Part shown: piece after piece, positions 1 to 64,000 of the stretch
How positions within the stretch are numbered: position 1 is the stretch's first letter
Layout of the letters: the number at the start of each line of letters is the position of its first letter
Assembly (NCBI RefSeq): GCF_039649665.1
Contig: NZ_JBDJAW010000009.1
Coordinates: 124,001-188,000, forward strand
Direction of reading: 5' to 3'
Source: Microbispora sp. ZYX-F-249
Lineage (GTDB): Bacteria > Actinomycetota > Actinomycetes > Streptosporangiales > Streptosporangiaceae
Length of the DNA stretch: 64,000 nucleotides
Made by a program: the position numbers and the translations under genes
The notes under the pieces: generated by a model
Databases searched by the model: none
Told to the model about the DNA's origin: nothing
Seen by the model: only the letters and a program-made list of their open reading frames with translations

Positions 1-1320
1 GGGGGTGGGGCTCGCCGGATAACCCGTCGCCACGGGGCCGGCGGGCTGGGAGCCGCCGCCGAAGTGCCTGCCCTGCAGCCCGCAGGAGACGAAGTCGGAG
101 TAGAACATGCGCAGCCAGTCGCGCCGCTGGGCCTCGGTCAGTTCGGAGAACCACACGGAGGCCTGGTGGTGCTCGCGCAGCGGCCCGCCGGGCAGCGAGA
201 CGCCCCGCAGCCAGGCGACGACGATGCTCCGGTAGCCCGCGGCCGCGGTTCCCGGGCAGGGGCGGGCCAGGCGGTCGAGGAACTCGGTGGCCGCCCGCTG
301 GGCGTACCCGGACCCGAGGTCGTCGACGTGGACGACGACCACGTCCGGCCCTGCCGGGCCCTCCTCGCCGTACGCCCGTTGCTCCACCCGGTGGAAGGCG
401 GCCGGTGTCCCGTTCAGGCGCATCGCGAGCGCGGTGAACACGCCGGCGAGCTCCGCCAGACCCCCGCGCAGCGCCGGATGCACGCACACGGTGATCGGCC
501 ATTCCTGACACACCAGGCGCTCGCTCACGGGCATCGTCCGCGGCACGGTGACGAGCCTGGCCGCGCCGGTCCCCGCGGCCAGGACGGCGATCACCGCGGC
601 GGCCAGCGCCAGCGTCCGCCGGGTCACCAGGGCCACCCAGCCGAGCAGCAGCGCGGTGCTGAGGCCCAGCAGCCAGAGCGTCTGGTCCGTGTACGCGGTC
701 TCGCTGACGCCCGCGATCAGCTCGTACGGCTTCCCCGTGGCGGGGGTGAGCCGGTCGGCCCAGTTGGGCCCGGCGGCCAGCCAGGTGAACAGCCCGTACG
801 TGCCGGCGCCCGCGATCAGCGGGACGACGACGACCGGCACGAGCCAGCCCAGGATCCAGCCGACCACGACGTACAGCCCCAGCCCGGCGACGGACATGGC
901 GAGGCCGCCGGGCAGCAGCGGCCCGCCCTGCCCGGTCAGCGCGGCGCGCAGCCCGAGCAGCAGCACGGTCGCGCCGAAGGAGCCGGTGACGACCGCGATG
1001 ATCGACAGCGGTGCGCGTGCGGCCCGCCACGGCGTCAGGACGCGGCCCCGCTCGGCGCGGCGCCTGCGGAACGCGACCCAGGCCGCGAACGCGGCTCCGA
1101 GCGGTCCCGTCAGGCGCAGCGAGCCGATGACGGCCGCCACTATGTCATCCCAGTCCATGAAACCGGGAATGAGGACGCTCCACGCGGCGACGAGCGCCAG
1201 CACGAGCAGCACGGTCGCCGCGACCAGCGCGCCGTGCCTCAGCTCACCGCGTGAACCGCCCCTATGCTCACCCACAACAGGGCGCGGCACATGGCCGCGC
1301 CGCCGAAGTCCGGCGCGCAT
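1..1320 (-). CDS. Polytopic membrane protein, 3' end beyond window
   Basis: The frame is open for 440 codons and runs off the left edge, so the C-terminus is missing. I do not recognise a named family. After a basic N-terminus there are about six hydrophobic segments (roughly residues 34-55, 70-85, 108-130, 140-165, 200-220 and 230-250), then a soluble region of about 180 residues with Cys, Trp and charged residues and no catalytic motif I can identify. This layout suggests an integral membrane protein with a C-terminal domain outside or beside the membrane. The ATG at 1320 has no clear ribosome-binding site, and in-frame GTG codons at 1290 and 1275 are alternatives. It is divergent from the MarR gene, which could regulate it; that is inference only. 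Confidence 0.6.
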   Translation of the reverse strand, partial: MRAGLRRRGHVPRPVVGEHRGGSRGELRHGALVAATVLLVLALVAAWSVLIPGFMDWDDIVAAVIGSLRLTGPLGAAFAAWVAFRRRRAERGRVLTPWRAARAPLSIIAVVTGSFGATVLLLGLRAALTGQGGPLLPGGLAMSVAGLGLYVVVGWILGWLVPVVVVPLIAGAGTYGLFTWLAAGPNWADRLTPATGKPYELIAGVSETAYTDQTLWLLGLSTALLLGWVALVTRRTLALAAAVIAVLAAGTGAARLVTVPRTMPVSERLVCQEWPITVCVHPALRGGLAELAGVFTALAMRLNGTPAAFHRVEQRAYGEEGPAGPDVVVVHVDDLGSGYAQRAATEFLDRLARPCPGTAAAGYRSIVVAWLRGVSLPGGPLREHHQASVWFSELTEAQRRDWLRMFYSDFVSCGLQGRHFGGGSQPAGPVATGYPASPTP

Positions 1321-1702
1321 GCGGCGCCGGGACAGCGATGCTGTCCATTGAGAATCTCCCCCGTGTCTGTGTGAGCGGTGCGCGAACCGACGCCGTTCCC
1401 CGTGGCGCTGGTTCGCCGGCCGGCCTCGCCTCGCCCGCCGTCGGACGCGTCCCCCGCGGACCCCCCTTGCCCCGGCGGGACCACCCCGGTCACCCGGGCG
1501 GCCGCGCGAGGCAAGATCCGCGAGACGTCCTCTAGCAGACGGGGTTCCCCGTGCCGCCGGGTTTGCCGCCGCCTCACCTTTCGACGTGGCAACCATAACG
1601 GAGCGTGACCCTCACGGGGGGAGTTCTGGGGTCAAGGAATGAATCCGGTTACGCTCGGTGCGCCGGTCGATCTTGGTCGGCGTCGCGCTACCGTATATCG
1701 CT
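1321..1702. other. Divergent intergenic region, no gene supported
   Basis: About 380 bases separate the truncated membrane gene from the MarR gene. I see no convincing coding frame. A purine-rich box followed by a short frame near 1340 on the minus strand (start near 1346) ends before the membrane gene and looks accidental. A possible -10 hexamer TACCGT at 1689-1694 lies eight bases before the GTG chosen for marR, which would suit a leaderless transcript. Confidence 0.35.
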
Positions 1703-2248
1703 GTGTCCGTTCCGCCCAGCTCAGAACCGCCGCCCACGGGTGGCCCCCGGCCGCTCAAGCTCCCGTTCGACCCGATCGAGCGGGCGGCCGAGACCTGGCG
1801 TTCGACGTTCGGGCCGTCGTCCGCCATGGCCGCCGTCACTTCGATCATGAGAGCCCATCAGATCCTGCTGGCGCAACTGGACACGCTGCTCAAGCCGTAC
1901 GACCTGACCTTCGCCAGGTACGAGGCCCTCGTGCTGCTCACGTTCAGCCGGGCCGGGTCGCTGCCGCTGTCGAAGATCGGCGAGCGGCTGATGGTGCATC
2001 CGACGAGCGTGACGAACACGGTGGACCGCCTCGAACGGGCCGGCCTGGTCCGCCGCATGCGCAACCCGCGGGACGGCCGCGGCGTGCTCGCCGAGATCAC
2101 CGACGAGGGCCGGGACATCGTACGGCGGGCCACGGCCGACCTGATGGACGCGGGTTTCTGCATGGGCATGTACGACGAGGCCGAGCTCGGCGAGATGTTC
2201 GGCCTGCTCAAGACCCTGCGCGTCGCCGCGGGGGACTTCAGCCCCTGA
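1703..2248 (+). CDS. MarR-family winged-helix transcriptional regulator
   Basis: Predicted 181-residue DNA-binding repressor. The central part matches the MarR fold: a helix with ILLAQLD, the segment FARYEALVLLTF, the recognition region with IGERLMVHPTSVTNTVDRLE, and the wing LVRRMRNPRDGRGVLAEITDEG, the usual winged-helix signature with Asp-Gly-Arg in the wing. The N-terminal 40 residues are Pro-rich. Start: GTG at 1703 is preferred, with a -10-like hexamer just upstream; another GTG at 1658 would add 15 residues but has no ribosome-binding site. It overlaps the convergent beta-lactamase-like gene by 11 bases at the 3' ends. The ligand and targets cannot be read from the sequence; the divergent membrane gene is one possible target. 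Confidence 0.85.
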   Translation: MSVPPSSEPPPTGGPRPLKLPFDPIERAAETWRSTFGPSSAMAAVTSIMRAHQILLAQLDTLLKPYDLTFARYEALVLLTFSRAGSLPLSKIGERLMVHPTSVTNTVDRLERAGLVRRMRNPRDGRGVLAEITDEGRDIVRRATADLMDAGFCMGMYDEAELGEMFGLLKTLRVAAGDFSP

Positions 2249-3632
2249 CGCGGTCCTTCGCCAGCATCGCGAACGAGCCCCGGACGAGGGCCAGCAGTTC
2301 GGGCGCGGCCGCGGTCTCGTCCAGCGCGGAGCGGGGGTCGCTCGTCAGCGCGGTCACCACGTACGTCCTGCCCGCGGCGTCACGGGCGAGGAAGCCCATG
2401 GCGAGCACGCCGGGCTCGGAGCCGCCCTTGTACCAGACGGTGGGCCAGGACTTGGCGTCGAGCCGCAGCCCGGCGTCGTTGGCCGACATGGCCTCGTGGA
2501 GAGGCGGCGTGTTCAGCGCGGACAGGCCCGCGAAGGCGCGGCAGACGTCGCCGGGCGAGGCGAACCACTCCAGCCTGTCGATGTCCCTGGGCTTGTTCCA
2601 CGCCTTCACCGCGGTCAGGGGCGTACGCGCGACGGTGGTGGCGAGATAGCGGTACCGCCCGGAACGGCCGAGCGACAGGTACTTCTTCGCGAGGCGGGGG
2701 TGGTCCGCGCCCTTGAGGAGGAAGAGCTCCCTGGTTGTGAGGAACGGCCGGTTCAGCGACGCGTGACGGGACCACTTGCTCATCTGGGTCTCCACCCTCG
2801 CGCGGCCGGCCTTGTCGATCAGCAGATCGGCGCCCGTGTTGTCGCTGATCGAGATCATCAGCTTGGCCGCCTCCCGTACGGAGACCGTGCTGTTGTCGGG
2901 ACGGTCCTGGAGCGTGCCGCTGGGCAGGCTCTTCAGCCCGGGCCGGATGGTCAGGGGCGTGTCCCAGGAGAGCCGGCCCTTCTTGACCTGCTCGGCCGTC
3001 GCGCCCAGCACGTACAGCTTGAACATGGAACCGAGCGGCCGGGGGGTGTCCGGCGCGAGGGTGTGCACGGGACGGCAGGCGCCGTTCCCGCGGACCTCGG
3101 CCGCCAGGAATCCCACCCGGGGCGCGAGCGCACGCAGCCGCTTGTCCAGTTCGGCCCAGCTGCCCGGTGCCGGACGCTGTTCGAGGGTGAACCCGAGGCC
3201 GTCGATCCTGCCGTCGCCGTCGACGGACATGGTGATCTGGAGCCGCCCCTGCCCGGTGGTCACCAGGCCGGACAGGGAGGTGGGTGTGGCCTCGGACAGC
3301 GACTCGAGCCGCAGCCCGCCCAGGCTCTTCAGGACCTCGTTGAGCTGGGCCGGGGGAACCTGCGCGAGGAAGCCGGCGCTGAAGCGCGCCCTGATCTGGT
3401 CCTCGGGGATCGGGAGGGCCGCGGCCGCCGTCAGGAGCCAGCGCAGCTGCCCGCCCACCGGCGAGTCCGGAATCTCCGGTGTGCCGGAGGGAGCGGGAGT
3501 GGGCGCCGCGGTGGTGCCGGCGGCGGTGGCAGCCGCGGCGGCGGGGGCGGCGGTGGCCGCCACGGCGAGCGCCAGTGCCGCGCTCATGAGGGGAATCATC
3601 CTGCTGCGCATCGATCTCGGCGCGATCGGCAC
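2238..3632 (-). CDS. Secreted class A beta-lactamase-like serine hydrolase
   Basis: 464 residues. The N-terminus is a signal peptide (basic residues, then a long Ala-rich hydrophobic core to about residue 35) followed by a Thr/Pro-rich linker. A small alpha/beta domain (about 60-155) precedes a class A beta-lactamase fold (about 165-460). Active-site motifs are visible: Ser202-Met-Phe-Lys205 (SxxK), Ser263-Asp-Asn265 (SDN) and Lys402-Gly-Gly-Ser405 in the place of KTG. The sequence does not show whether it hydrolyses beta-lactams, acts as an esterase, or only binds cell-wall substrates. It is longer than classical class A enzymes (about 290 residues) because of the N-terminal domain. The GTG start at 3632 is supported by GAAGGAG seven bases upstream. 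No partner gene is evident; it converges on marR. Confidence 0.85.
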   Translation of the reverse strand: MPIAPRSMRSRMIPLMSAALALAVAATAAPAAAAATAAGTTAAPTPAPSGTPEIPDSPVGGQLRWLLTAAAALPIPEDQIRARFSAGFLAQVPPAQLNEVLKSLGGLRLESLSEATPTSLSGLVTTGQGRLQITMSVDGDGRIDGLGFTLEQRPAPGSWAELDKRLRALAPRVGFLAAEVRGNGACRPVHTLAPDTPRPLGSMFKLYVLGATAEQVKKGRLSWDTPLTIRPGLKSLPSGTLQDRPDNSTVSVREAAKLMISISDNTGADLLIDKAGRARVETQMSKWSRHASLNRPFLTTRELFLLKGADHPRLAKKYLSLGRSGRYRYLATTVARTPLTAVKAWNKPRDIDRLEWFASPGDVCRAFAGLSALNTPPLHEAMSANDAGLRLDAKSWPTVWYKGGSEPGVLAMGFLARDAAGRTYVVTALTSDPRSALDETAAAPELLALVRGSFAMLAKDRVRG

Positions 3633-3787
3633 GAGAAAGCTCCTTCGGTAGGGGATCCGGTGCCCAAGGTGCCGTCGGCGGTTCGCCGTGGCGGCGGGCG
3701 TCCACGTGATCTCACGCTAACGATCACCGCGCGGTCCCGGCAGCCGGCCGGCCCCCGGCTCGGGGCTGCGGGGAGCCGCACCGAATG

Positions 3788-3801
3788 TGAGGACAACCTC
3801 A
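3788..3801. promoter_or_regulatory. Inverted repeat TGAGG-N4-CCTCA upstream of kinase gene
   Basis: A perfect 5+5 inverted repeat with a four-base spacer lies about 30 bases before the histidine kinase start. Such dyads are often operators, and autoregulation by the linked NarL-type response regulator would fit. Without other copies the assignment is weak. Confidence 0.3.
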
Positions 3802-3829
3802 TAGACGGCGGACGCGCCGGCCCGCCACG

Positions 3830-5608
3830 ATGCCTGGCATGAAGTCCACGGCAGCGGCCCGGCCGCTCGCGGCGGGCATGGCCGCCGTCGCCGCCGCCGG
3901 GATCGTCGCCGGCGCGCTGCTCGAGACGGGGCTGCCGGCCCCCGCGTCACAGTGGGCGTTCCTGGTGATCGCCCTGCTCCTGCCCGCCCTCGGCTGGCTG
4001 ATCGCCGCGCGGCGGCCGGACAACGCCTACGGCTGGCTGCTTCTGGCGGCCGCGGACTGTATGGGGCTGGGCGGGCTCGGGGTCGGCCTGCTGATCCGGC
4101 TCGGCCCGGAGCCGCACCAGCCGGTCGTCGTCGCCGCCGTGCTGAGCTCGCTGTTCCCGGTCTTCTATGGCCTGTCGTGGGTGTTCGTGCCGCTCCTGTT
4201 CCCCGACGGCAGGCTGCCGTCACGGCGCTGGCGCGTCGTCGCGGTCACCGGGGCCGCGGCGGTCGCCGCGCACTGGCTGGGCGTGCTGTTCCTGCCCGGC
4301 GGTTACCCGGGCGGGATCACGCACGCCAACCCCCTCGCGCTGCGGGGACCGCTCGGCGTCGTCGCCGGGTTGCTCACGCTGGTGGGCCAGGTCGTCACCT
4401 TCCTGCTGGCGCTGGTCGTGCTGGGGAGCCTCCTCGCCCGGCTGCGGCGCAGCCGCCCGCCCGAGCGGGGCCGGCTCGGCTGGATGGTGGCGGGCCTGCT
4501 CGCCAACCTCGGCGCCTTCGTCGTGATCGCGCTCGCGGGGGCCTCGGAGACGTACGACGCCGCCGACGCCGTCGGGGTGCTGGGCGTGGTGGGGGCGCTG
4601 CCCGCCGCCATCGGCGCCGCCGTGCTGCGGCACAACCTGCTCGACATCCGGGTCGGGGTGCGGGGCTCTCGCCTGTATCTCGTGTTCGACGTCCGCCCGA
4701 CGGTCGACGAACTGCTGTCCCGCCTCGGACCCGAGCTGGAGGAGGCCGAGCCGGTCGAGCAGCTCGGCAGGCTGGCGCAGGCGGTGCGGACGGGCCTGGA
4801 CGCCCGCTGGGCCGCAGTGGAGCTGGCGGACGGCACCCGCGTCGTGGCGGGGGAGGAGCGGGGCGACGCCGTGCTCACGGTCCCGGCCGGGCTGGGGCGC
4901 ATCACCTGCGGGCCCAAGGCGGCGGGGCGGCTGACCCGCGACGACCGGCGGCTGCTCGCCGCCCTCGCCGTGCCGGTCGGGCTCGCCATCCGCAGCGCGG
5001 CGCTCGCCGCCCGGCTCGTGAACGCCCAGGAGGCCGAGCGGCGGCGGATCGAGCGCAACATCCATGACGGCGCGCAGCAGCAGCTCGTGGCGCTGATCGC
5101 GGGGCTGGAGCTGGCCCGCGCGACGGGTGGCGGGGCCGAGTCCCTGGCCCTGCTGCGGGAACAGGCCCGCCAGGCGCTGGCGGACCTGCGGGAGCTCGCG
5201 GCCGGGATCCATCCCTCCGTGCTGAGCCAGGGCGGTCTGGTGGAGGCCGTGGAGGGACGCTGCTCGGGCCTGCCGGTCGCGACCACCGTGACGGCCGACC
5301 CGGCCCTGCGCACCCGCAGGTTCCCGGACGAGATCGAGGGAGCGATGTATTTCGTGGTCAGCGAGGCGATCGCCAACGCGCTCAAGCACGCGGGGGCGTC
5401 GCGGATCGAGGTGCGGCTCCGGCACGAGGGCGGCCGGCTCCAGGCGTCCGTCACCGACGACGGGACGGGGTTCGATCCCCGGGCCGTGGCACGCCGCGGG
5501 CTGGCCACGCTGGCCGACCGCATGGCGGCGCTCGGCGGAGGTCTGGAGACGACGGCCGGACCCGGAGAGGGAACGCGGGTGCGCGCCTGGGTGACCGCCG
5601 ATGCCTGA
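3830..5608 (+). CDS. Membrane histidine kinase, NarL/DesK (HisKA_3) type
   Basis: 592-residue sensor kinase. The first 270 residues hold about seven or eight hydrophobic segments and form the sensor/membrane part. A soluble GAF-like stretch (about 280-390) follows. The dimerisation/phosphoacceptor segment has ERRRIERNIHDGAQQQ with His412 as the likely phosphorylated residue. The ATPase domain shows the N box SEAIANALKH (Asn516) and the G1 box DDGTGFD (543-549). The stop overlaps the next gene, a LuxR-type response regulator, by eight bases, so the two are translationally coupled and form one two-component system. The stimulus is unknown. ATG at 3830 is used; a second ATG nine bases later is equally possible. 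Confidence 0.92.
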   Translation: MPGMKSTAAARPLAAGMAAVAAAGIVAGALLETGLPAPASQWAFLVIALLLPALGWLIAARRPDNAYGWLLLAAADCMGLGGLGVGLLIRLGPEPHQPVVVAAVLSSLFPVFYGLSWVFVPLLFPDGRLPSRRWRVVAVTGAAAVAAHWLGVLFLPGGYPGGITHANPLALRGPLGVVAGLLTLVGQVVTFLLALVVLGSLLARLRRSRPPERGRLGWMVAGLLANLGAFVVIALAGASETYDAADAVGVLGVVGALPAAIGAAVLRHNLLDIRVGVRGSRLYLVFDVRPTVDELLSRLGPELEEAEPVEQLGRLAQAVRTGLDARWAAVELADGTRVVAGEERGDAVLTVPAGLGRITCGPKAAGRLTRDDRRLLAALAVPVGLAIRSAALAARLVNAQEAERRRIERNIHDGAQQQLVALIAGLELARATGGGAESLALLREQARQALADLRELAAGIHPSVLSQGGLVEAVEGRCSGLPVATTVTADPALRTRRFPDEIEGAMYFVVSEAIANALKHAGASRIEVRLRHEGGRLQASVTDDGTGFDPRAVARRGLATLADRMAALGGGLETTAGPGEGTRVRAWVTADA

Positions 5609-6311
5609 ACGTCCCTCCGCGGAGCCCGCCGCCGAAAGGGAACCGCGCAGGCTGCGCGCCCTGGTCGCCGACGACCACTACCTCGTACGGGAGGGCACCC
5701 GGCAGTTGCTGGAGAGCTCGGGGGAGGTCGCGGTCGTCGGGGCGCCGGGGAGCGCCGCGGAGCTGGTCGACGCGGCCAGGCGGCTCGGTCCCGACGTGAT
5801 CGTCACCGACATCCGCATGCCGGGCGAGGGCTGGCGTCCGGGGTTCGAGGGGATCGACGCCGCCCACCGGATCCGCGCGGAGGCTCCCCGCGTCGGCGTC
5901 GTCGTGCTGTCGCAGTACGCCGACTCGATCTACGCGTTCGAACTGTTCAAGGACGGCACGGAAGGTCTCGCGTACCTGCTGAAGGACCGGGTGGGGGACC
6001 TCGACGAGCTGCTCGGCGCGATCCGCTCGGTCGCCGCGGGCGGCTCGGTCATCGACCCCAAGGTGGTGGAGGGGCTGCTGGCGCGCCGCGCCGTACGAGG
6101 AGAGCGGGAGGCGTTCACGCCCCGCGAGCGTGACGTGCTGCGCGAGATGGCACGGGGCAGGTCCAACGGCGGCATCGCGCGGGCGCTGTCCCTGTCGATC
6201 TCCGCCGTGGAGAAGAACGTGAATTCGATCTTCCTGAAGCTGGGGCTGGAAGCCAGCCCGGACATCCACCGCCGGGTCGCCGCGGTCCTCGCCTATCTCG
6301 GCGGTTCGTGA
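5601..6311 (+). CDS. NarL/LuxR-family response regulator
   Basis: 236 residues. The receiver domain has the acidic pair Asp24-Asp25, phosphoacceptor Asp70 in VTDIRMP, and Lys128 in LLKDR. The C-terminal LuxR-type helix-turn-helix spans about residues 170-225 (FTPRERDVLREMARGRSNGG and SAVEKNV). It receives phosphate from the kinase encoded just upstream, whose end it overlaps by eight bases. An insertion between the Asp70 loop and the next helix (GEGWRPGFEG) is typical of this kinase-linked subgroup. Targets are not evident; the dyad at 3788 in front of the kinase is one candidate. Confidence 0.93.
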   Translation: MPERPSAEPAAEREPRRLRALVADDHYLVREGTRQLLESSGEVAVVGAPGSAAELVDAARRLGPDVIVTDIRMPGEGWRPGFEGIDAAHRIRAEAPRVGVVVLSQYADSIYAFELFKDGTEGLAYLLKDRVGDLDELLGAIRSVAAGGSVIDPKVVEGLLARRAVRGEREAFTPRERDVLREMARGRSNGGIARALSLSISAVEKNVNSIFLKLGLEASPDIHRRVAAVLAYLGGS

Positions 6312-6330
6312 TCGGCTCCGACCGGGTGGG

Positions 6331-6367
6331 CCGGTGGCGCACCACCGCGTGGGGTGCGCCACCGGCA
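6331..6367. terminator. Bidirectional hairpin terminator
   Basis: A perfect 14-bp GC-rich stem (6331-6344 with 6354-6367) and a nine-base loop lie between the convergent response-regulator and subtilase genes. There is no U tract, which is usual for actinomycete hairpins. Confidence 0.7.
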
Positions 6368-6374
6368 GGCAGGG

Positions 6375-8111
6375 CTAACGGCCGACGGCGCGCAGGGCGT
6401 CGACGATGCCCCTGCCGTAGAAGCCGTTGTCGTCGGCGGCGCCCTCACAGGTGTGCGTGGCGGTCGCCGTGGTGCCGTCCGGCAGGTGGCGGGTGTAGGT
6501 GTAGGCGGGCGGGTTCGGGCAGGGCGTCCTGGTGGCCGTGCCCTTGAGGATCGCCTCGACCTTGCCGGGGTCCATCGTCAGGCCGCCGCGGGCGCGGTCG
6601 CGCTGGCCGTACCGGCTGACGATCAGCGCCGCGACGCCGGCCGCGCGCGGCGAGGCCATCGAAGTGCCCTGCAGGTACTGGTAGTAGGCGCAGACCGAGC
6701 CCTTGCAGTCCTTCACCACGTACGGCACCGTCGGGTCGCCGTTCTCGTCGATCTCCTCGTTGGCGACGGCGAGCGCCTTGGGATAGGCCGAGAGCGTGGC
6801 CTTGGTGATGTCCCTCGTGTTGCCGGGGGTGTCGTAGACGTCGCCACCGGGCGAGGCCACGTCGACGTAGCCGTTGCCGTAGCTCGAGTAGTAGGCCTTC
6901 CGCTTGCTGATCCCGGTCGAGGAGACCGCGATCACGTGCTCGGACTCGTTCGGCAGCGAGACGCAGGACGGGGGAATGGTCCGGGTCCGCTCCGTCTGCT
7001 GGCCGGGGAAGGTGGCGTAGTCGGGGCTGCCGCCGTCGACGTTCGTCTTGGTGTAGTCGATCGCCTCGTTGCCCGCCGCGCTGACGAGCGTCACGCCGCG
7101 CGCGTGGGCGTAGTCGATCGCCCGCTGGGTGGCGGCGATGTACAGCCGCTGCTGGGCCTGCTCCTCGGGGCTGTCGGCCGGGTTGTCGGCGCAGTTGAAC
7201 AGCCACGGGTCGATGTAGTAGCTCATGTTGACCACGTCGACGCCGATGTCGCCCGCGTAGGTGAGGGCGTCGACGGTGGGCTGGAGGAAGAAGTAGCCCG
7301 AGTCCTGGCCGGCCCGCAGGTTCACGATCGTCACCTTCGGCGCGACGCCCGAGACGCCCAGCTTGTTGATGGGCGAGGCGATCGACGAGGCGACGTGGGT
7401 GCCGTGGCCGTCCTCGTCCACGTCGTTCGGGTCGGTGCAGGAGCCGTCGGGGTCCTCCTCACACGGCCCGTCGATGGGGGTGCCGTTCGCGTCGGCGGGC
7501 AGGTCGACGGTGAAGTTCCGGCTCAGCCTGCGGTCGAAGTTCGGCGCGATGTCGGGGTGCGAGCCGTCGACGCCGGTGTCGAGGATGCCGACGAGAACGC
7601 CCTTGTCCCCCTGCTCGTACCTGTGGGCCTGGTCCGCGTGGATCTGCTTCATGTCCCACTGCAGGTCGGCCAGCGGCTCGTCCTTGACGTTGCGACCCCA
7701 CTTGGGGCCCGTGGCGCCGCCCCGGCCCTCCTTCTCCACCGCCTTGTTCTTGGCCGCCTGCGTCACGGCCTTCCTCGCGGCGGCGGACGCCTTCGCGTCG
7801 TCCGGCGCGGTGCCGATCACCTGGTTGCGCGCGACCCCTTCGATGGCCGCCGAGCCCTGCAGCGCGTTCGCGAAGTCGGGGTTGGCGGTGCTGACCGTGG
7901 CCAGCCCGACCTGCGTGTTCACCTTGACGACGCTGCCGCCGGCCGCTTCGATCGCCTTCTGGGCGTCCGCCGCGGCCGCGCCTTCCTTGTACAGAACCAC
8001 GTATTCGGTCTGGGACGCCGCTCCGGCGGCCGCGGGTACGGCCTGCGCGGGTGGGGCGAGGGTTGCCGCCACCATCGCCGCGGTCGCGGCGACGACTGTC
8101 AAGCGCTTCAC
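6375..8111 (-). CDS. Secreted subtilisin-like serine protease (S8)
   Basis: 578 residues. A signal peptide (1 to about 24, ending APPAQA) is followed by an inhibitor I9-like propeptide (about 36-100) and the S8 catalytic domain. Triad: Asp178 in ILDTGVDGSHPD, His236 in DGHGTHVA, Ser484 in GTSMASPRAAG; oxyanion Asn348 in SAAGNE. There are Cys residues that could form disulfides (for example 217/225 and 469/474). It should be exported, self-process and digest extracellular protein. The GTG at 8111 is chosen because GGAGGTGG lies just upstream and the signal peptide then starts at once; an ATG 96 bases upstream would give an unlikely 32-residue hydrophilic leader. It converges on the response regulator through a shared terminator. 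Confidence 0.93.
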   Translation of the reverse strand: MKRLTVVAATAAMVAATLAPPAQAVPAAAGAASQTEYVVLYKEGAAAADAQKAIEAAGGSVVKVNTQVGLATVSTANPDFANALQGSAAIEGVARNQVIGTAPDDAKASAAARKAVTQAAKNKAVEKEGRGGATGPKWGRNVKDEPLADLQWDMKQIHADQAHRYEQGDKGVLVGILDTGVDGSHPDIAPNFDRRLSRNFTVDLPADANGTPIDGPCEEDPDGSCTDPNDVDEDGHGTHVASSIASPINKLGVSGVAPKVTIVNLRAGQDSGYFFLQPTVDALTYAGDIGVDVVNMSYYIDPWLFNCADNPADSPEEQAQQRLYIAATQRAIDYAHARGVTLVSAAGNEAIDYTKTNVDGGSPDYATFPGQQTERTRTIPPSCVSLPNESEHVIAVSSTGISKRKAYYSSYGNGYVDVASPGGDVYDTPGNTRDITKATLSAYPKALAVANEEIDENGDPTVPYVVKDCKGSVCAYYQYLQGTSMASPRAAGVAALIVSRYGQRDRARGGLTMDPGKVEAILKGTATRTPCPNPPAYTYTRHLPDGTTATATHTCEGAADDNGFYGRGIVDALRAVGR

Positions 8112-8255
8112 ATCCACCTCCGTGTGGACTTCAAGGGCGCTGACCATGTTTGAAGATTTCTCGGTCCTGTCAAAGGTCCGTGGTAATTCGCGACCAACGT
8201 GTGACATGACCGCCGTGGAGGCGGGCGGTCAGTGGGGGAGGGTGCTGGCCGGATT

Positions 8256-8273
8256 TACTAGGACGTCCTAGTA
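8256..8273. promoter_or_regulatory. 18-bp perfect palindrome, probable operator of mutase gene
   Basis: TACTAGGACGTCCTAGTA is fully self-complementary and overlaps a possible -10 hexamer TAGTAT (8269-8274), about 34 bases before the mutase start. The position and symmetry fit a repressor site, for example for a TetR-type fatty acid or branched-chain acid regulator. The regulator is not encoded next to it. Confidence 0.6.
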
Positions 8274-8306
8274 TCTTCTCGGAGAGTGAGACACGGGGAG
8301 GGACGC

Positions 8307-9998
8307 ATGGAGCCGGACGCGACGGGCGCCGAGGCGATCGAGGCGATCGAGGCGGGCAGGGCCCGATGGCAGGCGCGGTACGACGCCGCCTTCAAGCGGG
8401 ATCGCGAGTTCCGCACGCTGTCGGGACTGGACGTGGACCCCGTCTACGGGCCCTCCGGGGACGACCCCCGGTTCGGGCGCATCGGCTGGCCGGGCGAGTT
8501 CCCCTTCACCCGCGGCCTGTACGCCACCGGCTACCGCGGCCGGCCCTGGACCATCCGGCAGTTCGCCGGGTTCGGCAACGCCAGGCAGACCAACGAGCGC
8601 TACAAGATGATCCTCGGCGCCGGAGGCGGCGGCCTGTCGGTGGCGTTCGACATGCCGACGCTCATGGGGCGCGACTCCGACGACCCCCGTTCGCTCGGAG
8701 AGGTGGGCCACTGCGGCGTGGCGATCGACTCGGCCCTCGACATGGACCTGCTGTTCGACGGCATCCCGCTCGGCGACGTCACCACGTCCATGACCATCAG
8801 CGGGCCCGCCGTACCGATCTTCTGCATGTACGTGGTGGCGGCCGAGCGGCAGGGCGTGCCGATCGGGAAGCTGAACGGCACCCTCCAGACGGACATCTTC
8901 AAGGAGTACATCGCGCAGAAGGAGTGGCTGTTCGCCCCCGAGCCGCACCTGCGGCTGATCGGCGACCTCATGGAGTTCTGCGCCGCCGAGATCCCCGCGT
9001 ACAAGCCGCTGTCGGTGTCGGGATACCACATCCGCGAGGCCGGGGCCACGGCCGCGCAGGAGCTGGCCTTCACCCTGGCCGACGGCTTCGGCTACGTCGA
9101 GCTGGGCCTGTCGCGCGGGCTCGACGTGGACGTGTTCGCGCCAGGCCTGTCGTTCTTCTTCGACGCGCACATCGACTTCTTCGAGGAGATCGCGAAGTTC
9201 CGCGCGGCGCGGCGCATCTGGGCCCGCTGGATGCGCGACGTGTACGGCGCCCGCACGGAGAAGGCGCAGTGGCTGCGCTTCCACACCCAGACGGCCGGGG
9301 TGTCGCTGACCGCGCAGCAGCCGGACAACAACATCGTCCGCACCGCGATCGAGGCGCTGGCGGCCGTGCTCGGCGGCACGAACTCGCTGCACACGAACGC
9401 GCTGGACGAGGTGCTCGCGCTGCCGTCGGAGAAGGCCGCCGAGATCGCGCTGCGCACCCAGCAGGTGATCATGGAGGAGACGGAGGTCGTCAACGTCGTC
9501 GACCCGCTGGGCGGCTCCTGGTACGTCGAGGCGCTGACCGACCGGCTGGAGGCAGAGGCGGAGAAGATCTTCGCGAGGATCCGCGAGATGGGCGGCGACG
9601 GCACGATGACCGCCGGCATCCTGCGGGGCATCGAGGACGGCTGGTTCATGTCGGAGATCGCCGAGTCGGCCTTCGACTACCAGCGCAAGCTGGAGAAGGG
9701 CGACAAGCGGATCGTCGGCGTCAACTGCCACACCGCGACCGTGGAGCAGCCGCTGGAGATCCTGCGGATCAGCCACGAGGTCGAGGTCGAGCAGCGTGAG
9801 GCGCTGGCCGCGCGGCGCGCCGCGCGGGACCGGAAGGCCGTCGACGCGGCGCTGGCCGCCCTGCGGGCCGCCTCCAAGGGCGACGACAACATGATCCCGC
9901 CCATGCTGGAGGCCGTACGGGCCGAGGCCACGCTGGGCGAGATCTGCGACGTCCTGCGCGAGGAGTGGGGCACCTACTCCGAGCCCGCCGCCTTCTAG
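8307..9998 (+). CDS. Acyl-CoA mutase large subunit, isobutyryl-CoA-mutase-like
   Basis: 563 residues forming the substrate-binding TIM barrel of the methylmalonyl-CoA mutase family. The cobalamin-binding domain (DxHxxG) is absent, so it needs a separate small subunit, which is not in this window. Family motifs include [23 protein letters not shown] and [11 protein letters not shown]. At the two positions that separate substrates, Phe86 (Tyr89 in methylmalonyl-CoA mutase) and Gln204 (Arg207) match the IcmA pair Phe80/Gln198, with the same spacing of 118 residues. This favours reversible isobutyryl-CoA/butyryl-CoA isomerisation over methylmalonyl-CoA. ATG at 8307 follows GGGGAGGG; a GTG 21 bases upstream is less likely. 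It overlaps the convergent decarboxylase by four bases. Confidence 0.85.
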
Positions 9999-11386
9999 AC
10001 GCCCTCCAGCGAGGCGACGCGGTCGAGGAGGGACTCCAGGGTCTTGTCGTCGGTGGCGGGGGCGATGACCGTCACCCGCAGGTGGCGTACGCCGCCGACC
10101 TCGGCCGAGGTCAGGTGGAAGGAGCCCTCCTCGAGCAGCGTCTCGCGGATCGCGGCCTGGTCGCCGTCGCCGTAGCGGAAGCAGACGATGTTGCTCTCCG
10201 GCTCGTACGGGCAGTGGAAGCCGGGCCGCTCGCGGGCCAGCTCCCAGAAGCGGTGCGCGGTGGCGTACCGCCCCGCCACGTGCTCACCGAGGCCCCGCTC
10301 GCCCCGCCAGGCCAGGTTGAGGAACACCTTCAGCCCGAGCGCGGCCTTGGTGCACTCCACGGTCCTGCCGATCAGGTCGAACCCCTGGTCGCCGTAGAAC
10401 AGGTAGCTGGCCTGCTGCCGGAACGCGGCGTCCAGGTCGCCCTCGCGCCGGACGAGCACGGCGGCCGCGAGGCCGGAGGTGCGCAGCATCTTGTGGGCGT
10501 CCCAGATGACCGAATCGGCCAGCTCGACGCCGTCGAGCAGGTGACGATGCTCCTCGCTGAGCAGCGCCGACGCTCCGTGCGCGCCGTCCACGTGGAACCA
10601 CAGCCCCTGACCGGCGCAGAACTCGCCGATCGGCCGCAGGTCGTCGTACAGGCCGGTGCCGGTGGCGCACGCGGCGGCGACCAGGGCCATCGGCCGGCGG
10701 CCGGCCCGCCGCGCCCGGTCGAGCCCCTCGGGCAGCCGCGCCACGTCGATCCTGCCCAGGTCGTCCACGTCGAGCGGCACGACCGCGCGCTCGCCCAGGC
10801 CGAGGATCGCCGCCGCTCGCGTGATCGAGTAGTGCGCCGACGGCGGCGCGAGGACGGCGAGATCGCCGGGCACGCCCTCGGCCCACGCGTCCGGGGCGGC
10901 GGCGGCCCGCGCCGCGAGCAGCGCGGTCAGGTTGGCCAGCGACCCGCCGTGGGTGAACACGCCGCCGCCCTCGGGGAAGCCGACCTTGCCGAGCATCCAG
11001 CGCAGCACCTCGAACTCGACCGTCGCCGCGGCGGCCCCCATCTCGTAGATCGCCATGGGGTTGTTGATCGCGCCGTGGACGAAGTCGGCCAGTGCGGCGG
11101 GGAAGTCGGGCGCGGCCGTCTGATGGGCGAGGTAGGCCGGATGGTGCAGCCGCGTTCCCTCCACGAGATAGGCGTCGAGCCACTCCCGGTAGGTCTCCGG
11201 CGTCATGCCCCCCTCCCGGATCCACCGGGCGAGCCCGAGCCGCCCGGCCAGCTCAGCGGGGGGTCTGCGGCGGATCACCGGCACCGTACCGCCCTGGCTC
11301 TCCCGCACGTACGCGGCGAGCCCGTGCACGGTCACCTCGGCGGCGTGGACGAAGTCGTCGATGTCCCAGGTGTGATTCGGTGTCAT
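9995..11386 (-). CDS. PLP-dependent group II amino acid decarboxylase-like enzyme
   Basis: 463 residues of fold-type I. The PLP lysine is Lys299 in DAHKML and the pyridine-binding Asp is Asp267 in HVDGAHG. Other family features are THGGSLANLTALLAAR and the aromatic/His stretch HHPAYLAHQ near residue 85. Relatives decarboxylate aromatic amino acids, diaminobutyrate or glutamate; the substrate here cannot be assigned. It is divergent from an AsnC-type regulator with 66 bases between the starts, so it is probably controlled by that protein in response to its amino acid substrate. An ATTCGG/CCGAAT dyad overlaps the ATG. The C-terminus overlaps the mutase stop. Confidence 0.85.
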   Translation of the reverse strand: MTPNHTWDIDDFVHAAEVTVHGLAAYVRESQGGTVPVIRRRPPAELAGRLGLARWIREGGMTPETYREWLDAYLVEGTRLHHPAYLAHQTAAPDFPAALADFVHGAINNPMAIYEMGAAAATVEFEVLRWMLGKVGFPEGGGVFTHGGSLANLTALLAARAAAAPDAWAEGVPGDLAVLAPPSAHYSITRAAAILGLGERAVVPLDVDDLGRIDVARLPEGLDRARRAGRRPMALVAAACATGTGLYDDLRPIGEFCAGQGLWFHVDGAHGASALLSEEHRHLLDGVELADSVIWDAHKMLRTSGLAAAVLVRREGDLDAAFRQQASYLFYGDQGFDLIGRTVECTKAALGLKVFLNLAWRGERGLGEHVAGRYATAHRFWELARERPGFHCPYEPESNIVCFRYGDGDQAAIRETLLEEGSFHLTSAEVGGVRHLRVTVIAPATDDKTLESLLDRVASLEGV

Positions 11387-11394
11387 GCCCGAAT
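11375..11394. promoter_or_regulatory. ATTCGG-N8-CCGAAT dyad, candidate AsnC operator
   Basis: A 6+6 inverted repeat overlaps the decarboxylase start codon. A further CCGAAT half-site lies at 11429-11434, near the AsnC gene. The spacing suits a dimeric Lrp/AsnC regulator. The assignment rests on position only. Confidence 0.4.
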
Positions 11395-11452
11395 AATGGC
11401 TCTGCCGGGCGTCAGTCCGCCACGAACGCCGAATCGAGGAAGGAACAGGCCC

Positions 11453-11920
11453 GTGACCGCCGAACTGGATTCGATCGACAGGAAGATCCTCGACCTGCTG
11501 CAGAAGGACGCGCGGCTGCCCAACAAGGATCTCGCCGAGCGGGTCGGCGTCGCCCCCTCCACCGCGCTCGAACGCGTGCGGTCGCTGCGCCGGCGGGGGC
11601 TGATCACGGCCTTCCGCGCGGAGGTCGACACGCAGGCGCTCGGACGGCCGCTGGAGGCGCTGCTGGCGCTGCGCGTGCGGCCCCACACGAGCCAGCTCGT
11701 GGACCCGCTCCGGGCGTTCGTGCTCGGGCTCCCCGAGACGATCGCGCTGTTCCACGTGGCCGGCCCGCAGGATTTCCTGGTGCACGTCGCGGTGCCCGAC
11801 GCCGATCACCTGCACCGCATGATCCTCGAGCGGATCCTGGTCCGGCCGGAGATCGTCCATCTCGAGACGACGCTGATCTTCCGTACCGAGCGCAGGACCG
11901 TCCAGGGCCCGGTCGGCTGA
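11453..11920 (+). CDS. Lrp/AsnC-family regulator
   Basis: 155 residues. The N-terminal helix-turn-helix (about 4-60) shows LDSIDRKILDLLQKDAR and AERVGVAPSTALERVRSLRRRGLI, the standard AsnC signature. The C-terminal ligand-binding RAM domain (about 68-145) has the family beta-alpha-beta pattern, with LFHVAGPQDFLVHVAVPD. Members bind amino acids and switch nearby catabolic genes. The divergent PLP decarboxylase is the obvious target. The GTG start at 11453 follows GAGGAAGG. Confidence 0.92.
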   Translation: MTAELDSIDRKILDLLQKDARLPNKDLAERVGVAPSTALERVRSLRRRGLITAFRAEVDTQALGRPLEALLALRVRPHTSQLVDPLRAFVLGLPETIALFHVAGPQDFLVHVAVPDADHLHRMILERILVRPEIVHLETTLIFRTERRTVQGPVG

Positions 11921-11931
11921 AGGGGGTTGTC

Positions 11932-12438
11932 TCAGGCGCCCACGGTCCCGTCGACGCCCTCGCGCAGGAGGTCGGCGTGGCCGTTGTGCCGGGCGTACTC
12001 GTGGATCATGTGCAGCATGACCAGCCGCAGCGACACCTCCTCGCCCCACCGCGGCTGGTAGGCGGTGACGTCGAGCGACTCGGCCGCGCGCTCGATCCTG
12101 CGGGAGTGCTCGACCTCCGCCTGCCAGGCGGTGAACGCCTCCGCCCCGGTGGACCCGCTCGGGTCGTAGGCCGCCTGGTAGTCGCCCTCCTCCGACCAGA
12201 CGAGCGGCACGTCCTCCTCGCCGATCACGCGGCGGAACCACGTGCGCTCGACCTCGGCCATGTGCCGCACCAGACCGAGCAGCGAGAGCGTCGACGGCGG
12301 CATCGACCTGCGGCGCAGCTCCTCGTCCGACAGGCCGTCGCACTTCAGCGCGAGCGTCGCCCGGTGGTAGTCGAGGAAGGCGCGCAGCATCTCCCGCTCA
12401 CCCCCGGTGGTCGGCGGCCCGACGCGTTCCACGGCCAT
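11932..12438 (-). CDS. DinB/DUF664 four-helix-bundle protein
   Basis: 168 residues of the DinB-like family. Its members are metal-binding helical bundles and some act as mycothiol- or bacillithiol-dependent transferases. Candidate metal-binding histidines appear in LLGLVRHMAEVE, in LVMLHMIHEYARHNGH and near the C-terminus. The segment MAEVERTWFRRVIGEED is typical of the DUF664 branch. No substrate can be named. The start ATG follows GGAGGGAGCAGG. It stands alone, convergent with the AsnC gene 11 bases away. Confidence 0.85.
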   Translation of the reverse strand: MAVERVGPPTTGGEREMLRAFLDYHRATLALKCDGLSDEELRRRSMPPSTLSLLGLVRHMAEVERTWFRRVIGEEDVPLVWSEEGDYQAAYDPSGSTGAEAFTAWQAEVEHSRRIERAAESLDVTAYQPRWGEEVSLRLVMLHMIHEYARHNGHADLLREGVDGTVGA

Positions 12439-12567
12439 GTCCTGCTCCCTCCGGGTGGCGAACGTGCGCTGTTCACCCTACGGCGGACGCGAGTCCGCTT
12501 CGATCCGGCGGAGGAACCGCGGCGGGGACGCACGGATCACGCGGGCGCGTACGGCAGGATTGGGGGT

Positions 12568-13482
12568 ATGGCAGCGGAGTTCTCTCGACCTGGATCGCTC
12601 TACGGCGCCGTGGACCTCGGCGCGCGCAAGCAGGCACTCGAGGCCCAGGCGCGGCGTGAGGCCGCAGGGCCGGCCGGAGCCGCCTCGGCGGAGGTCATCG
12701 AGGTGACCTCGGCCACCTTCAACGCCGACGTGGTGGAGCGCTCGCTGAGCGTTCCCGTGATCGTCGAAGCGACGGTGACCAGGGCCGAGCAGGTCCGGCA
12801 GTTCAGCGGCGTGATGGAGAAGCTGGCCGCGGAGGCGGCCGGCGCGTGGGTGCTGGCGAGGGTGGACGTGGAGGCCGACCCGCAGCTCGCCCAGGCGCTG
12901 CGGATGCGCGCGGTGCCCACCGTCTACCTGGCCTTCCAGGGGCAGCTCATGCCCCTGTTCGAGGGCCCGTTGCCGGAGTCGCAGCTCCGGCAGGCGCTGG
13001 CGCAGGTGTTCGAGCAGCTCGGCCTGGAGCCGGCCGCGCCGGGCGAGGGCCAGCCCGCCGAGCCGCCGGTCGACCCCGAGCTCCTGGCGGCCGAGGAGGC
13101 CGTGGAGAAGGGCGATCTGGACGCCGCCGCCGCGGCGTACGAGCGCCTGCTGGCGAGGTCGCCGTCGGACGAGGACGCCAAGATCGGGCTCGCGGGGGTC
13201 GGGCTGCTGCGGCGCACGCAGGACCTCGACCCGGCCGACGTGCTGCGCCGGGCCTCCGAGAACGCCGACGACGTGGACGCGCAGACTCAGGCCGCGGATC
13301 TGGAGATGGCCGGCGGCCGGGTGGACGAGGCGTTCGACCGGCTCATCGCGCTCGTGCGGCGCACCCGGGGCGCGGACAGGGACAAGGCGCGGGTCCACCT
13401 GCTCGGCCTGTTCGACGCGCTGCCCGCCGACGATCCCTCGGTTACGCGCGCGCGCAGGGCGCTGGCCAGCGCGCTCTTCTGA
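12568..13482 (+). CDS. Thioredoxin-like/TPR protein, YbbN/CnoX-like co-chaperone
   Basis: 304 residues. An N-terminal extension precedes a thioredoxin fold (about 40-150, with VIEVTSATFNADVVERS and MRAVPTVYLAFQGQ). The CxxC redox motif is missing: the equivalent segment reads VEATVTRAEQVRQ, with no cysteine. The rest (about 170-300) is helical and fits tetratricopeptide repeats (AEEAVEKGDLDAAAAAYERLLARSP). This matches the YbbN/CnoX group, in which the non-catalytic thioredoxin domain binds unfolded or oxidised proteins for chaperone transfer. It is conserved in actinobacteria. The ATG at 12568 is preceded by GGGGGT. Confidence 0.87.
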   Translation: MAAEFSRPGSLYGAVDLGARKQALEAQARREAAGPAGAASAEVIEVTSATFNADVVERSLSVPVIVEATVTRAEQVRQFSGVMEKLAAEAAGAWVLARVDVEADPQLAQALRMRAVPTVYLAFQGQLMPLFEGPLPESQLRQALAQVFEQLGLEPAAPGEGQPAEPPVDPELLAAEEAVEKGDLDAAAAAYERLLARSPSDEDAKIGLAGVGLLRRTQDLDPADVLRRASENADDVDAQTQAADLEMAGGRVDEAFDRLIALVRRTRGADRDKARVHLLGLFDALPADDPSVTRARRALASALF

Positions 13483-13500
13483 CCGGTTCCGGCCGCGCCC

Positions 13501-13526
13501 GCCGCCCCTTTTGGGGGTACGGCGGC
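13501..13526 (+). terminator. Hairpin after the thioredoxin/TPR gene
   Basis: GCCGCC (13501-13506) pairs with GGCGGC (13521-13526), and an inner CCCC/TTTT/GGGG hairpin is possible. It starts 19 bases after the stop. The stem is imperfect, so this is a tentative terminator. Confidence 0.4.
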
Positions 13527-13598
13527 GCGCGGCCCCCGGGCGAAGTGTGAGGTGAACAGCACGGGTCCGGGCTGAAACACCCGGCGGAGGATGGCACG

Positions 13599-13718
13599 AT
13601 GGATAGCACCCATGAGCCGTCCAGCCGGATGCGCGAGCGCGGCCGCCACGCGGAGGCCGCGCCCAACTGGAGCAGCCGGGCGAGCACGGCCAGGCAACAC
13701 CCGCAAAGGAGCGGATAG
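13599..13718 (+). CDS. Small ORF coupled to malic enzyme gene
   Basis: A 39-codon frame begins with ATG after GGCGGAGG (eight-base spacing) and ends TAG only two bases before the malic enzyme GTG. The peptide is basic and hydrophilic, with no membrane segment or known motif. A good ribosome-binding site together with the tight link to the next start suggests translational coupling or a leader function. The malic enzyme box AAAGGAG lies inside this ORF. Conservation cannot be judged here, so it remains a candidate. Confidence 0.4.
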   Translation: MDSTHEPSSRMRERGRHAEAAPNWSSRASTARQHPQRSG

Positions 13719-13720
13719 AC

Positions 13721-15130
<1,410 letters not shown>

Positions 15131-15235
15131 CCCTCTCGGTCCCGCACGGTGACCACGCCGTCGCGATAAGTAATATGACGCGGCGAACCGGGGTCGGCGT
15201 ACACGAATCCGCAATCCTCCCTCATGATGGGATGT

Positions 15236-15811
15236 ATGGCGGAAGCGATCTACGTCGGCGGGTTGCTCGTAGCGACGCCACTGCTCGACGACCCCAACTT
15301 CCGGCGTAGCGTGGTGCTCGTCCTGGAGCACGACGAAGACGGCGGCACTCTGGGCGTGGTGCTCAACCGGCCCAGCGAGATCGCCGTGACTCAGGTTCTG
15401 CCCTCCTGGGACGCCCTGGTCACGGGTCCTCCGGTGCTGTTCGAGGGCGGCCCGGTGCAGACGGACAGCGCGCTCGCACTGGCCGTCGTGCTCAGCGGCG
15501 AAGAGCCTCTCGGCTGGCGCCGGCTGCAGGGCCGGGCCGCGGTCTCGCGCCTCGGCACGGTGGACCTGGACGCGCCCCCGGAGATCCTCGCGGGGGAGAT
15601 CTCCCAAATGCGGATCTTCGCGGGCTACGCGGGCTGGACCGCCGGGCAGCTCGAGAACGAGCTTCAGGAGGGCGCCTGGTACGTCGTGGACTCCGAGCCG
15701 GGGGACACCTTCCATCCGAACCCGGCGACGCTCTGGCGCACCGTGTTACGCAGGCAGAAGGGGGATCTCGCGCTCGTCGCGACCTTCCCGGACGACCCCC
15801 TGCTCAACTGA
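15236..15811 (+). CDS. YqgE/AlgH (UPF0301) family protein
   Basis: 191 residues covering the whole UPF0301 domain: LLVATPLLDDPNFRRSVVLVLEHDEDGGTLGVVLNRPS, then FEGGPVQTD, then RIFAGYAGWTAGQLENEL. The family is widespread; AlgH was named for alginate regulation in Pseudomonas but its molecular role is unclear. ATG at 15236 gives the normal N-terminus; ATG codons at 15224 and 15227 would add three or four residues. No operon partner is evident. Confidence 0.9.
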   Translation: MAEAIYVGGLLVATPLLDDPNFRRSVVLVLEHDEDGGTLGVVLNRPSEIAVTQVLPSWDALVTGPPVLFEGGPVQTDSALALAVVLSGEEPLGWRRLQGRAAVSRLGTVDLDAPPEILAGEISQMRIFAGYAGWTAGQLENELQEGAWYVVDSEPGDTFHPNPATLWRTVLRRQKGDLALVATFPDDPLLN

Positions 15812-15882
15812 CCCCGGCGCGCCCCGCTCCGAAGGCGGGCGGAGACACGCGGGGGCCGGGCGCGGGGAGCGCGCCCGGCCGT

Positions 15883-15990
15883 GGGTGAGAGCCGTTGTGG
15901 ATGAGAAGCAGCGGCGGAAGAAAGCAGCTGTGGATGAAAGCAGCTGTGGGTGAGAGCCGCTGTGGGTGAGAGCCGATGTGGGTGGCAGCC
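15883..15990. repeat. Degenerate 16-bp tandem repeat
   Basis: About six units resembling GAGAGCCGCTGTGGGT lie between yqgE and the mannanase stop. The last three are near perfect and the earlier ones are diverged. They are non-coding and sit between convergent genes. Confidence 0.6.
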
Positions 15991-15995
15991 GCGTT

Positions 15996-17393
15996 TCAGC
16001 TCGCGGTGCAGCTCACCGCGGGCACCGAGTTGGTGCCGTTCCAGGAGCCGAGGAACCCGAACGAGGTGGACGCCCCGGCGCCGAGGCCGCCGTTGTAGCT
16101 CACGTTCTTGGCGGTGATCGACGATCCGCTCGACGTGACCGTGGCGTTCCACGCCTGGGTGATCGTCTGGCCGTTGGTGTAGGTCCAGGTCACGGTCCAG
16201 CCCGAGATGGCACTGGAGCCGGCCTTGACGGTCACCTCACCCTGGAAGCCGCCGCCCCACTGGTTGCTGACCTTGTAGGTCGCCGAGCAGCCCTTGGCGC
16301 CGCCGCTCGGGGACGCGCTGGGGGAGGCACTGGGGGAGGCACTGGGCGACGCGCTCGGGGAGGCGCTGGGGGACACCGACGGGCTGGGGGACGGGCTCAC
16401 CGGCGGCTGACCGCTGTAGATCGTCGCCTCCTTGGCGGTCGACTTGATGCCGTTGGCGCCGTTGAAGAGCCGCTGGCCCCACGAGGTGAGCTGGCTGACG
16501 TTGAAGTTCGTCACCTGGTCCAGGTATTCGACGCCGCCGCCGTTGCCGCTCCACGACCAGCCGAGGTAGCCGACGCCCCGCGACTGGGCCTGCGCCATGA
16601 TCGTGTCCTCGTCGGGGTCGCCGTCCGAGTGCATGTTGCCGAACTCGCCGATCACGAGCGGCAGCCCGGCGGTCTGGAACGCCTGGAGGTAGGCGGTGAC
16701 CTCGGCCGCCGTGTCGAAGACGCCGTACATGTGGATCGAGAAGACGGTGTTCTTCTGGGGGTCGGTGTCGAAGACCGAGGCGGCGTTGTCCCGCATGACG
16801 AACTGCCAGTCCTGGCCCCAGTTGGGCGCGTCGACCATCAGCATGTGCTGGAATCCGGCCGCCCGCATCCTGGTGATCGCGTTTTTGGTCGCGCTGGTCC
16901 AGGCGGACGGGTTGTTGTTGCCGTACGGCTCGTTGCCGATGTTGATGACGACGTAGTTCTCCTGGCCGGTCAGCACGCTCTTGAGGCCGATCCAGTAGTC
17001 GACCGCCTGCTCGAGCGTGTACGCGCCGCTCTGCTCGCCGTAGCCGGTGGTGTCGTGGTTCTCGAGCACGCAGATTAACCGGTTCTGCTTACACAGCGAG
17101 ATGACGTTGGAGACGTCGCTCGCCGAGTTGGCCGTCCAGCGGCCGCCGCTGAGCACGACGCGGACGGTGTTCGCGCCCAGGGACTTGATGTTCGCGAACG
17201 AGCTCGTCTGGCTCGCGTACCAGGTGTGCGCGTGGCTGGTGCCCCGCATGATGAACGGGTTCCCGTTGGCTTCGAGGATCTTCGTGCCGCTGACGTGGAG
17301 TCCGGTGGCGGCCTGCGCGCTCTGGGCCATCGCGATCACCGACATCAGGAGGGCGAGGACGGCCGCGCCCGCGGCGATGAAACGTGTTCTCAT
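15996..17393 (-). CDS. Secreted endo-beta-1,4-mannanase (GH5) with CBM2
   Basis: 465 residues. A signal peptide (1-29, ending AQSAQA) leads into a GH5 catalytic domain (about 30-330), then a Ser/Pro linker of PSAS repeats (about 333-363) and a C-terminal family 2 carbohydrate-binding module (about 369-465, with conserved Trp residues and a Cys pair). The acid/base is Glu155 in INIGNEPYG and the nucleophile is Glu250 in VIGEFGN. The motifs HDTTGYGE and GWSWSGN are those I associate with Streptomyces mannanases (GH5 subfamily 8) rather than endoglucanases. It should cut mannan in plant debris while CBM2 holds it to cellulose. ATG follows GAGGT. A LacI-type dyad lies upstream. Confidence 0.9.
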   Translation of the reverse strand: MRTRFIAAGAAVLALLMSVIAMAQSAQAATGLHVSGTKILEANGNPFIMRGTSHAHTWYASQTSSFANIKSLGANTVRVVLSGGRWTANSASDVSNVISLCKQNRLICVLENHDTTGYGEQSGAYTLEQAVDYWIGLKSVLTGQENYVVINIGNEPYGNNNPSAWTSATKNAITRMRAAGFQHMLMVDAPNWGQDWQFVMRDNAASVFDTDPQKNTVFSIHMYGVFDTAAEVTAYLQAFQTAGLPLVIGEFGNMHSDGDPDEDTIMAQAQSRGVGYLGWSWSGNGGGVEYLDQVTNFNVSQLTSWGQRLFNGANGIKSTAKEATIYSGQPPVSPSPSPSVSPSASPSASPSASPSASPSASPSGGAKGCSATYKVSNQWGGGFQGEVTVKAGSSAISGWTVTWTYTNGQTITQAWNATVTSSGSSITAKNVSYNGGLGAGASTSFGFLGSWNGTNSVPAVSCTAS

Positions 17394-17512
17394 TCTGTAC
17401 CTCGGGTGGGGGGATCGGCGCCGGTGGGAGCGCCGAACGCACCATAGACAGGGGGAGCCGGAACCGTACAGCGAGCGCCCTCCGAGGCGATGGCCATCGC
17501 TTTGCTCCAACT

Positions 17513-17522
17513 GAACCGGTTC
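17513..17522. promoter_or_regulatory. GAACCGGTTC palindrome upstream of mannanase
   Basis: A 10-bp perfect palindrome centred on CCGG lies about 120 bases before the mannanase start. LacI-family sugar repressors bind palindromes with a central CG, so a carbohydrate-responsive operator is plausible. No LacI gene is present in the window. Confidence 0.4.
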
Positions 17523-17697
17523 TGCTGTGGGGGCCACCCGGACCAGCGCGATCTCCCCTCGGTGGCTCTCGCCGGAGCCGTGAAACACCGATGAAACGTT
17601 CACCTGCCGGCGCTGCCGCCTCGCGGCGGTGTGGGGCGTGGGGGTGGGCTGGCCTGGCCTGTGGCGGTGGGCGGGGAGATCTGTAGGGTCGGCTGTC

Positions 17698-18795
17698 GTG
17701 CCCGGTTCCGATGCGTGTGGTTTCGATGTGCCCGCTGCCGATGTGCCCGCTGCCGCTGTGCCCGGCCGTGATGCGCCCGGCTCCGCCACGCCCAGTCCTG
17801 CCGCGTCCGACATCGCCGTGCCCGCGGCGGGCTGGGCGCCTCCCGGCGCCGTACGGTTCGCCGGCGGCGTGCCGGTCGCCCTGGTGGCGCCCGGCGCGGG
17901 GCTGGCGTCACTGCCCGCGGCCCTCGGCGACATGGTCACGTTGCGCCATGTCGATTTGGACGGGAACGCGCTCACGACGGTGCCCGGCTGGATCGCGCGT
18001 CTGGAGCGGCTGCGGGTCCTGCTGCTCTACGGCAACCGGATCGCGGCGCTCCCGCCGGAACTGGGCCGCCTCGTGTCGCTTGAACATCTCGGCGCCGGGC
18101 ACAACGCGCTGACCACGGTTCCGGACACGCTGTGGCGGCTGACCCGGCTGCGGTCGCTCGTCCTGGCGGAGAACGAGATCACGGACCTTCCTCCCGGCCT
18201 GGCCCGCCTCCGCGAGCTGCGCATGCTCGACCTGGGCCACAACCGGCTGCGCGAGGTGCCCGTGGAGATCGGGGACCTGCCCTGCCTCACGGACTACCTC
18301 TACCTGAGCGACAACGGCTTCACGTCGGTGCCCGCCTCGCTGGGGCGGCTCGACCGGCTCGGCTATCTCAACCTCGCCGAGAACCGGCTGGCCGCGCTGC
18401 CCGAGACGATCGGCGGCATGGCCGGCCTGCACGAGTTGCGCGTCCAGGACAACCGGCTGACCGCGCTGCCGGAGACGATCGGACGCCTGAGCGGGCTGCG
18501 CGAACTTCATCTGAAGAACAACCGCCTCGCGGCGCTGCCCGAGTCGATCGGCGGGCTGCGCGCGCTGCGCCACCTGGATCTGCGGGGCAATCCCCTGGAA
18601 CGGCTGCCCGACTCCGTGGTCCGCCTGACGGCCCTGACCCATCTGGACCTGCGGGCGACCCGTCTCCGCACACTGCCCGACGGGCTGGCGGAGCTGCCCC
18701 GGCTGGAGAAACTCGACCTGCGCTGGGTCAAGTTCGACCAGGTGCCCGGCTGCGTCCGCCCGCTGCGCGAGCGAGGGTGCGTCGTCCTGCTCTGA
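17698..18795 (+). CDS. Leucine-rich-repeat protein
   Basis: About 365 residues. The N-terminal 50 residues are a low-complexity Ala/Pro/Val/Asp stretch (VPAADVPAAAVPG), encoded by short DNA repeats. From about residue 75 there are around twelve 23-residue leucine-rich repeats of the LPxxLGxLxxLxxLxLxxNxL type, as in GTIGRLSGLRELHLKNNRLAALPESI-like units. The repeats should form a curved protein-binding solenoid. No signal peptide, transmembrane segment or effector domain is seen, so it is probably cytosolic. The start is uncertain: GTG at 17698 is used, but upstream starts to 17629 are possible. It has no clear operon partner. Confidence 0.8.
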   Translation: MPGSDACGFDVPAADVPAAAVPGRDAPGSATPSPAASDIAVPAAGWAPPGAVRFAGGVPVALVAPGAGLASLPAALGDMVTLRHVDLDGNALTTVPGWIARLERLRVLLLYGNRIAALPPELGRLVSLEHLGAGHNALTTVPDTLWRLTRLRSLVLAENEITDLPPGLARLRELRMLDLGHNRLREVPVEIGDLPCLTDYLYLSDNGFTSVPASLGRLDRLGYLNLAENRLAALPETIGGMAGLHELRVQDNRLTALPETIGRLSGLRELHLKNNRLAALPESIGGLRALRHLDLRGNPLERLPDSVVRLTALTHLDLRATRLRTLPDGLAELPRLEKLDLRWVKFDQVPGCVRPLRERGCVVLL

Positions 18796-18798
18796 GCC

Positions 18799-18869
18799 TG
18801 CTCTGTGCTTCTCTGCGCCATCTCTGTGCCTGCTCTGTGCCTGCCCTGTGCCTGCCCTGTGCTTCTCTT
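18799..18869. repeat. Short CTGCTCTGTGC-type direct repeats
   Basis: Five to seven degenerate copies of a 10-12 base unit (CTGCCCTGTGC and CTGCTCTGTGC) fill the gap between the LRR gene and the convergent TetR gene. No coding function is seen. Confidence 0.5.
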
Positions 18870-18882
18870 GGTGGTGCTGACG

Positions 18883-19530
18883 TCAGCTCGCGGCCGACGC
18901 CGGCTCCGCCTCCGCCTGACCGGGGCGTACGGGCAGGTCCCAGCCGGGACGCAGGGAGCGCTCGGCCAGCGTGAGCAGGTCCTCGTACCGGCGTGCCAGG
19001 CCGTTGAGATCCTCCGTGGGCCCGTTCATGCAGAGCAGCCCGATGCTCACGAAGACCGAGACGACGAGCTGGGACTGCAGGTCGTCGGGCGCCGTTCCCA
19101 TCCTGCGGGCCACCTCGGCGACCAGCCTGCGCTCGTTCTCCCTGATCAGCCGCATGGCGCCCGCGAGCAGGGACGGAGTGGTGTGGACGAGCCGCTGGGC
19201 CTTCAGGATCCTGCCCGCCTCGGCGCCGTCGATCTCTCGTAGGATGCTCAGCATCGCGCGCATCGACTGACTCAGCGCGGTGAACGGCGACTCCGACCAC
19301 GGCCGTGCGACCAGTTCGGCGAGGAACATCTCCTGCTCGTCGGCGGTCAGAGAGAGCGCCACGTCCTCCTTCGAGGCGAAGTAGCGGAAGAAGGTCCTGG
19401 GCGAGACCTCCACTTCGGCCGCGATCTGGTCGATCGTCGTCGCCTCGTAGCCCTGGGAGAGGAAAAGGTCGAGGGCCGCGTCGATCAGGGCGTCCCGCGT
19501 CCGCTGCTTCTTGCGCTCACGCAGACCCAC
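18883..19530 (-). CDS. TetR-family repressor, likely controls adjacent MFS pump
   Basis: 215 residues. The N-terminal TetR helix-turn-helix (about 6-52) has RDALIDAALDLFLSQGYEATTIDQIAAEVEVSPRTFFRYFASKED. The remaining helices form a ligand pocket that cannot be assigned. It is divergent from a DHA2-type drug transporter, a common repressor/pump arrangement. The GTG at 19530 is chosen because GAGGAGGTG ends six bases upstream; a GTG nine bases earlier would overlap that box. A TGTCA-N5-TGACA dyad sits between the two genes. Confidence 0.92.
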   Translation of the reverse strand: MGLRERKKQRTRDALIDAALDLFLSQGYEATTIDQIAAEVEVSPRTFFRYFASKEDVALSLTADEQEMFLAELVARPWSESPFTALSQSMRAMLSILREIDGAEAGRILKAQRLVHTTPSLLAGAMRLIRENERRLVAEVARRMGTAPDDLQSQLVVSVFVSIGLLCMNGPTEDLNGLARRYEDLLTLAERSLRPGWDLPVRPGQAEAEPASAAS

Positions 19531-19606
19531 GGCGGTCACCTCCTCGAAACCATCGGTTCACGTACTGCCACATGTCACCGTATGTCGGATAAAAGGATTT
19601 GTCATC

Positions 19607-19621
19607 TGTCATCGACTGACA
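19607..19621. promoter_or_regulatory. TGTCA-N5-TGACA dyad, candidate TetR operator
   Basis: A perfect inverted repeat, with further TGTCA motifs at 19573 and 19600, lies in the 135-base region between the TetR gene and the MFS gene. The position fits control of both genes. Confidence 0.5.
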
Positions 19622-19665
19622 TAAATTACTGCGGGTCTACTCGGTGTTGCTAAGGGGGAACCTCC

Positions 19666-21234
19666 ATGACTCAAGCCGTATCGGCGGTGGACGCCGACGC
19701 GCCTCCAGGGCGGGGCCAGGGCCATCCGTGGCTCACGCTGCTCGCCGTCTCGCTCGGCGTCATCATGGTCATGCTCGACGGCACGGTCGTGGCGATCGCG
19801 AACCCGGTCATCCAGGTCGAACTCAAGGCGACACTGGCCGACCTGCAGTGGGTGACCAGCGGTTACCTGCTCGCGCTGGCGGTCTTCCTGATCACGGCCG
19901 GCAAGCTCGGCGACCTCTTCGGCCACAAGCGGGTCTTCCTGATCGGCGTCGCCGGCTTCGCGCTGACCTCGCTCGCCATCGGTCTGTCGTCCTCGATCGG
20001 CATGCTGATCGCGCTGCGCGTGCTGCAGGGACTGTTCGGCGCGCTGCTGCAGCCCGCCGCGCTCGCGTTGCTGCGATCGGCCTTCCCCGGCGAGAAGCTG
20101 AACATGGCCATGGGCGCGTGGGGCGCGATCATCGGTCTGTCGAGCGCGGGCGGCCCGATCATCGGCGGCCTGCTGGTGGAGAACGTGAGCTGGCAGTCGG
20201 TGTTCTTCATCAACGTGCCGGTCGGCGTGGTGGCTCTGGCGTTCGGGCTGTGGGCGCTGCGGGAGAGCAAGGCCAAGACGCTGTCCAGGGTCGACTGGCT
20301 CGGCGTCGTGCTGCTGTCCGGTGCGATGTTCGCGCTGGTGTGGGCCATCATCAAGGCTCCCGAGTGGGGCTGGGGCGACGCCAGGACGCTCGGCTTCCTC
20401 GCCGCCGCCGTGGTCGTCGGGGCCGTATTCCTGTTCTGGCAGTCGAAGGCGCGTGAGCCGCTGCTGCAGCTGAGCCTGTTCCGCAACGCCTCGGTCTCGA
20501 TCGGGACCGTCCTCATGATCCTCATGTCGTTCGCGATGTTCGGCGCGATGTTCTTCCTCACGTTCTTCTTCCAGGGTGTGCACGGGCTCACGCCGCTCGA
20601 CTCCGGCCTGCGGATGCTGCCCATGAGCGCCGGCATGATCGTCGCCTCGCCCATCGCGGGCATTCTCATCGGCAAGCTCGGTCCGAAGATCACCATCGCG
20701 GGCGGCATGGTGATCGCGGCCGTCGCCATGTTCCTCATGTCGCGGCTCAGCGTCGACGCGGCCTTCGCCGACACCGCGATCCCGTTCGTGCTGCTCGCGT
20801 TCGGCCTGTCGCCGGTGTTCGTCGGCGCCACCGAGATCATCGTGGGCAACGCCCCCGAGGAGCTGAGCGGCGTCGCGGGCGGCGTGCAGAACTCCGCGAT
20901 GCAGGTCGGCGGCGCGCTCGGCACCGCCATCCTGGGCGCGGTCGTGTCCGCCAAGGTGGCCGACGTGCTGCCGGGCTACCTCGGCCCGATGGCGCAGGCC
21001 GTCAAGCCCGCGGAGATGGAAGGGCTGAAGGCCCTGGCCTCGGTGGGCCAGGCCCCGCCCGGGCTCCCGGCCCAGGTGGCCAAGACGGTCGCCGACGCGG
21101 CGCACCTGTCCTTCATGGACGGCCTGCACCTCGGCTTCGTCGTGAGCACGGCGGTCGCCCTCGTCGCGGCGGCCCTGGCCCTGTTCGTCAAGGCCGGCCG
21201 CAAGACCGAGGGCGCCCCGGTCCACATGGGCTGA
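19666..21234 (+). CDS. DHA2-type MFS drug efflux transporter (EmrB/QacA)
   Basis: 522 residues with about 14 membrane segments. The motif LDGTVVAIANPVIQ in helix 1, the motif A loop GKLGDLFGHKRVF (about 80-95) and the motif C-like region GPIIGGLL in helix 5 place it in the 14-helix drug:proton antiporter family. The C-terminal cytosolic tail is short. The substrate is unknown. It is divergent from a TetR repressor that most likely senses the exported compound. The start ATG follows AAGGGGGAACC. A strong hairpin follows the stop. Confidence 0.93.
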   Translation: MTQAVSAVDADAPPGRGQGHPWLTLLAVSLGVIMVMLDGTVVAIANPVIQVELKATLADLQWVTSGYLLALAVFLITAGKLGDLFGHKRVFLIGVAGFALTSLAIGLSSSIGMLIALRVLQGLFGALLQPAALALLRSAFPGEKLNMAMGAWGAIIGLSSAGGPIIGGLLVENVSWQSVFFINVPVGVVALAFGLWALRESKAKTLSRVDWLGVVLLSGAMFALVWAIIKAPEWGWGDARTLGFLAAAVVVGAVFLFWQSKAREPLLQLSLFRNASVSIGTVLMILMSFAMFGAMFFLTFFFQGVHGLTPLDSGLRMLPMSAGMIVASPIAGILIGKLGPKITIAGGMVIAAVAMFLMSRLSVDAAFADTAIPFVLLAFGLSPVFVGATEIIVGNAPEELSGVAGGVQNSAMQVGGALGTAILGAVVSAKVADVLPGYLGPMAQAVKPAEMEGLKALASVGQAPPGLPAQVAKTVADAAHLSFMDGLHLGFVVSTAVALVAAALALFVKAGRKTEGAPVHMG

Positions 21235-21248
21235 CGTCCGTTCCCTTC

Positions 21249-21282
21249 CGTACGGCTCCCGCCACCCGGCGGGGGCCGTACG
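21249..21282 (+). terminator. Strong hairpin after MFS gene
   Basis: A 15-bp stem (21249-21263 with 21268-21282), with one G-T wobble and a four-base loop, starts 15 bases after the transporter stop. Confidence 0.75.
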
Positions 21283-21328
21283 CGCGTCCGGGTCGGGAGC
21301 GCCTGCTCGCTCAGTAGACTTGGTATCC

Positions 21329-21580
21329 GTGAGCGGCACGAAGATTCTTCCCGAGAGCGACGTAACACCCCGGCTCTCGCACGGCGACGGTGACCACGAG
21401 CGCTTCTCGCACTTCGCCGACAAAAACAAGATCACCGAGAGCTACGTCACCGGCGCGCCGGTGCGGGCCCTGTGCGGCAAGGTCTGGGTGCCCAGCCGCG
21501 ACCCGAAGAAGTACCCGGTCTGCCCGGAGTGCAAGGAGATCTACGAGGGGCTGCCCAAGGGCGAACCGTCCGGCGAGTGA
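21329..21580 (+). CDS. DUF3039 family protein, zinc-ribbon-like
   Basis: 83 residues of the actinobacterial DUF3039 family. It has Cys in LCGKVWVP and a CPEC knuckle near residue 68, which together with an upstream His could bind zinc. The segment HFADKNKITESYVTGAPVRALCGKVW is the family core. The function is not known. GTG at 21329 is favoured: a -10-like TAGACT at 21315-21320 lies eight bases upstream, so the mRNA may start at the GTG. In other actinomycetes I recall this gene next to the helicase found here at 25523; here about 4 kb separates them. Confidence 0.85.
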   Translation: MSGTKILPESDVTPRLSHGDGDHERFSHFADKNKITESYVTGAPVRALCGKVWVPSRDPKKYPVCPECKEIYEGLPKGEPSGE

Positions 21581-21651
21581 GTGTCGATACGGGATCATCA
21601 CGTCCCCCGCGGCTAGGGTCTGCCTTCTGACCAGCCGTATCGGGGGAACGA

Positions 21652-22794
21652 ATGGTTCGGCGACCCATCGCCGTCTTCCTTGCATGCCTTTACGCGCTGG
21701 GCGGCGCCTGCGCCGCCCCGGCGTCCGCAGCCTCCCGGGCGACCGGGGGTCACGCCGGCACCGGAATGCGCGGTTCGCCGGCCTCCCGGCCGGACGCCTG
21801 TCTCGCCCGCCACGCCGTGCCGCAACGCCGGCACGGCGTGGGCGCGCTCACCCACGCGGCGGAGCCGCGTGAGCCCGGGCCCGACGAGGTCGCCCGGATG
21901 TCGGCCGACCTGGCCCGCAGGCTCGGGACGGCGCGGCGGGAGGACCCGGCGGAGCGGGGGAACGCCGCGCGGCGGGGGAGTGCTTCCGGCACCCTCGAGC
22001 GGATAACCGTTCCGGTGTGGGTCCACATCATCAGGGACCACGCGCTCGGCCTGCCCGACTCCGCCGTCGCCCGGCAGATCGCCGTGCTGAACACGGCCTA
22101 CTCGGGCGGGTACGGCGGGGCCGACACCGGCGTGCGCTTCGCGCTCAAGGGCATCACCCACACCGACAACCGGAGCTGGTTCCGCGACCCCCTCGGCTTC
22201 GAGGAGCCGATGAAGAAGAAGCTGCGGGTCGGGGGTCCGGAGACGCTCAACCTGTACATCGCGCAGCTGAGCCGGCTCGTGCTCGGCTACTCCACCTACC
22301 CGTACTGGTACGACGACGAGCCCGTGCTGGACGGCGTGGTGATCGACTGGCGGAGCGTCCCGGGCGGCCCGCTGCGCGATTTCGCCAGGGGTTTCACGGC
22401 CGTGCACGAGATCGGCCACTGGTTCGGCCTGCTGCACACCTTCGAGAACGGCTGCAAGGCCCCCGGGGACTCGGTGGACGACACCCCGGCCGAGGCGTAC
22501 CCGACGAACGGCTGCCCCTCGAAGAAGGACACCTGCCCCGCCCCCGGCGGCGACCCGATCCACAACTTCATGGACTACGCCCAGGATCGCTGCATGCGCG
22601 AGTTCACGGTGGGCCAGGGCGTACGCGTCCACCAGATGTGGGACGCCTACCGCCGCCCGGCGCCGCTGGGAGCCGACGCGGGGACGCGGAAGGCCGCCGC
22701 CACGATCGAGAGGCCCGCCGCGGACGGCGCCGGCGACGAGGTGCCGAGCGCTGCCCAGGGCGACGAGGAGGCGGTCATAGAGGCCGCGAGATAG
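21652..22794 (+). CDS. Secreted M43-like zinc metalloprotease
   Basis: 380 residues with a signal peptide (1 to about 27, ending ASA). The N-terminal 110 residues are a poorly conserved Arg/Ala-rich region, probably a propeptide. The metzincin zinc site is HEIGHWFGLLH (HExxHxxGxxH), and the Met-turn is NFMDY. Several Cys residues after the zinc site could form disulfides. This is the pappalysin-like M43 pattern of secreted bacterial proteases. The substrate is unknown. The start ATG follows GGGGGAA. It is monocistronic as far as can be seen. Confidence 0.9.
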   Translation: MVRRPIAVFLACLYALGGACAAPASAASRATGGHAGTGMRGSPASRPDACLARHAVPQRRHGVGALTHAAEPREPGPDEVARMSADLARRLGTARREDPAERGNAARRGSASGTLERITVPVWVHIIRDHALGLPDSAVARQIAVLNTAYSGGYGGADTGVRFALKGITHTDNRSWFRDPLGFEEPMKKKLRVGGPETLNLYIAQLSRLVLGYSTYPYWYDDEPVLDGVVIDWRSVPGGPLRDFARGFTAVHEIGHWFGLLHTFENGCKAPGDSVDDTPAEAYPTNGCPSKKDTCPAPGGDPIHNFMDYAQDRCMREFTVGQGVRVHQMWDAYRRPAPLGADAGTRKAAATIERPAADGAGDEVPSAAQGDEEAVIEAAR

Positions 22795-22957
22795 GGCGTG
22801 ATGACGAATCGGCCCTGAGCCGTTGACGCGGCGGCGCGGGTGTGAGTAACTCCACAGCAGCGTTCATGGTCACGGAGCCTCGCGCCCGGCCCTGAGCGCC
22901 GAGTCACTCGCCGGTTCCGTCCCACGCGCGCCCGGCCAGGCCGCCCGGGGAGGCTTT

Positions 22958-24148
22958 GTGGATGACCAGTGGATGCGCCGGGTCTGGCCCCCCGCCGAGG
23001 AGGAGTCCCCGCCATCCGAGGAGGGCCCCACCCGCCCGTACGGCGCTCCGGGCGAGCCGCCGTCGCCCCCGCAGTGGCCCACACGCCCGTACGGCGGCCG
23101 GGAGGCCGAGGAGGAGAGCTTCACCCGTGCGTACCGCCTGCCCGGCGGCGTGGCGGAGGAGAGGCCCGGGCGTGCCGGGCCGGAGCAGGAGGGCTTCGCC
23201 GCTCGCCCGTACCGCCTGCCGGGAGACGCGGCGGAGGAGGGGCACGGGCCTTCTGAACCGGCGCAAGGGGGATTCGCCACCCGCCCCTACCTGATGCCGG
23301 ACAGAGGCGAGGCGGGACACGAGGGCAGGCGACCGCCGCAGCGGCCCGCCGACGAGGGCTTCCCGGGTGTGTACCGCCTGCCCGGCGACGCGACGCCGGA
23401 AAAGCCCGCCTATCCGGGGCCCGAGAGCGCCGGAGGCGGCTTCACGCGTCCGTACGGCGCGCCGGTCTCCGAGAGGCGAGCGGCCGACCGCCCGGTGTGG
23501 CCCTCGCTGGACCTGGAGCCCGCCAAACCCGGGGACGACCTGCCTCCCTCAGCCCGCCGCTATCGCGCGCCCGACACGCCGCCCCGCAGGATGCCTCGCT
23601 GGTTACAGCGCCTTCTCGTCGGCAGTCTCGCGCTGGTCTGCTCGGCCGCCGTCATCGGCGCGGTGGTGGTCACGGTCCTGCAGCGGGCCGAGAGCGCGCC
23701 TCCCACGGTCGTCAACGATCAGATCGCGGGGGTCACCTACACGCTGCCGCCCGAGTGGCGGGAGGGCGTGGTCGCGCCCGTGACCGGATTCACCTCGTCC
23801 GCCGCGCGTGGGGACAGCGCGACGGTCATGACCCGCCCCGGCGACCGGGTGGACCCGCCCAACCTGCGCTCGGCCGTCATCGACCTGAGCGATCTCTACA
23901 CGCAGTTGCTGCTGCACGGCGACAAGGTCGACGTGCTCGACGATCGCGCGGTCACCGTCGGCGGGCGGCCGGGCCACACCCGCGCCGTACGCGCCGAGTA
24001 CACCGACGTCGTCAACGAACCCGCCTTCATGCGGGTGACCCTGCTGACCCGGCCGGACGGCGGCAGCACGGTCCTGCTCGGGCTGGCCCATCCCGACGAT
24101 CCCCGGTCGCGCGCCGAAATCGAGGGCCTGATGTGGGGAGCCCGCTGA
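22958..24148 (+). CDS. Single-pass membrane protein with repeated PY motif
   Basis: 396 residues, family not recognised. The first 215 residues are a disordered, acidic and Pro-rich cytoplasmic region carrying about eight copies of a short motif of the form (T/A)RPYRLPGD or RPYGAPG at intervals of about 20-30 residues. A basic segment (RRMPRWLQRLL) precedes one transmembrane helix (about 218-240). The outside domain (about 245-396) is compact and contains YTLPPEWREG and several beta-type segments. A Pro-rich inner region with an outer sensor-like domain is common in actinobacteria, but no function is established. The GTG start follows GGGGAGG. Confidence 0.7.
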   Translation: MDDQWMRRVWPPAEEESPPSEEGPTRPYGAPGEPPSPPQWPTRPYGGREAEEESFTRAYRLPGGVAEERPGRAGPEQEGFAARPYRLPGDAAEEGHGPSEPAQGGFATRPYLMPDRGEAGHEGRRPPQRPADEGFPGVYRLPGDATPEKPAYPGPESAGGGFTRPYGAPVSERRAADRPVWPSLDLEPAKPGDDLPPSARRYRAPDTPPRRMPRWLQRLLVGSLALVCSAAVIGAVVVTVLQRAESAPPTVVNDQIAGVTYTLPPEWREGVVAPVTGFTSSAARGDSATVMTRPGDRVDPPNLRSAVIDLSDLYTQLLLHGDKVDVLDDRAVTVGGRPGHTRAVRAEYTDVVNEPAFMRVTLLTRPDGGSTVLLGLAHPDDPRSRAEIEGLMWGAR

Positions 24149-24534
24149 ACTCACCGCCGGACCGGCCGCGCGCTCGTACGGCGCCCTGCACCGATGTCCG
24201 GAAATAACCTTCTGTCGCCCACTCTTCGCATGTTCGGCCCCCAATAGCCATTGATATAAGCGGTTGGTCGGCATATCCGCCCGGCTGTTTTTCCTGATTG
24301 TCCGGTTGAAGCTGCATATATGCGTGTTGATCGGCACTCCGGCATTCGCCTGTGGAATAAGAGGAGATAGTGGGATCTCCGGGACGGCTTTGAGGTAGGC
24401 GTAACATCTGTTTGCCGCTATCCAGTAAGTGGCGCGCTGCCCGCGTTTCCCCTGACAGGTATCTTCAATGACGCATCGCACGAAAACGCGGTGACCCGGA
24501 AAGACCAATTCTCTCACCATGGGGGGAAATCAAA
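24149..24534. other. AT-rich intergenic region
   Basis: This 386-base stretch is clearly lower in GC than its surroundings, with runs such as TATAAGCGG, TTTTTCC and GGAATAAGAGG. I see no supported coding frame; frames on the minus strand lack a ribosome-binding site and family features. It may hold the promoter of the exported protein gene at 24535 or be a remnant of transferred DNA. Confidence 0.4.
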
Positions 24535-25119
24535 TTGATTTCTCGTAGGAGCAGCTCGGCCTCTGGTTCGCGTGGCGCCGGTCGCCTGCTGATGTGGTCC
24601 GCCGCGGCAGCGGTGACCTGCGCGACCGTGGGGCTGTCGGGCGCGGTCGCAGCGAGTGCGGCCCCGGCGAAGAACACCCCCGCCACGCAGGCGGCGACGA
24701 GCCCGGCGGGGGGTGGGAGGACCGTCGTCTACCCGCGCCTCGACACGGCCAACATCGTCACCAACTTCGCTGGCGGCGCAGCTCCTGTCGCCGTGCAGCA
24801 GACGGACGTCCTGACTGGGTCGGCGCGCAGGGGTATTCCCTGGGTCCACTCGCCGGTCAACACTGCGGGTACACGGTGGGTCAACCTCTCGTCTGTGTTC
24901 CCGGGCTTCGTGTACGACATCTCGCTCGCACCGGCCCCGAGTTCGGCGGCCACGGCCGCCAATCCGCTGACCACCATTGGTGTCCCCGGCGGCCTGGTCC
25001 GGGTCACCGTGCGGAAGGCGGACGGCAGGATCTTCTTCGCCGATTGCAGGGTGAGCATCGTCACGCCGCTGGCGCCCGCGACCTGCACGGGTCAGACGGA
25101 GATTCCGCCCAACTCCTAA
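24535..25119 (+). CDS. Small exported protein of unknown function
   Basis: 194 residues, family not recognised. An N-terminal export signal is clear: basic residues SRRSSSASGSRGAGR, then a hydrophobic core and an AAPAK-type cleavage region near residue 44. The mature part is beta-rich and neutral, with two Cys residues near the C-terminus (in FADCRVS and ATCTGQ) that could form a disulfide. The start is TTG at 24535, supported by GGGGGGAAA about eight bases upstream; no in-frame ATG fits. It follows an AT-rich region and is followed by a strong hairpin, so it is an isolated transcription unit. Confidence 0.65.
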   Translation: MISRRSSSASGSRGAGRLLMWSAAAAVTCATVGLSGAVAASAAPAKNTPATQAATSPAGGGRTVVYPRLDTANIVTNFAGGAAPVAVQQTDVLTGSARRGIPWVHSPVNTAGTRWVNLSSVFPGFVYDISLAPAPSSAATAANPLTTIGVPGGLVRVTVRKADGRIFFADCRVSIVTPLAPATCTGQTEIPPNS

Positions 25120-25141
25120 CGGTGATTTCAAGCGTGTGACC

Positions 25142-25186
25142 AGGGCGGGGACCCCGGAGCCGGACGGTTCTGGCGGTCCCCGCCCT
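25142..25186 (+). terminator. Hairpin after the exported protein gene
   Basis: A perfect 12-bp stem (25142-25153 with 25175-25186) encloses a 21-base loop, starting 23 bases after the stop codon. Confidence 0.65.
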
Positions 25187-25522
25187 CGCCGCTCTCACGC
25201 GCCGAACCGCAGGGTGAGCAGCTCAAGTGGTGCGCCCCGAGCGCTCGTCGCGGGGGACGCGGGCACGCGATGTCTTGTCCTGTCACGAGAAACTGGTCGC
25301 GATCCGAGGCGGCTCATTGCCGTTCCGGGCGTCCGGTACGGTGCCGCTTCTCCTGTTGCCAAGAGAACCTATCGGGCATGTGGCCAGTGCCACACTGGGT
25401 GATTTCGGACCGCCTCGCGTGTGCGGGGCACGTCCTGTCGGTCGGGCGGGCTAGTCTGAATCCACTGTGAGGGAGCGAACCGATAGAGACACCAGTGTTC
25501 CGATGAGTTCGGGGAGGCGTCG
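25187..25522. other. Intergenic region upstream of helicase gene
   Basis: No coding frame is supported. A -10-like TAGTCT lies at 25452-25457, which would give a leader of about 60 bases for the helicase gene. Nothing else is recognised. Confidence 0.35.
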
Positions 25523-27277
25523 TTGAGCGTTTCGGCCGCGTCCCACCTCTCCCCGTCCTACCCCGACAGAGCCGCCTGGGGCACCGCCCCGAAGCTGCGC
25601 GCGTGGCAGCAGCAGGCCTTCGACCTCTACTTCAGCCGTGAGCCGCGCGACTTCCTGACCGTCGCCACCCCCGGCGCCGGCAAGACGACGTACGCGCTGC
25701 GGATCGCCAGCGAGCTGCTCAGCCGCGGGGTCGTGCGCGCACTGACGATCGTCACCCCCACCGAGCACCTCAAGCGGCAGTGGGCCGACGCGGCGGCCCG
25801 GGTCGGGATCAGCATCGACCCCGAGTTCAAGAACAGCCAGGGCGCCACCTCCCGCGACTACGTCGGCGTCGCGGTCACGTACGCGCAGATCGCGATGCAT
25901 CCGGCGCTGCACCGGGCCCGCACCGAGGCGCGCAAGACCCTGGTGATCTTCGACGAGATCCATCACGCCGGCGACGCCAAGTCGTGGGGCGACGGCGTCC
26001 GCGAGGCGTTCGAGCCCGCGACCAGGCGGCTGGCGCTGACCGGCACGCCGTTCCGGTCCGACGACAGCCCGATCCCGTTCGTCACCTACGTCGAGGACGG
26101 CGAGGGGGCGATGCGGAGTGTCTCCGACTACTCCTACGGGTACGGCCCGGCCTTGGCCGACGGCGTCGTCCGGCCGGTCATCTTCCTGGCGTACTCGGGG
26201 GAGATGAAGTGGCGGACGCGTGCGGGCGACGAGATCGCCGCCACTCTCGGCACGCCGCTGACCAAGGACCAGCTCTCGCAGGCATGGCGGGCCGCCCTCG
26301 ACCCGAAGGGCGACTGGATCCGCCAGGTCATCCACGCGGCCGACCGGCGCCTCACGGAGGTGCGGCGGGGCGTGCCCGACGCGGGCGGGCTGGTCATCGC
26401 CTCCGACCACGAGGCGGCCCGCGCCTACGCCCGGCACATCCGCGCGGTGACCGGCGAGGGCGCCGAGGTCGTGCTCTCCGACGACCCGGGCGCGTCCAAG
26501 AAGATCAAGGACTTCGGTGCCTCCGACCGGCGCTGGCTGGTCGCGGTCCGGATGGTCTCCGAGGGCGTCGACATCCCCCGGCTGTGCGTGGGGGTCTACG
26601 CCACGAGCACCTCGACCCCGCTGTTCTTCGCCCAGGCCGTCGGGCGTTTCGTCCGCGCCCGCAAACGCGGCGAGACCGCGTCGGTCTTCCTGCCCTCGGT
26701 GCCCGTCCTCATGGGCCTTGCGGGCGAGATGGAGGAAGAGCGCGACCACGTCCTGGGCCGCCGCCGCGACGAGGACGGCCTCGACGACCTGCTGCTGGAG
26801 CAGGCCCAGCAGGAGAAGAAGCAGCCCGACGCGCTCGGCGACGAGCTGCCCTTCCAGACGCTGGAGGCCTCGGCCACCTTCGACCGGGTGCTGTTCGACG
26901 GCGGCGAGTTCGGTACCGCCGCCGCCCCCGGATCGCCGGAGGAGGAGGACTTCATCGGCCTGCCCGGCCTGCTGGAGCCCGACCAGGTGGCCTCGCTGCT
27001 GCGCAAGCGCCAGGCCGACCAGCAGGCGGCCAAGCGCAAGACCAAGAAGAGCGAGGAGCCTGCCCCGGCTCTCGCGCCGCACGAGCAGCTCGCCGAGCTC
27101 CGTAAGGAGCTCAACGGTCTCGTCGGCGCGTGGAACCACCGCACCGGGCAGCCGCATGGCGTCATCCACGCCGAGCTGCGCCGGGCCTGCGGCGGCCCCG
27201 CGATCGCCCAGGCCACCGCCGAGCAGGTCCGCGAGCGCATCGCGATGATCCGCAAGTGGGCCACCCAGCGCAGGTGA
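25523..27277 (+). CDS. Superfamily 2 DEAD/DEAH-type helicase
   Basis: 584 residues. The N-terminal RecA domain has a Q-like segment LRAWQQQAFDLYF, Walker A TPGAGKTT (near residue 50), Walker B FDEIHH (DEIH) and motif III LTGTPFR. The second RecA domain has VRMVSEGVDIPRLCVGVYAT (motif V) and FFAQAVGRFVRARK (motif VI, QxxGRxxR). A charged coiled C-terminal tail (about 420-584) follows. It should be an ATP-driven nucleic acid translocase; the role in actinobacteria is not established. The start is TTG at 25523 after GGGGAGG. The 3' end faces a coiled-coil gene across a hairpin. Confidence 0.9.
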   Translation: MSVSAASHLSPSYPDRAAWGTAPKLRAWQQQAFDLYFSREPRDFLTVATPGAGKTTYALRIASELLSRGVVRALTIVTPTEHLKRQWADAAARVGISIDPEFKNSQGATSRDYVGVAVTYAQIAMHPALHRARTEARKTLVIFDEIHHAGDAKSWGDGVREAFEPATRRLALTGTPFRSDDSPIPFVTYVEDGEGAMRSVSDYSYGYGPALADGVVRPVIFLAYSGEMKWRTRAGDEIAATLGTPLTKDQLSQAWRAALDPKGDWIRQVIHAADRRLTEVRRGVPDAGGLVIASDHEAARAYARHIRAVTGEGAEVVLSDDPGASKKIKDFGASDRRWLVAVRMVSEGVDIPRLCVGVYATSTSTPLFFAQAVGRFVRARKRGETASVFLPSVPVLMGLAGEMEEERDHVLGRRRDEDGLDDLLLEQAQQEKKQPDALGDELPFQTLEASATFDRVLFDGGEFGTAAAPGSPEEEDFIGLPGLLEPDQVASLLRKRQADQQAAKRKTKKSEEPAPALAPHEQLAELRKELNGLVGAWNHRTGQPHGVIHAELRRACGGPAIAQATAEQVRERIAMIRKWATQRR

Positions 27278-27285
27278 CGCACCAA

Positions 27286-27328
27286 GGCCCTCGGCTCGCC
27301 GCCTGACCGGGACAGCGAACCGAGGGCC
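27286..27328. terminator. Bidirectional hairpin between convergent genes
   Basis: GGCCCTCGG (27286-27294) pairs with CCGAGGGCC (27320-27328), and flanking TCGC/GCGA extend the stem. It serves the helicase and the coiled-coil gene. Confidence 0.6.
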
Positions 27329-27343
27329 GCAGATGGGGCTTCG

Positions 27344-28222
27344 TCAGACGGAGCGTTGTGTGGGGTCGCCGTCGATCTCTGCCTCGGGGAGTTCCCGCCA
27401 GTGGGCCGGCCGTGTCGTGGCGGACAGGGAATCCAATCGATCCAGGACCAGTTTGAACATCGCGGCGTTGGTCGCCGCCATGGTGTCCATCTGGCGGCTG
27501 ACCGTGTTGACCTGTTCGGTCAATGTGGAAACTCGCTCTCCTAGGCCGTCCACCCGCTCGGTGAGTCCGTCGACTCGGGTGGTGAGACCGTCCATCCGGC
27601 CTGTGAGGGTGTCGACGCGTTCGCTGAGTCCGTCGACTCGGGTGGTGAGGCCGTCCATCCGGTCTGTGAGGGTGTCGACGCGTTCGCTGAGTTCGTCGAC
27701 TCGGGTGGTGAGGCCGTCCATCCGGTCTGTGAGGGTGTCGACGCGTTCGCTGAGTCCGTCGACTCGGGTGGTGAGGCCGTCCATCCGGTCTGTGAGGGTG
27801 TCGACCCGGGTGGTGAGGCCGTCCACGCGTTCGCTCAGTCCGTCGACGCGTTCGGTGAGGCCCTCGACTCGGGTCGTGAGGTCGTCCACGCGGTCGCTGA
27901 GTCCGTCGACGCGTTCGGTGAGGCCCTCGACACGTTCGCTGAGTCCGTCGATGCGCCGATCCAAACGGCCGATCTCGCTGTCGATGCGGTCGAATCGGAC
28001 AGTGGCGACGGTCATCTGCCTCTTGAGAACGCCGACGTCGGCTCTGGTCTCCTCGGCGATCTGCTCGACTCGCATCAGGCGATCGCTCATCGCATCGATT
28101 TTTTCCCAATTCGGCTGCAGTGCGTCGTACGCGTGTGCTGCTGCCTGCTTGAAGCAATCGACGCTCAGTTTCTCCACTTCGTTCTCCAGGCGCTCGACGC
28201 GTTCTCTGAGTGTTGTCCTCAC
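27344..28222 (-). CDS. Long coiled-coil protein built of heptad repeats
   Basis: 292 residues, predicted almost wholly coiled coil from about 5 to 255. From residue 78 the sequence is a run of near-identical heptads (VDGLTER, VDGLSER, VDTLTDR, MDGLTTR) with Val or Met at a and Leu at d. No membrane segment or catalytic motif is present. A short non-coiled tail ends the protein. A role as scaffold or spacer is inferred from shape only. The GTG start at 28222 follows GGAGGATC. Near-exact 63-bp DNA repeats inside the gene suggest recent expansion. Confidence 0.75.
   Translation of the reverse strand: MRTTLRERVERLENEVEKLSVDCFKQAAAHAYDALQPNWEKIDAMSDRLMRVEQIAEETRADVGVLKRQMTVATVRFDRIDSEIGRLDRRIDGLSERVEGLTERVDGLSDRVDDLTTRVEGLTERVDGLSERVDGLTTRVDTLTDRMDGLTTRVDGLSERVDTLTDRMDGLTTRVDELSERVDTLTDRMDGLTTRVDGLSERVDTLTGRMDGLTTRVDGLTERVDGLGERVSTLTEQVNTVSRQMDTMAATNAAMFKLVLDRLDSLSATTRPAHWRELPEAEIDGDPTQRSV
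27554..27805 (-). repeat. Four 63-bp tandem repeats inside coiled-coil gene
   Basis: Residues 140-223 comprise four copies of a 21-residue unit, VDTLTDRMDGLTTRVDGLSER with single substitutions (Glu for Gly, Gly for Asp, Thr for Ser). The DNA is nearly as conserved as the protein, which points to recent duplication. Unit number changes would keep the reading frame. Confidence 0.85.
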
Positions 28223-28599
28223 GTCTGATCCTCCGAGGCTGCTTGCAGCGTAGCCGAGGCTCGCTGGGGGGAAGGTAGGAGCGCGGCAGGTGCGCGGAGG
28301 TAATTGCTATCAGCTCGGAGGCCGCCGGGATGAGAATGTTCAGGGCGGATTGTGTGAGGCCCGGCCGGCGGGGTGAGGATATTTCGCTACCGGTGTGACG
28401 AGTATTCACCTGGCTCTGCGCGTTCTGTGCGTCATGTCCACATTTCCCCCGATTAATGAATGACGCATCTTCAACCTCGGCACGGCGTGCGCCATGCCGC
28501 AGCCGATGGGCGGCCGGTGTCTTTCGTGCGGTCTCCTGTCATCCGAACGCGCCTCCCGGGCGGTAGTCATCGCCGGAGACGACGAGACGGAGATGATCG
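28223..28599. other. Divergent intergenic region before sigma factor gene
   Basis: About 377 bases with a moderately AT-rich centre (28360-28470). No gene is supported. It must contain the promoters of the coiled-coil gene and the sigma factor. I cannot define either with confidence. Confidence 0.3.
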
Positions 28600-29100
28600 A
28601 TGGACGACGGGTTCGCCGAATACGTGGCACAGCGGCATCTACGGCTGTGCCGGATGGCGTATCTCCTCGCCCGGGACTGGGGCACGGCCGAGGATCTGGT
28701 GCAGACCGCGCTCGCGAAGGCGTGGCTCGCCTGGCGGCGGATCGAGGGCAACCCCGACCCGTACGTCTACCGGATCATCGTGAACACCCACGCCTCGTGG
28801 TGGCGCAGGCGCTGGCGCGGGGAGATCCCGGCCGAGACGCTTCCCGAGACGGCCGATCCACGCGACGAGTCCGCCGAGGTGGACGACCAGGCCGCGCTGT
28901 GGAGCGCGATCGGCGCGCTCTCCCCGCGCCAGCGCGCGGTGATCGTCCTGCACTACTACGAGGGACGGACGCTCGCCCAGGTCGCCGACATCGTCGGCTG
29001 CTCACTGGGAGCGGTGAAAACCCAGCTCAGCCGGGCTCTCACCCGTCTTCGCGTCGACCCGGACGTCCAGACCATGACCATGGAGAGGGCACAGCGATGA
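28600..29100 (+). CDS. ECF sigma factor, SigE/SigL-type (sigma-70 family)
   Basis: 166 residues. Region 2 (about 8-70) has LCRMAYLLARDWGTAEDLVQTALAKAW and PDPYVYRIIVNTHASWWRRRWR; region 4 (about 105-155) has LSPRQRAVIVLHYYEGRTLAQVADIVGCSLGAVKTQLSRAL. This is the short actinobacterial SigE-family ECF layout. It should direct RNA polymerase to a small regulon. Its stop overlaps the next start (ATGA), and that gene encodes a membrane protein likely to act as its anti-sigma factor or sensor. Confidence 0.92.
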   Translation: MDDGFAEYVAQRHLRLCRMAYLLARDWGTAEDLVQTALAKAWLAWRRIEGNPDPYVYRIIVNTHASWWRRRWRGEIPAETLPETADPRDESAEVDDQAALWSAIGALSPRQRAVIVLHYYEGRTLAQVADIVGCSLGAVKTQLSRALTRLRVDPDVQTMTMERAQR

Positions 29101-29933
29101 GACATACCGAAACCGACCTGCGCGCTCTGCTGGACGAGCACGGCCGGGCACCCGCCGGCCGGGAGCCGGCCGCCTCTCTCGACGCGATCGTCCGGCGGGG
29201 CCGGCGCATGCGCCGCACCCAGCGGGCCGTGACGGCCGGGGCCGCAGTGGCCTGCGCCGTCGCCGCCGTCGCGCTGGGAAACGGCCTGCTGACCGGCCAG
29301 CCCCGCGCCGACCGTACGACGGTGGCGGCGCAGCCCACCGATTCGGCCCGGGCGGCGCAGGGGCCGAAGCTTCCCGGCACGATGCCGGTGGTGCTGGGAG
29401 CCGAGAAGTTCGACCTGCGCCCCATTCGCATATGGAGGTTCGAGACGATGGGCGTCGGGCGGACACTGACCTTCACCCCGACGAGCTACTTCACCGGATC
29501 CAGAGTGGTGTGCGACGACCCGCGGGCATGGGTCGTCGTGGAGATGCCGCTCAAGGGCGGTGAGAAGGGCGGCACGACCGGACGGTGCGGGGACTCGGCG
29601 GGTGGCGGGCACCACGACCGGAAGTCGGCGCCGTCCGGCTGGCTGAAGGGCCCGCAGTCCATCCGGATCTGGGTCTTTCCGGCGGACGCGCCTGTGCGGG
29701 AGGCGGCGTGCCGGGCGCTGCCGAAGGAGTGTGACGAGCCCGCGCTCGCCGACGGGCGGGCGTTGTGGCGTCCCGAGGTACGCGACCGGTTGGCGGCCAT
29801 GCTCGGTGAACGACCGGGCAGGTGGGCCGCCGGGATCTACGACCGCGCCGACCCGTTCACGTCCGTGCCGGACGGCGAACCCCCGGCAGCCACCGACGCC
29901 CCTGTCGCGGGCACGTCGACGCCGGCCGGCTGA
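29097..29933 (+). CDS. Single-pass membrane protein coupled to sigma factor
   Basis: 278 residues, family not recognised. A 45-residue cytoplasmic N-terminus rich in Arg and Leu (LRALLDEHGRAP, IVRRGRRMRRTQR) precedes one transmembrane helix (about 46-65) and an outside domain with several Cys (in RVVCDDP, GRCGDS, AACRALPKECDEP). The overlap ATGA with the sigma gene and the membrane topology suggest an anti-sigma or signal-sensing partner. The HxxxCxxC zinc motif of ZAS anti-sigma factors is absent from the N-terminus, so the role is inferred from position. Confidence 0.7.
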   Translation: MRHTETDLRALLDEHGRAPAGREPAASLDAIVRRGRRMRRTQRAVTAGAAVACAVAAVALGNGLLTGQPRADRTTVAAQPTDSARAAQGPKLPGTMPVVLGAEKFDLRPIRIWRFETMGVGRTLTFTPTSYFTGSRVVCDDPRAWVVVEMPLKGGEKGGTTGRCGDSAGGGHHDRKSAPSGWLKGPQSIRIWVFPADAPVREAACRALPKECDEPALADGRALWRPEVRDRLAAMLGERPGRWAAGIYDRADPFTSVPDGEPPAATDAPVAGTSTPAG

Positions 29934-29957
29934 GGCCGGACGGGCGGTGACCGCTCG

Positions 29958-30665
29958 TCAGGAGACGCGGGAGCGCAACGGGATCTTGTCGCCGGTCTGG
30001 CCGTTGATGGCCACGTAGCGGCGGTGGTGCCGGGTGACCGGGCTGAGCCGGAGGCTGAGCGAGGCCGTTCCCTGCTCCACCCGCACGGGCACGTTGTGCG
30101 CTGCTCCCTCGTGGTGCCCCGCCCGTGGGACCGAGGCGCCCTCCTGCACCCAGATGCGCAGCCGGTGCCCGGCCTGGTGGACGGCCACCGTCGCGGTGTC
30201 GCACTGCGCGGGCGACGCGGGCCAGTAGACCGTAAGGCCGTGCAGGGCCCTGCCCTGGAACGACAGCCGTACGGCCGCGGGGTTGAGGACGCGGGACTCG
30301 CAGGCGGGAGAGCCGGTCGGGACCGGAGAGGGCGCGGCGGCCGCACCGGTGGAGGGCCGCACGTCCGCGGGCCGGCCGGCGTCGCTGTGAGGGGCGCGGA
30401 CGGCGACCGTCCGGGCGGGGGTCCGGGCGGCCTCCTGGTTGAACCCCACGACCATCGTGGCCGCCTGCAGGGCCGCGAGCGTCAGCGCGCCCGTGACGCG
30501 GAGCAGGCTCCGGTGGCCGCGGCCGAAGAGCAGCCAGACGCAGACCGGGGTCAGGACGAGCCAGGTGAGGCCGAGCAGGAACGCGAACATCGGGGCCGCC
30601 AATCCACGAAGGGTCGTCGCTCTAGGTAATACACCTATGGCTCTACGTGGTGAAGGCGTTGACAT
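29958..30665 (-). CDS. Two-helix membrane protein, unknown function
   Basis: About 235 residues, family not recognised. Two hydrophobic segments (about 26-48 and 55-75) near the N-terminus are followed by a Pro/Ala/Ser linker and a C-terminal domain of about 125 residues, beta-rich, with a Cys pair (PACESRV and PAQCDTA). The start is uncertain: the ATG at 30665 lacks a strong ribosome-binding site, and a later in-frame TTG or ATG just before the first helix is possible. It converges with the sigma/membrane pair but has no clear link to it. Confidence 0.55.
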   Translation of the reverse strand: MSTPSPRRAIGVLPRATTLRGLAAPMFAFLLGLTWLVLTPVCVWLLFGRGHRSLLRVTGALTLAALQAATMVVGFNQEAARTPARTVAVRAPHSDAGRPADVRPSTGAAAAPSPVPTGSPACESRVLNPAAVRLSFQGRALHGLTVYWPASPAQCDTATVAVHQAGHRLRIWVQEGASVPRAGHHEGAAHNVPVRVEQGTASLSLRLSPVTRHHRRYVAINGQTGDKIPLRSRVS

Positions 30666-30793
30666 CCGATTCCGCGCGGTCGTGTCCCCGCGGGCGACCG
30701 GCGGGCCGCCTGTGGGAGCCGGGGCGGGCCACCGCACCTGACCGTCCGCCGGTCCGCGGCGGTAGTGCCCGGGCCGGGGGCCGGCGTCGCGGG

Positions 30794-31366
30794 TCAGGAG
30801 CGGAGGACGGGCTCCCCGGTGAGCTCGACCCCGGCCTCGGCGAGGCGGGCGAGCGCCGACTCCGTCGTCTCCCTGGCCACGCCCGCGGTCAGGTCCAGCA
30901 GGACCCGTACGGCGAAGCCGCCGGCCGCCGCGTCGAGGGCGGTGGCCCGAACGCAGTGGTCGGTGGCGATCCCGACGACGTCCACGGCCTCCACGCCGCG
31001 TTCGCGCAGCCAGGCGGCCAGGCCCACGCCGTCCCCGGTGGCGCCCTCGAACCCGCTGTAGGCCGCCTGCCTCGCGCCCTTGCTGAAGACCTCCTCGACC
31101 TTCGCGGTGTCGAAGGCCGGGTGGAAGTCCGCGCCGGAGGTGCCGACCACGCAGTGCGGCGGCCACGTGTCGACGTAGTCGGGCTCGGCCGCGAAGTGGG
31201 CCCCCGGATCGACGTGGTAGTCGCGGGTGGCGACCACGTGGTCGTAGGCGTGCTCCTGGACGTGACGGCTGATCGCGGCGGCCACCTCGGCGCCGCCGCC
31301 GACCGGCAGGCTGCCGCCCTCGCAGAAGTCGTTCTGCACGTCCACGATGACGAGCGCGGTCTTCAT
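30794..31366 (-). CDS. pncA: Nicotinamidase
   Basis: 190 residues of the cysteine hydrolase (isochorismatase-like) fold. The catalytic triad Asp9 (IVDVQNDF), Lys96 (EVFSKG) and Cys138 (GIATDHCVR) is complete. Metal ligands Asp49, His51 and His57 fit [11 protein letters not shown], with His71 nearby. The enzyme turns nicotinamide into nicotinate for NAD salvage. It lies just downstream of pncB on the same strand, which uses nicotinate, so the two form a salvage unit. A very strong hairpin separates them, so they may be transcribed independently in part. Confidence 0.93.
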
Positions 31367-31385
31367 GGGATCACCTCACAGTGGC

Positions 31386-31432
31386 GATCGCGGAGGACCG
31401 GCGTCGTCCTCATGCGCCGGTCCTCCGCGATC
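31386..31432. terminator. 18-bp perfect hairpin between pncB and pncA
   Basis: The stem pairs 31386-31403 with 31415-31432 without mismatch around an 11-base loop, and overlaps the first two bases of the pncB stop codon. It is strong enough to end or attenuate pncB transcription before pncA. Confidence 0.75.
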
Positions 31433-32708
31433 ACTTGAAGATAGTAGGGACTGCGGGGTCTCCGGGGGAGAGGCTGCACGCCTCCAACGGCAACTCCGTC
31501 AAAGTCGCCCGGTGCCGGTCGCGGGCGGCCTGCAGGGGTTCGCGGCCGACGACCTTGCCGTCCCGCACGAGTTCGGCCAGCAGCGGGCGGTCCTCCGTCT
31601 CCACCGGCTCGCGCGTGATCACCTCGGCGGTGGCGGTGCCGCCGCTGGTCCTGCGGTAGGCCCACTTGCGCCCGCCGACGCTGGGCTTGCCGACGGACGC
31701 CTTGGCGACGGGCTGGAGGGCTCCCGTGTGGTCTTCTCTGGCGACGAGCTTGTAGACGAGGCTGGCCGTCGGATGGCCCGAGCCGGTGGACAGGGCGGTG
31801 CCCACGCCGTAGGCGTCCACCGGCGCCGCCGCCAGCGCCGCGATCGCGAACTCGTCGAGGTCGCTGGTGACGACGATCCGCGTGCGGTCCGCGCCCAGCT
31901 CGTCGAGCAGGCGGCGCACCTCGACGGCCACCACCGCGAGGTCGCCCGAGTCGATGCGCACCGCGCCGAGGCCGGGCCCGGCCAGCTCCACCGCGGTGCG
32001 TACGGCCTTGGCGACGTCGTAGGTGTCCACGAGCAGGGTGGTGCCGCGCCCGAGGGAGTCGAGCTGGGCGCGGAAGGCGTCCTCCTCCGAGTCGTGCAGC
32101 AGGGTGAACGCGTGGGCGGCGGTGCCCGCGGTCGGCACGCCGTACAGGTGACCGGCCATCAGGTTGGAGGTGGAGGCGAAGCCGCACAGGTGGGCGGCCC
32201 TGGCGGCGGCGACCGCGGCGTGCTCGTGGGTGCGGCGCGAGCCCATCTCGATGAGCGGCCGGTCGCCGGCGGCCTGGGCCATCCGGGAGGCGGCCGCCGC
32301 GATCGCGCAGTCGTGGTTGAGGATCGACAGGATCAGCGTCTCCAGCAGCACGGCCTCGGCGAACGTCCCCTCCACCACCATGATCGGCGAGCCGGGGAAG
32401 AACGCCTCGCCCTCGCGGTAGCCGTACACGTTGCCGGAGAAGTGGTAGCCCGCGAGGAACTCGCCGGTCGGCTCGTCCACGATCCCGGCCGAGCACAGGT
32501 AGTCGATGTCCTGCTCGTCGAAGCGGAAGTCCTCCAGCGCGTCGAGGAACCGCCCGGTGCCGGCCACGACCCCGTAGCGCCGTCCCCCGGGCAGCCGGCG
32601 GGCGAACACCTCGAAGACCGCCCGGCGGTGCGCCGCGCCGCTCGCCAGCGCGGCCTGGAGCATCGTCAGTTCGTACTGGTCGGTCAGCAGGGCCGTGCCC
32701 GTGGTCAT
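31431..32708 (-). CDS. pncB: Nicotinate phosphoribosyltransferase
   Basis: About 425 residues. It joins nicotinate and PRPP to give nicotinate mononucleotide in the Preiss-Handler route. The N-terminal [12 protein letters not shown] is the family hallmark; further motifs are [26 protein letters not shown] with the conserved His, and VRIDSGDLA of the phosphate-binding barrel. ATG at 32708 is used. A GTG six bases upstream (32714) sits seven bases after a -10-like TAGTCT on this strand, so a leaderless start at that GTG is quite possible. It is divergent from clpS, the same arrangement as pncB1/clpS in Mycobacterium tuberculosis. Confidence 0.93.
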
Positions 32709-32753
32709 GCGCACGTGTCGAAGACTACGACGGTCGTGGTGCAGGATGGTTAC

Positions 32754-33041
32754 GTGGGTAGCACAGCTCCAGCCGAGGTCGAGCGTCCGTCGTCGGACGT
32801 GCGCCCCGATCTGCCGTGGCTCACGATCGTGTGGAACGACCCGGTCAACCTGATGTCGTACGTCACGTACGTCTTCCAGGCCGTGTTCGGCTATCCCCGT
32901 GAGAAGGCCGAGAAGCTGATGATGGACGTCCACCACAAGGGCAAGGCCGTCGTGGCCAGCGGCACCCGGGAGGAGATGGAGCGCGACGTGCAGATCCTCC
33001 ACTCCTACGGCCTGTGGGCCACCGTCCAGCAGGACAAATGA
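32754..33041 (+). CDS. clpS: ATP-dependent Clp protease adaptor ClpS
   Basis: 95 residues. ClpS recognises N-degron substrates and hands them to ClpC/ClpA-ClpP. The core [46 protein letters not shown] holds the conserved Asn-Asp-Pro and the His that line the N-end pocket. The GTG start at 32754 is preceded by CAGGAT and a six-base gap, consistent with a leaderless transcript. It starts the operon clpS-DUF2017-mec; its stop overlaps the next start. Confidence 0.93.
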
Positions 33042-33565
33042 TGAGCACGGGCTTCAGGGCGACGGCTGACGGGGTGACCGTCCACCTCGACGCGGGTGAG
33101 GTGTCGATCCTGCGCTCGCTGGTGTCGCAGGTGCTCGGCCTGGTCGAGCCGGGGACGACCGGCGACGACCCGCTGGAGCGCGCCCTCGGCATCGGCGCGG
33201 CGGCCCCGCCGGCCGACCCCGTGCTCGCGCGGCTGTTCCCCTCGGCGTACGCCGACGACGAGGAGGCGGCGCAGGAGTTCCGGCGCTACACGGAGGCGAC
33301 GCTGCGCGACGGCAAGCGGGCCGACGCGACCACGCTGCTGGAGACGGCGGAGCCGGGACGGCTCACGCTCACGGCCGAGCAGGGGCAGGCGTGGCTGCGG
33401 GCGCTCAACGACGTACGGCTCGCGCTCGGCGTGCGGCTGGAGGTCACCGAGGAGGTCCACGAGGAGATCTCCGCGATGTCCGAGGACGATCCCCGCTATC
33501 CCGCGTTCGTGACCTACGACTGGCTGACCTACCTGCAGGACACCCTCGTCAGGGCGCTTTGGTAG
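33038..33565 (+). CDS. DUF2017 family protein
   Basis: 175 residues of the actinobacterial DUF2017 family, always found between clpS and mec-like genes as far as I recall. It is acidic and helical with [26 protein letters not shown] in the C-terminal half. The function is unknown. The start overlaps the clpS stop (ATGATGA), so the two are coupled; ATG 33041 is equally possible. The mec gene follows ten bases after the stop. Confidence 0.9.
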
Positions 33566-33575
33566 GTTTCCCAGC

Positions 33576-33992
33576 ATGCTGACGATCTCACGCGAGCTGG
33601 TCGACAAGATCGTGGCCCACGCCCGGGCCGACCACCCCGACGAGGCGTGCGGCGTCCTGGCCGGGCCCGCCGGGTCCGACCGTCCCGAGCGGTTCGTCCC
33701 GATGGAGAACGCCGAGCGCTCCCCGACGTTCTACCGTTTCGACTCGATGGAGCAGTTCCGCGTGTGGCGGGAGATGGACGACCGCGACGAGGTCCCGGTC
33801 GTGATCTACCACTCCCACACCGCCACCGAGGCGTACCCGTCCCGTACGGACATCAGCTACGCCTCCGAGCCCGACGCCCACTACGTGCTGGTCTCGACCG
33901 CCTCCGAGGAGGAGACGCCCTTCCGGTCCTACCGGATCGTGGACGGCGTCGTCACGGAGGAGGAAGTCAAGATCGTCGAGTCGTACGGTTAA
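33576..33992 (+). CDS. mec: JAMM metallopeptidase Mec
   Basis: 138 residues, MPN/JAMM fold. The zinc site is complete: Glu23 in DEACGVLAG, then His79-Ser-His81 through Ser89 and Asp92 in HSHTATEAYPSRTD. In Mycobacterium tuberculosis Mec releases cysteine from the CysO-cysteine adduct, ending the CysM/CysO pathway. The neighbours cysO and cysM support the same job here. Because CysO here ends beyond its Gly-Gly, Mec could also trim that tail, as reported for the related QbsD/QbsE pair. A -10-like TAAACT overlaps its stop codon and may drive the next small ORF. Confidence 0.93.
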   Translation: MLTISRELVDKIVAHARADHPDEACGVLAGPAGSDRPERFVPMENAERSPTFYRFDSMEQFRVWREMDDRDEVPVVIYHSHTATEAYPSRTDISYASEPDAHYVLVSTASEEETPFRSYRIVDGVVTEEEVKIVESYG

Positions 33993-33995
33993 ACT
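33990..33995 (+). promoter_or_regulatory. -10-like TAAACT before leaderless sORF
   Basis: TAAACT overlaps the mec stop codon and ends six bases before the ATG at 34002. This is the usual spacing for a transcript that begins at the start codon. It would provide a promoter for sORF-cysO-cysM. Confidence 0.5.
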
Positions 33996-34001
33996 GAAGT
34001 T

Positions 34002-34130
34002 ATGCCCATCGATGACGCTCGTCCCGTGTCGTCACCGGCTGTCCTGTCGCGCCGGGTACGCCCGGAGTCTCCTGTTCAGGCGTTCCTCTTCGCGCACACG
34101 CCTTCTGTCGTCGTCTACGACTGTCGCTGA
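34002..34130 (+). CDS. Small ORF upstream of cysO-cysM, candidate leader peptide
   Basis: 42 codons between mec and cysO. The peptide is basic in the middle (VLSRRVRPE) and ends SVVVYDCR, with the only Cys codon second to last. There is no ribosome-binding site; the ATG follows a -10 hexamer directly, so it would be read from a leaderless mRNA. Actinobacteria use cysteine-rich upstream ORFs to sense cysteine supply in sulfur operons. A single Cys codon just before the stop in front of cysteine synthesis genes suggests a similar attenuator. This role is inferred; conservation has not been tested. Confidence 0.5.
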   Translation: MPIDDARPVSSPAVLSRRVRPESPVQAFLFAHTPSVVVYDCR

Positions 34131-34265
34131 CCCGGCCGCCCGGCCGAGGCGCCCGTACGGGTCCGCCGGGGAGATGACCGCTGGAATCGACTCCCACCTG
34201 ACCATGTTTCACTCAGGTGAACGCCCACCATCATGACGACCCCTGATCAAGGAGATTGAGCCGAC

Positions 34266-34544
34266 ATGGCTATCGAGGTCCGCATTCCGACCATCCTCCG
34301 CAGCTACACCGATGGCGCCAAGGCGGTCAACGCCAAGGGAGCGACCCTCGAAGAGCTGATCGGCGACCTGGAGTCGCGCCACCCCGGCCTGAAGGACCGG
34401 CTGGTGGACGACTCCGGGCTGCGCCGGTTCGTCAACGTCTACCTGAACGACGAGGACGTGCGTTTCCTCGGCGGGCTCGGCACCCCCGTCGCCGACGGCG
34501 ACACCGTGACCGTGCTCCCGGCCGTCGCGGGCGGAGCGCGCTAG
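34266..34544 (+). CDS. cysO: CysO/MoaD-like sulfur carrier protein
   Basis: 92 residues with the ubiquitin-like MoaD/ThiS fold (EVRIPTILRSYTDGAKAVNAKGATLEELIGDLE, ending DTVTVLPAVAGG). In the CysM pathway the C-terminal glycine carries a thiocarboxylate that sulfurylates O-phosphoserine. Here two residues, Ala-Arg, follow the Gly-Gly, so a trimming step is needed before activation. The upstream Mec protease is the natural candidate. The start follows AAGGAG. The stop TAG abuts the cysM ATG with no gap. Confidence 0.93.
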   Translation: MAIEVRIPTILRSYTDGAKAVNAKGATLEELIGDLESRHPGLKDRLVDDSGLRRFVNVYLNDEDVRFLGGLGTPVADGDTVTVLPAVAGGAR

Positions 34545-35492
<948 letters not shown>

Positions 35493-35498
35493 CCTTCC

Positions 35499-35749
35499 CC
35501 GTGATCTTGTAGTTTGTCGCACGCATGCCCGCTGACCTGCGATCGGACCCTTCGTGATCTCGCACGAGATCAGCCTGGAGTTGCGAGAGCAGCGCAAACG
35601 CGATTCGTGATCTTGCACTATGACGAGAAGTGCAAGATCACGAATCGCGTTTTGCCTGGTACGGCGAGTGTGTCGCCTATCACTGCAAGATCAGGGACGG
35701 TGGAACCGCAGCTCACCCGCCGTCGGTGCGACTAACTACAAGATCACGG
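35499..35749. mobile_element. MITE-like inverted-repeat element, 251 bp
   Basis: The ends are inverted repeats of 24 bp (35499-35522 and 35726-35749) matching at 23 positions. Inside lie a perfect 23-bp inverted repeat (35596-35618 with 35630-35652, 11-base loop) and an 8+8 palindrome TGATCTCG/CGAGATCA (35555-35572). All share GTGATCTTGCA/TGCAAGATCAC-type words. There is no ORF of note. A 26-bp relative of the right end occurs at 60085-60110. Terminal repeats, lack of coding capacity and a second partial copy fit a non-autonomous element or a family of intergenic repeats. No target duplication is obvious. Confidence 0.6.
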
Positions 35750-35763
35750 CGTAGGAGGGGGGG

Positions 35764-37395
35764 TCAGTTGAACACGACCCTGAGGGTGAAGGCCGAGCCG
35801 TCCTCGCCGTGGGTGCCGCTCAGGCCGATCGCCCGCAGCTTCTCGACGTCCGGGCGCGCCTGGCCCGGCACGCTGTCCAGGTACAGCTTCTCCAGCCGGT
35901 CGAGGTCGGCGTACACCGCGTAGGTGGCCTTGCCGGCGTCCGGGACGGCCAGGCGGAACGTCTCGCTCTCGCCGAGCGGGCCGCTTGCGTCCAGGGCGGA
36001 GGCGTAGTCCTGGGTGCTCGCGATCACGAAGCGCTCGTCGCCCTCGGCGATGGCGAAGTCGGCGGACCTCTCCATGCCGTTCAGGTGGGCCTGCACCCGG
36101 TTCACCAGGTCGCGCGCCTTGGCCGTGTCCGTCGTGAGCACCGCGCCCACCCGGGGCGTCGGGCCGTCCAGGTCCTGCTCGTCCACGGCGAGCGTGAAGG
36201 TGCGGCCCAGCAGCGTCACGAGGTCGTCCGGCAGGGACAGGCCGTACTGCGCGCGCGCCCCGTCGAGGGTCTGCCTGAGCACCTCGCCGCCCGGGACTGC
36301 CGCCGCCTGCTCGATCGACGGCCACTGCTCGCGCAGCATGTCGCCCAGACCCGAGAACGAGGCCGCCGCGACCGTGGAGACGGGCAGCTCGCCGATCTTC
36401 ACCGGCTCGGGCCGGACCTTCGTCGGCGTCCCGCCGCGGGTGATCCCGGCCAGCTCGGCGTAGTCGCCGGAGAACCGGAGGGCGCCGGCGAACCGCATCC
36501 CCTTCAGCTGCGGCAGCGCGAGCGTGGCGGAGGCGCCGGCCCAGCCGGCCTCGGCGACCTTCTCCACGTCCATCCAGAACGACAGCACGCCCTGCTCGCC
36601 CAGCGCCTTGAGGTCGTCGGCGAAGCGCGGGTCGCCGGACAGCGGCGCGGCCGTGACGTACTCGTCGGCCAGCCGCTGGCTCATGGCGATGAGGGCGTAC
36701 CCCTCGCGGAACGCCAGGCCGCCCTTCCCGTCGCCGAGGCCCAGCTTGCCGATGCCGGTCCGGGCCGCCGCCTCGTCCTTCACCTGTACGGCGAGCGCCC
36801 CGACGGGGTCGCCGCCGTCGGCCGCCGGAAGCACGGCGAGGCCGACGCGGTCGCCGAGCCAGGGCTCGACGTCCCTGGCGTAGTCGATGTCGGGAAGTCC
36901 GGGGCCGTCCTTCTGCAGCGCGGTCACGAGGGCCTTGCGCGGGTCGTCACCGCCGAAGGAGTCGCGGGTGGCCGAGAACTTGCGGGCGATGCCGAACAAC
37001 GCGAGCTTCTGCCCGGCCGCCGGGTCGAGGTCGAGCCGGACGTAGGCCAGCGCGTTCGCGGGCAGCACGTCCTGCGGCTGCGTGCCGCCGCCGCTGAGCT
37101 TCGAGGCGGCCCACACTCCGCCGCCGCCGACCAGGCCGACGAGAACGGCGGCCACCAGCGCGACGATCCAGCCGCGCGCCCGCCGGGCCCGCCCCGGGGC
37201 AGACGGCGGGGCGGCCAGGGTGACGGAGCCGATCTCCTCGGGCTCGGTCCAGGACGGCATCCGCACGGTGTGCGCCTCGCCGCCCGTGGGCGGGCGGGGA
37301 ACGCGGTAGGCGACGGTGCGGTCGAGGTCGGGTTCGTCACGCGGCTGCCAGGGGCTCGGGCCGCGCGGGGAGGTGTCGGGGGACATGGGGCTCAC
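35764..37395 (-). CDS. DUF3352 membrane-anchored protein
   Basis: 543 residues. A cytoplasmic Pro-rich N-terminus (about 1-70) leads to one transmembrane helix (about 74-97) and a large outside domain of the DUF3352 type: LPANALAYVRLDLDPAAGQKLALF at its start and repeated alpha/beta segments to the C-terminus. The function is unknown. The start is uncertain between GTG 37395 and ATG 37386, neither with a strong box. It lies on the opposite strand between cysM and the thioesterase/murI block, interrupting a gene order otherwise like that of mycobacteria. Its stop lies 15 bases from the repeat element. Confidence 0.82.
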   Translation of the reverse strand: MSPMSPDTSPRGPSPWQPRDEPDLDRTVAYRVPRPPTGGEAHTVRMPSWTEPEEIGSVTLAAPPSAPGRARRARGWIVALVAAVLVGLVGGGGVWAASKLSGGGTQPQDVLPANALAYVRLDLDPAAGQKLALFGIARKFSATRDSFGGDDPRKALVTALQKDGPGLPDIDYARDVEPWLGDRVGLAVLPAADGGDPVGALAVQVKDEAAARTGIGKLGLGDGKGGLAFREGYALIAMSQRLADEYVTAAPLSGDPRFADDLKALGEQGVLSFWMDVEKVAEAGWAGASATLALPQLKGMRFAGALRFSGDYAELAGITRGGTPTKVRPEPVKIGELPVSTVAAASFSGLGDMLREQWPSIEQAAAVPGGEVLRQTLDGARAQYGLSLPDDLVTLLGRTFTLAVDEQDLDGPTPRVGAVLTTDTAKARDLVNRVQAHLNGMERSADFAIAEGDERFVIASTQDYASALDASGPLGESETFRLAVPDAGKATYAVYADLDRLEKLYLDSVPGQARPDVEKLRAIGLSGTHGEDGSAFTLRVVFN

Positions 37396-37556
37396 TCACA
37401 TGCGTCGTCGTCAGGTACGCCGCGAAGGTAGGACCGGCCGGTAGCGGCGCGCTTGCAGGCCGCTTGACCGCGTGACCGCGAGCCGCCGGAAGGTCCGCCC
37501 GAGTGCCACGCTAGAGTAATCACCAGAACAAAATTCGGTAGAGCGGCGAGGGGCGC

Positions 37557-38351
37557 ATGACCAAGTTCGACGAGGCGACGCAGGCCATCCGGGTCGACGA
37601 CACCACCTACGACGTGTGTCTCGACGACGGATACTCCATCGGAGGGCCGCTGAACGGCGGCTACCTCATGGCCACGATGCTGCGCGCCGTGGTTGACGCC
37701 TCTCCGCACGCGCACCCGGTCTCCACCGGCGCCCAGTTCCTCCGGGTGGCCCGGCCGGGCCCCGCCCGGGTGCTCCTCGAGCCGCTCAAGGCGGGCCGTA
37801 CGGCGGCGATGACCCGGGCGAGGCTCGTGCAGGACGGTGAGTCGTTCATCGAGATGCTCGTCACGACCGCGACGCTGGACGAGGCGGCGGCGCCGGACTG
37901 GGCGGACGGCCCGTCGGCCGCGATGCCGGACCTGGCGGACTGCGTGCGCCTGCCCGATCCCAAGCCCGAGTCGAACATGAACTTCAACGCCCAGATCGAG
38001 ATGGCGTTCGACCCGCCCACGATCGGCTGGCTCGCCGGCGAGCCGACCGGCCGGCCGGAGTCGCGGGCGTACTTCCGCCTCGCGGAGCCGCAGGACCCCG
38101 ATCCGTACGTGCTGGCGCTGGCGGTGGACGCGCTGCCGCCGGTCGTGTTCTCCGCGGGGGCGCGGGGGTGGGCTCCGACGGTGGAGCTGACCTGGCACCT
38201 GCGGGCCCTGCCCGCGCCGGGATGGCTGACCCTGCTCGGCGGCGGACGGCTGATCAGCGACGGCTGGTTCGACGAGGAGGTCGAGGTGTGGGACTCGGCG
38301 GGACGGCTGGTCGCCCAGTCCCGCCAGCTCGCCCGCCTCGGCCGGGGCTGA
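37557..38351 (+). CDS. TesB-like acyl-CoA thioesterase (double hotdog)
   Basis: 264 residues in two hotdog domains. The N-terminal half has the helix motif GGPLNGGYLMATMLRAVVDA, and the C-terminal half includes PTVELTWHLRALPAPGWL and DGWFDEEVEVWDSAGRLVAQSRQL. This pattern is that of actinobacterial thioesterase-superfamily proteins that hydrolyse acyl-CoA. The chain-length preference is unknown. ATG follows GAGGGG. It precedes murI in the same direction with an 80-base gap. Confidence 0.85.
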   Translation: MTKFDEATQAIRVDDTTYDVCLDDGYSIGGPLNGGYLMATMLRAVVDASPHAHPVSTGAQFLRVARPGPARVLLEPLKAGRTAAMTRARLVQDGESFIEMLVTTATLDEAAAPDWADGPSAAMPDLADCVRLPDPKPESNMNFNAQIEMAFDPPTIGWLAGEPTGRPESRAYFRLAEPQDPDPYVLALAVDALPPVVFSAGARGWAPTVELTWHLRALPAPGWLTLLGGGRLISDGWFDEEVEVWDSAGRLVAQSRQLARLGRG

Positions 38352-38430
38352 GCCCCGTCCCCTCGCGGGGCGCGCGTTGTGAGCATTCTTACCCCGAGCG
38401 GCGGGGGCCGTTCCCCTAACCTTGGGAAGC

Positions 38431-39264
38431 GTGCCGGACAACACCAGGGCGATCGGGATCTTTGACAGCGGGGTGGGCGGCCTGACCGTCGCCCGGGCGA
38501 TCATCGACCAGCTGCCCCACGAATCGATCTTCTACGTGGCCGACACGGCCCACCAGCCGTACGGGCCCAAGAGCATCGCCGAGCTCCGCGCGTACGCGCT
38601 GGAGGTCATGGACCACCTGGTCGAGCACGACGTGAAGATGCTGGTCATCGCGTGCAACAGCGCGAGCTCGGCGGTGCTCAGGGACGCCAGGGAGCGCTAC
38701 GACGTCCCGGTCGTCGAGGTGATCCAGCCCGCCACCCGGCGGGCCGTGCGAGCCACGAGGAACGGCAGGGTCGGCGTGATCGCCACGCGGGCCACCATCG
38801 AATCGATGGCCTACCACGACGCCTTCGCCGCCGCCCCCGACGTCGAGCTGGTCGCGGTGGCCGCCCCCCTGCTCGTGGAGTTCGTCGAGCGGGGCGAGAC
38901 GATGAGCGAGGACCTCATCGAAGTGGTGAGGGGCTACCTCAAACCGATCCAGGACGCCGGCTGCGACACGCTCATCCTCGGCTGCACGCACTATCCGCTG
39001 CTCACCGGCGCCCTGTCGTACGTCGCGGGCGACGGGGTGACGCTGGTGTCCAGCGCCGAGGAGACGGCCAAGGACGTCTACCGCATCCTGCACGACCGCG
39101 GGCTGTCCAACGGCGCGGGCGAGCCGGAGCACCGCTTCCGGGCGACCGGCGACACCGAGCTGTTCGCGCGGCTCGGGCAGCGCTTCCTCGGCCCCGAGCT
39201 CCAGTCGGTGGAGCGGACGGCCCCCGGCATCGGCGACGTCACCGGCGTAGGGAGTTCGCGATGA
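38431..39264 (+). CDS. murI: Glutamate racemase
   Basis: 277 residues. It makes D-glutamate for peptidoglycan. The two catalytic cysteines are Cys75 in IACNSAS and Cys185 in [21 protein letters not shown] near the N-terminus is the family start. The GTG at 38431 gives the expected N-terminus; a TAACCT hexamer eight bases upstream suggests a leaderless mRNA. The stop overlaps the next start (ATGA). The order murI, MBL-fold protein, rph, rdgB is conserved in actinobacteria. Confidence 0.95.
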
Positions 39265-40013
39265 AGTTGACGATCATCGGATGCTCGGGCAGCTTCCCCG
39301 GCCCCGACAGCCCGTCCTCCTGCTACCTGCTGGAGGCCGAGGGCTTCCGGCTGCTGCTCGACTTCGGCAACGGCTCGCTCGGCGCGCTCCAGCGGCACGC
39401 CGGGCTCTACGAGGTCGACGCCATCCTCCTGTCCCACCTGCACGCCGACCACTGCCTCGACCTGTGCGCCTACCACGTCGTGCGCACCTACACCCCCGAC
39501 GGCCCGCTGCCGAAGGTGCCCGTCCACGCCCCCGCCGGCGCCTCGAAGCGGCTCAACGCGGCATACGCGATGCCGGACGAGCCGGTGCTCGAGAACTCCT
39601 TCGACTTCGTACGGCTGTCGCCCGGCACCCGCCACGTCGGCCCGTTCGAGGTGACGGCCGCCACGATGAACCACCCCGTGGAGACCTACGGCTTCCGCGT
39701 CACCCACCAGGGCAGGTCCGTCGCCTACTCGGCGGACACCGGCGAGTCGGCCGAACTGGTCAAGCTGGCCCACGAGGCCGACGTGCTCCTGTGCGAGGCG
39801 TCCTTCCTCGACGAGCCGGACCTGACCCCCGGCCTGCACCTGAGCGGCAGGCAGGCGGCCGAGCACGCCGCCCGCGCCGACGCGGCCGCGCTCGTCCTCA
39901 CCCATCTCGTCCCGTGGTACGACAAGTCCCGCATCCTGGAGGACGCCTCACGCGGCGGCTTCGGCGGCCCGATGGAGTTGGCACGGAGCGGGGCCGTGTA
40001 TGACCTAGGGTGA
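39261..40013 (+). CDS. MBL-fold metallohydrolase, Rv1339-like
   Basis: 250 residues. The metal motif is His59-Leu-His61-Ala-Asp63-His64 in LLSHLHADH, with further ligands in NHPVE and YSADTG, and His near the C-terminus in LTHLVPW. The position between murI and rph equals that of Rv1339 in Mycobacterium tuberculosis, reported to act as a cAMP phosphodiesterase. A phosphodiesterase role is therefore likely but not shown. It is coupled to murI by ATGA overlap and to rph by a GTGA overlap if the earlier rph start is used. Confidence 0.9.
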
Positions 40014-40018
40014 CCCGT

Positions 40019-40735
40019 ATGGCTCGTTCACACGGTCGTCGTTCCGACCAGCTTCGCCCCGTGACCATCACCCGGAACTGGCTCGCCCACGCGGAGGGTT
40101 CCGTACTGGTGGAGTTCGGGGGCACCAGGGTGCTGTGCGCCGCGACGGTGGAAAGCGGCGTGCCCCGCTGGCGCAAGGGCAGCGGCCTCGGCTGGGTGAC
40201 GGCCGAGTACGCCATGCTGCCCCGGGCGACCAACACCCGCAGCGACCGAGAGTCGGTCCGCGGCAAGATCGGCGGGCGCACCCACGAGATCTCCCGGCTG
40301 ATCGGCAGGTCCCTGCGGGCCTGCGTCGACTACAAGGCCCTGGGGGAGAACTCCGTCGTGCTCGACTGCGACGTGCTGCAGGCCGACGGCGGCACCCGTA
40401 CCGCCGCCATCACCGGCGCGTACGTCGCCCTCGCCGACGCCATCGCCTGGATGCGGCAGCGCCGGATGTGCCCCGGCGACCCCCTGGTGAACTCGGTCGC
40501 CGCCGTCTCGGTCGGCGTCGTCGGCACCGAGCCGATGCTCGACCTCGACTACAGCGAGGACGTCAAGGCCGAAACCGACATGAACGTGGTGATGACCGGC
40601 AGGGGCGACTACGTCGAGGTGCAGGGCACCGCCGAGGGCACGCCGTTCGACCGGACGGCGCTCAACGGCCTGCTCGACCTGGCCGCCGCCGGCTGCGCCG
40701 AGCTCACCCGCCTCCAGACGGAAGCCCTCTCCTGA
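40019..40735 (+). CDS. rph: Ribonuclease PH
   Basis: 238 residues. A phosphate-dependent 3'-5' exoribonuclease that trims tRNA 3' ends. Conserved segments are [29 protein letters not shown], the [28 protein letters not shown] phosphate-binding stretch and [22 protein letters not shown] 40019 follows AGGGTGA; a GTG at 40010 would overlap the previous stop. It is followed closely by rdgB. Confidence 0.95.
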
Positions 40736-40752
40736 ACATCGAGGACGACAGC

Positions 40753-41355
40753 ATGAACAAGGTGGTCCTGGCCACCCGCAACGCCGGGAAGATCGTCGAA
40801 CTGCGCCGGATCCTCGCCGACGCCGGTGTGCCGGTCGAACTCGTCGGCCTGGAGGCGTTCCCGCAGATCGGCGACGTGGCCGAGACAGGGCTCACGTTCG
40901 CGGAGAACGCGCTGCTCAAGGCGCACGCGGTCGCCTCGGCCAGCGGCCTGCCCGCCGTGGCGGACGACTCCGGCCTGTGCGTGGAGGCGCTGAACGGCAT
41001 GCCGGGCATCTTCTCCGCCCGCTGGTCCGGCCGGCACGGCGACGACGACGCCAACCTCGACCTGCTGCTCGCCCAGGTCGCCGACGTGCCGGACGGCCGC
41101 AGGCAGGCCCATTTCGCCTGCACGGCCGCGCTCGCGCTGCCGACGGGGGAGGAGCACGTGGTGGAGGGCGCCGTGCACGGCTTCCTCATCCGCGAACGGC
41201 GCGGCACGGGCGGCTTCGGCTACGACCCGATCTTCGTGCCGGACGGCGAGACCCGCACGACCGCCGAGATGACGGCCGAGGAGAAGGACGCGATCAGCCA
41301 CCGGGGCAAGGCGTTCCGCGCGCTCGCCCCGGTGATCGCCGAGGTCGTCCCGTAA
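40753..41355 (+). CDS. rdgB: Non-canonical purine NTP pyrophosphatase
   Basis: 200 residues of the RdgB/HAM1 family, which hydrolyses XTP, ITP and dITP to keep them out of nucleic acids. Motifs: VLATRNAGKIVELRRIL at the start, TGLTFAENALLKA, VADDSGLCVEAL, GFGYDPIFVP and SHRGKAFRAL. ATG 40753 follows GAGGA, 17 bases after the rph stop. It ends the murI-MBL-rph-rdgB group. Confidence 0.95.
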   Translation: MNKVVLATRNAGKIVELRRILADAGVPVELVGLEAFPQIGDVAETGLTFAENALLKAHAVASASGLPAVADDSGLCVEALNGMPGIFSARWSGRHGDDDANLDLLLAQVADVPDGRRQAHFACTAALALPTGEEHVVEGAVHGFLIRERRGTGGFGYDPIFVPDGETRTTAEMTAEEKDAISHRGKAFRALAPVIAEVVP

Positions 41356-41401
41356 TCCCGCCGTAAGACCCCCGCGGGCGTACGGGCGTAGCGTTCGTCA
41401 C

Positions 41402-43090
41402 GTGAACGCAGCAGGCACCCGCATGCCCGCCTGGGCGGCAGCGCTGACCGGCCTCGTCGCCGGTGCGGTGGCGCTCGGGGCGGCCCAGATCATCGCCGGT
41501 CTTATCGACCCCGGCGCGGCGCCGGTCGTCGCCGTGGGCGGCGCGGTGGTCGACGCCACGCCCGCCGGCCTCAAGGAATGGGCGATCCGCACCTTCGGCT
41601 CCTACGACAAGGCGGTCCTGCTCGGCGGCATCGTCGTCGTGCTCGCGCTCGTCGCCGCCGGTCTGGGCCTGCTCGCCCGCCGTAGGGCGGCGTACGGCAC
41701 GCTGGGCCTGGCCGTGTTCGGCCTCGTCGGCGCCGCAGCGGCGCTGTCCCGGCCGGACGCGGGGGTGGCGCACGTCCTGCCCTCGCTCGCGGGCGCCGCG
41801 GCCGGCGCCTGGACCCTGTCGCGGCTGGCGCGCCGCGCCATGGACAGCGGCGAGGAGGACTACGTCGCCGCCAGCCGGGCCGCCGACAGGGAGAGGGCGC
41901 CGGCCACGCGCCCGGTCTCCGGCCCGGCGGGTGCCGTGGTGGCGGACGAGGACAGCCGTTCGACGGGGCCCGGCCCCGCCATGCCGGCCGTCATGCGGGC
42001 GGGCGCGGCACCGTACGTTTTCGACCGGCGCAGGCTCCTGACGGGAGCGGCGACCGGGGTCGCCGTCGCGGGCGCCGCCGGTCTCGGCGGCTGGCTGCTG
42101 TCGGGCACGAAGGACGGCGAGATCGCCCGCAGGAGCGTGGCGAAGATGCTGCCGCGCGCGGCGCGCCCGGCCGCGCCCGTCCCTTCGGGCGCGGACCTGC
42201 GGATTCCCGGCCTGGCGCCCTTCGTCACGCCCAACGCCGACTTCTACCGCGTGGACACCGCCCTCGTCGTGCCGTCGGTGGACCCGGCCCGATGGACGCT
42301 GAAGATCCACGGCCTGGTGGACAGGCCGGTCGAGCTGACCTTCGCCGACCTGCTCAAGCGCCCCCTCATGGAGGCGGACGTCACGCTGACCTGCGTGTCC
42401 AACGAGGTCGGCGGGCCGTACATCGGCAACGCCCGCTGGCTCGGCGCCCGGCTCGCCGACGTGCTGCGCGAGGCCGGAATCCGCAGCGAGGCCGACATGT
42501 TGCTCAGCGTCTCCGAGGACGGCTGGACCTGCGGCACACCGGTCGACGTGGTCATGGACGGCCGCGACGCGTTGCTCGCCGTCGCGATGAACGGCGAGGT
42601 GCTCCCGGAGTCCCACGGCTTCCCGGTCCGCCAGGTCGTGCCCGGCCTGTATGGGTATGTCTCGGCGACGAAGTGGGTCACCGAGATCAGGGTCACCCGG
42701 TTCGACCGGGACGAGGCCTACTGGACGCCGCGCGGCTGGGCGCCGAAAGGCCCGATCAAGACCCAGTCCAGGATCGACCTGCCCCGTGACGGGGACGAGG
42801 TCACGGCGGGCCGTACGACCGTGGCGGGCGTCGCGTGGGCGCAGCACCGCGGCGTCGACGCGGTCGAGGTGCGGGTGGACGGCAGCGCGTGGCGGCAGGC
42901 GAGGCTCGCGGAGACCCCCGGCCCGGACACCTGGCGGCAGTGGTCGCTCGACCTCGACCTGACGCCCGGCCGGCACACGATCTCGGTGCGGGCCACCGAC
43001 GCGACCGGTTACACCCAGACCGAGGACGAGGCCCCGCCCGCCCCCGACGGCGCGACCGGCCTCCACACCGTCACCGTCACGGCTCGCTGA
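41402..43090 (+). CDS. Membrane molybdopterin oxidoreductase, sulfite oxidase family
   Basis: 562 residues. Four hydrophobic segments (about 10-30, 72-92, 97-115, 120-140) precede a cytoplasm- or outside-facing linker, a fifth hydrophobic stretch near a twin-Arg-like RRRLLTG (about 208-235), and the molybdopterin domain (about 270-450). The molybdenum-binding cysteine lies in TLTCVSNEVGG. A C-terminal Mo-co dimerisation domain (about 455-560) follows. The substrate is not known. GTG at 41402 follows TAGCGT by seven bases, which suggests a leaderless mRNA. Confidence 0.87.
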   Translation: MNAAGTRMPAWAAALTGLVAGAVALGAAQIIAGLIDPGAAPVVAVGGAVVDATPAGLKEWAIRTFGSYDKAVLLGGIVVVLALVAAGLGLLARRRAAYGTLGLAVFGLVGAAAALSRPDAGVAHVLPSLAGAAAGAWTLSRLARRAMDSGEEDYVAASRAADRERAPATRPVSGPAGAVVADEDSRSTGPGPAMPAVMRAGAAPYVFDRRRLLTGAATGVAVAGAAGLGGWLLSGTKDGEIARRSVAKMLPRAARPAAPVPSGADLRIPGLAPFVTPNADFYRVDTALVVPSVDPARWTLKIHGLVDRPVELTFADLLKRPLMEADVTLTCVSNEVGGPYIGNARWLGARLADVLREAGIRSEADMLLSVSEDGWTCGTPVDVVMDGRDALLAVAMNGEVLPESHGFPVRQVVPGLYGYVSATKWVTEIRVTRFDRDEAYWTPRGWAPKGPIKTQSRIDLPRDGDEVTAGRTTVAGVAWAQHRGVDAVEVRVDGSAWRQARLAETPGPDTWRQWSLDLDLTPGRHTISVRATDATGYTQTEDEAPPAPDGATGLHTVTVTAR

Positions 43091-43197
43091 CCGGCCCCGG
43101 GGCAAGCCGGGTCTGGAGTTGGGAAAACCCGCCGTGCCCCGGACGGCCCGCCTCTACCATCGGCACCCTGATGTGCGCGAGGAGGGGGGCCAAGCGC

Positions 43198-45180
43198 GTG
43201 AACCAGGAGAGGGCGCGCCGGCACGCGAGGTGGCGGTTGCCGTCCGGTGTGTACAACCCGGTCGTGTCGGCCGACGGCCGGCGATGGCGGGATTACGAGC
43301 AGGCGGCCGACGCGCCTGCTCCTTCGCTCGAGGACCGCCGCCTGGACGTGCGGATCGCGACGCTGCCGCTGGGCATCGACACCATGCCCGACACCATGCC
43401 CGACACCATGACCGGCACCGTCACGATGCCGGTGGTGCCGGCGGCGAGGAACGGCGACATCGGGGGACGTGGGGGCCGCGGCCCGGGGACGCCGGCGGGG
43501 CGCCGCGGCGGGCCGCCGGACCTCCGGGAGGCCGTTCCCGTGACGACGCCGGTCGATGCCGGGACCGGGGACGACGAGGAGATCCGGGGCCCGGAGGACG
43601 CCGAGGTGTCCGAGGACGCCCGCGATGTCGGCGACGCTCAGGGGCCGGACGACGGCGGGGACGTCGGGCGCGCCCCTGACGACGGTGCGGCGACGGGAGA
43701 GCCGGCGACAGGGGGAACCTCCGCAGAGGCTGTCGGAGGGACCGCCGGCTCGGCAGCGACATCGGGAGAACCCGGCCCCGGGGACGCCGAGCCTGATCCG
43801 GGGAAGACCGGCGCCCGCGACGAGTCCGGGTCGGATGCCCGCGCCCGGGAGGACTCGGGCCCGCGGGAGCCAGACCCGGGGGAGCCCGGCCTGCGAGAGT
43901 CCGGCGAACTCGCGCACGCGGAGGAACGCCCGGCCGCCGAATTCGAGGCGGGCCACGATGGTGCCGGCGCCAGGAGAAACGAGGGCACCACCGCGGGCAC
44001 CACTGCCGACACCACTGCCGACACCACTGCGGACACCGCTGCAGATACCGCCGCGGACCCGGCCGAGCCCGGGGGGCACCCGACGCTCACCGCGCCCGGG
44101 GGGCACCCGACGGTCACCGCGCCCGGGGAGCGCGCGAGCGTCACCGCCGACGGGACGCGGGACGCGGTGGACGACGGGACCGGGGCGGCCGCCGCGACCG
44201 GCGAGAACGGCCGGGGCGCGGTCGTCCCCGAGGCGTCCGGCTCTCGTGAGCGGCGAGACGATGCGGCGACCCCGGTGAGCCGGGGCGACCGGCCGGGCGA
44301 GCCGCTGCCCGAGTCATTCCTCGGGCCACTCCTCGGCGCGGGACACGCCGCCGTGTCCCCGGCCGGGCAGGACGAGTGGCACGCCGAGACCGCGCCCGCG
44401 CCGCGCATTCCCGCGTCGCAGGCCGGCGACGAGCCGGCGCCGGAGGCGGGCCGGAGCGAGTGGCGCGAGGAAGGGTCCGGCGGCGCCGTGGACGACGGCC
44501 CGGAGACGGGCGAGCTCGCGGACGCCGACGACTTCTGGGCGGCCGTGCTGCGCGACGACACCGAGTGCGACTGGCTGGACGGCCCGGGCCGCCCGCGGCG
44601 GCTGGAGGAGACCCGCCCGTACGGCAGGCCCGGCGGCCTGGCCGAGGCGGATCCGGGCGGCCAGGTGAGCCTCGCGCAGGCGGTGAGCGGGCGCTTCCCG
44701 GACCCGCGCGGCACCTGGATCCGGCTGATCAACGCCGAAGGGCCGACGGAGGACGCGTTCAGGTCCAACAACGCCGTCGACTGCGCGCTGTCGGTGATGT
44801 CCACCTGGCACGGCGAGCCCGTGGTGGCGGCGCGCAGGCAGCCGGAGTACGACGGGTCGGGCCGCCCGCTGCTGACCGGGGAGACCGGGGGCGTCGGCCG
44901 CGCCGAGGAGTGGCTCGGGCACCGGTTCGAATACGTGGGCCACGGCCGCCGGGCGTACGTGGCCATCGCCCAGCGGCTGATCTTCGGCGGGCACGGCGCC
45001 GCCGCCGTCCTCATCACCCGCTGGGCCGGGGGCGGCAGCCACGCGTGGAACGCGGTCAACTGCCGCGGCGAGGTCCTCTGGATCGACGCCCAGCGGGGTC
45101 ACATGGCCGTGGAACCGCCGTACGAGGACGTCACGGGGGTCTTCGCGGTGGTGATCGACCGCCAGGGCCGCCGCCTGTGA
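43198..45180 (+). CDS. Large low-complexity protein with C-terminal Tox-PL-like domain
   Basis: 660 residues. The C-terminal 155 residues (about 505-660) match the papain-fold toxin/protein-glutamine deamidase domain (Tox-PL): Cys529 in NAVDCALS, His615 in GGGSHAWNAVN and Asp630 in LWIDAQRG form the expected Cys-His-Asp set, and IRLINAEG precedes it. Residues about 80-500 are acidic and rich in Gly, Glu, Asp, Thr and Pro, with exact repeats (TADT units, GGHPT-TAPG units). No signal peptide or secretion domain is seen. The N-terminus (VNQERARRHARWRLPSGVYNP) is basic. The GTG follows GAGGAGGGGGG. The enzyme could deamidate host or self proteins, or be a toxin; no immunity gene is apparent next to it. 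Confidence 0.75.
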   Translation: MNQERARRHARWRLPSGVYNPVVSADGRRWRDYEQAADAPAPSLEDRRLDVRIATLPLGIDTMPDTMPDTMTGTVTMPVVPAARNGDIGGRGGRGPGTPAGRRGGPPDLREAVPVTTPVDAGTGDDEEIRGPEDAEVSEDARDVGDAQGPDDGGDVGRAPDDGAATGEPATGGTSAEAVGGTAGSAATSGEPGPGDAEPDPGKTGARDESGSDARAREDSGPREPDPGEPGLRESGELAHAEERPAAEFEAGHDGAGARRNEGTTAGTTADTTADTTADTAADTAADPAEPGGHPTLTAPGGHPTVTAPGERASVTADGTRDAVDDGTGAAAATGENGRGAVVPEASGSRERRDDAATPVSRGDRPGEPLPESFLGPLLGAGHAAVSPAGQDEWHAETAPAPRIPASQAGDEPAPEAGRSEWREEGSGGAVDDGPETGELADADDFWAAVLRDDTECDWLDGPGRPRRLEETRPYGRPGGLAEADPGGQVSLAQAVSGRFPDPRGTWIRLINAEGPTEDAFRSNNAVDCALSVMSTWHGEPVVAARRQPEYDGSGRPLLTGETGGVGRAEEWLGHRFEYVGHGRRAYVAIAQRLIFGGHGAAAVLITRWAGGGSHAWNAVNCRGEVLWIDAQRGHMAVEPPYEDVTGVFAVVIDRQGRRL

Positions 45181-45240
45181 CGCCCCGCGATCGAGGGCTC
45201 CCGAACGGCGCCGGGTGAGCAATGCGCGCCCGGCGCCGGT

Positions 45241-45340
45241 CGCCCGCTCGCGTGCGTGCTTCCGTGCTCGCCTCCGCTCGCGTGTGTGCTTCCGCGCTCG
45301 CCTCCGCTCGTCTGTGTGCTTCCGCGCTCGCCTCCGCTCG
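45241..45340. repeat. Three-copy 30-bp tandem repeat
   Basis: Three 30-bp units (45241-45270, 45271-45300, 45301-45330) of the form CCTCCGCTCG + TGTGCTTCCGCGCTCG, plus a partial fourth, lie between convergent genes. They are non-coding. Confidence 0.75.
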
Positions 45341-45405
45341 CCGTGGGCCGCGCCGTTGCGGATTTCCTGTTTCCGGCCGAGCGCGGGCCCGATGGCGAGT
45401 GACGG

Positions 45406-46371
45406 TCAGTGGCGGAGGGCGTCGTCCGCGTCGAGCCGCTCGATGAAGGCGAGGACCCGGGTGGCGACTCGCTCGGGAAACTCGCCGTTGAGGGAGTGGG
45501 AGGCGTCGGGCCACAGTTCGACGACCCCTTGGGCGAGCAGCCGGCGGGCGCGTTCCGCGGCTCTGGCCGGATGGTGGATGATGCTACGCCCGGCGATCAC
45601 CGCGAGGGTCGGTACGCCGACCGCGGCGACCTCTTCGTCCGCGGGATAAGTCGGCGGGGGGAGGAAGGCGGTGAAGTCCCGCATCCCGGCGGAGATCAGG
45701 GCGGCGACCGGCTCGTCGCCGGAGATATCGGCTCCGCCGGAGATCCAGCTCAGCAGCCGCCGGCGCCACGGCTCGGGGAGCGGCCCGAACGCGCCCAGCG
45801 AGACGGCGACCGCCTTCCAGGTGATCCGGCCGAACAAGCAGGCGGGATCGAGCAGATTCAGGGAGGCGACCTTGTCCGGGGCGTGCATGGCGAGCCGGAA
45901 GGCGGTCCACCCGCCGATCGACACGCCGAGCAGGTGCGTCCGGTCGAGGCGGAGTCCGGTGAGGAGCTCCGCGAGCCATACGCCGTGGTCCGCCGCGCTC
46001 GCGAACGGCCTGCTCTGCACCGAGAGACCGGGCTCGCCCAGCAGATCGATCGCGTAGACGACGCGGCCCGAGGCGCGGAGACCGGTGAGGTTCGGCGCCC
46101 ACATCGGGGTCGACGCGGTGCGTCCCGGCAGCAGGAGGAGCGGCGTTCGGGCATCGGCGCCGTCCGTGCCGAAGCGATGGACACGAACGGTCCCGAAGCC
46201 GGTCGGCACGTCCTGGATCGCGTCCGGCGCCGGGAGGCCGGTCATGGCCCGGTCGTAAATCCGCCGGTAGCGCGCGTAGGCCTGCGCGTCGCGGAAGTGC
46301 CCGAGGCGCTGTCGGCGGAACTCGGCTCCGATGTTGGGTCGCACGATGCCGCTCACGTACGGGTCCTCCAT
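45406..46371 (-). CDS. Alpha/beta hydrolase
   Basis: 321 residues. The nucleophile elbow is GVSIGG (Ser in LLGVSIGGWT), the oxyanion region LLLLPGRTAS, and the catalytic His is in DASHSLNGEFPE near the end. Asp of the triad is likely in the PTLAVIAGRSIIHHP region. The substrate is unknown. The ATG at 46371 has AAGG just upstream. It is divergent from a TetR regulator, with two operator-like palindromes in the 68-base gap, so it is probably repressed by it. Confidence 0.87.
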   Translation of the reverse strand: MEDPYVSGIVRPNIGAEFRRQRLGHFRDAQAYARYRRIYDRAMTGLPAPDAIQDVPTGFGTVRVHRFGTDGADARTPLLLLPGRTASTPMWAPNLTGLRASGRVVYAIDLLGEPGLSVQSRPFASAADHGVWLAELLTGLRLDRTHLLGVSIGGWTAFRLAMHAPDKVASLNLLDPACLFGRITWKAVAVSLGAFGPLPEPWRRRLLSWISGGADISGDEPVAALISAGMRDFTAFLPPPTYPADEEVAAVGVPTLAVIAGRSIIHHPARAAERARRLLAQGVVELWPDASHSLNGEFPERVATRVLAFIERLDADDALRH

Positions 46372-46381
46372 TCGGCCTTGG

Positions 46382-46397
46382 CGATACGATCGTATTG
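46382..46397. promoter_or_regulatory. TetR operator copy 1
   Basis: CGATACGATCGTATTG, a palindrome with one mismatched pair, lies close to the hydrolase start. It is 27 bases centre to centre from a second copy. Confidence 0.7.
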
Positions 46398-46408
46398 CAT
46401 TGATATCA

Positions 46409-46424
46409 CGATACGCTCGTATCG
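46409..46424. promoter_or_regulatory. TetR operator copy 2
   Basis: CGATACGCTCGTATCG is almost perfectly palindromic and matches copy 1 at 14 of 16 positions. It precedes the TetR ribosome-binding site. Two sites in the divergent gap allow control of both genes. Confidence 0.7.
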
Positions 46425-46439
46425 CGAAAAGGAGGGACC

Positions 46440-47063
46440 GTGCCCAAGCAGGTCGACCATGCGGCTCGGCGGGAGGAGATCGCCCACGCGGCGCTGAGGC
46501 TGTGCGCGCGGGACGGCCTGGCCGGTGTGACCATAGGCCAGGTCGCACAGGAGGCCGGCGTCTCCAAGGGGCTCGTGCAGCACTACTTCGCCGGGAAGGC
46601 CGATCTGCTGCGCGCCAGCGCCCACGTCATGAGAAGAGAAATCGAGCGCCATGTCGGCGAAGCCGTCAGGGACGCCCGAGGCCCGGCGGACACGCTGCGG
46701 CGCGTGCTGCTCGCGATCGTCGGGCTGGGCGCGACCGCTGTGGTCCCGCTGCTGGCCGGGCACGCGTTCCTGAGCAGGGCCGTTGCCGATCCGGAGATCC
46801 GCGACCTCTACCGTGCCGGCGGCGACGCCGTCCACCGCGAGATCGCCGCGATGCTGGCGGCCTCCGGTCCCGCCCCGGACGTCGATCCCGGGGTGGAGGC
46901 CCACGTGCTGCTCGGCCTCGCGCGCGGTCTCGCCGACGAAGTGCTGCTCGGGGAGCTCGACGTGAACGACGCGGCCGCGATCGTCGACCACCATCTCCAG
47001 CGGATCCTGCCTGGCGCCCCGGCCGGCTCCGGTTCTCCCCCCTCGCCGCAGACCTCCGGTTGA
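46440..47063 (+). CDS. TetR-family regulator
   Basis: 207 residues. The N-terminal helix-turn-helix (about 8-55) has REEIAHAALRLCARDGLAGVTIGQVAQEAGVSKGLVQHYFAGKADLL, resembling BetI/PsrA-type TetR proteins. The ligand domain is helical and unassigned. GTG at 46440 follows AAGGAGGG. Twin palindromes in the divergent promoter region strongly suggest self-control and control of the alpha/beta hydrolase. Confidence 0.92.
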   Translation: MPKQVDHAARREEIAHAALRLCARDGLAGVTIGQVAQEAGVSKGLVQHYFAGKADLLRASAHVMRREIERHVGEAVRDARGPADTLRRVLLAIVGLGATAVVPLLAGHAFLSRAVADPEIRDLYRAGGDAVHREIAAMLAASGPAPDVDPGVEAHVLLGLARGLADEVLLGELDVNDAAAIVDHHLQRILPGAPAGSGSPPSPQTSG

Positions 47064-47150
47064 CGATCGTCAGGCGACACGGGTGCGCTCCGGCCCGCCG
47101 GTGACGCCCCCGCCCGGGCCCCCGCCCGCGCGGCTGACCCGGGCGACCGG

Positions 47151-47179
47151 CGCCCCCGGCCCGTACGGAACCGGGGGCG
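47151..47179. terminator. Hairpin after the ABC permease and TetR genes
   Basis: CGCCCCCGG (47151-47159) pairs with CCGGGGGCG (47171-47179) around an 11-base loop, between the convergent TetR and permease genes. Confidence 0.6.
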
Positions 47180-47183
47180 GCGG

Positions 47184-49676
47184 TCAGGAGGCGGCCAGCG
47201 CCCCGACGACCGACGCCCGGGCGGCCCGGCGGGCGGGCAGCACCGCGGCGAGCACCCCGGCCAGGCCCGAGGCGGCGATGAAGATCAGGATCTGCACGGC
47301 CGGAAGCTGGAAGGAGACGGTCTCCGTGAGCGTCGTCGTCGCCGCCCAGCCGTACGCGATGCCGAGCACGACGCCGACGATCGCGCCCACCAGGCCGAGG
47401 ACCAGCGCCTCGACCGAGAGCATGCCCCGCAGCTGCGGCCGGGTCAGGCCGAGGGCGCGCAGCAGCGCGGACTCGCGGGTCCGTTCGTGGACCGACAGCG
47501 ACAGCGTGTTCGCGATGCCGAGCAGCGAGATCACGATCGCGAGGGCCAGCAGCCCGGTGACGACCATGAGCATCGAGTCGATCGCCTCGTCGAACTGGCC
47601 GCGGATCTCGGTCGTGCTGCCGACCTTGACCGCCGGATAGGCCGCCGTGGCGTCGTCCACCACCTTGCGCGACCGCTCCGGGGCCACGCCGTCGGCGGCG
47701 TCCACCAGGATCTGCGTGTCGCCCACCGCGCCGAAGTGCCGCTCGAACGCCTGCTCGGCCATGGTGAAGGCCGGCAGCAGGGACACCTCGCCCCTCAGCA
47801 CCGCCGCCACCTCGAGCGAGGCGCTCTTGCCTCCCGACGTGACGGTCACGGTGTCGCCCACGGCGACGCCGAGGTCCTGGGCCACGTAGTCGGCCACCGC
47901 GACGTCGCCCGCGCCGAAGCCGTTCAGCGTGCCGGACGACGCCTCCGGCTTGATCGCGGTGCCGATGGCCGACCAGGTGACCGTGCCCACCTCGTAGTCG
48001 CGGCCGTTCACCTTGGCCTTCTTGCCGCGGAACTCGGTCACCGCGGCGAGGTCGCGGCTCCCGCGCAGCGCGTCGGCGACAGAGCGGGGGATCGTGCCCG
48101 TCTGCGCCGACAGGATGTAGTCGGCGGGGAACTGCTTGTCGAGTTCGCCGCCGACCGTGGTCCGCACCGTGGCGGTCAGGACCGACATGAACGTCATCAG
48201 CGTCACGCCGACGGTCAGGGCCACCGTCGTGGTGGCCGCCCGCTTGGGGTTGCGCCGCGAGTTGTCCACGGCCAGCCGCCCCGGCACGCCGAACAGCCGC
48301 GCCGGCACCCAGCCGGCCAGCCCGCTCAGCGGCCGTACGATCACCGGGCCGAGCACCAGCACCGCGAAGAACACGAGCACGCCGCCCGCCATGACCGTCA
48401 GCAGCGCCGCCTGGCCCGGCTTCTGCAGCACCCCCGCCGCGGTGAGGCCGGCCCCCGCCAGCAGGAGCAGGACCGAGACGACCACCCGTACGACCCCGGT
48501 GCGGAAGGTGTGCTCCTCGACCTGCGCGCGCAGCGCCGCGACGGGCGGCACACGGGTGGACTGGCGCGCGGGGAGCAGGGCCGCGGCCATCGTGACGACG
48601 ACGCCGGTGCACAGGCCGACGGCGATCGTCTGCGGGGACAGGGTCACCGTGCCCGTGGGGATGTCGGTTCCGACGGCCCTCAGCACGGCGACCGCCGCGG
48701 CTCCGAGGCCGAGGCCCGTCAGCAGGCCCAGCACCGACGACAGCAGGCCGACCACGGCGGACTCCAGCACGATGGAGCCGAAGACCTGCCGTTTGGTGGC
48801 GCCGATGCAGCGCAGCAGCGCCATCTCGCGCATCCGCTGCGCGACCAGGATGTTGAAGGTGTTGTAGATGACGAGCGCGGCGACGAGCAGCGCGACCGCG
48901 CCGAACAGCAGCAGGCCCAGCCGGATGTAGGAAGTGTCCACGTGGTTGCGCCTGGCCACCTCGTCGGCGCGTTCCCGTCCGGTCATCACCGTCGCGTCGC
49001 CGCCCACGGCCGCCGCGACGGCCGTACGCAGGCTCTCCGGCGAGGGTCCCGAGGAGACGACGTCGATCTCGGTGAAGCCCTTGGCGCCGGTGACGCGCCG
49101 CGCCGTGTCGGGAGTGAAGGCGACCGCGCCCCGGTAGGCGAGGTTCTGGTCGACGCCCACGTCGAAGATCCCGACGAGGCGGAACTCCTGCCGTTCGCCC
49201 GCCCGGTCGAGCACCGCGACGGTCGCCCCCGGTGCCAGCCCCTGGGCCTTGGCGGTGTTCTTGTCGAGCACCGCATCGCCCGCGGCGGAGGGCGCTCGCC
49301 CCGCAGTGATTTTGATGCGGTCCGCCGGGATGGACACCCCGGCGGTGGGGAAGTCCCCGACGACCTTGCCGTCCCTGCCGATCAGCGGCGCGTCCCCGGA
49401 CACCATGGGCTGGGCGTCCCGCACGCCCCGCACCGCCCTGATCGCCGCGAGCGCGCTCTGCGGGAGACTCCCGTCGCCTTCGGCGTCGTCCTTGGGCGTC
49501 ACCACCACGTCCACCTTGTCGGCATCGGCGGCGAACGACTGCGTGAACCCGGCGTCGATGGTGTCGGTGAGCACGAACGTGCCCGCGATGAACCCGACAC
49601 CGAGCACGATCGCCAGGGAGGTGAGCAGCAGGCGCAGGCGGTGCGCCAGCAGCCCGGTGAGAGTGGTCCTGAACAC
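47184..49676 (-). CDS. ABC transporter permease, MacB/FtsX type
   Basis: 830 residues with two FtsX-type permease modules and about ten membrane helices: one N-terminal (15-40), three around 265-375, and further sets near 395-460, 480-510 and 705-810. Two large outside domains (about 45-255 and 510-700) have the MacB periplasmic-core style. The signature [16 protein letters not shown] and its counterpart [16 protein letters not shown] follow each module. It works with the ATPase encoded just upstream (three-base gap). The cargo may be a peptide, lipoprotein or antibiotic. It is co-oriented with a two-component system that may sense the same substance. Confidence 0.92.
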
Positions 49677-49679
49677 GGC

Positions 49680-50423
49680 TCAGGCCTCCAGCGCCATCAG
49701 CGTGTCGAGCACGGCCTGCGGCGTCGGCCGATCGATCTCGCTCACCAGCAGGCCGTCACGCAGGAAGACCACCCGGTCGGCGTACGACGCCGCAACCGGG
49801 TCGTGGGTCACCATCACGATCGTCTGGCCGAGCTCCCGCACCGACCGGCGCAGGAACGCCAGCACCTCGGCGCCGCTGCGCGAGTCGAGGTTGCCGGTCG
49901 GCTCGTCGGCGAAGATCACCTGAGGCTTGCTGATGAGCGCCCGCGCCACCGCGACACGCTGCTGCTGCCCGCCCGACAGCTCGCTCGGCTTGTGTCTGAG
50001 CCGGTCGCGCAGGCCCACCGTCTCGATCACGCGGTCGAACAGCGCCTGGTCGGCCTGACGGCCCGCGATCTCCAGCGGAAGCCGGATGTTCTGCTCGGCC
50101 GTCAGCGTCGGCAGCAGGTTGAACGCCTGGAAGATGAAACCGACGCGCTCACGACGCAGCAGCGTGAGCTGCTTGTCGTTCAAACCGGTGATCTCGACGT
50201 CGCCGATGCTCACCCGTCCGTCCGTCACGGTGTCCAGCCCGGCCAGGCAGTGCATCAGGGTGGACTTACCGGACCCGGACGGCCCCATGATCGCGGTGAA
50301 CGCCTCCGCGGCGAAACCGATGTCGACGCCGCGCAGCGCGTGCACGGCCGCGTCGCCCTCGCCGTACACCTTCGTCAGTCCCCGCGCGACGACCGCGGTG
50401 CGAACCTGGGTTGTTGTGGTCAT
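49680..50423 (-). CDS. ABC transporter ATPase, MacB/LolD type
   Basis: 247 residues. Walker A GPSGSGKST (47-55), Q loop in FIFQAFNLLP, signature LSGGQQQR (149-156), Walker B VIFADEPTGNLD and the H loop MVTHDP are all present; the wording matches the MacB/LolD/FtsE branch. It powers the FtsX-type permease encoded three bases downstream. A response regulator gene lies about 110 bases upstream on the same strand. Confidence 0.95.
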   Translation of the reverse strand: MTTTTQVRTAVVARGLTKVYGEGDAAVHALRGVDIGFAAEAFTAIMGPSGSGKSTLMHCLAGLDTVTDGRVSIGDVEITGLNDKQLTLLRRERVGFIFQAFNLLPTLTAEQNIRLPLEIAGRQADQALFDRVIETVGLRDRLRHKPSELSGGQQQRVAVARALISKPQVIFADEPTGNLDSRSGAEVLAFLRRSVRELGQTIVMVTHDPVAASYADRVVFLRDGLLVSEIDRPTPQAVLDTLMALEA

Positions 50424-50536
50424 GACGCCACGCTATGGCCGTGATCAGGGCGTTTCCTCGGCCTCGCGGACGTTCTCGGCGTGCGGCCACGGGACGGGCC
50501 CGGCGGGACGTGTGCGACTAGCGAGGTAGTGCGGAC

Positions 50537-51202
50537 TCAGCCCCGCGGATGATCGGGGGAGACCACACCGGTCTCGTACGCGTAGACGACCACCTGGGCG
50601 CGGTCGCGCAGTCCCAGCTTGGCGAGGATGCGGCCCAGGTGGGTCTTCACGGTCGCCTCCGCGAGGTGCAGGCGCGCCGCGATCTCGGCGTTCGACAGGC
50701 CGCGGGCCACGTGGACCATCACCTCCCGCTCCCGCGCTGTCAGCACACCCGCGTCCTGCCGCCGCGTGTCCCCCTCCGGAAGAAGGACGGCGAAGTGGTC
50801 GAGCAGGCGGCGGGTCGTGCTCGGCGCGACCACCGCGTCACCCGAGTGCACCGACCGGATCGCGCTGATGAGCTCGGCCGGCGGCACGTCCTTCAGCAGG
50901 AATCCCGCCGCGCCCGCCTTGATCGCCGCGAACGCGTACTCGTCGAGGTCGAACGTCGTCAGGATCAGCACCTTGGGACCGTCCGGCGCCGCGCAGATGA
51001 CGCGGGCCGCCTCCACGCCGTCCATTCTCGGCATGCGGACGTCCATGAGGACCACGTCCGCCTCGACCGTGCGCAGCGCCTCGACGGCCGCCAGCCCGTC
51101 CGCCGCCTCGCCCACGACGTCGATGTCCGGCTGCGCCCCGAGGACCATCCGGAACCCGGTCCGCACCAGCTCCTGGTCGTCGACCAGCATGACGCGTATC
51201 AC
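50537..51202 (-). CDS. NarL/LuxR-type response regulator
   Basis: 221 residues. The receiver has Asp8-Asp9, phosphoacceptor Asp54 in VLMDVRMP and Lys near KDVPP; the LuxR-type helix-turn-helix is in LTAREREVMVHVARGLSNAEIAARLHLAEATVKTHLGRIL. Its kinase is encoded upstream on the same strand, separated by about 180 bases of tandem repeats. The next genes downstream are the ABC exporter, its probable target. The GTG start at 51202 gives a normal N-terminus. Confidence 0.94.
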   Translation of the reverse strand: MIRVMLVDDQELVRTGFRMVLGAQPDIDVVGEAADGLAAVEALRTVEADVVLMDVRMPRMDGVEAARVICAAPDGPKVLILTTFDLDEYAFAAIKAGAAGFLLKDVPPAELISAIRSVHSGDAVVAPSTTRRLLDHFAVLLPEGDTRRQDAGVLTAREREVMVHVARGLSNAEIAARLHLAEATVKTHLGRILAKLGLRDRAQVVVYAYETGVVSPDHPRG

Positions 51203-51249
51203 TGCCGCTCCGCTCCGCTCGTCATCGCCGCGATCCCCGCAACCGTACG

Positions 51250-51382
51250 CGGCCGGGGGAGCGCCCGGTCACGCGGCCGGGCAACGCCGGTCACACGGCC
51301 GGGCAACGCCGGTCACACGGCCGGGCAACGCCGGTCACACGGCCGGGGGACGGCGCGGTCACGCGGTGGGGGGACGGCCCGG
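51250..51382. repeat. 22-bp tandem repeats between kinase and regulator genes
   Basis: Six imperfect units of about 22 bp, best seen in three near-identical copies of ACGGCCGGGCAACGCCGGTC plus AC. They fill the gap between the histidine kinase stop and the response regulator start and can form GC-rich hairpins, which may affect expression of the two genes. Confidence 0.7.
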
Positions 51383-52576
51383 TCACGCGGCCATCCCGAT
51401 GGGGATCCTGGCGACCACCCGGAACCCGCCGCCCGTCCGGGGGGCCGCCTCGACGCTCCCGCCGTACATCGCCGCCCGCTCCCGCATGCCGATCAGGCCA
51501 TGCCCGCCGACCAGGCGCGGCGCCGCGGCGCCCCTGCCGTCGTCGCTGATCCTCAGCTCGAGCTCGCCCGTGCCGTACGTCATCTCCACCCAGGCCCGCG
51601 TGCCGGGGCCGCCGTGCTTGAGCGCGTTGGTCAGGGCCTCCTGCACGATCCGGTAGACGGCGAGCTGCTCGCCCTCGGGCAGCGTCCGCGCGGTGCCGGA
51701 CACGGTGAACTCGGTCGGCAGCCCCGAGTCCCTGACCTGCCTGATCAGATCGCCCAGCTGGGCCACACCGGGCTGCGGAGCGTACTCCTCCGCCGGGCTG
51801 CCGGCGTCCTGCCGCAGGACCCCCACCAGCCTGCGCATCTCGGCCAGCGCCTGCCGCCCGGTCGCGGAGATCGCCTGCATGGCGCGCCGCGCCTGCTCCG
51901 GGTCGCCGTCGAGGGCAAAACCTGCGCCGTCGGCCTGGACGACCATCACGCTGACGTTGTGCGCCACCACGTCGTGCAGCTCACGGGCGATGCGGGCGCG
52001 CTCGGCGGCGGCCGCGATGCGCGCCTGCTGGTCGCGCTCCCGCTCGGCCCGCTCCGCGCGTTCGACGAGGCTCTCCACATAGCGGCGGCGCGTGTTGGCG
52101 TAGATCCCGGCGATCCAGACGGCGACGATGAAGGCCGACGACGACGGCCACGACTGGCTGGCGTCGGGAGACCAGCGCAACATCGCCAGCAGCAGCCCGA
52201 ACTCCGCGACCGCCCCGGCGGCCAACGCCCACCGGAGCGTGCAGCGCGAGGCCACGCCGTACACCGCGACGAGCACCGCGATGTTGGCGGGCAGGACGAT
52301 GACGTCGAGCAGCCACTGGACGAAGCTGACGGCGGCGACCACGGCGAACACCTCGCGGGGGTGCTCGCGGCGCCAGGTCAGCGGAGCGATGAGGGCGGCC
52401 GACAGCAGCAGCAGCCCGGGCACACCCACGTCCCGTGCTCCGAGCGAGCCCGACCGGGTGAACGCCTCGGCGGTGGCCAGGCTCAACAGCGCCAGCGGGG
52501 AGACCGTCAGCGCGTCCACGAGCTTGCTGTGGCGCCGGGTCCAGGCGCGTAGTCTGCCGAACACGTACCCAACCAT
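51383..52576 (-). CDS. Histidine kinase of the HisKA_3 family
   Basis: 397 residues. Five or six membrane helices (about 25-160) form the sensor region. The dimerisation helix has RIARELHDVVAHNVSVMVVQ with His201 as phosphoacceptor. The ATPase domain has EALTNALKHGGPG (N box), SDDGRGAAAP (G1) and GHGLIGMRERAAMYGG. It pairs with the response regulator downstream, and the four genes kinase, regulator, ATPase and permease run in one direction, the usual layout of envelope-stress or drug-responsive modules. The ATG at 52576 has no strong ribosome-binding site. Confidence 0.93.
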   Translation of the reverse strand: MVGYVFGRLRAWTRRHSKLVDALTVSPLALLSLATAEAFTRSGSLGARDVGVPGLLLLSAALIAPLTWRREHPREVFAVVAAVSFVQWLLDVIVLPANIAVLVAVYGVASRCTLRWALAAGAVAEFGLLLAMLRWSPDASQSWPSSSAFIVAVWIAGIYANTRRRYVESLVERAERAERERDQQARIAAAAERARIARELHDVVAHNVSVMVVQADGAGFALDGDPEQARRAMQAISATGRQALAEMRRLVGVLRQDAGSPAEEYAPQPGVAQLGDLIRQVRDSGLPTEFTVSGTARTLPEGEQLAVYRIVQEALTNALKHGGPGTRAWVEMTYGTGELELRISDDGRGAAAPRLVGGHGLIGMRERAAMYGGSVEAAPRTGGGFRVVARIPIGMAA

Positions 52577-52730
52577 ATGTATGTGCTGCTCAGGAAGGTC
52601 TCACCCTTGCGGTGGATACCGCGCTACGACTCAGGTCGCAGGCGCCCGCCGGGTTTACGCCGTTCTTACGGATCACGTCGCATCCTTGTTCCCGGGAACG
52701 CTTCTCTGAAGCGGGTAAAGGGAGATCTGA

Positions 52731-53660
52731 ATGGCGGATCAGGACGCGGGGTCGCGCGGCACCGGGGACGAGCCGCGCGGCCCGCGCCCGGAGCCGGAAA
52801 CCGGGCCGACCGGGTTGAGCGAGCCGACCGCGACAAGCGGGGCCGCTGAGCCCGTCGGCCCGGCGGCGCCGGCCGAGCCGGCTGCGACCACCGTTGTCGC
52901 TGACTCCGCCGGGCCTGCGGCGCAGACCGGGCCCGTAGAGACCACGCCGGTCGCGCCGAGTGCGCCAACCGGCACGACCACGCCAACTGGCACGACCACG
53001 CCAACTGGCACGACCACGCCAACTGGCACGACCGCGCGGACAGGGCCGGCCGGGCCGACGCCACCGCCGCCTCCGGCGAATCCCACGTCACCATGGACCA
53101 GCCCGGCGAACACGCCCAGGGCGGCGGGGCCGGGTTCACCCTGGACCCACCCGAACAACGGCCCGATGAACACGCCCGGAGCGGGCACGCCCGGGGCGCC
53201 AGGGCCGTACGCGCCGTGGACAGGCTCCGCCGGCCCGGGCCGCCCGGCGCCGGGACCCGCGAGCGCGCTCCCGAGCGGCGGCGGATACGCCTTCGGACCC
53301 GGAGGCGCGGGTTGGAAGGCCCCCGGCTGGCAGAACCCGCGTCCGTCGTTCGATTCGGCTCCGCGGCCAGGCTTCCCCGCGCGAGTGGTGGATCGGCTCC
53401 CGCGCGGGCACACGGGGCGGCTGGTGGCCGTCGGCATCGCGTCCGCGCTCGTCGGAGCGCTCCTCGGCGGTGGCATCGTGGCCGTCACCGCGATGGTCTG
53501 GGGCCGGGCGGACGCGGGGGCGAGCTGGGACACCGGCGGTGACCGGCAGCGCTTCTTCCCCCGTGGCTTCGGCCAGAACGCCCCGCAGTCCCAGGACGAT
53601 CTCCTGCCCCCGTGGTGCAGGAGCACCGAGGCCGGAGTGCGCTGCCAGGCGCCCGGCTGA
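52731..53660 (+). CDS. Proline-rich single-pass membrane protein
   Basis: 309 residues, family not recognised. Residues 1-225 are disordered and rich in Pro, Ala, Gly and Thr; four exact copies of a six-residue unit PTGTTT lie near 80-103, encoded by 18-bp DNA repeats. A basic patch precedes one transmembrane helix (about 228-252). The outside tail of about 55 residues has two Cys (PWCRSTEAGVRCQAPG) able to form a disulfide. ATG follows AAGGGAGA. It is divergent from the kinase gene, with about 150 bases between the starts, so a link to the kinase is possible but unproven. Confidence 0.65.
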   Translation: MADQDAGSRGTGDEPRGPRPEPETGPTGLSEPTATSGAAEPVGPAAPAEPAATTVVADSAGPAAQTGPVETTPVAPSAPTGTTTPTGTTTPTGTTTPTGTTARTGPAGPTPPPPPANPTSPWTSPANTPRAAGPGSPWTHPNNGPMNTPGAGTPGAPGPYAPWTGSAGPGRPAPGPASALPSGGGYAFGPGGAGWKAPGWQNPRPSFDSAPRPGFPARVVDRLPRGHTGRLVAVGIASALVGALLGGGIVAVTAMVWGRADAGASWDTGGDRQRFFPRGFGQNAPQSQDDLLPPWCRSTEAGVRCQAPG

Positions 53661-53676
53661 TCCTCGCTCCCCGGAA

Positions 53677-53710
53677 GGGCGCGCGCCGGCGGAGGGGCCG
53701 GCGCGCGCCC
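53677..53710 (+). terminator. 14-bp perfect hairpin terminator
   Basis: 53677-53690 pairs with 53697-53710 around a six-base loop, starting 17 bases after the proline-rich protein stop. Confidence 0.75.
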
Positions 53711-53951
53711 ACGGGTTTCTCCGGCGGGTTGCCACGGCGCCGTGACTGTCGGCTCCGCCCGGTCACGGGCACCGAAGTTCCCGGGCATGCCCGGCCGGTC
53801 CCCAGCGTGCGTGCCTGCTGGCGTGCAGGTGCCGCGGGAGCCGTACGGTGCGGAACTCGTCGTCGGCTCCTGCCCGTCGTGCGGCCGGACGAGCAGGGGA
53901 CATTGTTGTCCTGGTGAGCCGCTCCGGGCGTGCGGAAACTCCCCATGACGA
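53711..53951. other. Intergenic region, nothing recognised
   Basis: About 240 bases between the hairpin and the convergent HNH/RHH frame. No gene, repeat or operator is seen. Confidence 0.3.
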
Positions 53952-54713
53952 TCACTCCCGCTCACTCTGAGCACGGAGCAGAGCGATGGCCGTGCGGATC
54001 GCCGCGGTCCGCGAGCGCGCCCCTCCGGCGGAAACGAACCGCTCCAGGAAGGTCAGGTCGTCGGCCCCGAGCATCAGGTTCAATTTCGCGAGCGCCGGGC
54101 GCTCGGGGTTCAGCGGCTTTCGCGTTCTTATGTGATTGTGCCGCTCGTTATTGTTTTCTGAATCGCTGTGGGGTCGACGAGATTCGAACTCGCGCTGTAC
54201 GGTACCTAAAACCGTTGCCTCTGCCGATTGGGCTACGACCCCTTTTCCTCTTCCTTTGCCCGCGAAATTCTCCGTCTGAGAATGACGGTTGGGGCAGAGG
54301 AATCGCAAATTCTCTTTTCTGTTGTCCAGCCAATTGCCGTTGATGTGGTCGATGTGCAGCGTAAGCGGCCGACCCTGCCAGGTGCCGCCTATCCTACAGT
54401 CTGCGCAGACGTATGGAACTCCTACTTCGTGTAGCGCCCGCCTGAGCTTGCGGGGCTTCTCGCGGCCGGATCCCGGAGGTAGCAGCACGAGGATCTCCGC
54501 GGGCAGGTATCGCCGCGGCGTCGTTGCGCCTCTGTCCGGCAAGGGCCTGCCGAAGTGGGTTGTGTCGATACCGAAGTGCTTGAGGCGGCGGCTGATGTGG
54601 GCGTGGGCGCCGCCGGACCACGGGATGCCGAGATGACGCAACACGTCGGCGATGCTGCTCGCGGCTGCCGCCGCGTCGGCGAGCAACTCTGGGGTGTACT
54701 TGTACTTCGCCAT
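53952..54713 (-). CDS. HNH endonuclease frame running through a tRNA into an RHH-like tail
   Basis: 253 codons without a stop. Residues 1-55 resemble the DNA-binding start of phage-type HNH enzymes (YTPELL, IADVLRHLGI, HFGIDTTHFG). Residues 100-148 are the HNH core: Cys103-Ala-Asp-Cys106, LHIDHINGN with His120 and His123, Asn131 and FLCPNRH. The second zinc knuckle is Cys140-Pro-Asn-Arg143; the family usually has Cys at this place, so the zinc site may be damaged. Codons 158-182 coincide base for base with a tRNA gene on the same strand. Residues 205-250 look like a ribbon-helix-helix domain (AKLNLMLGADDLTFLERFV, then SRTAAIRTAIALLR). Whether this is one protein or separate products is open. 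The flanks are poorer in GC, a sign of transfer. ATG 54713 gives the family N-terminus but has only GGGG upstream. Confidence 0.6.
   Translation of the reverse strand: MAKYKYTPELLADAAAAASSIADVLRHLGIPWSGGAHAHISRRLKHFGIDTTHFGRPLPDRGATTPRRYLPAEILVLLPPGSGREKPRKLRRALHEVGVPYVCADCRIGGTWQGRPLTLHIDHINGNWLDNRKENLRFLCPNRHSQTENFAGKGRGKGVVAQSAEATVLGTVQREFESRRPHSDSENNNERHNHIRTRKPLNPERPALAKLNLMLGADDLTFLERFVSAGGARSRTAAIRTAIALLRAQSERE
54169..54242 (-). tRNA. Class I tRNA with UAG anticodon, unusual
   Basis: 74 bases fold as a cloverleaf. The acceptor is GGGGTCG/CGACCCC; the D arm has a 3-bp stem (GCC/GGC); the anticodon stem is ACGGT/ACCGT with loop TTTAGGT; the variable loop is five bases; the T arm is GCGAG-TTCGAAT-CTCGT. 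CCA is not encoded. The anticodon reads UAG, matching Leu codon CUA, but bacterial tRNA-Leu has a long variable arm, which is missing. Amino acid identity is therefore unclear. The gene starts exactly in frame inside the HNH ORF. Confidence 0.7.
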
Positions 54714-54770
54714 GCCCCGGAATTTATCGGCGGGCACCGACAATTCCGGGAGTACGACGAAAGGGATATC

Positions 54771-55238
54771 TCAGGAAATTCCCAGCTCTTTTGTGAGGCG
54801 GGCGACGTGACCGGTGGCCTTCACGTTGTAGAGAGCCTTCTCGATCTTTCCGTCGGGGTCGATGACGAACGTGGACCGGATGACGCCCATCACGGTCTTC
54901 CCGTAGTTCGTCTTCTCGCCGTACGCGCCGTACGCCTTGTGCACGTCCAGACCGGTGTCGGACAGGAGCGGGAACGCGAGCGCGTCGCGCTCGCGGAACT
55001 GCCGCAGCTTGGCGGGCTTGTCCTTGGACACGCCCAGCACCACGAAGCCCTGCTCGGTGAGCGCGCCGAGGTTGTCGCGGAAGTCGCAGGCCTGCTTGGT
55101 GCATCCGGGGGTCATCGCCGCAGGGTAGAAGTACAGGATGACCCGCCTGCCGCGAAACGACTCCAGCGAGACCTCGTGGTCGTCGGCGTCGGTCAGGGTG
55201 AAGTCCGGCGCGGCGTCGCCGGGCTGGAGCTTGCTCAT
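54771..55238 (-). CDS. bcp: Peroxiredoxin, BCP/PrxQ type
   Basis: 155 residues. A thiol peroxidase that reduces peroxides. Peroxidatic Cys46 and resolving Cys51 lie in TPGCTKQACDFRD, the PrxQ pattern. Surrounding motifs LQPGDAAPDFTLTDADD and VILYFYPAAMTPGCT are standard. The ATG at 55238 follows GGAGGA; an earlier in-frame start would add 18 odd residues. It stands alone, divergent from the DUF3618 gene. Confidence 0.94.
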   Translation of the reverse strand: MSKLQPGDAAPDFTLTDADDHEVSLESFRGRRVILYFYPAAMTPGCTKQACDFRDNLGALTEQGFVVLGVSKDKPAKLRQFRERDALAFPLLSDTGLDVHKAYGAYGEKTNYGKTVMGVIRSTFVIDPDGKIEKALYNVKATGHVARLTKELGIS

Positions 55239-55373
55239 CACGTCCTCCGGAAAAGGTGACCCGCGGCGATCGGCGGGGCAAGCGTCAACCAAACTACCGG
55301 CTCAGCCGCTGTGCGGGGCGACCGGCGGACCTGGCAGACTGATCACACACCAATACCACAGAAGGGGGATCGC

Positions 55374-55700
55374 ATGGCGGACACCGATCCCGATGCGCTG
55401 GAGCTGAAGATCGAGCGCACGCGGGCGGAGCTCGCTCGCACGGTCGACGCCATCGCGGACCGGGTGAGCCCGAAGCGGGTCGCGGAGCGCGGCGTAGCGA
55501 AGGCGAAGGCCAACGCGCGCGACTTCGTCACGTCCGTGGAGGACATGGTCCTGGGGCCGCGCACGTACGCCCCGGCCGACGACGAAGGGGAGCAGCCCGC
55601 GGAGTACCCGGCGCCCAACATCGCCCCGGTGCTGATCGGAATCGGCGTGGCCGTCGTCGTGGGCGCGGCCATCGTGCTCCTGCGCCGCCGCTCCCGCTGA
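55374..55700 (+). CDS. DUF3618 membrane protein
   Basis: 108 residues. The N-terminal DUF3618 motif ELKIERTRAELARTVDAIADRVSPKRVAERG is followed by a hydrophilic middle and a C-terminal membrane helix (about 80-102) ending in basic residues. Members are common in actinobacteria near phage-holin-like or DUF4235 genes, but none is adjacent here. The role is unknown. ATG follows GAAGGGGG. Confidence 0.85.
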   Translation: MADTDPDALELKIERTRAELARTVDAIADRVSPKRVAERGVAKAKANARDFVTSVEDMVLGPRTYAPADDEGEQPAEYPAPNIAPVLIGIGVAVVVGAAIVLLRRRSR

Positions 55701-55761
55701 CCCGCCGGGGGACGACGCCGCCGTGACACGGTTCGCGGCGGCGCGCGCGTTTCCGTGATAA

Positions 55762-55985
55762 GGCAGCCGCCAGGCCGAGAGGCAGCCGCCAGGCCGAGAG
55801 GCAGCCGCCAGGCCGCGGTAAGGCAGCCGCCAGGCCGCGGTAAGGCAGCCGCCAGGCCGAGAGGCAGCCGCCAGGCCGCGGTAAGGCAGCCGCCAGGCCG
55901 AGAGGCAGCCGTCAGGCCGCGGTAAGGCAGCCGCCAGGCCGAGAGGCAGCCGTCAGGCCGCGGTAAGGCAGCCGTCAGGCCGAGA
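55762..55985. repeat. 11-unit tandem repeat with two alternating unit types
   Basis: All units begin GGCAGCCGCCAGGCCG (or GTC for GCC). Type A continues AGA (19 bp) and type B continues CGGTAA (22 bp). The order is A A B B A B A B' A B' A', where the primed units carry one C-to-T change. The array fills the gap between convergent genes and ends with a partial unit. No spacers are present, so it is not a CRISPR. Confidence 0.85.
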
Positions 55986-56011
55986 GGCAGCCGCGGGGCC
56001 GGGGCCGGCGG

Positions 56012-57187
56012 TCAGAGGAAGGTCCTGCCCTCGCCGCGGTAGGTCGGGACCTCCTCGGTCACCCGGTCGCCCTCGATCAGGTGCAGCGAGGCGAAGCGCT
56101 CGCACAGCTCGCCGGCCTTCGCGTGCCGGAACCAGACGCGGTCGCCGAGGCGGAGATCGGCCGCGGCCTCGCCGAGCAGGGGCGTCTGCACCTCGCCCGC
56201 GCCCTCGTCCGGGTGGTAGGTGAGCCCCGCGGGCAGGTACGGCTGGGGCAGCCGGGTGGGTCCCGGGGCACCGGAGGCGGGGTAGCCGCCTCCGAGCACG
56301 GTCACGATGTCCGGAGCCGGCTTGCGCACGACCGGCAGGGCGAACAGCGCCGCCGGCCGGCCGGTGAAGCCCCGGTAGAAGTCGAACAGGCGCGGATGGA
56401 AGAACCCGGAGCCCGCCGCGACCTCGGTGACCGCCCGCTCGGCGACGGTCTTCTCGATGCTCCCGGTGCCTCCGCCGTTGACGAACTCCAGGTCGGCCAC
56501 CTGACGTACGGCCCGCACGATGCGGCCGCGACGCACGACCAGCTCACGTCGCGACCGCTCCTGCATCAGGCGCACCGCCCGCCCGTACGGCCCGGGCACG
56601 TCGTCTCCCACTCCGGCGATCTGGGCCTCGTACGCCATGAGCCCGGCCAGCCGCAGCCCGGGGCGCTCGGCGATGCGGGCGGCGATCTCGGCGGCCTGCT
56701 CGGGCTCGCGGATCGGCGACCGCAGCGCGCCCGCGCGGAACCTGCCGCCGAGGGCCACGAACCCCGCGTCGAGGTCCAGGCACACCCGGACGCGGTGGGG
56801 GAGCCGGAGGCTCTCGATCAGGTCGAGGTGCTCGGGCGAGTCCACCATGACGGTGATCTCCCGGGCCGCGGCCTCGTCCGATCCCAGGGTGCGCAGGGCG
56901 GTCCTGTCCGCGGTCGGGTAGGCCACGAGCACGTCCCGCAGGCCGGTGGAGACGAGCCACAGCGCCTCGGGCAGCGTGAAGGCCATGACACCCGAGACGC
57001 CGTCCATGGCCAGGATCCGTTCGAGCACGGGCCGGCACCGGATCGACTTGCTGGCGACCCGGATCGGCTTGCCCCGGGCCCGGCGCACCATGGCGGCCGC
57101 GTTCGCCCGGAGCGCGTCCATGTCGAGGACGGCGAAGGGCGGCTCCAGGTGGGCCGTGGCCTGGTCGAGGCGCTGGCGGTCGTCCAT
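56012..57187 (-). CDS. Fold-III PLP enzyme, D-amino acid deaminase/D-threonine aldolase-like
   Basis: 391 residues with an alanine racemase-like barrel. The PLP lysine lies in RVASKSIRC near residue 47. The C-terminal domain has VWFRHAKAGELCERF, where His and Cys may bind a metal as in D-serine dehydratase and D-threonine aldolase. VMVDSPEHLDLIE, VCLDLDAGFVALGGRFR and FVNGGGTGSIEKT are further family segments. The exact substrate is unknown. The ATG at 57187 gives a normal N-terminus. Its 3' end lies next to a long tandem repeat. Confidence 0.8.
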   Translation of the reverse strand: MDDRQRLDQATAHLEPPFAVLDMDALRANAAAMVRRARGKPIRVASKSIRCRPVLERILAMDGVSGVMAFTLPEALWLVSTGLRDVLVAYPTADRTALRTLGSDEAAAREITVMVDSPEHLDLIESLRLPHRVRVCLDLDAGFVALGGRFRAGALRSPIREPEQAAEIAARIAERPGLRLAGLMAYEAQIAGVGDDVPGPYGRAVRLMQERSRRELVVRRGRIVRAVRQVADLEFVNGGGTGSIEKTVAERAVTEVAAGSGFFHPRLFDFYRGFTGRPAALFALPVVRKPAPDIVTVLGGGYPASGAPGPTRLPQPYLPAGLTYHPDEGAGEVQTPLLGEAAADLRLGDRVWFRHAKAGELCERFASLHLIEGDRVTEEVPTYRGEGRTFL

Positions 57188-57387
57188 GTGCGCAGCCTAG
57201 TACGGCACCGGCCGAAATACATGAGCCGAATTCATGTTAACCGCGCCCGGGCAAAGTCTTCTCCGGGGAGCCGCCATGATCGCGCAAGGCGGCGGGTGAC
57301 CCGCCCCTCCCGCCGCCGCTCCGTGTACCCATGGTGACGTGACTACCGAGCGGACCCGGCGCGGTGAGCGGGAAGGGTGAACGGCTG

Positions 57388-58065
57388 ATGAGCGTCGTGC
57401 AGGGAATCCTGGCGGGTTCGTCGGCGAGGAGCGCCCAGGGCGCCGGAAGAGCGGCAAGCTCCGAAGGCGCCGAAAGCGGCACAGGCCCCGCAAGCGGCAT
57501 GGGCGTGGCGGCGGGCCGCGTGGCCGGCCGCCGGGCCGCCGTGCGCGCCCTGCGGCCGGCCCGCACCCCGGCCGCCGTCGCGGTCGCCTCCGCCCTCGCC
57601 CTGCTCGCCTGGGCGCTCACCGCGGCGGTCGTCACCGTCATGATCGGCGGGTCCCTGCCCTGGCGGCTGCCGCCCCGGCTGCTGAACCTCACGCCGGCCG
57701 ACCCCGCCGTCCCCGTCGCCGCGGTCGGCATGATCGTCTGCGGGGTGGGGCTGGTGGCCCTCGCGATCGTCCCCGGCCGTCCCCGGCTCGTGCCCCTGGA
57801 ATGCCGGGACCCGCTTCTCGCCATGGGCCTGACCCGCGCCGGTCTGCGCCGGACGCTCGCCGCCTCGGCCCGCGAGGTCGAGCACGTCCGCCGGGCCGGC
57901 GTCCACATCCTCCGCAGGCGGATCGAGGTCGTCGTGGTGGCGGACGCGGACACGACCGGCGCCCTGCTGCGGGAGGTCGGCGCGGCCGTGGGAGACCGGC
58001 TGTCGGGTCTCGGCGTCCGCTCCCGCCACGAGGTCGTCGTACGGCTGCGCAGGAGAGGGGGCTGA
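57388..58065 (+). CDS. DUF6286-like membrane protein, alkaline-shock cluster type
   Basis: 225 residues. After an Ala/Gly/Ser-rich start there are two membrane helices (about 66-88 and 110-130) and a C-terminal domain with RLVPLECRDPLLAMGLTRAGLRRTLAASAREVEHV. This type is normally encoded with Asp23/Gls24 proteins and AmaP. Here only the AmaP-like gene follows (one base gap) and no Asp23 gene is in view. ATG 57388 has AAGGGTGA upstream; a GTG 24 bases earlier is possible. Confidence 0.7.
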   Translation: MSVVQGILAGSSARSAQGAGRAASSEGAESGTGPASGMGVAAGRVAGRRAAVRALRPARTPAAVAVASALALLAWALTAAVVTVMIGGSLPWRLPPRLLNLTPADPAVPVAAVGMIVCGVGLVALAIVPGRPRLVPLECRDPLLAMGLTRAGLRRTLAASAREVEHVRRAGVHILRRRIEVVVVADADTTGALLREVGAAVGDRLSGLGVRSRHEVVVRLRRRGG

Positions 58066-58066
58066 G

Positions 58067-58543
58067 GTGCGTCCGCGACTGGGGAACCGGGCCGGGCTCT
58101 GCCTCGTGGGCCTCGCGCTGGTCGCGGGTGGCGCCGGCCTGCTGGCCGCCGCGCGGCGGCGGCCCGGTGCGGCCCTGGCCGACGCGAGCGTGATCGACGG
58201 GCGGCCGTGGGCGCTGCCCCTGCTGGCCGGGGTGGCCATGCTGCTCGCCCTGGTCGCGACCCGCTGGCTCGTCATGGCGCTCGGCTGGGGCCGGGTCGGC
58301 AGCCGCACCGGTTCCGGCATCGCCATGCTCGGCGTGGCGCTCAAGGGGATCGACGGGATCGGCCGCATCTCCGTCAGGCTCGTGCGCGACGGCAGGCTGC
58401 GGGTGTCGGTGTCGCTCCAGCGCTCCGCCGACCTGCGGCAGGTGATCAGGCGGCTGGACGAGTCGGCGATCTCACGTGTTCGCCGCGCGGTCGGCAGGGA
58501 CGACGCGCTTGCGGTCGTCCGCCTGCACGTCCGCCGCCGCTGA
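58067..58543 (+). CDS. AmaP-like alkaline shock membrane anchor
   Basis: 158 residues. Two membrane helices (about 9-28 and 48-70) precede a small domain ([44 protein letters not shown]). AmaP in Gram-positive bacteria anchors Asp23 at the membrane. The pair here lacks that partner. The GTG start overlaps the GGGGGCTGAG region after the previous stop. The last 72 bases overlap the convergent membrane-protein gene at 58472. Confidence 0.65.
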
Positions 58544-59923
58544 CCGCCCCGCTGACCGCCCCGCTGACCGCCCCTCCGATCGCCAGGGCGCGCGGGTCGC
58601 GCCGGAGCCGAGCGCGAGCCCGGCGGCAAGGCACGCGAGCGGCACCACGGGCACCACGTAGCGGTGGTCGAAGGCGGCGATCAGGGGCGGCAGCAGGAGC
58701 AGGACCGCCGCCGCGGCCCAGGGCAGCAGCGCGGTCCACCGCCGCGCCACCAGCCCGGCGAGGCCGGCCAGCAGGATCGCCGCCAGCAGCGGCCCGCGCA
58801 GGAAGCCCTGTTCCTGGTAGGCGCGCAGCCACCCCGCGAACGGCTCGGCCACGTGGGTGTCCCCGGAGCTTCCCTGGTAGGCGGTGGTCAGCTCGCCCGC
58901 CGTACGGCCCGAGGAGGCCACCTTGGCGGTGAACGGCTTCACCGAGGCGGGGAACACGTACGCGCTCTGCGTGCCCGGTGCGGGGTAGACCTTCCGGTCC
59001 CATTCGAACGCCCACATGGCGTCGTGCAGACCGGTCGTCAGGAAGTCGAGGGGCTGGCTGCGGATCGCCAGCGACGCGAACTCGCCCGCCAGCCGCTCCT
59101 TGTCCTTCTTCACCCGCTGGATGGGCGAGTCGGCGTCCCAGATGTAGGCGGGCGCGGCGAGCCGGGGCCCCGACGGGCACAGCACCGCCAGCTCCTTCGG
59201 CGGCTTCATGACCGCGCAGTCGGCGAAGGTCATCGTCCGCGACCACAGCCACGTGCTGCTGCCGCCCATCCCGTACGACCCGTGGGCGTCGTGGAACCAG
59301 ACGGCGTACCCGCCGAGCACGGCGGAGGCGGCGGCGAGCCCGGCGAGCGCGGTCCGCCAGCGCCGGGCCAGCAGCACGGGCAGCAGTGCCAGCGCGATCA
59401 GGGGCAGCCCCAGGGTGCGGGTGATCGTCGCCAGCCCGAGCAGCAGCAGCGCGGCGACGACCGGCCACGCGCCGGGCCTGGGACGCCACAGCAGGATCGT
59501 CACGGCGGCGACGACCAGCGCGGTGAACAGCAGGTCCGCCATGACGAGGTGTTCGAGCTGGATCTGGTGGACGTCGAGCAGCACCGGAGTCGCCGCCAGC
59601 GCCGCGCCCCAGCCCGGCAGCCGGGTGCGGCGGCGCAGCAGCGCGTACACGCACACGGCCATGCCGAGGCCGAGCAGGTGCTGGACGACCACGACGGCGG
59701 TGATGCTGTGCAGCGGGCTCAGCGCCGCCAGGAACAGCGAGTAGCCGGACGGCCGCGAGGGCAGCGGCCGCAGGTCGAGGGCCGAGCTGAGGTAGGCGAA
59801 GGAGTCGGCCCAGAACCACAGCGCGGGCCGGTAGCCGAGCACGGCGAGCGCCCGCAGCGCGACACCCGCCGCCAGCACGACCAGGAACGCCCGATGCGGG
59901 CGCAGCGCCTCGCGCCACCTCAC
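58472..59923 (-). CDS. Polytopic membrane protein, glycosyltransferase-39-like
   Basis: 483 residues with about ten membrane helices. The N-terminus ([31 protein letters not shown]) has the acidic Asp in the first loop seen in lipid-linked sugar transferases of the GT39/PMT type. A large loop (about 245-365) faces outside, and a basic tail rich in Arg and Ser repeats ends the protein. It may transfer a sugar from polyprenyl phosphate to a cell-surface target; this is inferred from topology. GTG 59923 follows GGAGGAGGG. The 3' end overlaps the AmaP-like gene by 72 bases. Confidence 0.7.
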
Positions 59924-60084
59924 GTGACGGCCCTCCTCCTCGTCGGTGAGGTCACCACCTTATTGGCCCCGGCCGACGTTCCGCCCGTCCGCATGATCAC
60001 GATCGGATTCACGCCAGGTCAGACGGGCTTCGGCCGATTCTCTGCATGATCATGAAGGGTGCCGGTGCAGGTGAGGCGCCCTGC

Positions 60085-60110
60085 GTGCGACAAATTACAA
60101 GATCACGGCG
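60085..60110. repeat. Partial copy of the inverted-repeat element end
   Basis: Matches 24 of 26 bases with 35726-35751. As at the first locus it stands within 15 bases of the stop of a minus-strand gene. The rest of the element is not recognisable here, although the short words TGATCACG and ATGATCATG recur nearby (59990-60055). Confidence 0.65.
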
Positions 60111-60117
60111 GTGGGGG

Positions 60118-61491
60118 TCAGCACTCGATGACGTTGACGGCGAGGCCGCCGCGCGAGGTCTCCTTGTACTTGTCGAGCATGTCCCTGCCGGTGTCGCGCA
60201 TCGTCTTGATGGCCTTGTCCAGCGACACGAAGTGGCGCCCGTCGCCGCGCAGCGCGATGCGGGCCGCCGCGATCGCCTTGATCGAGGCGACCGCGTTCCG
60301 CTCGATGCACGGGATCTGGACGAGCCCGCCGATCGGGTCGCAGGTCAGGCCGAGGTTGTGCTCGATGCCGATCTCGGCGGCGTTCTCGACCTGCTCCGGC
60401 GTCCCGCCGAGCGCCTCGGTGAGGCCCGCCGCGGCCATCGAGCAGGCCGACCCGACCTCGCCCTGGCAGCCCACCTCCGCGCCGGAGATGGAGGCGTTCT
60501 CCTTGAACAGCACGCCGATCGCGCCCGCGGTGAGCAGGAAGCGGACGACGCCGTCCTCGTCGGCGCCCGGCAGGAAACGCATGTAGTAGGACAGGACGGC
60601 CGGGACGATGCCGGCGGCGCCGTTGGTCGGCGCGGTGACGATCCGGCCGCCCGCGGCGTTCTCCTCGTTGACGGCCAGCGCGAACAGCGTGACCCAGTCC
60701 ATCGCCCGCAGCGGGTCGGTCCCGTCGGCCTCGCCCTGCAGCCGCCGGTACAGCTGGTGGGCCCGGCGGCGCACCTTGAGGCCGCCCGGCAGCACGCCCT
60801 CGCGGCTGGTGCCGCGTCGTACGCACTCGGCCATGACCTCCCACAGGTGCAGCAGGCGGGCCCGGATCTCCTCCTCCGTACGGCCGAAGGCCTTCTCGTT
60901 CTCCATCATCAGGCCGGAGATCGACAGGCCGGTCTCCGCGCAGTGCGCGAGCAGCTCGTGCGCGGTCGTGAAGGCGTACGGCAGCACCGTGTCGTCGGGC
61001 TTGATCCGGTCGGCACCGGTGGCGTTCTCGTCCACCACGAAACCGCCGCCGACCGAGTAGTACACCTTCTCGCGCAGCACCGTGTCGTCGGCGTACGCCG
61101 TGAACCGCATGCCGTTCGGGTGGTGGGGGAGCGACAGCTTGCGCTCGAAGACGAGGTGCTCGCCGACCACGAACGGGATCTCGTGCACGCCGTACAACGT
61201 GACCGTGCCGCTCGACCGCATCGCCGCCAGCCGTTCGTCGACGGTGTCGACGTCGACCAGCTCGGGCTTGTCGCCGGACAGGCCCAGCAGGACCGCCTTG
61301 TCGCTGCCGTGGCCCTTGCCGGTCAGCCCGAGAGAGCCGTACAGGATGGCCTCGACCCGGGTGACCTTCTCCAGCAGCCCGTCCTCGTGCAGCCCGCGGA
61401 CGAACTTGTGCGCCGCCGCCATCGGGCCGCCCGTGTGCGAGCTGGACGGCCCGATTCCCACCTTGAACAGGTCGAAGACGCTGATCGCCAT
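60118..61491 (-). CDS. sdaA: L-serine ammonia-lyase, iron-sulfur type
   Basis: 457 residues, single-chain type. The beta domain (about 1-160) starts [20 protein letters not shown], and the alpha domain holds the cluster cysteines in [20 protein letters not shown] and LTCDPIGG. The chain ends NVIEC, with the C-terminal Cys that folds into the active site in known enzymes. It converts serine to pyruvate and ammonia. It lies 24 bases after gcvH in the same direction, so glycine is cleaved, recycled to serine by SHMT and then deaminated in one pathway. Confidence 0.95.
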
Positions 61492-61515
61492 TGACCGTCG
61501 CCTCTCAACCGCCGG

Positions 61516-61908
61516 TCAGGACTCGCCGGAGGTCAGCGCGGTGTACTCCGCGGCCGACAGCAGGTCGTCCGGCTCCTCCTCCACGCGCACGCGGAACAGC
61601 CAGCCCTCGCCGTACGGGTCGGAGTTGACGAGCGCGGGGGTGTCCGTGACGGCGGCGTTGATCTCGACGATCTCGCCGCTCACCGGCGCGAAGATGTCGC
61701 TCACGGACTTCGTGGACTCCACCTCGCCGACCGCGTCGCCGGCCGCGACCGTCGTGCCGACCTCCGGGTGCACCTCCACGTAGACCACGTCGCCGAGCTG
61801 CTCGGCCGCGTACGCCGTGATGCCCACCGTCACGGTGAGGCCGTCCTCGATCCCGGCCACCCACTCGTGTTCCTTGGTGTAGCTCAGGTCGTCCGGAATG
61901 GTGCTCAC
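61516..61908 (-). CDS. gcvH: Glycine cleavage system H protein
   Basis: 130 residues. The lipoyl lysine is Lys67 in [11 protein letters not shown]. Conserved ends are [10 protein letters not shown] and [13 protein letters not shown]. It shuttles the aminomethyl group between P, T and L proteins. GTG at 61908 follows CAGGAGGAG and overlaps the gcvT stop (GTGA). gcvP is not in the window. Confidence 0.96.
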
Positions 61909-62996
61909 TTGCTCCTCCTGTAGAAAGGCAGATCGACGACGTCGACCGGTTCTTGGCTGCCCCGGATGTCCACGGTCAGGCCGCCCTTTTCCAGGGCGTC
62001 CTCGTCGACGTACGCCATGGCGATCGGGCGGCCGAGGGACTGCGACGGGGCGCCGCTGGTCACCTCGCCGACGACGGCGCCGTCCCGGGTGACCGGGTAA
62101 CCGTGGCGGGGGACGCGGCGGCCGCGCGCCACCAGCCCGACCAGGCGCCGGGTGGTGTCCTTCGCCGCGACCCGCTCGAGGGCGGCCTTGCCCACGAAGT
62201 CGCCGGGCTTGTCGAAGCGGACGACCCGGCCGAGGCCCGCCTCGAACGGCGTGATCGCCGCGCTCAGCTCGTTGCCGTACAGCGGCATGCCGGCTTCCAG
62301 GCGCAGCGTGTCGCGGGCCGACAGCCCGGCGGGGACGAGCCCGGCGTCCCTGCCCGCCTCGGTGAGGGCGTTCCACAGCGGCACGGCGTGCTGGTTCAGC
62401 ACGAACAGCTCGAAGCCGTCCTCGCCGGTGTACCCGGTGCGCGCGATCAGGACGGGCGTGCCGGCGACGACGCCGGGGAGGATGGCGTAGTACTTGAGCT
62501 CGTCGAGGTCGGCGTCGGTCAGCGGGGCCAGGATCTCGGCGCTGCGCGGCCCCTGCACGGCGACCAGCGCGCACTCGTCCGACCGGTCGGTCACCCGCGC
62601 GTCGTATCCCCGGACCCGATCGGCGAGCTCACGCGCGACGAGGGCGTGGTTGGAGGCGTTGGCGACGACCATGTACTGGTCCTCGTCGAGGCGGTAGACG
62701 ATGAGGTCGTCCAGGATGCCGCCGGTCTCGTTCACGATCATCGTGTAGCGGGCGCGGCCGGGCGCGAGGACACTGAGGTGCCCCACGAGGGCGTGGTCGA
62801 GGGCCTCGCCCGCCTCCGCCCCGACGACGAAGATCTCGCCCATGTGGGACAGGTCGAACAGCCCGGCGGCCGTGCGCACCGCGTTGTGCTCGGCCGACTC
62901 GCTGCCGTAACGCAGGGGCATCTGCCAGCCCGCGAAGTCGGTCAGGGTCGCGCCCAGGCTTTCGTGGACCCCGCGGAGCGGGGTGGATCGGGACAT
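61905..62996 (-). CDS. gcvT: Glycine cleavage system T protein (aminomethyltransferase)
   Basis: 363 residues. It transfers the methylene group to tetrahydrofolate and releases ammonia. Motifs: [42 protein letters not shown] (folate site Asp in the last part), [15 protein letters not shown] and [13 protein letters not shown]. The ATG at 62996 follows GAGGTGGG; a GTG six bases earlier overlaps that box. It leads the operon gcvT-gcvH-sdaA, preceded by a tandem glycine riboswitch. Confidence 0.96.
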
Positions 62997-63045
62997 GCCC
63001 ACCTCGGAAAGGACGGATGCTGCGTTGAACTATCGGGCATCCTCC

Positions 63046-63228
63046 CCCTCTGTCATCGGCGCCTGAGAGCTTCGTCCGATCTTTGCCGGACTTTCACCTT
63101 CGGCGAGGCCTGCCGGCCTTCTTTCCAGAGGTCACCTGGCCCGTACGGTCCTTTGCCTTGAGAGGTTCGCGGGGAGGGCTTGCTCCTTCAGGGGCCCTGA
63201 CCGGATGCCAGGACGCTCTCCCGCACGG
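63046..63228 (-). promoter_or_regulatory. Tandem glycine riboswitch upstream of gcvT
   Basis: Read on the minus strand, aptamer 1 (about 63228-63146) has GGGAGAG, then GAAGGAGCAAGC, CCTCTCAAGGCAAAGGACCG. Aptamer 2 (about 63135-63046) has CTCTGGAAAG, CGCCGAAGGTGAAAG and GCTCTCAGGCGCCG, ending in a pyrimidine/purine stem. These are the two conserved glycine aptamer cores in tandem. Glycine binding should switch on the catabolic operon. A possible -10 TAGGCT lies at 63248-63253. Confidence 0.9.
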
Positions 63229-63438
63229 GATCACTGGTGCGCTGCCCAGCCTAGTGGTTCGCCGCAACCCACGTAACCTGCCGGACGCCCTGAATTCCCG
63301 CCCGCGCCGCCGGCGCCACCGAGGTCAGGAAGGCGCATCAGGTGGAGGGGGGCGTCGCCGGAAGGATCGCCGATGGAGAGCCTGCGTGCCGAGGGACGAC
63401 TCGATGCCGAGATGGGTCGGCCGCCGCTCTGCGCCGGG

Positions 63439-63756
63439 CTAGCGGTGGACCAGGCCGAGGAACCCCCTCAAGGCGACGTCGATCTCATGAATTTCGTGGG
63501 GATCGAGGCGGCCCGCGAAGTCGCCGAGCCGGGAAGCGTCCACGGCGCTGATCTGGTCGACCAGTACACGCGTGGTCTTTCCGTCCAGTTCGATCTCCGG
63601 CCGGGAGACGGCACGCCCCGCGCTGGTCGACGTGGGGGTGACGACCAGAGTGGGGAGAGCGAAGCCGTCGGTCTGCACCACGACCGCGAACCGCTCGCCA
63701 TGCTGCTCGTGGCCGACCGGGCTTCGAGGGGCGCGTAAGCGGACGTCACCGCGCAT
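63439..63756 (-). CDS. MazF/PemK-like toxin
   Basis: 105 residues of the MazF/PemK endoribonuclease-type fold: MRGDVRLRAP, FAVVVQTDGFALPTLVVTPTSTSAG and TRVLVDQISAVDASRLGD are the usual beta-barrel segments. The Arg in the first strand region and Ser/Thr of TPTSTS are the candidate catalytic residues. The start overlaps the antitoxin end by 11 bases. It should cut RNA when free of antitoxin. It lacks a few residues of the typical first loop (PGDIWWVDL is shortened to RGDVRLR). Confidence 0.82.
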   Translation of the reverse strand: MRGDVRLRAPRSPVGHEQHGERFAVVVQTDGFALPTLVVTPTSTSAGRAVSRPEIELDGKTTRVLVDQISAVDASRLGDFAGRLDPHEIHEIDVALRGFLGLVHR

Positions 63757-63976
63757 CCGGGTCGCCAAGCTCTCGGCGGATGGCCCGAACCTCGGCCAGG
63801 TCGTCCGGATCCTTGCCGAGCCTCTCGGCGTCGGCGCGGGCCTGCTCCAGCCGGCGGAGACGGTCCGCGAGTCTGATGGCTTCACGCACCACGTCCGTGG
63901 CCGATCTTCCGTCGGCCGTCAGCCGAGCGAGAACCTGCTCGGTCGTCGGATCAAGCTCGATCGTCAGCACAGCCAT
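63746..63976 (-). CDS. Ribbon-helix-helix antitoxin
   Basis: 76 residues. MAVLTIELDPTTEQVLARLTADGRSATDVVREAIRLADRL has the strand-helix-helix pattern of RHH antitoxins, followed by a charged tail that would bind the toxin. It overlaps the MazF-like gene by 11 bases, making a coupled type II toxin-antitoxin pair. The ATG at 63976 is close to the window end, so the promoter is only partly visible (ATACGTT side). Confidence 0.85.
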   Translation of the reverse strand: MAVLTIELDPTTEQVLARLTADGRSATDVVREAIRLADRLRRLEQARADAERLGKDPDDLAEVRAIRRELGDPDAR

Positions 63977-64000
63977 ATTGTCACGGTACGACGATACGTT

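What the first reader, a model, noticed from the sequence alone, without database searches (positions are those of the whole stretch)
53952..54713. HNH nuclease, tRNA and RHH-like tail share one open frame
One stop-free frame of 253 codons covers an HNH endonuclease, then codons 158-182 that are exactly a tRNA gene on the same strand, then a ribbon-helix-helix-like segment. The alignment of the tRNA 5' end with a codon boundary, the lack of a stop, and lower local GC suggest a mobile composite. The nuclease may have captured the tRNA, or the tRNA may be the target or regulator of the protein. The alternative is a chance open frame over three independent elements.
Basis: partly seen in the sequence, partly recalled or inferred. 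Interest (0 to 1): 0.75.

Follow-up and report, generated by a model that had tools for sequence, protein, structure and literature searches.

The report
tRNA gene inside a nuclease gene
In soil bacteria related to Microbispora, the tRNA gene for one rare leucine codon lies in frame inside the gene of a DNA-cutting enzyme, and the enzyme's cutting half and its tRNA appear to have been swapped between species as one block, which suggests a selfish gene that carries its own replacement for what it may cut.

Summary
It is very unlikely to be chance. Of 101 distinct family loci with this tRNA, 44 have the HNH upstream and 27 of these an RHH downstream; 0 of 57 HNH-less loci have an RHH. In 22 of 27 an HNH segment and the RHH share one open segment. 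In the 19 clearest, tRNA length, HNH entry phase and five spacer lengths all combine to one frame, and stem pairs of the tRNA are all standard (300 of 300).

The tRNA was not captured: it sits beside bcp in HNH-less relatives too. The HNH is the invader; phage relatives often abut tRNA genes, with tRNA-Leu(UAG) over-represented. In sister species the upstream flanks match (mostly over 90%) while nuclease half + tRNA differ, and tRNA distance follows the nuclease half, not the flanking gene. Best reading: a homing-type endonuclease exchanged together with its embedded tRNA. Translation through the tRNA and cutting of rival tRNA alleles are inferred, not shown. The window copy has lost a conserved cysteine.

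The parts
53952..54713 (-). fused open reading frame HNH - tRNA - spacer - RHH-like, 253 codons plus stop
   Evidence: frame conserved in relatives
54243..54713 (-). HNH endonuclease part, codons 1-157 (N-terminal part about codons 1-54, nuclease half about 55-157); this copy has Arg at position 143 where the other 11 aligned fused proteins have Cys
54169..54242 (-). tRNA-Leu(UAG), 74 nt with A73, short variable loop (class I shape); only UAG tRNA found in this genome
54093..54168 (-). last base of codon 182 and the 25-codon spacer between tRNA and RHH-like domain
53955..54092 (-). RHH-like C-terminal domain, 46 codons
   Evidence: orthologues match RHH/ParD families weakly
54002..54552 (.). 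approximate extent of the exchangeable block (nuclease half + tRNA + spacer + most of the RHH), placed here by analogy with other species pairs
   Evidence: not measured on the window copy itself
54771..55238 (-). bcp-type peroxiredoxin gene, upstream neighbour of the tRNA in the family (gene name recalled, not from a family search)

Best explanation
A free-standing, homing-type HNH endonuclease gene invaded the tRNA-Leu(UAG) locus next to bcp, and its reading frame runs into the tRNA. In one architecture it ends at a stop codon that the tRNA supplies (TAG, nucleotides 8-10). In the architecture of this window it passes through the whole tRNA in frame, as a 25-residue stretch, into an RHH-like domain, so one piece of DNA is at once tRNA gene and coding sequence. 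Inferred: an unprocessed transcript gives the HNH-RHH protein, while processing by RNase P yields the tRNA and destroys the message, which keeps the nuclease scarce. Inferred: the nuclease cuts other alleles of the tRNA-Leu(UAG) locus, and repair copies the block together with its own uncut tRNA, so that CUA decoding is kept. Shown by comparison: conservation of the frame and of the tRNA, sites without the HNH, and joint exchange (or joint divergence) of nuclease half and tRNA.
For: Frame: in 19 of 19 clearest loci the tRNA spans 25 codons (phase 0 + 74 nt or phase 1 + 73 nt), and spacers normalised to the domain start are 25, 43, 46, 64 or 67 nt, all 1 mod 3. RHH in 27 of 44 HNH loci, 0 of 57 HNH-less loci. 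3 of 19 have no ATG/GTG/TTG between the first tRNA codon and the RHH strand (one of them, L034, has its HNH broken further upstream). dN/dS in five Microbispora: HNH 0.16, spacer 0.46, RHH 0.15. tRNA: 300 of 300 stem pairs standard in 15 distinct tRNAs of these loci, two-sided changes at 11 pair positions, D-stem pair 13-22 left out. CUA falls on mostly-leucine columns in 9 of 11 cases in bcp and 15 of 21 in HNH. Sites without HNH: bcp next to the tRNA. Exchange: of 40 pairs with the HNH N-terminal half at 0.88 DNA identity or more, 24 have the nuclease half under 0.82; mean tRNA identity 0.805 in these, 0.971 in the other 16. tRNA distance follows the nuclease half (partial Mantel given bcp 0.40, 0 of 2000 permutations as high) and not bcp given the nuclease half (-0.12). 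Viral relatives: 39 of 70 end within 20 nt of, or inside, the next tRNA; 14 of these 39 are tRNA-Leu(UAG) against 31 of the other 460 tRNAs. Precedent: SegB and the phage tRNA region (passages).
Against: No transcript, protein or cleavage data. 5 of 27 HNH+RHH loci are not in one open segment (L008, L011, L029, L035, L125); in 3 of the 22 that are (L009, L013, L150) the RHH match is weak or partial; 8 of 44 HNHs are split by a stop or frameshift; the window copy lacks a conserved cysteine. 16 of 19 fused loci do have a possible start codon before the RHH. In seven loci of other genera the tRNA codons show dN/dS 0.82, so the linker has little protein constraint beyond that of the tRNA. The nuclease half also correlates with bcp (0.69), and 3 of the 24 swapped pairs, all with L013, keep tRNA identity of 0.95 or more. 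Fast local divergence instead of exchange is not formally excluded. Species pairs are not independent, and HNH-less pairs at high bcp identity are few (2 and 4). The HMMs were built from some of the loci they scored.
Confidence: 0.6

Rival explanations
1. Chance open frame over three unrelated elements.
For: The window tail alone matches no Pfam family; 5 of 27 relatives with both domains are not in one open segment and 17 of 44 HNH loci have no RHH.
Against: RHH only where an HNH is present (27 of 44 against 0 of 57), compensating junction and tRNA lengths, spacers all 1 mod 3 in the 19 clearest loci, low dN/dS in the RHH.
Confidence: 0.05
2. HNH and RHH are two proteins of one element: the HNH message ends at the tRNA when the transcript is processed and the RHH is started separately downstream; the shared frame is a relic or a coupling device.
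For: A possible start codon near the RHH in 16 of 19 fused loci; spacer less constrained than either domain; tRNA codons show dN/dS 0.82 in seven loci of other genera.
Against: 3 of 19 have no ATG/GTG/TTG there (2 of these 3 have an unbroken HNH); the frame is kept through length changes of tRNA and spacer.
Confidence: 0.19
3. The HNH is a defence or toxin enzyme aimed at phage DNA or at tRNA itself, with the resident tRNA as a resistant variant.
For: Phages carry related HNHs and tRNA-Leu(UAG) in arrays; the RHH resembles ParD antitoxins weakly; the tRNA differs more between HNH carriers than between HNH-less genomes of like bcp identity.
Against: Residence and exchange at one fixed locus fit homing better. 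The padloc library was not searched, so this was tested little.
Confidence: 0.14

Closest known systems
T4-type phage SegB, free-standing homing endonuclease of the tRNA region (PMC13096335, passages seen; Brok-Volchanskaya 2008 seen only as a reference entry)
   Same: Stand-alone nuclease beside tRNA genes, linked to recombination and inheritance of the tRNA region.
   Different: SegB is a phage enzyme, recalled as GIY-YIG (not tested); the passages seen mention no tRNA inside its frame. Here it is an HNH, chromosomal, with the tRNA in frame.
HNH endonucleases of phage and mycobacterial tRNA arrays (PMC3185647 and PMC5966550, passages seen)
   Same: HNH genes recur among tRNA arrays; the nearest phage relatives of this HNH found here mostly lie in such arrays.
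   Different: The passages seen do not describe overlap with the tRNA, tRNA-supplied stops or read-through into an RHH.
phrog_10822 'HNH endonuclease'
   Same: Best PHROG match, codons 2-154 of the HNH part.
   Different: The profile is 245 long and matched only to position 154-165; the RHH tail is not part of the match.

Membership tests
HNH endonuclease | HNH profile match and conserved Cys/His residues | tested here: met
   for the family; the window copy itself has Arg for one of the conserved Cys and scores just below the Pfam cut-off
free-standing homing endonuclease | patchy presence at one fixed site with empty alleles | tested here: met
   44 of 101 loci with HNH; bcp-tRNA sites without it; 7 changes of presence on the bcp tree
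free-standing homing endonuclease | co-conversion of the gene and neighbouring sequence | tested here: inconclusive
   Block replacement and Mantel tests fit; direction and mechanism not shown
free-standing homing endonuclease | site-specific cutting of HNH-less or foreign alleles | not testable with these tools
   needs purified protein
tRNA-Leu(UAG) | cloverleaf, UAG anticodon, A73, CUA read as Leu | tested here: met
   charging with leucine not tested directly
bacterial class II tRNA-Leu | long variable arm | tested here: not met
   74 nt with short variable loop; Streptomyces counterparts 84-86 nt
type II toxin-antitoxin system | separate toxin and antitoxin genes | tested here: not met
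   The RHH lies in the nuclease's frame
RHH (CopG/ParD-type) DNA-binding domain | profile match above curated cut-off | tested here: inconclusive
   Orthologous tails match below the cut-offs, the window tail not at all

The most novel reading that the evidence does not exclude
A cut-and-replace element in which nuclease and antidote cannot be separated: an HNH allele destroys rival alleles of the cell's only CUA-reading tRNA gene, and the uncuttable replacement tRNA is encoded in frame inside the nuclease's own coding sequence, with polymorphic nuclease-tRNA pairs circulating among species. The same DNA is read as tRNA or as protein, not both from one transcript.
Probability: 0.35. Interest if true: 0.92.

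Novelty: new variant of a known kind. Interest (0 to 1): 0.78.

Why it matters
A complete tRNA gene, the only one found for its anticodon in this genome, kept in frame inside a protein gene is a clear case of dual coding and makes the conflict between tRNA processing and translation testable in one gene. It also offers a system for asking whether a nuclease can drive the turnover of an important tRNA gene in cellular genomes, as homing endonucleases do in phage tRNA regions.

Tried and rejected
Capture of the tRNA by the nuclease: rejected, same tRNA at the same locus without HNH. Movement of the whole HNH-tRNA-RHH unit to a new place in M. siamensis (L004, no neighbours found): rejected, bcp lies about 6.5 kb upstream on the same contig, and a serine-recombinase gene sits next to the HNH start; in G149, G109, G075 and G052 the bcp-tRNA distance is about 7 kb, contents not examined, and in G130 the two are on different contigs. 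CUA reassigned because of the odd tRNA: rejected, CUA sits mostly on leucine columns. A first automatic count of HNH frames with a short motif misassigned several frames and was replaced by HMM hits, recounted. Structure prediction of the fused protein never ran: the machine was busy. Plasmids: one weak hit only.

Limits of counts. 108 loci = 13 (its L015, a second row of L014's place, dropped), 15 of the 29 (the eight Microbispora ones repeat, six others are Streptomyces or cyanobacterial) and 80 regions fetched out of the 121 genomes with a pattern match. Seven repeat a contig, judged by equal contig length, leaving 101. The 79 of 200 family genomes without a match were not examined; a long-variable-arm pattern hit 1 of 200, but its sensitivity was not checked. 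The six pairs shown as mosaic were picked from the discordant pairs (a seventh pair, L004/L005, of like type, was run as a contrast). In one search, 30 of 36 HNH loci were used; the others lacked the dividing motif or were short. In one search the HNH value of the non-Microbispora group is not used because its ends were not aligned. The viral set is the best 80 of 529 relatives (a capped list) plus 8 phage regions, 70 after removing near-copies.

Full report
What is there. The finding lies on the minus strand. From ATG 54713 to the stop at 53952 one frame of 253 codons stays open. Codons 1-157 are an HNH endonuclease, codons 158-182 are a tRNA gene with anticodon UAG, then come a spacer of 25 codons and an RHH-like domain of 46 codons. 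The genome is a Microbispora: contigs of named Microbispora species have the same lengths as contigs of genomes that the search calls same genus. The tRNA is 74 nt with a short variable loop, unlike the 84-86 nt tRNA-Leu(UAG) of Streptomyces. Of 57 tRNA matches in the genome, the other 56 were fetched; ARAGORN names no UAG among them, and the one stretch without an ARAGORN gene, L098, has no UAG anticodon loop by eye. So this is the only such gene found. The UAA leucine tRNA is also short, 76 nt; the CAA, CAG and GAG ones are 84, 86 and 87 nt.

The frame is conserved. I collected 108 loci with this short tRNA-Leu(UAG), 101 after removing seven repeats of one contig. All 108 have 7 of 7 acceptor pairs and A73. 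An HNH match lies directly upstream in 44 of 101 (two, L110 and L140, are 20-bit remnants) and none in 57; an RHH follows in 27 of the 44 and in 0 of the 57; in 22 of the 27 an HNH segment and the RHH lie in one open segment. With stricter scores 19 loci remain; in two of them, L034 and L171, the HNH is broken further upstream. In all 19 the tRNA takes exactly 25 codons: where it is 73 nt long the HNH enters one base earlier (phase 1), where it is 74 it enters in phase 0. Spacer lengths normalised to the domain start are 25, 43, 46, 64 and 67 nt in these 19, all 1 mod 3. The five not in one segment are L008, L011, L029 and L035 (off frame) and L125 (HNH split). Three of 19 (L026, L033, L034) have no ATG, GTG or TTG between the first tRNA codon and the RHH strand. 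In five Microbispora dN/dS is 0.16 for HNH, 0.46 for the spacer and 0.15 for the RHH; the five share a nearly invariant tRNA. In seven loci of other genera it is 0.31 for the RHH, 0.42 for the spacer and 0.82 for the tRNA codons. So the RHH is a real coding domain, the spacer looks translated in the same frame, and the simplest way to make the RHH in all lineages is translation through the tRNA. This is inference from comparison; no product has been seen.

The tRNA remains a tRNA. Among 15 distinct tRNAs of these loci, 300 of 300 stem pairs are standard with two-sided changes at 11 pair positions; position 13-22 is C-A in all 86 distinct tRNAs of the larger set and was left out of the pair count. 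Of CUA codons, 9 of 11 in bcp and 15 of 21 in HNH fall on columns where more than 0.6 of the other sequences have leucine. HNH genes use CUA more often, 21 of 5364 codons against 11 of 15455 in bcp.

A second architecture. Of 17 HNH loci without an RHH, 10 enter the tRNA in phase 2 and stop at TAG, tRNA nucleotides 8-10: L025, L027, L032, L037, L102, L124, L127, L143, L144, L145; L125, which has an RHH, does so too. In 42 of 44 loci the frame of the last HNH segment ends inside or beyond the tRNA; the two remnants do not reach it. In five of five Streptomyces loci (45-49% identity) the HNH stops 3-54 nt before a long-armed tRNA-Leu(UAG).

Invader, not captor. bcp lies upstream of the tRNA in nearly all loci, with or without HNH (46 of 51 HNH loci before removing repeats; 62 of 63 rows scored there as without HNH, which besides the 57 loci include L016 and five Streptomyces loci that were not scanned for HNH in that call). 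Microbispora G006 (L100) has no HNH and about 220 bp between bcp and tRNA. On a bcp tree of 100 rows HNH presence needs 7 changes, at least 4 forced by starred branches, and RHH presence 10, at least 6 forced (quick tree, many weak branches). The tree cannot tell gains from losses.

Exchange as a block. In L026/L033, L005/L009, L006/L007, L028/L036, L027/L029 and L124/L127 most upstream 60-base bins are over 90% identical down to about -310 from the tRNA, the middle of the HNH (a few are 78-88%, and L124/L127 has gaps); then identity drops to 47-92% through nuclease half and tRNA; in L026/L033 and L005/L009, and further out in L028/L036, it rises again beyond the RHH. Systematically, of 67 HNH pairs with bcp protein identity of 0.93 or more, 40 have the N-terminal half at 0.88 DNA identity or more; in 24 of these the nuclease half is under 0.82, with mean tRNA identity 0.805, while in the other 16 tRNA identity averages 0.971; 3 of the 24, all with L013, keep tRNA identity of 0.95 or more; the N-terminal half is less alike than the nuclease half in only 4 of 67 (rows with L004 have a false bcp column because of an insertion there). 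For 30 HNH loci tRNA distance follows the nuclease half (Mantel 0.43; given bcp 0.40, 0 of 2000) and not bcp given the nuclease half (-0.12). The N-terminal half follows bcp (0.81), the nuclease half somewhat less (0.69). At bcp identity 0.85-0.90, 58 of 103 HNH pairs but 0 of 20 HNH-less pairs have tRNA identity under 0.85; at 0.95 and above, 14 of 37 against 0 of 2. Pairs share ancestry, so these are not independent counts.

Relatives in viruses. tblastn finds the HNH in 181 phage records; among the 40 rows listed the highest identity is 46.7%. Of eight regions opened, six have the HNH among tRNA genes: Citrobacter phage Maleficent, Pseudomonas phage phiPsa347 and Vibrio phage D69 have tRNA-Leu(UAG) next, Rhodococcus phage Dorin tRNA-Gly, Pseudomonas phage vB_PaeS_B8 tRNA-Arg; in Gordonia phage Mareelih the frame passes through tRNA-Tyr. 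Two (L200, L202) have no same-strand tRNA next. With the best 80 viral loci added, 70 distinct: 54 have a same-strand tRNA downstream, 39 end within 20 nt of it or inside it, 20 overlap it (one by a single base), 2 read through; eight stop at tRNA nucleotide 8. Close spacing is partly due to dense arrays (165 of 382 tRNA-tRNA gaps are 20 nt or less), but upstream tRNA-to-HNH-match gaps that short are only 10 of 63, and tRNA-Leu(UAG) is 14 of the 39 neighbours against 31 of 460 other tRNAs, Fisher p 9e-7, without correction for relatedness.

How it likely works, and status of each step. Shown by comparison: a nuclease present or absent at a fixed tRNA locus, overlap with the tRNA, in-frame passage, nuclease half and tRNA varying together. 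Inferred: read-through translation, mutual exclusion of tRNA processing and translation, cutting of rival alleles, immunity of the linked tRNA. Known precedents are phage homing endonucleases of tRNA regions (SegB, passages) and HNH genes in tRNA arrays (passages). Searches for a tRNA inside an HNH or other coding frame, or for this short tRNA-Leu, in the held open-access library gave nothing that I recognised in the listings; most subscription papers are missing there, so this is no proof that it is unpublished.

The window copy. Its HNH has CPNRH where the other 11 aligned fused proteins have Cys, so this copy may no longer cut, while frame and tRNA persist. Eight of 44 HNH matches are split by stops or shifts (L014, L034, L037, L125, L127, L150, L157, L171), as expected of homing endonucleases after fixation (general knowledge). 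Some splits could be assembly errors.

Noticed in passing
L086 / G000:C13:69410-69482: The genome's tRNA-Leu(UAA), counterpart of Streptomyces bldA (recalled), is also 76 nt with a short variable loop, unlike the other three leucine tRNAs (84-87 nt).
   Followed up: partly
other families of the class: The short tRNA-Leu(UAG) pattern also hits 13 genomes outside the family, in seven other families.
   Followed up: no
L017:1430-2968 minus: In M. siamensis a serine-recombinase gene (Pfam Resolvase and Recombinase) lies at the 5' end of the HNH, with about 6.5 kb between bcp and HNH; four other genomes have about 7 kb there.
   Followed up: partly
L044:3001-3150: Only about the last 21 HNH codons remain before the tRNA in Sphaerimonospora thailandensis, perhaps kept as the tRNA's leader.
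   Followed up: no
HNH genes of the family: HNH genes use CUA, the codon of the embedded tRNA, about five times as often as the neighbouring bcp gene.
   Followed up: no
L042: A cyanobacterial contig carries a relative of the HNH inside a stretch with 19 tRNA genes.
   Followed up: no
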